DNA of 14,830 nt from Maribacter dokdonensis DSW-8 (GTDB lineage Bacteria > Bacteroidota > Bacteroidia > Flavobacteriales > Flavobacteriaceae), in contig NZ_LDPE01000011.1 of NCBI RefSeq assembly GCF_001447995.1, forward strand, positions 1 to 14,830. Reading direction: 5' to 3'. Below are positions 1-14,830 of the stretch, one piece after another. Under the pieces are notes generated by a model that was not told where the DNA came from, searched no databases, and saw nothing but the letters and a program-made list of their open reading frames with translations. A program made the translations under genes and the position numbers. Each line of letters begins with the position of its first letter. Position 1 is the stretch's first letter.

Positions 1-1
1 A

Positions 2-355
2 ACAATAGAAATAAATGTGGTGAATGATAATCCTACTGATCCAACCGACAATGTCATTGAGGTAAATCAATTGGTTACACCGAATGGGGATGGCAGAAAT
101 GAATTTTTGTTTATTAGAGGAGTTGATAAAATTCGAAATAGCACTTTAAGAATCTTTAATAGATGGGGAGTAGCGGTTTATGAAGGTGAGAATTACAACA
201 ATCAAAATAATGTTTTTGATGGAAGATCAAGAGGGCGATCAACCCTAAGTGTTGAAGAATATCTTCCATCCGGAATTTATTTCTATATTTTTGATTATAC
301 AACCCTTGATGGGGAAAGTAAAGTAGATAGTGAATATCTGTATATTAGTAGATAA
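2..355 (+). CDS. C-terminal part of a T9SS type B (CHU_C, gliding motility-associated) surface protein, 5' truncated by window
   Basis: The frame is open from base 2 to the TAA at 353-355, so the start lies upstream; the GTG codons at 17 and 20 are internal. About the last 95 residues form the type B sorting domain (gliding motility-associated C-terminal domain, TIGR04131/CHU_C). The motif TPNGDGRNE is followed by a beta-rich stretch with the signature IFNRWGVAVYEGE, then LPSGIYFYIFDY, and it ends in EYLYISR. In this family the domain directs the protein through the type IX secretion system to the cell surface. The residues before it (a Pro/Asp/Thr linker after a beta strand) suggest that the missing part holds Ig-like or adhesin repeats. 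The PorP/SprF-like gene starts 13 bp after the stop, which fits a substrate and its dedicated secretion partner in one operon. The family call is firm; the function of the full protein cannot be judged. Confidence 0.9.
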   Translation, partial: TIEINVVNDNPTDPTDNVIEVNQLVTPNGDGRNEFLFIRGVDKIRNSTLRIFNRWGVAVYEGENYNNQNNVFDGRSRGRSTLSVEEYLPSGIYFYIFDYTTLDGESKVDSEYLYISR

Positions 356-368
356 TAGATTATAAAAT

Positions 369-1322
369 ATGAATATTAAGAATAAGGTTTTAATTCTATT
401 TGGAGGTTTACTACTTGTTTGTGGAACTTCTTTCGCCCAACAAGATGCACAATATACCCAGTATATGTTTAATACCATGAGTGTAAATCCGGCTTATGCA
501 GGTAGCAGGGGACAATTAAGCATAACAGGTTTATACCGATCGCAATGGGTAGGTTTAGAAGGTGCTCCAAAAACACAAACCCTCAACATTCAATCTCCAA
601 TTAGAAACAGCAAGCTAGGTTATGGTGTTTCAATTGTAAATGATGAAATAGGTGATGGTGTTGTACAAGAAACATATTTTGATGCTGTAATTTCATATAC
701 CATAGATGTATCCGCAGAAGGAAAACTTTCATTTGGACTTAAAGCAGGTGGTAATCTTTTAAATCTTGATTTCAATAAATTAAGAAATTTTGATTCGGAG
801 CCGGTTAATTCAGATAATATAGAAAATAGATTCTCACCAAATGTTGGCGTGGGTCTATATTATCATTCTAATGAATTTTATGCAGGACTTTCAGCACCTA
901 ATCTTTTCCAAACGGAACATTTTGATAATTCTCAGCAAGATGCCAATTCTGTTAGGTTTTTATCTAAAGAAAGAATTAACTTTTATTTGATTACCGGTTA
1001 CGTTTTTGATTTGAACGGCAATTTAAAGTTTAAGCCCGCTTTACTTACTAAGGTAGTTGGTGGCGCTCCGTTACAAGTTGACGTATCTGCCAATTTTATG
1101 TTTAATGAGAAATTTACATTCGGTGCAGCATATCGTTGGGATGCCGCAGTCAGCGCTATGGCAGGTTTCCAAATATCAGACCAATTTATGATTGGGCTTG
1201 CATATGATAGAGAAACCACTGATTTAGGTGGTACACAGTTTAATGATGGATCATTTGAGGTACTCTTAAGGTATGAGTTGGTAAAATCATTTCAAAAATT
1301 GGTTTCACCACGATTTTTCTAA
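369..1322 (+). CDS. PorP/SprF-family type IX secretion system outer-membrane protein
   Basis: The product is 317 aa, the usual size for this family (about 300-330). Residues 1-23 are a signal peptide (hydrophobic core LILFGGLLLVCG, cleavage after SFA, mature N-terminus QQDAQYTQYMFN). The mature start is characteristic: Q-YTQYMFN-x4-NPAYAGSRG, followed by SQWVGLEGAPKTQTL. The rest alternates short beta strands and turns, as in a 14-stranded outer-membrane barrel. PorP/SprF proteins act with T9SS, and SprF of Flavobacterium johnsoniae is needed to export the type B substrate SprB. The gene sits between a type B substrate end (13 bp upstream) and an OmpA-family gene (15 bp downstream), so it is probably the dedicated partner for that substrate. 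The ATG at 369 is preferred because it gives the signal peptide directly. No specific symbol is assigned because there are many paralogues per genome. Confidence 0.93.
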   Translation: MNIKNKVLILFGGLLLVCGTSFAQQDAQYTQYMFNTMSVNPAYAGSRGQLSITGLYRSQWVGLEGAPKTQTLNIQSPIRNSKLGYGVSIVNDEIGDGVVQETYFDAVISYTIDVSAEGKLSFGLKAGGNLLNLDFNKLRNFDSEPVNSDNIENRFSPNVGVGLYYHSNEFYAGLSAPNLFQTEHFDNSQQDANSVRFLSKERINFYLITGYVFDLNGNLKFKPALLTKVVGGAPLQVDVSANFMFNEKFTFGAAYRWDAAVSAMAGFQISDQFMIGLAYDRETTDLGGTQFNDGSFEVLLRYELVKSFQKLVSPRFF

Positions 1323-1337
1323 AAGGCAATTTTATAT

Positions 1338-3278
1338 ATGAAACATAAAGTAAAGTTTATTATCCTAACCTTTTTGATTTGTAACGGATTGGCATTTGCC
1401 CAAGAGCGATTAATTCAAAAAGGAAATGAGAAATTTGAATCATACTCGTTTAGTCCGGCAATAGATATTTATAAAAAGGTCTTGGAAAAAGGATATGTTT
1501 CTGCAGACTTACTACGTAAATTAGGGAATTCTTATTACTATAATGCCGATTATAAAGATGCAGCAAGTATATACAAGCAGTTAGTATCGGATTACTCAAA
1601 TGAAGTAACTGCTGAAGACTATTTTAAATATGCTCAAGCATTAAAATCAACTGGCGAGTATGACACCTCCAAGTCTATAATGAACAAGTTTATAGATATA
1701 ACTAAGAAGGATGGTCGAGCAACTGCTTTTAATGATGAAGCGGATTTTATGGCTGATATAGAAAAAAATTCAGGGAGGTATAATTTGGGTCCTTTTGAAT
1801 TTAACTCCCCTTATTCAGAATTTGCTCCTTCATTTTATAAAGAAGGTTTGATTTTTTCTTCTGATCGAGATACAGGTAATTTTGCAAGATATCGTCATAC
1901 GTGGAATGCTAAAGATTTTTTAGACTTATATGAGGTAAATGCAGATAGTTCTTCCTTAAATCAAGTTAAAAAGCTTGGGGAAAATGTAAATACCCGTTAT
2001 CATGAGTCGACCTCCGCAATAACAAAAGACGGTAAAACTTTATTTTTTACGCGCAATAATATAGAGAAGCGAAAGACTGTAAAAGATGAAAAGGGAATCG
2101 TACGTTTAAAAATTTTACGTGCGCAAATGACTGATGAAGGAATATGGGGCGAAGTAGAAGAGCTACCGTTTAATAGCGATTCTTATTCTGTAGCAAACCC
2201 TGCTTTAAGTCCAGATGAAAAAACCTTATATTTTGCTTCGGATATGCCGGGTACGTTTGGAGAATCGGACTTATTTATGGTTTCAATCAATCAAGATGGC
2301 ACTTTTGGTACACCACAAAACTTAGGCTCTAATATTAACACGGAGGCAAGAGAGACATTTCCTTTTATAACAAGTGAGGAAATATTATATTTTTCATCTG
2401 ATGGTCATCCTGGTTTAGGTGGGTTGGACGTTTTTGCAACCAAAATAAAAAGACAAGATTTTTCAGGTAAAGTATTTAATTTAGGTAAACCTATAAATAG
2501 TAGCAGTGATGATTTTACTTTTATATTTAATGAAGAGTTAAGAACGGGTTATGTTGCTTCCAATCGAGATGAGGGATTAGGTAATGATGATATCTATAGT
2601 TTTACGGAGACAAAAGAATTAATTTTTGATTGTAATCAAAAAGTTACTGGAACGGTTAGGGATAAAATTTCCAATGAAGTTTTAATAGGGGCTACAGTAA
2701 AAGTTTTGGATGAAAACAATGAAGAATTACTATCGACCATAACTGATTCTAAAGGTAACTATAGTTTAGAATTAGATTGTCATAAAGGGAATTTTGTAAG
2801 AGCTTTAATGGAGGGCTATATTCCATTTGAAGAATATATAGGTGCATCGGATGGAAAACCTAAAATAATTGATTTTTATTTGGAAAGAGATCGTTTAACT
2901 GCTGGTTTTGGAGATGATTTGGCAAAACTTTTACAATTGAGTACAATATATTTTGATTTTGATAAGTATAATATCAGGAAAGATTCTGAGGTAGAAATAG
3001 AAAAGGTAATTGCGGCTATGGAAAAGTACCCAAGCCTAAAATTAAAAGTAAATTCCCATACTGATAGTAGAGGACCTGCAGCATATAATTTGTGGCTTTC
3101 TCAAAAAAGAGCAGAATCTACGGTGAATTATATGATTAAAGAGGGGATAGATTCTTCCAGACTTGTAAGTGAGGGCTTTGGTGAAACAAAATTGCTAAAT
3201 GAGTGTGAAGATGGTATTAAATGTTCATCAGCAAAACATGATGTAAATAGAAGGTCTGAGTTTATTATTTTAGAATAA
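1338..3278 (+). CDS. TPR/PD40/CarboxypepD_reg/OmpA-family outer-membrane-associated protein
   Basis: The product is 646 aa with a signal peptide (residues 1-21 or 22, ending LAFAQ). Domains in order: TPR-like helices at about 24-140 (KGNEKFESYSFSPAIDIYKK, LGNSYYYNADYKDAASIYKQ); a WD40-like PD40 propeller at about 160-425 with repeated blades such as GLIFSSDRD, TLFFTRNN, TLYFASDMPG, ILYFSSDGHPGLGG and GYVASNRDEG; a carboxypeptidase-regulatory-like beta domain at about 432-518 (VTGTVRDK, GATVKV, DSKGNYSLEL); and an OmpA C-terminal peptidoglycan-binding domain at about 532-646 with IYFDFDKYNIR, VNSHTDSRG and the closing motif NRRSEFIILE. The domain order matches the OmpA-family proteins that accompany PorP/SprF genes across Bacteroidota, and some gliding or porin (PorE-like) complexes. 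It probably anchors the secretion or surface complex to peptidoglycan. It is the last gene of its operon, ending 21 bp before a strong terminator. Confidence 0.92.
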   Translation: MKHKVKFIILTFLICNGLAFAQERLIQKGNEKFESYSFSPAIDIYKKVLEKGYVSADLLRKLGNSYYYNADYKDAASIYKQLVSDYSNEVTAEDYFKYAQALKSTGEYDTSKSIMNKFIDITKKDGRATAFNDEADFMADIEKNSGRYNLGPFEFNSPYSEFAPSFYKEGLIFSSDRDTGNFARYRHTWNAKDFLDLYEVNADSSSLNQVKKLGENVNTRYHESTSAITKDGKTLFFTRNNIEKRKTVKDEKGIVRLKILRAQMTDEGIWGEVEELPFNSDSYSVANPALSPDEKTLYFASDMPGTFGESDLFMVSINQDGTFGTPQNLGSNINTEARETFPFITSEEILYFSSDGHPGLGGLDVFATKIKRQDFSGKVFNLGKPINSSSDDFTFIFNEELRTGYVASNRDEGLGNDDIYSFTETKELIFDCNQKVTGTVRDKISNEVLIGATVKVLDENNEELLSTITDSKGNYSLELDCHKGNFVRALMEGYIPFEEYIGASDGKPKIIDFYLERDRLTAGFGDDLAKLLQLSTIYFDFDKYNIRKDSEVEIEKVIAAMEKYPSLKLKVNSHTDSRGPAAYNLWLSQKRAESTVNYMIKEGIDSSRLVSEGFGETKLLNECEDGIKCSSAKHDVNRRSEFIILE

Positions 3279-3299
3279 TTTGTATAAAATACTACAATC

Positions 3300-3328
3300 A
3301 AAAGCAACTCTATTAGAGTTGCTTTTTT
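3300..3328 (+). terminator. Intrinsic terminator ending the PorP/OmpA operon
   Basis: A perfect stem GCAACTC (3304-3310) / GAGTTGC (3316-3322) has a 5-nt loop and is extended by AAAA/TTTT pairing. A run of six T (3323-3328) follows. It lies 21 bp after the stop codon of the OmpA-family gene. The A-run on the other side means it could also work in reverse, although no minus-strand gene needs it. Confidence 0.88.
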
Positions 3329-3356
3329 AGTTAGTAATACGCTTGAAAGCCTAGGA

Positions 3357-3400
3357 TATTAGGTTGATAATAGACCAATTACCTAATAATTTTTTATTTT
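3357..3400 (+). terminator. Possible second, weak terminator-like hairpin
   Basis: The inverted repeat TATTAGGT (3357-3364) / ACCTAATA (3381-3388) has a 16-nt loop and is followed by a T-rich tract (3390-3400). The stem has only three G-C pairs and a long loop, so it may be a backup terminator or just AT-rich chance. Confidence 0.3.
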
Positions 3401-3439
3401 AACAGCTCCATTTTAGGTATTCACTTAGGTTATTTCCAA

Positions 3440-3455
3440 CTTCACAACATTTATT
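3440..3455 (+). promoter_or_regulatory. Upstream element copy 1 (CTT-N2-CAACATTTATT)
   Basis: This is one of three similar short elements found upstream of the three large secreted-protein genes in the window. The CAACATTTATT core begins 97 bp before the ATG at 3542. The core is identical to copy 3 (14143-14153) and differs by one base from copy 2 (8107-8117). Its role is unknown; it could be a binding site, part of a promoter or a 5' UTR element. Confidence 0.3.
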
Positions 3456-3506
3456 GTGCCCTGCTTTAAGACATAGTTATTTTTACGGATGATATTGATT
3501 GTAGAT

Positions 3507-3514
3507 AAACTTTG
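3507..3514 (+). promoter_or_regulatory. Possible -7 element (AAACTTTG) for the 1483-aa protein gene
   Basis: The Bacteroidota -7 consensus is TAnnTTTG. AAACTTTG matches it except for the first base and ends 27 bp before the ATG at 3542. No good -33 TTTG box is visible at the expected distance (only a T-rich stretch near 3481), so this is tentative. Confidence 0.22.
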
Positions 3515-3541
3515 CATTTCAATACCCCCATTAATTTGATT

Positions 3542-6500
3542 ATGAGATTAAAACAATTTTATTACTTAATTCTTCTTTTATGTTCAACTAGTTTCTTTGC
3601 TCAAGAGACATATTTGGATACATTTAGCAGTACTTCTTATTCAAATAATAACGGGACACAAAATTTTAGTGGTAATTGGGTAGAGCAAAATGATAATAAT
3701 TCGGCATTCAATGGAAGAATAAGAGTTACTGGTGGAAGGCTTCGTTTTAGGAATTTAGATAGCGGATGGATTTATCGTTTTGTTCCTCTTGCAGGTGCGT
3801 CTTCGGCCACCTTAACTTTAGATTATGATGCAACTTCGGCAGGTGGCGAGGCAATAGACGTTTTTATGTATAATGCCGATAGTAATCAATGGAACTTTAT
3901 TCAAAGGATTGATAATGGAACGGGTTCCATAACCTATAATTTAAGTGCGGCTGAAATCGATTCAAACCCTGCAATAATATTTTATCGAGGAGATACTAGT
4001 TGGGGTAATGCAGATACTATATATGTAGACAATGTTCAGTTTACCGCTACTTACGGCGCAGAGTTAGAAATAGACGATGTCACTGTAAATGAGGATGATG
4101 GTACAGCTATATTTACAGTTAGACATATAGGTAGCAGCACAAGTGCTTATAGTGTAAATTATACAACCAACGATATATCTGCCATTTCTGGTCAGGATTA
4201 TTCTGTTTCATCTGGTACGTTAAATTTTAATGGAAATATAAATGATACGGAGACTATAACTGTCCCTATTACTGATGATACTATTTTTGAAGGTGACGAA
4301 ACTTTTGGTTTGTCATTTACCTCTACAACGAATACAGATGTTGATATTACGGATACCGCTATTGGTACTATCTTGGCAAATGACGCTTTAATTATGACTG
4401 ATGGGGGCTCTGCAACTACCTGTGATGATACATTTTTAGATTCTGGCGGTATCAGTAATTACTCTGATAATGAAGATTTGGTTTATACTATTTGTCCAGA
4501 TACCGCAAATAATTATACGCAAGTTAATTTTGAACAGTTTGATGTAATTCCCGGTGATATTTTATACGTATATGATGGTAATAGTACCGGTGCAACTTTA
4601 ATTGGACAATATGATAATGATAATGTACCCACACAAATTTTTGCCACTAATACTAACGGTTGCTTAACATTTAGGTTTACATCAAATAATAATACAACAG
4701 GTAATGGTTGGCAGGCCAGTGTTAGTTGTTCGCCTCCCGGACCTAAAATTGTAGTAGAAGACGTATATGTGGATGAAGATTCTGGTAGTGCTATTTTTAC
4801 GGTAACACATGTACGTGATCGGCATGGTTATCAATCTTTCTTCTTTGGTTTTATAGAAACGCCGTTTACCGTAGAGTATATGGTAAGTGATGGAACTGCA
4901 AATAATGGTAGTGATTATATTTCTGTAAACGGAACACTTACATTTACCGGTGAGGTAGGCAACGTTCAAACTTTTTCAGTTCCCATTGTAGACGATGGCG
5001 TACCTGAATTAGTAGAGTACTTTACAGTAGGGTTTTCTGACGCAACGGCACAATATGCTTCTGTTGATTATAGTGACACCGCCAATGGTTATATTAATTC
5101 TCAAATATTGGCAAATGATCCCCTTACGTTATTTCAAGAATTTGACGGTTATTTTGATTATTCTACCACAGGTGGTTCGTTAAGAACAAATGATAATAAT
5201 ACAGATGCCTGTTCAATAACGACTTCATCTTCAAATACCCTGATTTCACCAATACCCAATACAGGCACAATAAAAAAAGCATACTTATATTGGGCGCACT
5301 CTAGTACGGTGGTAGACGGAACCGTTACTTTTGAAGGACAAACGGTTAATGCCAATTATCAATATCAAACTACGTTAACCAATAGAAATTTTTACGGTTA
5401 TGTAAGTGATGTAACCGATATTGTTGAAGGTGTGGCAGACCCATCAACCAATGTATTTGATTTTTCTGGCTTGTCAGTAGATAATTCCAACACCTATTGT
5501 TCTTCTGCTACGGTATTAGGTGGTTGGACGTTGTTCGTTTTCTATGAAGACCCAAATTTACCAGCGGTGAACATTAATTTATATCAAGGTTTTGATGGTT
5601 TAAGTAATGACGGCAATTCTTTTACTTTAGACAGTTTTTATGCAATTGCAGGTGCTGGTGCCAAGGCATCGTTTTTATCTTGGGAAGGAGATTCTACCCT
5701 TGATGGTAATAGTTCGGGTACAACCAATCCAAATGGAGAACGATTGTCAATTACGAACCAAGCAAATCAGGATTTTACGTTAGCTGGTGATGGTGGTCAA
5801 ACAGGTAATAACGCCTATAACTCTACAATGTATGATAATACAACCACACCAGATTACAATGTTAGTACAACGTATGGGGTAGATTTGGATACTTATGATA
5901 TTTCAACTTTTGTATCACCTGGAGATTCTCAAGTTACGGCAAATGTAGATGTTGGTCAAGATTTTGTGATATCTGCGGCAGTTGTATTAAAAGTGCCTTC
6001 AAACCTAATTGCGGGTACTGTTTTTGAAGATGTAAATTACGGTGGCGGTCAAGGTAGAAATATGACCAATGCCAACGGTGTAGGTATATCTAGTGCCATT
6101 GTAGAATTATATGAAAGCGATGGAACTTTTGTGAGAAGAACTACTTCTAAAGTGAGTGGTGATTATAGCTTTGGGGGTATGGCAGATGGTGATTACTATG
6201 TAAAACTTGTAAACTCCACAGTTAGGTCAACCCGAGCAAATGGTATTAATTGTACTACTTGTGTACCTGTTCAAACTTTTAGAAGTTATGGGGATGTTAA
6301 CAATAATATTGAGGTATTGGATGAAATTGGGGGAGCAGACCCAACCGCCTTCTCAGATTCTGCCTTAGGAGTTTTTGAAGATTCACAGAGTTTATCAATG
6401 GTAAGTATTGAAAGTAGTGGTGTAGCTAATATCGACTTTGGATACAATTTCAATACTATTGTAAACACAAATGAATTTGGTCAAGGTTCTCTAGAACAGT

Positions 6501-7993
6501 TTATTCTGAATAGTAATACTTTGGGTGAGGTTGGTTTGGATATTGAAGCAAATGCTATATTTGATCCCGCAGCAGAAGAGGATGTATCAATTTTTATGAT
6601 ACCACCTACCGGAGATAGTTTTGGAAGAACTGCTGATGTAAATTATAATGCTGCAGGTTACTTTGATATTTTATTGGATAATTCAAATACCTTTTCTGTA
6701 ATTACAGGAACAAATACTATCATAGATGGTAGAACCCAAACGGCTTATTCTGGCGATTCAAACGCTGGCACAGTTGGTTCTGGTGGAGCCGGTGTTGGCA
6801 TTGCAAATACGGCATTGCCTAATTATACTAGACCGGAAATACAAATTCATAGAAATGGTGGTGATGTTTTACGATTAAACGGTTCAAATGTCACGATACG
6901 AGATATATCATTATATGCGAATAATAATGCTGGGGTTAGAGTTCAAGGAGGTTCGGCAACCATTTCAAACAATTTGTTGGGAGTAAACGCGCTAGGTGCG
7001 TCTGCTGGAAACATAAATTATGGTATTGAGCAAACAGGTGGTGATTTATCAGCATTTTCAAATTATTTATCCTCAAATACCATAGCTGGTATTTTTATAG
7101 ATGGTGGTACACGTAGTACCGTTCATTTCAACCATTTAGATTCCAATGGGAGCACCGCATGTGATGATAATATTCTTATAGAAGATGGTAGTACAATTGT
7201 CATTCAAGAGAATCTTATAGAATCGGCAGCAGCATCTGGCATTGAGATAAATAATGTAAACGGAGTTACGGTCTCCAACAATAATATTCTACTATCAGGT
7301 CAAAACGGAGGTGATTGTAACGGTAGCTACGAAGGTATGGCTTTAAAACTCTCAGGTGATGATTCTGTAATTGATCAGAATAGAATTTATTCTAACGGCA
7401 GTGAGGGAGTGGTAGTTCTTTCTGGTGCATCAAACACCATTTCCCAGAACAGTATTTATGCAAATGGTACCGTAGTGCCTAGCTTGGGTATTGACCTAGG
7501 TATGGATGGCGTAACCCTTAACGATAATTCCGATTCAGATTCCGGTCCAAATAATTTAGAAAATTTCCCAATCATAAATTCCGCGTTTATTTCAGGATCT
7601 AATTTGGTGGTTACTGGTTGGGCATCTCCAGGTAGTACAATTGAGGTGTTTTTTACAGATGTTAATGAAGGTACAGCTACTTTAGGAGATAATCAGTTGG
7701 GGCTTACCCAAGATTATGGTGAAGGTCAAACCTATATTGGAACAGCCGTAGAAGGTAGTGGGGATGACCAAGATGCTACAACCTCTTCGTATGCAGACCC
7801 GGACGGTAATACTGAGAATACTAATAAATATAAATTTGTATTTCCTTTGCCATCAGGCACTGTTGTAGGAGATTTAATTACAACCACTGGTACAAGAAGT
7901 AACTCAACATCTGAGTTTTCTCCAGAAATTATTATAAGCGCTTATACGGTAATTACTAATAGAAATATTACCTATCGTATTAAAGCTAATTAG
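3542..7993 (+). CDS. Giant secreted surface protein: jelly-roll-like, Calx-beta, CUB-like, DUF3344-like, SdrD-B-like and beta-helix domains
   Basis: The product is 1483 aa. The ATG at 3542 is chosen because it opens a clean signal peptide (MRLKQFYYLILLLCSTSFFAQ is cleaved after FAQ or nearby); a TTG at 3512 would only add ten residues. Domains with rough positions: an N-terminal beta-sandwich (about 22-172); Calx-beta 1 (about 173-282, VNEDDGTAIFTV ... DDTIFEGDETF); a CUB-like domain (about 286-398, DILYVYDGNSTG, CLTFRFTSN); Calx-beta 2 (about 402-525); a DUF3344-like region (about 530-820, KKAYLYWAHSS, GGWTLFVFYEDPNLPAVN); an SdrD-B-like domain (about 821-970); a FGQGSLEQFILNSN module like those preceding beta-helices (about 975); a right-handed beta-helix with Asn-rich rungs (about 1057-1330, VTIRDISLYANN, NNILLSGQNG, GLGIDL-like turn SLGIDLGMDG); and an Ig-like domain (about 1343-1468). 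It is probably a calcium-stabilised adhesin or glycan-binding protein. It has no type A or B T9SS domain and ends instead in a 15-residue tail shared with the next gene. Domain names rest on sequence recognition, not on a search. Confidence 0.9.
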   Translation: MRLKQFYYLILLLCSTSFFAQETYLDTFSSTSYSNNNGTQNFSGNWVEQNDNNSAFNGRIRVTGGRLRFRNLDSGWIYRFVPLAGASSATLTLDYDATSAGGEAIDVFMYNADSNQWNFIQRIDNGTGSITYNLSAAEIDSNPAIIFYRGDTSWGNADTIYVDNVQFTATYGAELEIDDVTVNEDDGTAIFTVRHIGSSTSAYSVNYTTNDISAISGQDYSVSSGTLNFNGNINDTETITVPITDDTIFEGDETFGLSFTSTTNTDVDITDTAIGTILANDALIMTDGGSATTCDDTFLDSGGISNYSDNEDLVYTICPDTANNYTQVNFEQFDVIPGDILYVYDGNSTGATLIGQYDNDNVPTQIFATNTNGCLTFRFTSNNNTTGNGWQASVSCSPPGPKIVVEDVYVDEDSGSAIFTVTHVRDRHGYQSFFFGFIETPFTVEYMVSDGTANNGSDYISVNGTLTFTGEVGNVQTFSVPIVDDGVPELVEYFTVGFSDATAQYASVDYSDTANGYINSQILANDPLTLFQEFDGYFDYSTTGGSLRTNDNNTDACSITTSSSNTLISPIPNTGTIKKAYLYWAHSSTVVDGTVTFEGQTVNANYQYQTTLTNRNFYGYVSDVTDIVEGVADPSTNVFDFSGLSVDNSNTYCSSATVLGGWTLFVFYEDPNLPAVNINLYQGFDGLSNDGNSFTLDSFYAIAGAGAKASFLSWEGDSTLDGNSSGTTNPNGERLSITNQANQDFTLAGDGGQTGNNAYNSTMYDNTTTPDYNVSTTYGVDLDTYDISTFVSPGDSQVTANVDVGQDFVISAAVVLKVPSNLIAGTVFEDVNYGGGQGRNMTNANGVGISSAIVELYESDGTFVRRTTSKVSGDYSFGGMADGDYYVKLVNSTVRSTRANGINCTTCVPVQTFRSYGDVNNNIEVLDEIGGADPTAFSDSALGVFEDSQSLSMVSIESSGVANIDFGYNFNTIVNTNEFGQGSLEQFILNSNTLGEVGLDIEANAIFDPAAEEDVSIFMIPPTGDSFGRTADVNYNAAGYFDILLDNSNTFSVITGTNTIIDGRTQTAYSGDSNAGTVGSGGAGVGIANTALPNYTRPEIQIHRNGGDVLRLNGSNVTIRDISLYANNNAGVRVQGGSATISNNLLGVNALGASAGNINYGIEQTGGDLSAFSNYLSSNTIAGIFIDGGTRSTVHFNHLDSNGSTACDDNILIEDGSTIVIQENLIESAAASGIEINNVNGVTVSNNNILLSGQNGGDCNGSYEGMALKLSGDDSVIDQNRIYSNGSEGVVVLSGASNTISQNSIYANGTVVPSLGIDLGMDGVTLNDNSDSDSGPNNLENFPIINSAFISGSNLVVTGWASPGSTIEVFFTDVNEGTATLGDNQLGLTQDYGEGQTYIGTAVEGSGDDQDATTSSYADPDGNTENTNKYKFVFPLPSGTVVGDLITTTGTRSNSTSEFSPEIIISAYTVITNRNITYRIKAN
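7946..7990 (+). other. Shared C-terminal tail, copy 1 (TVITNRNITYRIKAN)
   Basis: The last 15 codons of the 1483-aa protein (residues 1469-1483) match the last 15 residues of the 1882-aa protein at 12 positions, plus one R/K exchange. The tail follows directly on different Ig-like domains in the two proteins, so it looks like an independent module. Its function is not known to me; sorting, anchoring or processing is inferred from its position. Confidence 0.8.
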
Positions 7994-8018
7994 AATTTAC
8001 GCTAGGCTGTTTATATAT

Positions 8019-8086
8019 GTGAACCCTGGCAGGGTTTGTTGCCTATTGGTTAGGCTAGGTCACTCTACATAATAGTATGAGTTCAC
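8019..8086 (+). other. Cluster of overlapping inverted repeats in the gap between the two giant genes
   Basis: Hairpins visible: AACCCT (8022-8027) / AGGGTT (8031-8036) with a 3-nt loop; GCCTA (8041-8045) / TAGGC (8051-8055) with a 5-nt loop; GTGA (8019-8022) / TCAC (8060-8063), which could enclose both; and GTGAAC (8019-8024) / GTTCAC (8081-8086) as an alternative outer stem. No T-run follows, so it is not a standard terminator for the upstream gene, although it may slow or protect transcript ends. Confidence 0.35.
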
Positions 8087-8100
8087 CGTTAGATTATAAG

Positions 8101-8117
8101 CTTTTGCAACAATTATT
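8101..8117 (+). promoter_or_regulatory. Upstream element copy 2 (CTT-N3-CAACAATTATT)
   Basis: The core at 8107-8117 begins 94 bp before the ATG at 8201, nearly the same distance as copy 1 from its gene (97 bp). One base differs from the cores of copies 1 and 3. No clear Bacteroidota -7 box is seen between this element and the start codon. Confidence 0.3.
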
Positions 8118-8159
8118 TCACGCCTTGTACATATATTCTGATTTTTATATGGTAAAATC

Positions 8160-8185
8160 ATGCTATAAACTCCCTCATTTAGCAT
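8160..8185 (+). other. Inverted repeat just before the start codon of the 1882-aa protein gene
   Basis: ATGCTA (8160-8165) pairs with TAGCAT (8180-8185) across a 14-nt loop, and the stem can be extended by A-T pairs past a bulge. It ends 15 bp before the ATG at 8201, next to the A-rich stretch AAAGAAAAG that probably serves for ribosome loading. It could affect translation, but the stem is weak. Confidence 0.25.
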
Positions 8186-8200
8186 AGTAAAGAAAAGTTA

Positions 8201-11200
8201 ATGGAATTTTATCTACAAAAAAGGATAAAATTAGGGTTTGTTGGTTGTGTAATTATTGTTTTATTTTCGGGTATTGGACTAAATGCACAAACGAGCTTTA
8301 CAGAAAGCGCGGCTGCTTTTGGCCTAGATTTAGGACAAAGAAAAGATGGTGGGCACGCTTGGTCAGATTTTGATAATGACGGTGATTTAGATGTACTCGT
8401 TCTCGAAAATAATAATAATGCCAACGTAAAAAGTTTCTTAATGCGCAACAATGGTAACAATACGTTTACCAATGTGCAATCAATTTTGGCACCCGGCATG
8501 TTAGGGGATTATGCCGAAAGACAAGCAGTTTGGGGAGATGTCAATAATGATGGCAGACCAGATTTCATGATAAATTCATCTGGTAATAGTAATGCCAGAC
8601 AGGCTATTCAAATTTTTATTCAAAATACAGACGGTACATTCGGTGACGGTATTGGGGGGTACAACCCAATAACCATAGGTAGATCGGGTTCAACAATAGT
8701 AGTACCTGCAGTAAATTCAGAAGGCGTTGGTTTTTTTGATTTTGAAGGTGATGGTGATTTAGACGTTTTTTTTGATAATCATGATATGGGTATTGAGTTG
8801 TTGCGAAATAACTTTATTGACCATACAAATCATACTGTTGCAAACCCGGCACCAAATGCCTTGTTCACTCATATTACGACCGGTAACGGTAGTGGCGTAA
8901 CTGAATTTGGTCTAAACCAATTTGCCACGGATGGGGATTATGGTACCGCAGCCGATGTAAATGATGATGGTTGGGTTGATATTTTCATGCGTAAACGAGA
9001 TGAAAATGACTTTTTCTTAAATCAAGGTGGCTCATTTTCAAATGGAGCAGATCTAGGTCAGGCGGCCAACAATAATAAAGGGGGTAATGGATTATGGGAT
9101 TTGGATAACGACGGTGATCTAGATGCGGTATGGACAGAGAATGGCCTTACGCAAATACATAGAAATGATGGGGGAGGGGTATTTACTCCTTTAGGAGCAG
9201 CTTCTTTTCCAGGGTTACCACAACCGGGTAATGTAAACAATGGTAGTTCAGGCGCTCGTATAGATGCTTTGTCAGGTGGAGATATAGATAATGATGGTGA
9301 TATAGATATTATTTTAGTAGGTAACAGTAGAAGTTATTTGTACATCAATCAATTGAATAGTCCAACTCCCGCTCCAGGTGTAATTGGTAGTGGTGCGGCA
9401 ATGAATTTTGCACTAGATGCTGAACAATTTAACTCAGGAAGAGACGGTGAAGGTACTACAATGGTTGATGTAGATGATGACGGTGATCTGGATATTTACA
9501 TTAATATAAACAATAGTGCTAACCAATTATATATTAATAATTTACCGGCAGCCAATAGAAATAATCATCTATTGATAGATGTTACCGAAGATAGAGGTGC
9601 TAATGGTAATACAGGCGGTTTTTTAGGGAGGGTAGCCATTGGTACAAATGTGTTGATCAGAGATTGTTCGGGAAATATTATTAGTGGATTAAGACAAGTA
9701 AATGGAGTCTATGGTCATGGTACCCAACAACCGGAAGAAGTACATTTTGGTTTGCCTTTAGGTGAGAATGAAACTTATATTATAGAAGTTCATTATCCAA
9801 ATTTTTATGATTCATCTGATCCTAGTGGCTATTCCAGATTAGTGGCTACTGCTATTGCGCAGCCAAGTACTATCGCAGGAACAAATCACTATACATTGAC
9901 CACTACAGATGCTGAACTAATTGAAAATCCTAATGCCCCTGAGGCAAATAATGATCAAGAACAAGTATCATATGGAAATAATATATCGGTTCAGATAGAT
10001 CTATTTGCAAACGATTCTGATGCTGACGGAGATGATTTTTCTGTTGAAAGTATTACTCAACCATCAGTGGGTTCTGTGGTTATAGATGATGCGGATAATG
10101 GCTTGGTAACATTTACGTATAATGAAGCAACACCTTTTCCCGGCGAAACTACTTTTGACTACACCATAACAGACTCTACCAATTCTCTTTGTCCCTCATT
10201 AGGAAAAAGTGATACGGCAACAGTACGGATCTTTGAGCCGTGTACGGACCCTACGGGTATAGATACTGATGGTGACGGTATTAATGATGTTTGTGATCTA
10301 GATAATGATAACGACGGTATTTTAGATGTCGATGAATGTAACATATCGGCCGTATTGGTTGATAATGGCGATTTTGGATATTGGATTTTCAATGCTCCGG
10401 GATGGACAGGAAGCGGTAATCAATGGAATATGGACACCAATAGGGCTTGGTTTCCTCAATGGAACGGTACGGGTACTGCCAGTTTTTATCAGACTATAAA
10501 TGTAGTGCCAGGTGTTGAGAATACTATCACCTTTGACTTAGGAGCTGACAACAGTTATGGTCGCGAAGTTACCTTGAATGTCTTAATAGGTGGGCAGGTT
10601 GAATTTACCGAAACTTCCAATCAAATAGTTTCAGCAAACGGAGGGAGGGCGCAAAATAATAATGAAACCTTGAACATGTCAACAAGGACATTTTCATTCA
10701 TTCCAACTTCTAATAGTATAGAACTAAGGTTTAATGGTATTTCATCTGCTACAAATCATGATAGAATGTATGTGGATAATGTAGTTCTTTCAACAGGTTG
10801 TGGTGATACCGATGGTGATGGTATTGTGGATATTTACGATTTGGACAGTGATGGAGATGGTTGTTTTGATGCTTTGGAAGGTAGCGAGAGTTTAAATTTT
10901 TCAGATTTAAATGGCGATGGAAGTATTTCAGGAGAGGTAGATAGTAATGGTGTTCCTCTGACGGCAAATGGTGGGCAAGGTTTAGGTAGTAGTAATGATT
11001 ATACGGTAACAGCAGATGAATGTGATGATGATGGTGATGGTGTGAACAATGCAAATGATAAATGTCCTTATTTTGATGATGCCATTGATAGTGATAATGA
11101 TGGCGTTCCCGACGGATGTGATAACGATGATGATAATGATGGCATATCCGATTGTGACGAGTCTTTAGAAAGTGTTTCTAGTCAGTTTGCATGGACATTA

Positions 11201-13849
11201 AACTCACCTTCCGGAAATTTAAATATGGATGCTACCTACGCTTCGGAAACAAATGATTGGGTTTTGGAGAATACAGATGCCATGATATTGAATACGTCTA
11301 TATTTAATGTAAATGGAAGTAATATAGAAATACGGCCAATAACGGCAGTTGATAAAGAAGAGGCAATAATAAATGAAGATTATATAGAGGTTTCTTTTAC
11401 TACTGGTTCTGAGGTATCCTCGTTTGAATTGAGCGGAATTACTTCTGGTTGGTATCAACCTTACAGGGGAGATTCCTATTATTCATCAGCGGTATTTACA
11501 AGAGCAGGTTCTAACGCGTGGACTACCCTTTCTACAGATGTTTTTCATACGGATAATGGTAGTAATTACGCCACATTTCAACATTTGGATATAGGGTCTG
11601 TTTATTTAGAGGCAAATACAGAATATACCTTTAGATTTTATGTCTATGGTCAAATTAATGATTCATCAGAAAACTACTCTATTATAGACGACATTCATTT
11701 TAATTTTATTGCATGTAGGTCTGGTAATTTAGATGGCGATGCATACCCAAATCATTTGGATGATGACAGTGACGGCGATGGGTGTAATGACGCAGATGAA
11801 GCCTATGCAAATACATCATCCGATGCAGATGGCAATGGTATGTATGGTTCAGGTATACCCACGGTAAATGAAAGTGGATTGGTAACGGCTGCTTCATATA
11901 GTGAACCTATTGACGGTGATAATAATGGTAATTATGATTTTTTACAGGTTGGGCAAGCACCTGTAATATCGGATCAACCAGAAGATGCCAATGCTTGTCC
12001 AGGTGGATCGGCTTCATTTAGTGTGAGCAGTTCGGCAGGAGATATGTATCTATGGCAAGAAATTATTAGCGGTACTTGGATTAATATCTCTGAAGGAGGA
12101 AAATATAGCGGTACCGATACAAATACCTTAACAATAACAAACACTTCGCTATCAGATCATAATAATAGATATAGGGTCGTGATATCTAATCCGGCTTATG
12201 TATGTGAAAATACTACATCAGAAGAAGCGGTGCTAATTGTTCAAGTGCCGATAGCAAATGCTGGTTCAGATCAGACCATATGTGATGGCGAATCCGCAAC
12301 ATTAACAGCTTCGGCTACTGGAGGAAGTGGTAGTGGTTTTACATATGAGTGGAGCACAGGCGCAACAACTCCAAGTATCACCGTTTCACCTTCAGGAAAT
12401 ACTAGTGGAAATGTAATGGTCAATTATACGGTTACCGTTACAGATAGTAGTGGATGTACAGATACAGATGAGGTCACCGTTACTGTTGAGCCTACACCTA
12501 CCATCACGGTTACGAGCTCACCAAGTTGTAATTTTAGATTGTTTCAACCAACAACCTACTCTTTTGAAGTTACCGTTAGCGGTGGTACGGTAACTGCCAC
12601 AGATGGTACGGTAACCAACGTTTCGGGTGATGTTTGGAGAATAGCAGATATTCCCGATGGTACAGATGTGGTTGTGACTTCAACACAAGGTAATTGTAGC
12701 AGAGATTTAACAGTAACGGCACCAAACTGTGTTTGTCCGGTAGTAGATCCTCCTACTAGTGACGGTAATAAAGAATATTGTCAAGGAGATACAGTACCTG
12801 AAATTTCTGCAAGTACGAGTGGAGGTACAGAAACTATAGACTGGTATGATGCTTCTTCAGGAGGTAACTTACTTCAAAATAATAGTTTAACATATCAGCC
12901 GTCTTCGGCAGGAACGTACTATGCCGAAGCGAGAAATACTTCTACAGGTTGTGTTAGTGGTACTAGAACAGCTGTAACAATTATCGAAAATTCACCTCCT
13001 TTGGCTAATGCTGGTTCAAATCAAACCATTTGTGACGGTGAGTCCGCAACATTATCAGCCACGGCAACTGGTGGTAGTGGTTCTGGCTACTCTTATGTTT
13101 GGAGCACCGGGGAAACAACACCTACAATAACTGTAACTCCGACAGGCAATCCAAATTCAAATACTACAACAACGTATACCGTAACCGTAACAGATGCTAA
13201 TGGATGTAGTGATACCGATACTGTTAACGTTACTGTTTATTCTAATCCAACCGTAACCATAAGTACTGATAATGCTTCTTGCGGAATAGATAATGGGGCA
13301 ATTACCTTTAATTTTCCAGACCACCCAAATAGAACCGGTATTAAGTTTAGTATCGATGATGGGGCAAATTATACCAGTGCGGCAGATAATAGTGGCAGTT
13401 ATACGTTTTCAAACCTTCCTGCAGGAACATACCCGCTATGGGTACGCTGGGGTAATAACGCTTGCCCGGTAAGCTTGGGAGATTATGATATTAATACAAC
13501 CCCGGAAGTTATGGTTGTAACACAACCAGTGGATCGGACTGTATTAACTGGTGAAAATGCCCAATTTACGGCTAATGTAACCAATGCGGATACATATCAA
13601 TGGCAAGTAAGTGTCGATGGGGTTAACTATGTAAACTTAGTGGATGATTCTGAGCATTCTGGTACTCAAACGTTAACTTTAAATGTGTTGAACGTTCCTA
13701 AGGAAAAAGAAGGGTATTCTTATAGACTTCTCGCCTCAAATTCCGGTACATCTTGTACGGAAACACCATCTAACGCAGCATTATTATTTGTAAATGTTAG
13801 AACTGTAATTACAAATAAACGTATAACATACCGTATAAAACCTAATTAA
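8201..13849 (+). CDS. Giant secreted surface protein: FG-GAP/VCBS repeats, UnbV/ASPIC, TSP3 linkers, jelly-roll-like and Ig/PKD repeats
   Basis: The product is 1882 aa, with a signal peptide ending GIGLNAQ (about residue 30). Seven FG-GAP/VCBS repeats (about 45-440) each carry a calcium loop such as DFDNDGDLDV, DVNNDGRPDF, DFEGDGDLDV, DVNDDGWVDI, DLDNDGDLDA, DIDNDGDIDI or DVDDDGDLDI, consistent with a beta-propeller. An UnbV/ASPIC domain follows (about 450-535). Next come a cadherin-like/Ig domain (about 581-680), thrombospondin-type-3 Asp-rich linkers (about 683-713, 868-894, 941-988, 1173-1216) separated by two jelly-roll-like domains (about 714-866 and 990-1172), an Ig domain (about 1254-1347), a pair of PKD-like modules (about 1352-1429 and 1602-1679), a SprB-like repeat (about 1682-1765) and a final Ig domain (about 1768-1866). 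It is a stalk-like, calcium-rigidified adhesin or glycan-binding protein by inference. No CHU_C or type A sorting domain is present; it ends in the tail TVITNKRITYRIKPN. It starts 207 bp after the previous gene. Confidence 0.92.
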   Translation: MEFYLQKRIKLGFVGCVIIVLFSGIGLNAQTSFTESAAAFGLDLGQRKDGGHAWSDFDNDGDLDVLVLENNNNANVKSFLMRNNGNNTFTNVQSILAPGMLGDYAERQAVWGDVNNDGRPDFMINSSGNSNARQAIQIFIQNTDGTFGDGIGGYNPITIGRSGSTIVVPAVNSEGVGFFDFEGDGDLDVFFDNHDMGIELLRNNFIDHTNHTVANPAPNALFTHITTGNGSGVTEFGLNQFATDGDYGTAADVNDDGWVDIFMRKRDENDFFLNQGGSFSNGADLGQAANNNKGGNGLWDLDNDGDLDAVWTENGLTQIHRNDGGGVFTPLGAASFPGLPQPGNVNNGSSGARIDALSGGDIDNDGDIDIILVGNSRSYLYINQLNSPTPAPGVIGSGAAMNFALDAEQFNSGRDGEGTTMVDVDDDGDLDIYININNSANQLYINNLPAANRNNHLLIDVTEDRGANGNTGGFLGRVAIGTNVLIRDCSGNIISGLRQVNGVYGHGTQQPEEVHFGLPLGENETYIIEVHYPNFYDSSDPSGYSRLVATAIAQPSTIAGTNHYTLTTTDAELIENPNAPEANNDQEQVSYGNNISVQIDLFANDSDADGDDFSVESITQPSVGSVVIDDADNGLVTFTYNEATPFPGETTFDYTITDSTNSLCPSLGKSDTATVRIFEPCTDPTGIDTDGDGINDVCDLDNDNDGILDVDECNISAVLVDNGDFGYWIFNAPGWTGSGNQWNMDTNRAWFPQWNGTGTASFYQTINVVPGVENTITFDLGADNSYGREVTLNVLIGGQVEFTETSNQIVSANGGRAQNNNETLNMSTRTFSFIPTSNSIELRFNGISSATNHDRMYVDNVVLSTGCGDTDGDGIVDIYDLDSDGDGCFDALEGSESLNFSDLNGDGSISGEVDSNGVPLTANGGQGLGSSNDYTVTADECDDDGDGVNNANDKCPYFDDAIDSDNDGVPDGCDNDDDNDGISDCDESLESVSSQFAWTLNSPSGNLNMDATYASETNDWVLENTDAMILNTSIFNVNGSNIEIRPITAVDKEEAIINEDYIEVSFTTGSEVSSFELSGITSGWYQPYRGDSYYSSAVFTRAGSNAWTTLSTDVFHTDNGSNYATFQHLDIGSVYLEANTEYTFRFYVYGQINDSSENYSIIDDIHFNFIACRSGNLDGDAYPNHLDDDSDGDGCNDADEAYANTSSDADGNGMYGSGIPTVNESGLVTAASYSEPIDGDNNGNYDFLQVGQAPVISDQPEDANACPGGSASFSVSSSAGDMYLWQEIISGTWINISEGGKYSGTDTNTLTITNTSLSDHNNRYRVVISNPAYVCENTTSEEAVLIVQVPIANAGSDQTICDGESATLTASATGGSGSGFTYEWSTGATTPSITVSPSGNTSGNVMVNYTVTVTDSSGCTDTDEVTVTVEPTPTITVTSSPSCNFRLFQPTTYSFEVTVSGGTVTATDGTVTNVSGDVWRIADIPDGTDVVVTSTQGNCSRDLTVTAPNCVCPVVDPPTSDGNKEYCQGDTVPEISASTSGGTETIDWYDASSGGNLLQNNSLTYQPSSAGTYYAEARNTSTGCVSGTRTAVTIIENSPPLANAGSNQTICDGESATLSATATGGSGSGYSYVWSTGETTPTITVTPTGNPNSNTTTTYTVTVTDANGCSDTDTVNVTVYSNPTVTISTDNASCGIDNGAITFNFPDHPNRTGIKFSIDDGANYTSAADNSGSYTFSNLPAGTYPLWVRWGNNACPVSLGDYDINTTPEVMVVTQPVDRTVLTGENAQFTANVTNADTYQWQVSVDGVNYVNLVDDSEHSGTQTLTLNVLNVPKEKEGYSYRLLASNSGTSCTETPSNAALLFVNVRTVITNKRITYRIKPN
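12254..12487 (+). repeat. Intragenic PKD-like module, copy 1
   Basis: This is a 78-residue module beginning ANAGSDQTICDGESATL and ending TDEVTVTV. It aligns without gaps to the module at 13004-13237, 750 bp downstream, with about 56 of 78 residues identical by hand count. The two copies are separated by unrelated Ig-like domains, so they look like an old internal duplication or domain shuffling, not a fresh tandem repeat. Confidence 0.8.
13004..13237 (+). repeat. Intragenic PKD-like module, copy 2
   Basis: This 78-residue module begins ANAGSNQTICDGESATL and ends TDTVNVTV. It has the same length as copy 1 and shares the YxWSTGxTTP and YTVTVTDxxGC signatures. Such modules are common in the stalks of Bacteroidota surface proteins. 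Confidence 0.8.
13802..13846 (+). other. Shared C-terminal tail, copy 2 (TVITNKRITYRIKPN)
   Basis: These are the last 15 codons of the 1882-aa protein (residues 1868-1882). Of the 12 residues identical to copy 1, six use a different codon. The similarity is therefore kept at the protein level and is not a recent DNA copy. Both genes also read AATTTA right after the stop codon, which may be chance in AT-rich DNA. Confidence 0.8.
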
Positions 13850-14136
13850 AATTTAGTGCTCCTTCTTTTGTAATTCGTTGAATGTGGAAACTCTAAACCA
13901 ATGTTTTTTTAAGCATATAATTATAGGCTAAAGAAGGTTTGTTTAGAAGTTTAGGTTATCGTTTGCATTAATGTTAAACAGTACTTTTTTAAGTGGTCAA
14001 TAAAAAGTCCTTGGTTTTTTATAGAACCAAAAACTACCCGAATAACAGTGTATACTCGACGAACGACAATAACATTTTGCAAAGTTTTAACATGTCTATA
14101 CCTCATATATATAAGACTATATGTCATAAATATTGG

Positions 14137-14153
14137 CTTACACAACATTTATT
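14137..14153 (+). promoter_or_regulatory. Upstream element copy 3 (CTT-N3-CAACATTTATT)
   Basis: The core at 14143-14153 is identical to copy 1. It begins 163 bp before the preferred ATG at 14306, or 121 bp before the alternative ATG at 14264. An AATATTTG sequence, one base off the TAnnTTTG consensus, lies 22 bp downstream of it at 14176-14183. Confidence 0.3.
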
Positions 14154-14237
14154 TTAGTGAGCACTACTTAAAATGAATATTTGTGTATTGTGATTACCAT
14201 AGATCCATCTAGTATGAATCGATTATTAATGTTTTTT

Positions 14238-14254
14238 GGTAATTACCTTTTTTT
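14238..14254 (+). promoter_or_regulatory. Perfect palindrome GGTAATTACC followed by a T-run
   Basis: A 10-bp perfect palindrome (14238-14247) is flanked by T-runs on both sides (14232-14237 and 14248-14254). With no loop it cannot make a good terminator hairpin. It lies 17 bp before the ATG at 14264 and about 60 bp before the ATG at 14306, where an operator for a dimeric regulator could sit. A half-like sequence GATTACC occurs about 45 bp upstream. Function is speculative. Confidence 0.25.
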
Positions 14255-14305
14255 AAGACCTATATGATCAAAGAATTTTTGAAGGTGGAATTGAATATTA
14301 AAAGT

Positions 14306-14830
14306 ATGAAAAGTCGAACTACTACAACCTTGGGTAATGCCATTAAATTTACAATGGTGTTATTTGCATTACTGCTATCTGGTATTTCTATGGCACAGAC
14401 GACCGTGACCCTAGAGGATCAATGTAATTGTGAAGTACTTCAGGGAACTGATGTTACTGCACCAGGTGGTGTAACACCTGAAGGAGCGGATTTAGGAGAT
14501 TTGTATGTAAATACGGATACCGGTACAATCTATTTCTGGGATGGTGATTCTTGGGAATATACATCTACAGATGCAAATACAACCAATGCTTCCTTGACTG
14601 AAGATGGGGTAAACTTGATTCTGACCGATAGTGACTTAAATACAGTTTCAATTCCCTTAGCGGATATAGCAGCAATTGTAGATACAAATACTACTAATGT
14701 AACTTTTACAGTAAATAGTACTAATGGGACTTTGGATATCATTGATTCTGATAGTAATGTAGTAGCTGTTCCTTTAGCAGATATTGCAGCACTTGTTAAT
14801 ACCGACGAACAAGAAGGTACGGAAGTCTTG
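14306..14830 (+). CDS. N-terminal part of a large repeat-containing secreted protein, 3' truncated by window
   Basis: The frame is open from ATG 14306 to the window end (175 codons). This start gives a normal signal peptide: a basic/Thr N-terminus MKSRTTTT, a hydrophobic core MVLFALLLSG, and an end at ISMAQ. An in-frame ATG at 14264 would add 14 residues and is possible but makes the leader unusually long; a stop at 14240-14242 limits the frame upstream. The mature start has two close cysteines (QCNCE). Next is a module GADLGDLYVNTDTGTIYFWD, of a kind seen at the front of large flavobacterial surface proteins. After that come two beta repeats of 37 and 39 residues, each ending PLADIAA(I/L)V. 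These repeats resemble trimeric-fibre-like or adhesin stalk repeats, and many more copies probably follow outside the window. The sorting signal, if any, is not visible here. Confidence 0.85.
   Translation, partial: MKSRTTTTLGNAIKFTMVLFALLLSGISMAQTTVTLEDQCNCEVLQGTDVTAPGGVTPEGADLGDLYVNTDTGTIYFWDGDSWEYTSTDANTTNASLTEDGVNLILTDSDLNTVSIPLADIAAIVDTNTTNVTFTVNSTNGTLDIIDSDSNVVAVPLADIAALVNTDEQEGTEVL
14582..14692 (+). repeat. PLADIAA repeat, unit 1
   Basis: This is a 37-residue unit (residues 93-129) with the pattern TNASLTEDG...LILTDSDLNTVSIPLADIAAIVDTNT. Confidence 0.7.
14693..14809 (+). repeat. PLADIAA repeat, unit 2
   Basis: This is a 39-residue unit (residues 130-168) starting TNVTFTVNS. It contains DSDSNVVAVPLADIAALVN, and aligns to unit 1 with a two-residue insertion near its start. 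Confidence 0.7.

Follow-up and report, generated by a model that had tools for sequence, protein, structure and literature searches.

A short C-terminal tail on exported Flavobacteriaceae proteins that occurs together with an LV domain and may serve as a docking tag

The window, that is, the whole 14,830-nt stretch of DNA analysed here, has all its features on the forward (+) strand. It opens inside a type B T9SS surface protein, of which the contig edge leaves the C-terminal end (2..355; TIGR04131, E 2e-9, 37.5 bits against a cut-off of 35), followed by a PorP/SprF-family outer-membrane protein that ends in ...PRFF and has no cysteine in its C-terminal 40 residues (369..1322; TIGR03519, E 1.8e-83) and by an OmpA/PorE-like putative peptidoglycan anchor (1338..3278; NF053607, E 2.5e-126, and PorE model NF052230, E 7.5e-94, both under the curated cut-offs). 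Protein 1 (3542..7993, 1483 aa), described from its open reading frame (ORF), domain scans and homologues, contains a signal peptide, Calx-beta, CUB and SdrD_B domains and a beta-helix, and protein 2 (8201..13849, 1882 aa; ORF and domain scan) contains a signal peptide, FG-GAP, Big_9 and Ig_7 domains. The last ORF is the N-terminal part of a repeat giant (14264..14830; QTTVTLEDQCNCEVL...) that runs off the contig, and its complete homologues end in a distinctive domain, which we denote LV. The only LV match in this genome lies at the start of contig C6 (260-538), as would be expected if the assembly has split the gene. Type B, PorP and PorE-like genes stand together both in the window and in the main related loci, where all 61 complete PorP cluster members end in PRFF and lack cysteine in the last 40 residues. 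According to the descriptions in PMC12618676 and PMC12635249, operons of PorP, PorE and type B genes have been proposed to form static anchors and the gliding SprF has a Cys-x-Cys tail; the window and the main loci have the make-up of such a static-anchor locus.

Proteins 1 and 2 end in a common 15-residue tail, TVITNRNITYRIKAN (7946..7990, flush with TAG) and TVITNKRITYRIKPN (13802..13846, flush with TAA), with 12 of the 15 residues identical. An earlier note on this DNA had described this tail, its use of different codons at half of the identical residues (6 of 12), the unlike domain content of its two carriers and their lack of a T9SS type A or type B domain, and each of these observations was borne out, the truncated first gene, which matches type B, serving as a positive control for the last. 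When the last 130 residues of the two proteins' families were compared using hhalign, only the final 22 columns aligned (97% probability). Each tail is the sole credible match of the other in the 4.43-Mb genome (E 0.009 and 0.012), and a 73-row tail profile found two places there, the tails of proteins 1 and 2; it did not find C6:109651, a match from the single-tail search (E 1.52) that we regard as chance. The tail is thus confined to two genes in this genome, and its breadth becomes visible across genera. In the structure model of protein 2, the tail follows a complete Ig domain and has no structure of its own (pLDDT about 51 over the final ten residues), so that part of an Ig fold is ruled out for this protein, and ordinary Ig domains lead the best 50 matches listed in a fold search with the model; the model of protein 1 has low confidence throughout and is too poor to use. 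The last 15 residues are polar or basic with no hydrophobic helix, unlike membrane-anchored tags of the LPXTG and PEP-CTERM type, in which a transmembrane stretch near the C terminus precedes a basic tail.

The tail is a protein-level element of export-type proteins that is fixed at the C terminus. In the related loci (regex, L043-L135), the motif lies near the stop codon in 140 ORFs, from 90 of 93 loci, and internally in none, which is more than chance would give. All 115 profile matches read (those with E up to 0.001 in the fetched regions, out of a longer list) end 0-6 residues from the stop, and 107 of them fit the regex, the other eight being variants, one in a 37-residue frame. Among 139 non-redundant tail proteins (142 minus identical rows; 19 ORF clusters, some fragments of others), the distance from Asn to the stop is 10 residues in 122, and Arg stands six residues after the Asn in all 139, the selecting regex requiring Arg or Lys at that position; the invariance of Asn and Arg is therefore partly built in, and the profile check is the less biased of the two. 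In type A CTDs, export depends on a conserved basic residue close to the C terminus, the feature with which this Arg was compared. We counted 52 different DNA sequences for the peptide VITNRRITYRV (mean identity 0.76), a codon diversity that rules out a recent DNA duplication or an element acting at the DNA level. Aligning 42 carriers drawn from 18 ORF clusters gave a mean column identity of 10%, with invariant or near-invariant columns in the tail only; such near-invariance beside unalignable preceding sequence, together with free synonymous change, argues for present-day selection on the tail. Among 120 homologues of protein 1 listed, of 588 found, at least 118 end in the tail and the other two stop short of it. 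Text searches of a set of papers did not find the tail strings; the earlier note had not recognised the tail as a named family.

As had been anticipated, carriers are by a crude heuristic mostly signal-peptide-like (128 of 137, compared with 139 of 285 controls) and are usually large (median 1242 aa, range 134-2397); they have extracellular-type domains. We scanned 42 of the 139, representing 18 clusters, with NCBIfam and Pfam (25 of 30 Pfam families shown), and a known T9SS sorting domain was matched by none of them (NCBIfam, E 0.01; TIGR04183/PF18962 and TIGR04131/PF13585). None of the 13 NCBIfam families found among them is T9SS-named; NF033708 is presumably the NCBIfam model of the T9SS type C (ChiA-type) CTD. 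Comparison of both C-terminal families with eight type A stretches of their own genome by hhalign gave a probability of 0.1%, and these scans and alignments together rule out the end of a type A or type B domain. The earlier note had named the end of a type A domain or of an Ig fold as what would speak against its proposal, and the tail is neither by hhalign and by the protein 2 model. In many carriers an Ig-like domain comes before the tail. That the sequences ahead of it differ between the two families also speaks against its being part of the Ig fold. Among 123 related proteins, 89 have the tail only (matches to a loose pattern, the scored match in six of them falling on a second Asn inside a plain tail), 16 a CTD only, 18 neither and none both: in related proteins, the tail replaces known CTDs.

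The tails described so far form a first class, ITNRRITYRV, whose profile (E 0.01 or better) matches 72 of 397 sampled Flavobacteriaceae genomes and 46 of 237 genera, four of the 72 being weak (G177, G223, G364 and G380, E 0.0015-0.0032) and the G364 match having been placed in a 39-residue frame by an earlier profile search. Tails from genomes that were searched afterwards went into the class 1 and class 2 profiles and match them by construction; some loci are one genome present in two collections. The tail recurs beyond the two genes of the window. A sorting class general to the phylum was rejected: of 395 genomes sampled across the phylum, seven match the class 1 profile, all in the window's family, whose share of the 395 is not given.

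The distribution of the tail follows that of LV, a C-terminal domain (...LINVVFVVK-stop) on a neighbouring, often giant repeat protein that is usually single-copy. LV has no match in Pfam, NCBIfam or PDB, and a relationship to type A was rejected for lack of a profile match. It is present in 72 of 72 tail genomes compared with 17 of 325 tail-less genomes, counts that are not phylogenetically independent, most tail genes being linked to an LV giant; the class 1 profile finds no tail in the 308 sampled Flavobacteriaceae genomes that lack LV. In the genomes sampled, then, the class 1 tail is found only with LV. In two genomes, G103 and G222, LV is matched strongly and no tail is detected, both loci stopping at a contig edge, and in G177 the LV neighbour lacks a tail. 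A collagen-like fibre, the constant partner as first read from L090, was set aside: GXY runs of at least 45 residues occur in only three of six complete class 1 giants (L090, L092 and L117, not L076, L155 and L156), with collagen-like or collagen-flanked repeats in the LV giants L090 and L167. We therefore restrict the claim to LV; the standing of the explanations below is unchanged, because none of them rests on collagen. The earlier note had proposed an undescribed sorting or anchoring signal: recurrence, export-type carriers and the lack of a known T9SS CTD speak in its favour, but the tail tracks one partner (LV, 72 of 72), which points to a specific docking or targeting tag more than to a general sorting class. 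The tail might serve for sorting, for anchoring or for both.

Two further tail classes, ITNPM(L/I)xx(K/R)(A/V)K (class 2) and PVNR(N/H)(I/V)R (class 3), came from genomes with LV and no class 1 tail. All nine such genomes with a readable locus have a variant tail beside LV, class 2 in six and class 3 in three, six others with weak LV matches having been left out of this reading; G364 also shows a class 3 tail beside LV. In class 1 loci, the LV protein is a repeat-rich giant beside the type B, PorP and PorE-like anchor genes, and type B and PorP genes are present in class 2 loci as well. The LV protein of class 3 comprises about 200 residues, so an LV protein is not always a fibre, and inspection by eye showed none of the PorP, type B and PorE-like genes within about 7 kb, leaving these loci without the make-up of a static PorP-PorE anchor. 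With no PorP or type B gene seen near the class 3 pairs, LV plus tail appears to be the minimal unit. The LV tree divides by tail class with no more changes than the minimum needed, its class 2 group having weak support (56/93) and only one branch being well supported by both measures, and the genus-mates G256 and G030 differ both in LV type and in tail class. LV type and tail class change together. The classes differ strongly in the last eight tail residues. Class 1 and class 2 tails align by hhalign at 28% probability (E 0.0006), by itself a weak link, and the likeness of class 3 to class 1 comes down to a few residues (N-R-x-I/V).

We propose that the tail is a short C-terminal docking or targeting tag that commits adhesin-like proteins to one surface apparatus and is probably read by LV, a reading to which we give an even chance. 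Exported, adhesin-like proteins with unrelated ectodomains would end in the tail instead of a T9SS CTD, and the constant part of the apparatus would be the usually single-copy protein with the C-terminal LV domain. The tail proteins would be exported by Sec and taken across the outer membrane by the T9SS or together with it; the flexible tail may be bound by the LV domain as an added beta-strand, and the proteins could thereby decorate an LV structure on a static anchor. For the 23 of 142 tail genes in fetched stretches that hold no PorP, OmpA-like or giant cluster member, the partner would act in trans. A counter-reading is that LV may be just a folding or trimerisation domain.

The main rival holds that the tail acts as a minimal T9SS secretion signal of a new kind, mimicking the CTD's last strands (motifs D/E) and read by the SprA translocon or a dedicated PorP/PorV-type shuttle, with the LV link arising from joint use only. 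The tail occupies the exact CTD slot and is never found together with a CTD in the 123 related proteins, and a known CTD is absent from its carriers, whose domains are of extracellular type. For GFP secretion, PMC10202324 describes the final 13 residues of a type A CTD as necessary and the final 22 of HBP35 as enough, and type B-PorP pairs are described as a precedent for a locus-specific signal (PMC12618676). Against this reading, the described short CTDs comprise about 40-55 residues (PMC11969387), and the tail is unstructured in the protein 2 model, has no profile match to type A and, there being no Gly in the consensus of the 139 tail proteins, has no GxY motif D. The distribution of the tail also argues against it: the T9SS is widespread in Flavobacteriaceae, yet the class 1 tail is missing from all 308 LV-less genomes. 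We consider a minimal T9SS signal unlikely, though still a serious contender.

Docking on the outer-membrane anchor of the locus (PorP-family, type B or OmpA/PorE-like) and not on LV would agree with the gene order, since in loci that have these genes 106 of 119 tail genes have the OmpA-like gene or a further tail gene as their upstream gene (some of the loci represent one genome from two collections), and with the proposal of PorP-PorE-type B operons as static anchors in PMC12618676; the Cys-x-Cys tail described for the gliding SprF (PMC12635249) is found in none of the 61 PorPs here. In classes 1 and 2, the PorP, type B and PorE-like proteins are placed as well as LV to read the tail. The class 3 pairs of LV and tail, with none of these three genes within about 7 kb by eye, make anchor docking improbable. 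That the tail has no present function, being the inherited end of an ancestral C-terminal module copied among paralogues, would account for the Ig-like domain before it in many carriers and for the several related genes per locus, but near-invariance beside unalignable sequence and free synonymous change point to current selection, and we hold this to be very improbable. Least credible of all is a C-terminal nascent-chain element, such as a translation-arrest peptide, that regulates the next gene: a near-invariant peptide set a fixed number of residues from the stop would suit it, but 23 of 142 tail genes lie outside PorP/OmpA/giant loci, export-type proteins, which an arrest peptide does not need, are enriched among carriers, and the last eight residues differ strongly between classes.

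Returning to docking on LV, a wider reading, which we offer only tentatively, is that Bacteroidota possess a dedicated, previously undescribed surface-assembly code in which short, foldless tail classes are read by the cognate LV domain of a neighbour; the pairs may co-evolve and, without a known T9SS CTD on either partner, build multi-adhesin structures, some on collagen-like giants. If so, the tail would provide a sequence handle on large Bacteroidota surface-type proteins that lack a recognised sorting signal, and membership of one surface apparatus would be predictable from it. It would also make directly testable the question of how proteins that lack a T9SS CTD get to the surface and are retained there, for which the three tail/LV classes are natural specificity tests.

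Among known systems, collagen-like adhesins (Scl/Lcl type; PF01391, PF19079) resemble some LV giants in their collagen-like repeats, but LV proteins are not all collagen-like (L076, L155, L156 and class 3) and end in LV, not LPXTG. The static operon Fjoh_3952-3951-3950 of F. johnsoniae, compared by description only, likewise encodes type B, PorP-family shuttle and PorE-like proteins together, although its description in PMC12618676 does not mention an LV or tail protein; sprC and sprD of the same species were considered as relatives for their gene order and set aside, and by our reading a primer printed in PMC9870892 implies that SprD ends in GKMAIVK... instead of the tail. Prevotella intermedia has short CTDs that are likewise shortened C-terminal secretion signals, but, as described in PMC11969387, they comprise about 40-55 residues and keep motifs B, D and E, with PorV binding modelled. 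The type A CTD (TIGR04183, PF18962) occupies the same slot on exported Bacteroidota proteins and has, like the tail, a basic end after a beta-prone stretch; it is, however, a beta-structured domain of tens of residues (a beta-sandwich or three-strand fold) with the GxY motif D, whereas the tail has about 15 residues, is unstructured in the protein 2 model and has no profile match. The type B CTD (TIGR04131, PF13585 CHU_C), at about 90-100 residues with five motifs, matches 0 of 42 tail proteins, but, together with its PorP/SprF shuttle, it occurs in the same class 1 and class 2 loci, and the tail would have in common with it a locus-specific reader and a role in surface anchoring.

The two giant proteins encoded in the window, protein 1 (3542–7993, forward strand, 1,483 amino acids) and protein 2 (8201–13849, forward strand, 1,882 amino acids), end in a tail that is conserved at the protein level, holds a fixed position at the C terminus of export-type proteins and was never seen beside a type IX secretion (T9SS) domain. 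The C termini, TVITNRNITYRIKAN and TVITNKRITYRIKPN, are both flush with the stop codon and share 12 of 15 residues, with different codons at 6 of the 12, as the earlier note had read. Its claim that the two giants are unlike in domain content also holds: the domain scan differs between them, and an hhalign comparison of each family's last 130 residues aligned the last 22 columns only. The contig, 14,830 bases and whole, comes from a genome totalling 4.43 Mb, and a database homologue search matched protein 1 to M. dokdonensis entries at 99% identity over its full length. All genes share one orientation: the 3′ part of a type B T9SS gene, then a PorP-family and an OmpA/PorE-like gene, followed by both tail genes and the beginning of another giant.

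That further giant (14264–14830), which shares with its homologues a Cys-x-Cys pair (QCNCEVL) just past the signal peptide, is broken by the contig edge within its repeat region. The only match in this genome to LV, a C-terminal domain that we name here, lies at the start of another contig (G000:C6:260–538). Because one contig ends in the repeats and the other opens with the sole LV match, its repeats have probably left the gene divided between the two contigs. At a Maribacter zhoushanensis locus (L045, roughly 12.5–14.2 kb), two shorter open reading frames (ORFs), of 140 and 316 amino acids, appear in place of the second tail gene, with the tail on the latter frame, which may reflect a disruption or an assembly gap.

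The tail recurs across the Flavobacteriaceae, as the earlier note had envisaged. With a profile built on the two tails alone, 168 of 397 sampled genomes gave matches at a lax E value of 0.5; a profile from 73 tails matched 72 of 397 genomes, in 46 of 237 genera, at E ≤ 0.01, four of them weakly (G177, G223, G364 and G380; E 0.0015–0.0032). Among all ORFs of at least 60 residues in 93 loci (80 fetched regions and 13 named loci, with some genomes entering twice, from two collections), a regular expression placed the motif no more than 12 residues from the stop in 140 ORFs from 90 loci and found no internal copy. In a check that depends less on this expression, all 115 profile matches read ended 0–6 residues before the stop; the expression fits 107, and the other eight are variants such as VITNRRITVRANPD. 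The consensus of 139 non-redundant cases is T-V-I-T-N-R-R-I-T-Y-R-V-K-K-N, with the Asn 10 residues from the stop in 122 and 9 in 14. The peptide VITNRRITYRV has 52 distinct coding sequences (mean identity 0.76), and therefore selection acts at the protein level, which the earlier note had argued from the two window genes.

The 139 carriers form 19 ORF clusters, among them some that are fragments of others. In an alignment of 42 carriers from 18 clusters, mean column identity is 10%, and the invariant and nearly invariant columns are confined to the tail. Carrier domains include Calx-beta, beta-helix, FG-GAP, PA14, lectin, CUB, IgGFc-binding, DUF11 and Ig-type. Both further expectations, that carriers bear signal peptides and lack a known T9SS domain, were borne out: by a crude heuristic, 128 of 137 carriers with a visible 5′ end are export-like, compared with 139 of 285 other ORFs, and a type A or B model was matched by 0 of 42 scanned carriers, whereas their scanned type B neighbours do match the type B model. 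No sorting-signal model in Pfam or NCBIfam matched any scanned tail protein. Small tail proteins of about 320–480 amino acids occur apart from the PorP/OmpA/giant locus (L057, L068, L087, L094, L097, L105 and L108). At a second recurrent locus (L060, L064, L070, L100, L113, L118 and L123), genes for an ABC ATPase and for a membrane protein lie beside one or two tail genes from a single cluster, with a giant of 1,579–2,223 amino acids also adjoining in six of the seven; the giant of L100 is type B, and no giant was seen in L064. The ATPase of L100 matches GldA under the cut-off.

For the 119 tail genes whose loci contain PorP, OmpA-like or giant genes, the upstream neighbour is OmpA-like for 61 and another tail gene for 45; downstream lies a giant starting QTTVTLEDQCNCEVL (cluster 0) for 60 and another tail gene for 45. 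Complete giants end in LV, which we set at 95 residues, closing ...DYNxLINVVFVVK-stop, and which has no match in Pfam, NCBIfam or PDB. Neither giant scanned has a T9SS domain; one is collagen-like (L090; PF01391, E 1e-145) and the other has collagen-flanked surface repeats (L167). This collagen-like character is not general, since a GXY run of at least 45 residues is found in three of six complete class 1 giants (L090, L092 and L117, not L076, L155 or L156) and the LV protein of genome G351, directly adjoining its tail gene, has just 212 residues. Across the giant's ORF cluster, many members of which are incomplete, such runs occur in 6 of 65 (the same three and L080, L091 and L095), reaching 1,836 residues in L095.

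The giant's N terminus is found at E ≤ 1e-20 in 67 of 397 genomes, every one with the tail; five tail genomes, G351 among them, lack it. LV is present in 89 of 397 genomes, covering 72 of 72 tail genomes, a count over genomes that are not phylogenetically independent, with the class 1 tail (ITNRRITYRV type) alone sought in those without LV. The partner would thus act in trans, since LV is single-copy in 88 of the 89, against 1–5 tail matches per tail genome, and the stretches around 23 of 142 tail genes contain no PorP, OmpA-like or giant gene.

Seventeen genomes have LV but not the class 1 tail. Loci were fetched for 11, together with tail genomes G057, G177 and G364, and nine were readable (G103 and G222 end at a contig edge); the six outside this set have weak LV matches (G013, G022, G053, G244, G270 and G395). 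In six of the nine (G014, G030, G094, G220, G257 and G297), the gene adjoining LV carries, flush with the stop, a class 2 tail (ITNPM type), such as CMVITNPMLPSKAKQ, LLITNPHIYQRVKNN and FLITNPMIYQKVD, and ITNPHIYQRVKNN is a form bridging to ITNRRITYRVKKN. By eye, with one type B gene scanned, a type B gene, a PorP gene and an OmpA-like gene lie 3′ of it. Database matches to this class, by the names shown, include Flavobacterium, Sinomicrobium, Mesonia, Salegentibacter, Sphingobacterium and Parapedobacter. In the other three (G117, G196 and G301) and, twice, in G364, the gene adjoining LV carries a class 3 tail (PVNR type), such as IPVNRNIRSYFQ and CIPVNRHVRTYL; here the LV protein is about 200 residues, and by eye no PorP or type B gene was seen within about 7 kb. 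Several such loci (L160, L161, L166 and L169) are two-gene units of LV and a class 3 tail (ending PVNR[NH][IV]R or PLNRHIR) amid unrelated genes, duplicated in tandem in L169.

In a tree of 18 LV domains, 17 of them different, two changes, the minimum possible, suffice to separate the three tail classes (support 94/97 for class 1, 98/97 for class 3 and only 56/93 for class 2), and G256 and G030, both of genus g31, differ in LV type as well as in tail class. Given these patterns and the adjacency of variant tails to LV, the two appear to move and change together. Exceptions are G057, in which tail and LV share a contig but are separated by about 11 kb, and G177, in which no tail was seen on LV's neighbour gene. 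Among the sampled genomes, the class 1 tail is confined to those with LV, and the partner domain changes along with the tail.

The main rival reading is that the tail is a minimal T9SS signal. Such a short signal would not be absurd, because a review describes the final 13 residues of a type A domain as necessary and the final 22 of HBP35 as sufficient (PMC10202324). Against it, the class 1 tail is absent from the 308 sampled genomes without LV, and it has neither a GxY motif nor a fold; the short domains reported for P. intermedia span about 40–55 residues and retain motifs B, D and E (PMC11969387). Tail and T9SS domain are mutually exclusive in a further sample: among 123 distinct proteins from two database searches seeded with variant-tail proteins, C-terminal patterns and precomputed Pfam assignments gave 89 with the tail only, 16 with a T9SS domain only, 18 with neither and none with both. 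The 18 include one named as Thermaceae (P0221), two named partial (P0189 and P0191) and three that by eye end type A-like (P0203, P0205 and P0243). Either ending occurs on related ectodomains, as P0192, a T9SS-domain protein, aligns over 98% of the searched region at 33% identity. Four relatives (P0193, P0194, P0213 and P0214) have the ending [ST]xIYH[QE] (for example, TSSIYHE), possibly a further tail class. That the tail is the end of an Ig fold is disfavoured by the AlphaFold model of protein 2, in which a complete Ig domain is predicted before a structureless tail (mean pLDDT 83.9 overall, about 51 for the last ten residues). Ordinary Ig domains head the matches listed in a fold search with this model; the model of protein 1 is poor (60.8).

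We favour the tail as a docking tag for LV. Tail proteins would be exported through Sec and brought to the surface by the T9SS or together with it, where LV would bind the flexible tail, probably by strand addition; PorP, type B and PorE-like proteins, where present, would provide a static anchor. A literature text search, with subscription journals and preprints mostly outside its coverage, found no paper containing the tail strings of class 1 and variants, and a query on type IX secretion and collagen-like proteins in the family gave only a genome paper without the term collagen-like. We group the tail with known C-terminal surface-targeting tags, as a putative member. In line with the proposed static anchor, a type B protein of F. 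johnsoniae whose gene lies with PorP and PorE-like genes is reported to be static (PMC12618676), whereas gliding SprF requires a Cys-x-Cys tail (PMC12635249); 0 of 61 PorPs of these loci have any Cys in their last 40 residues.
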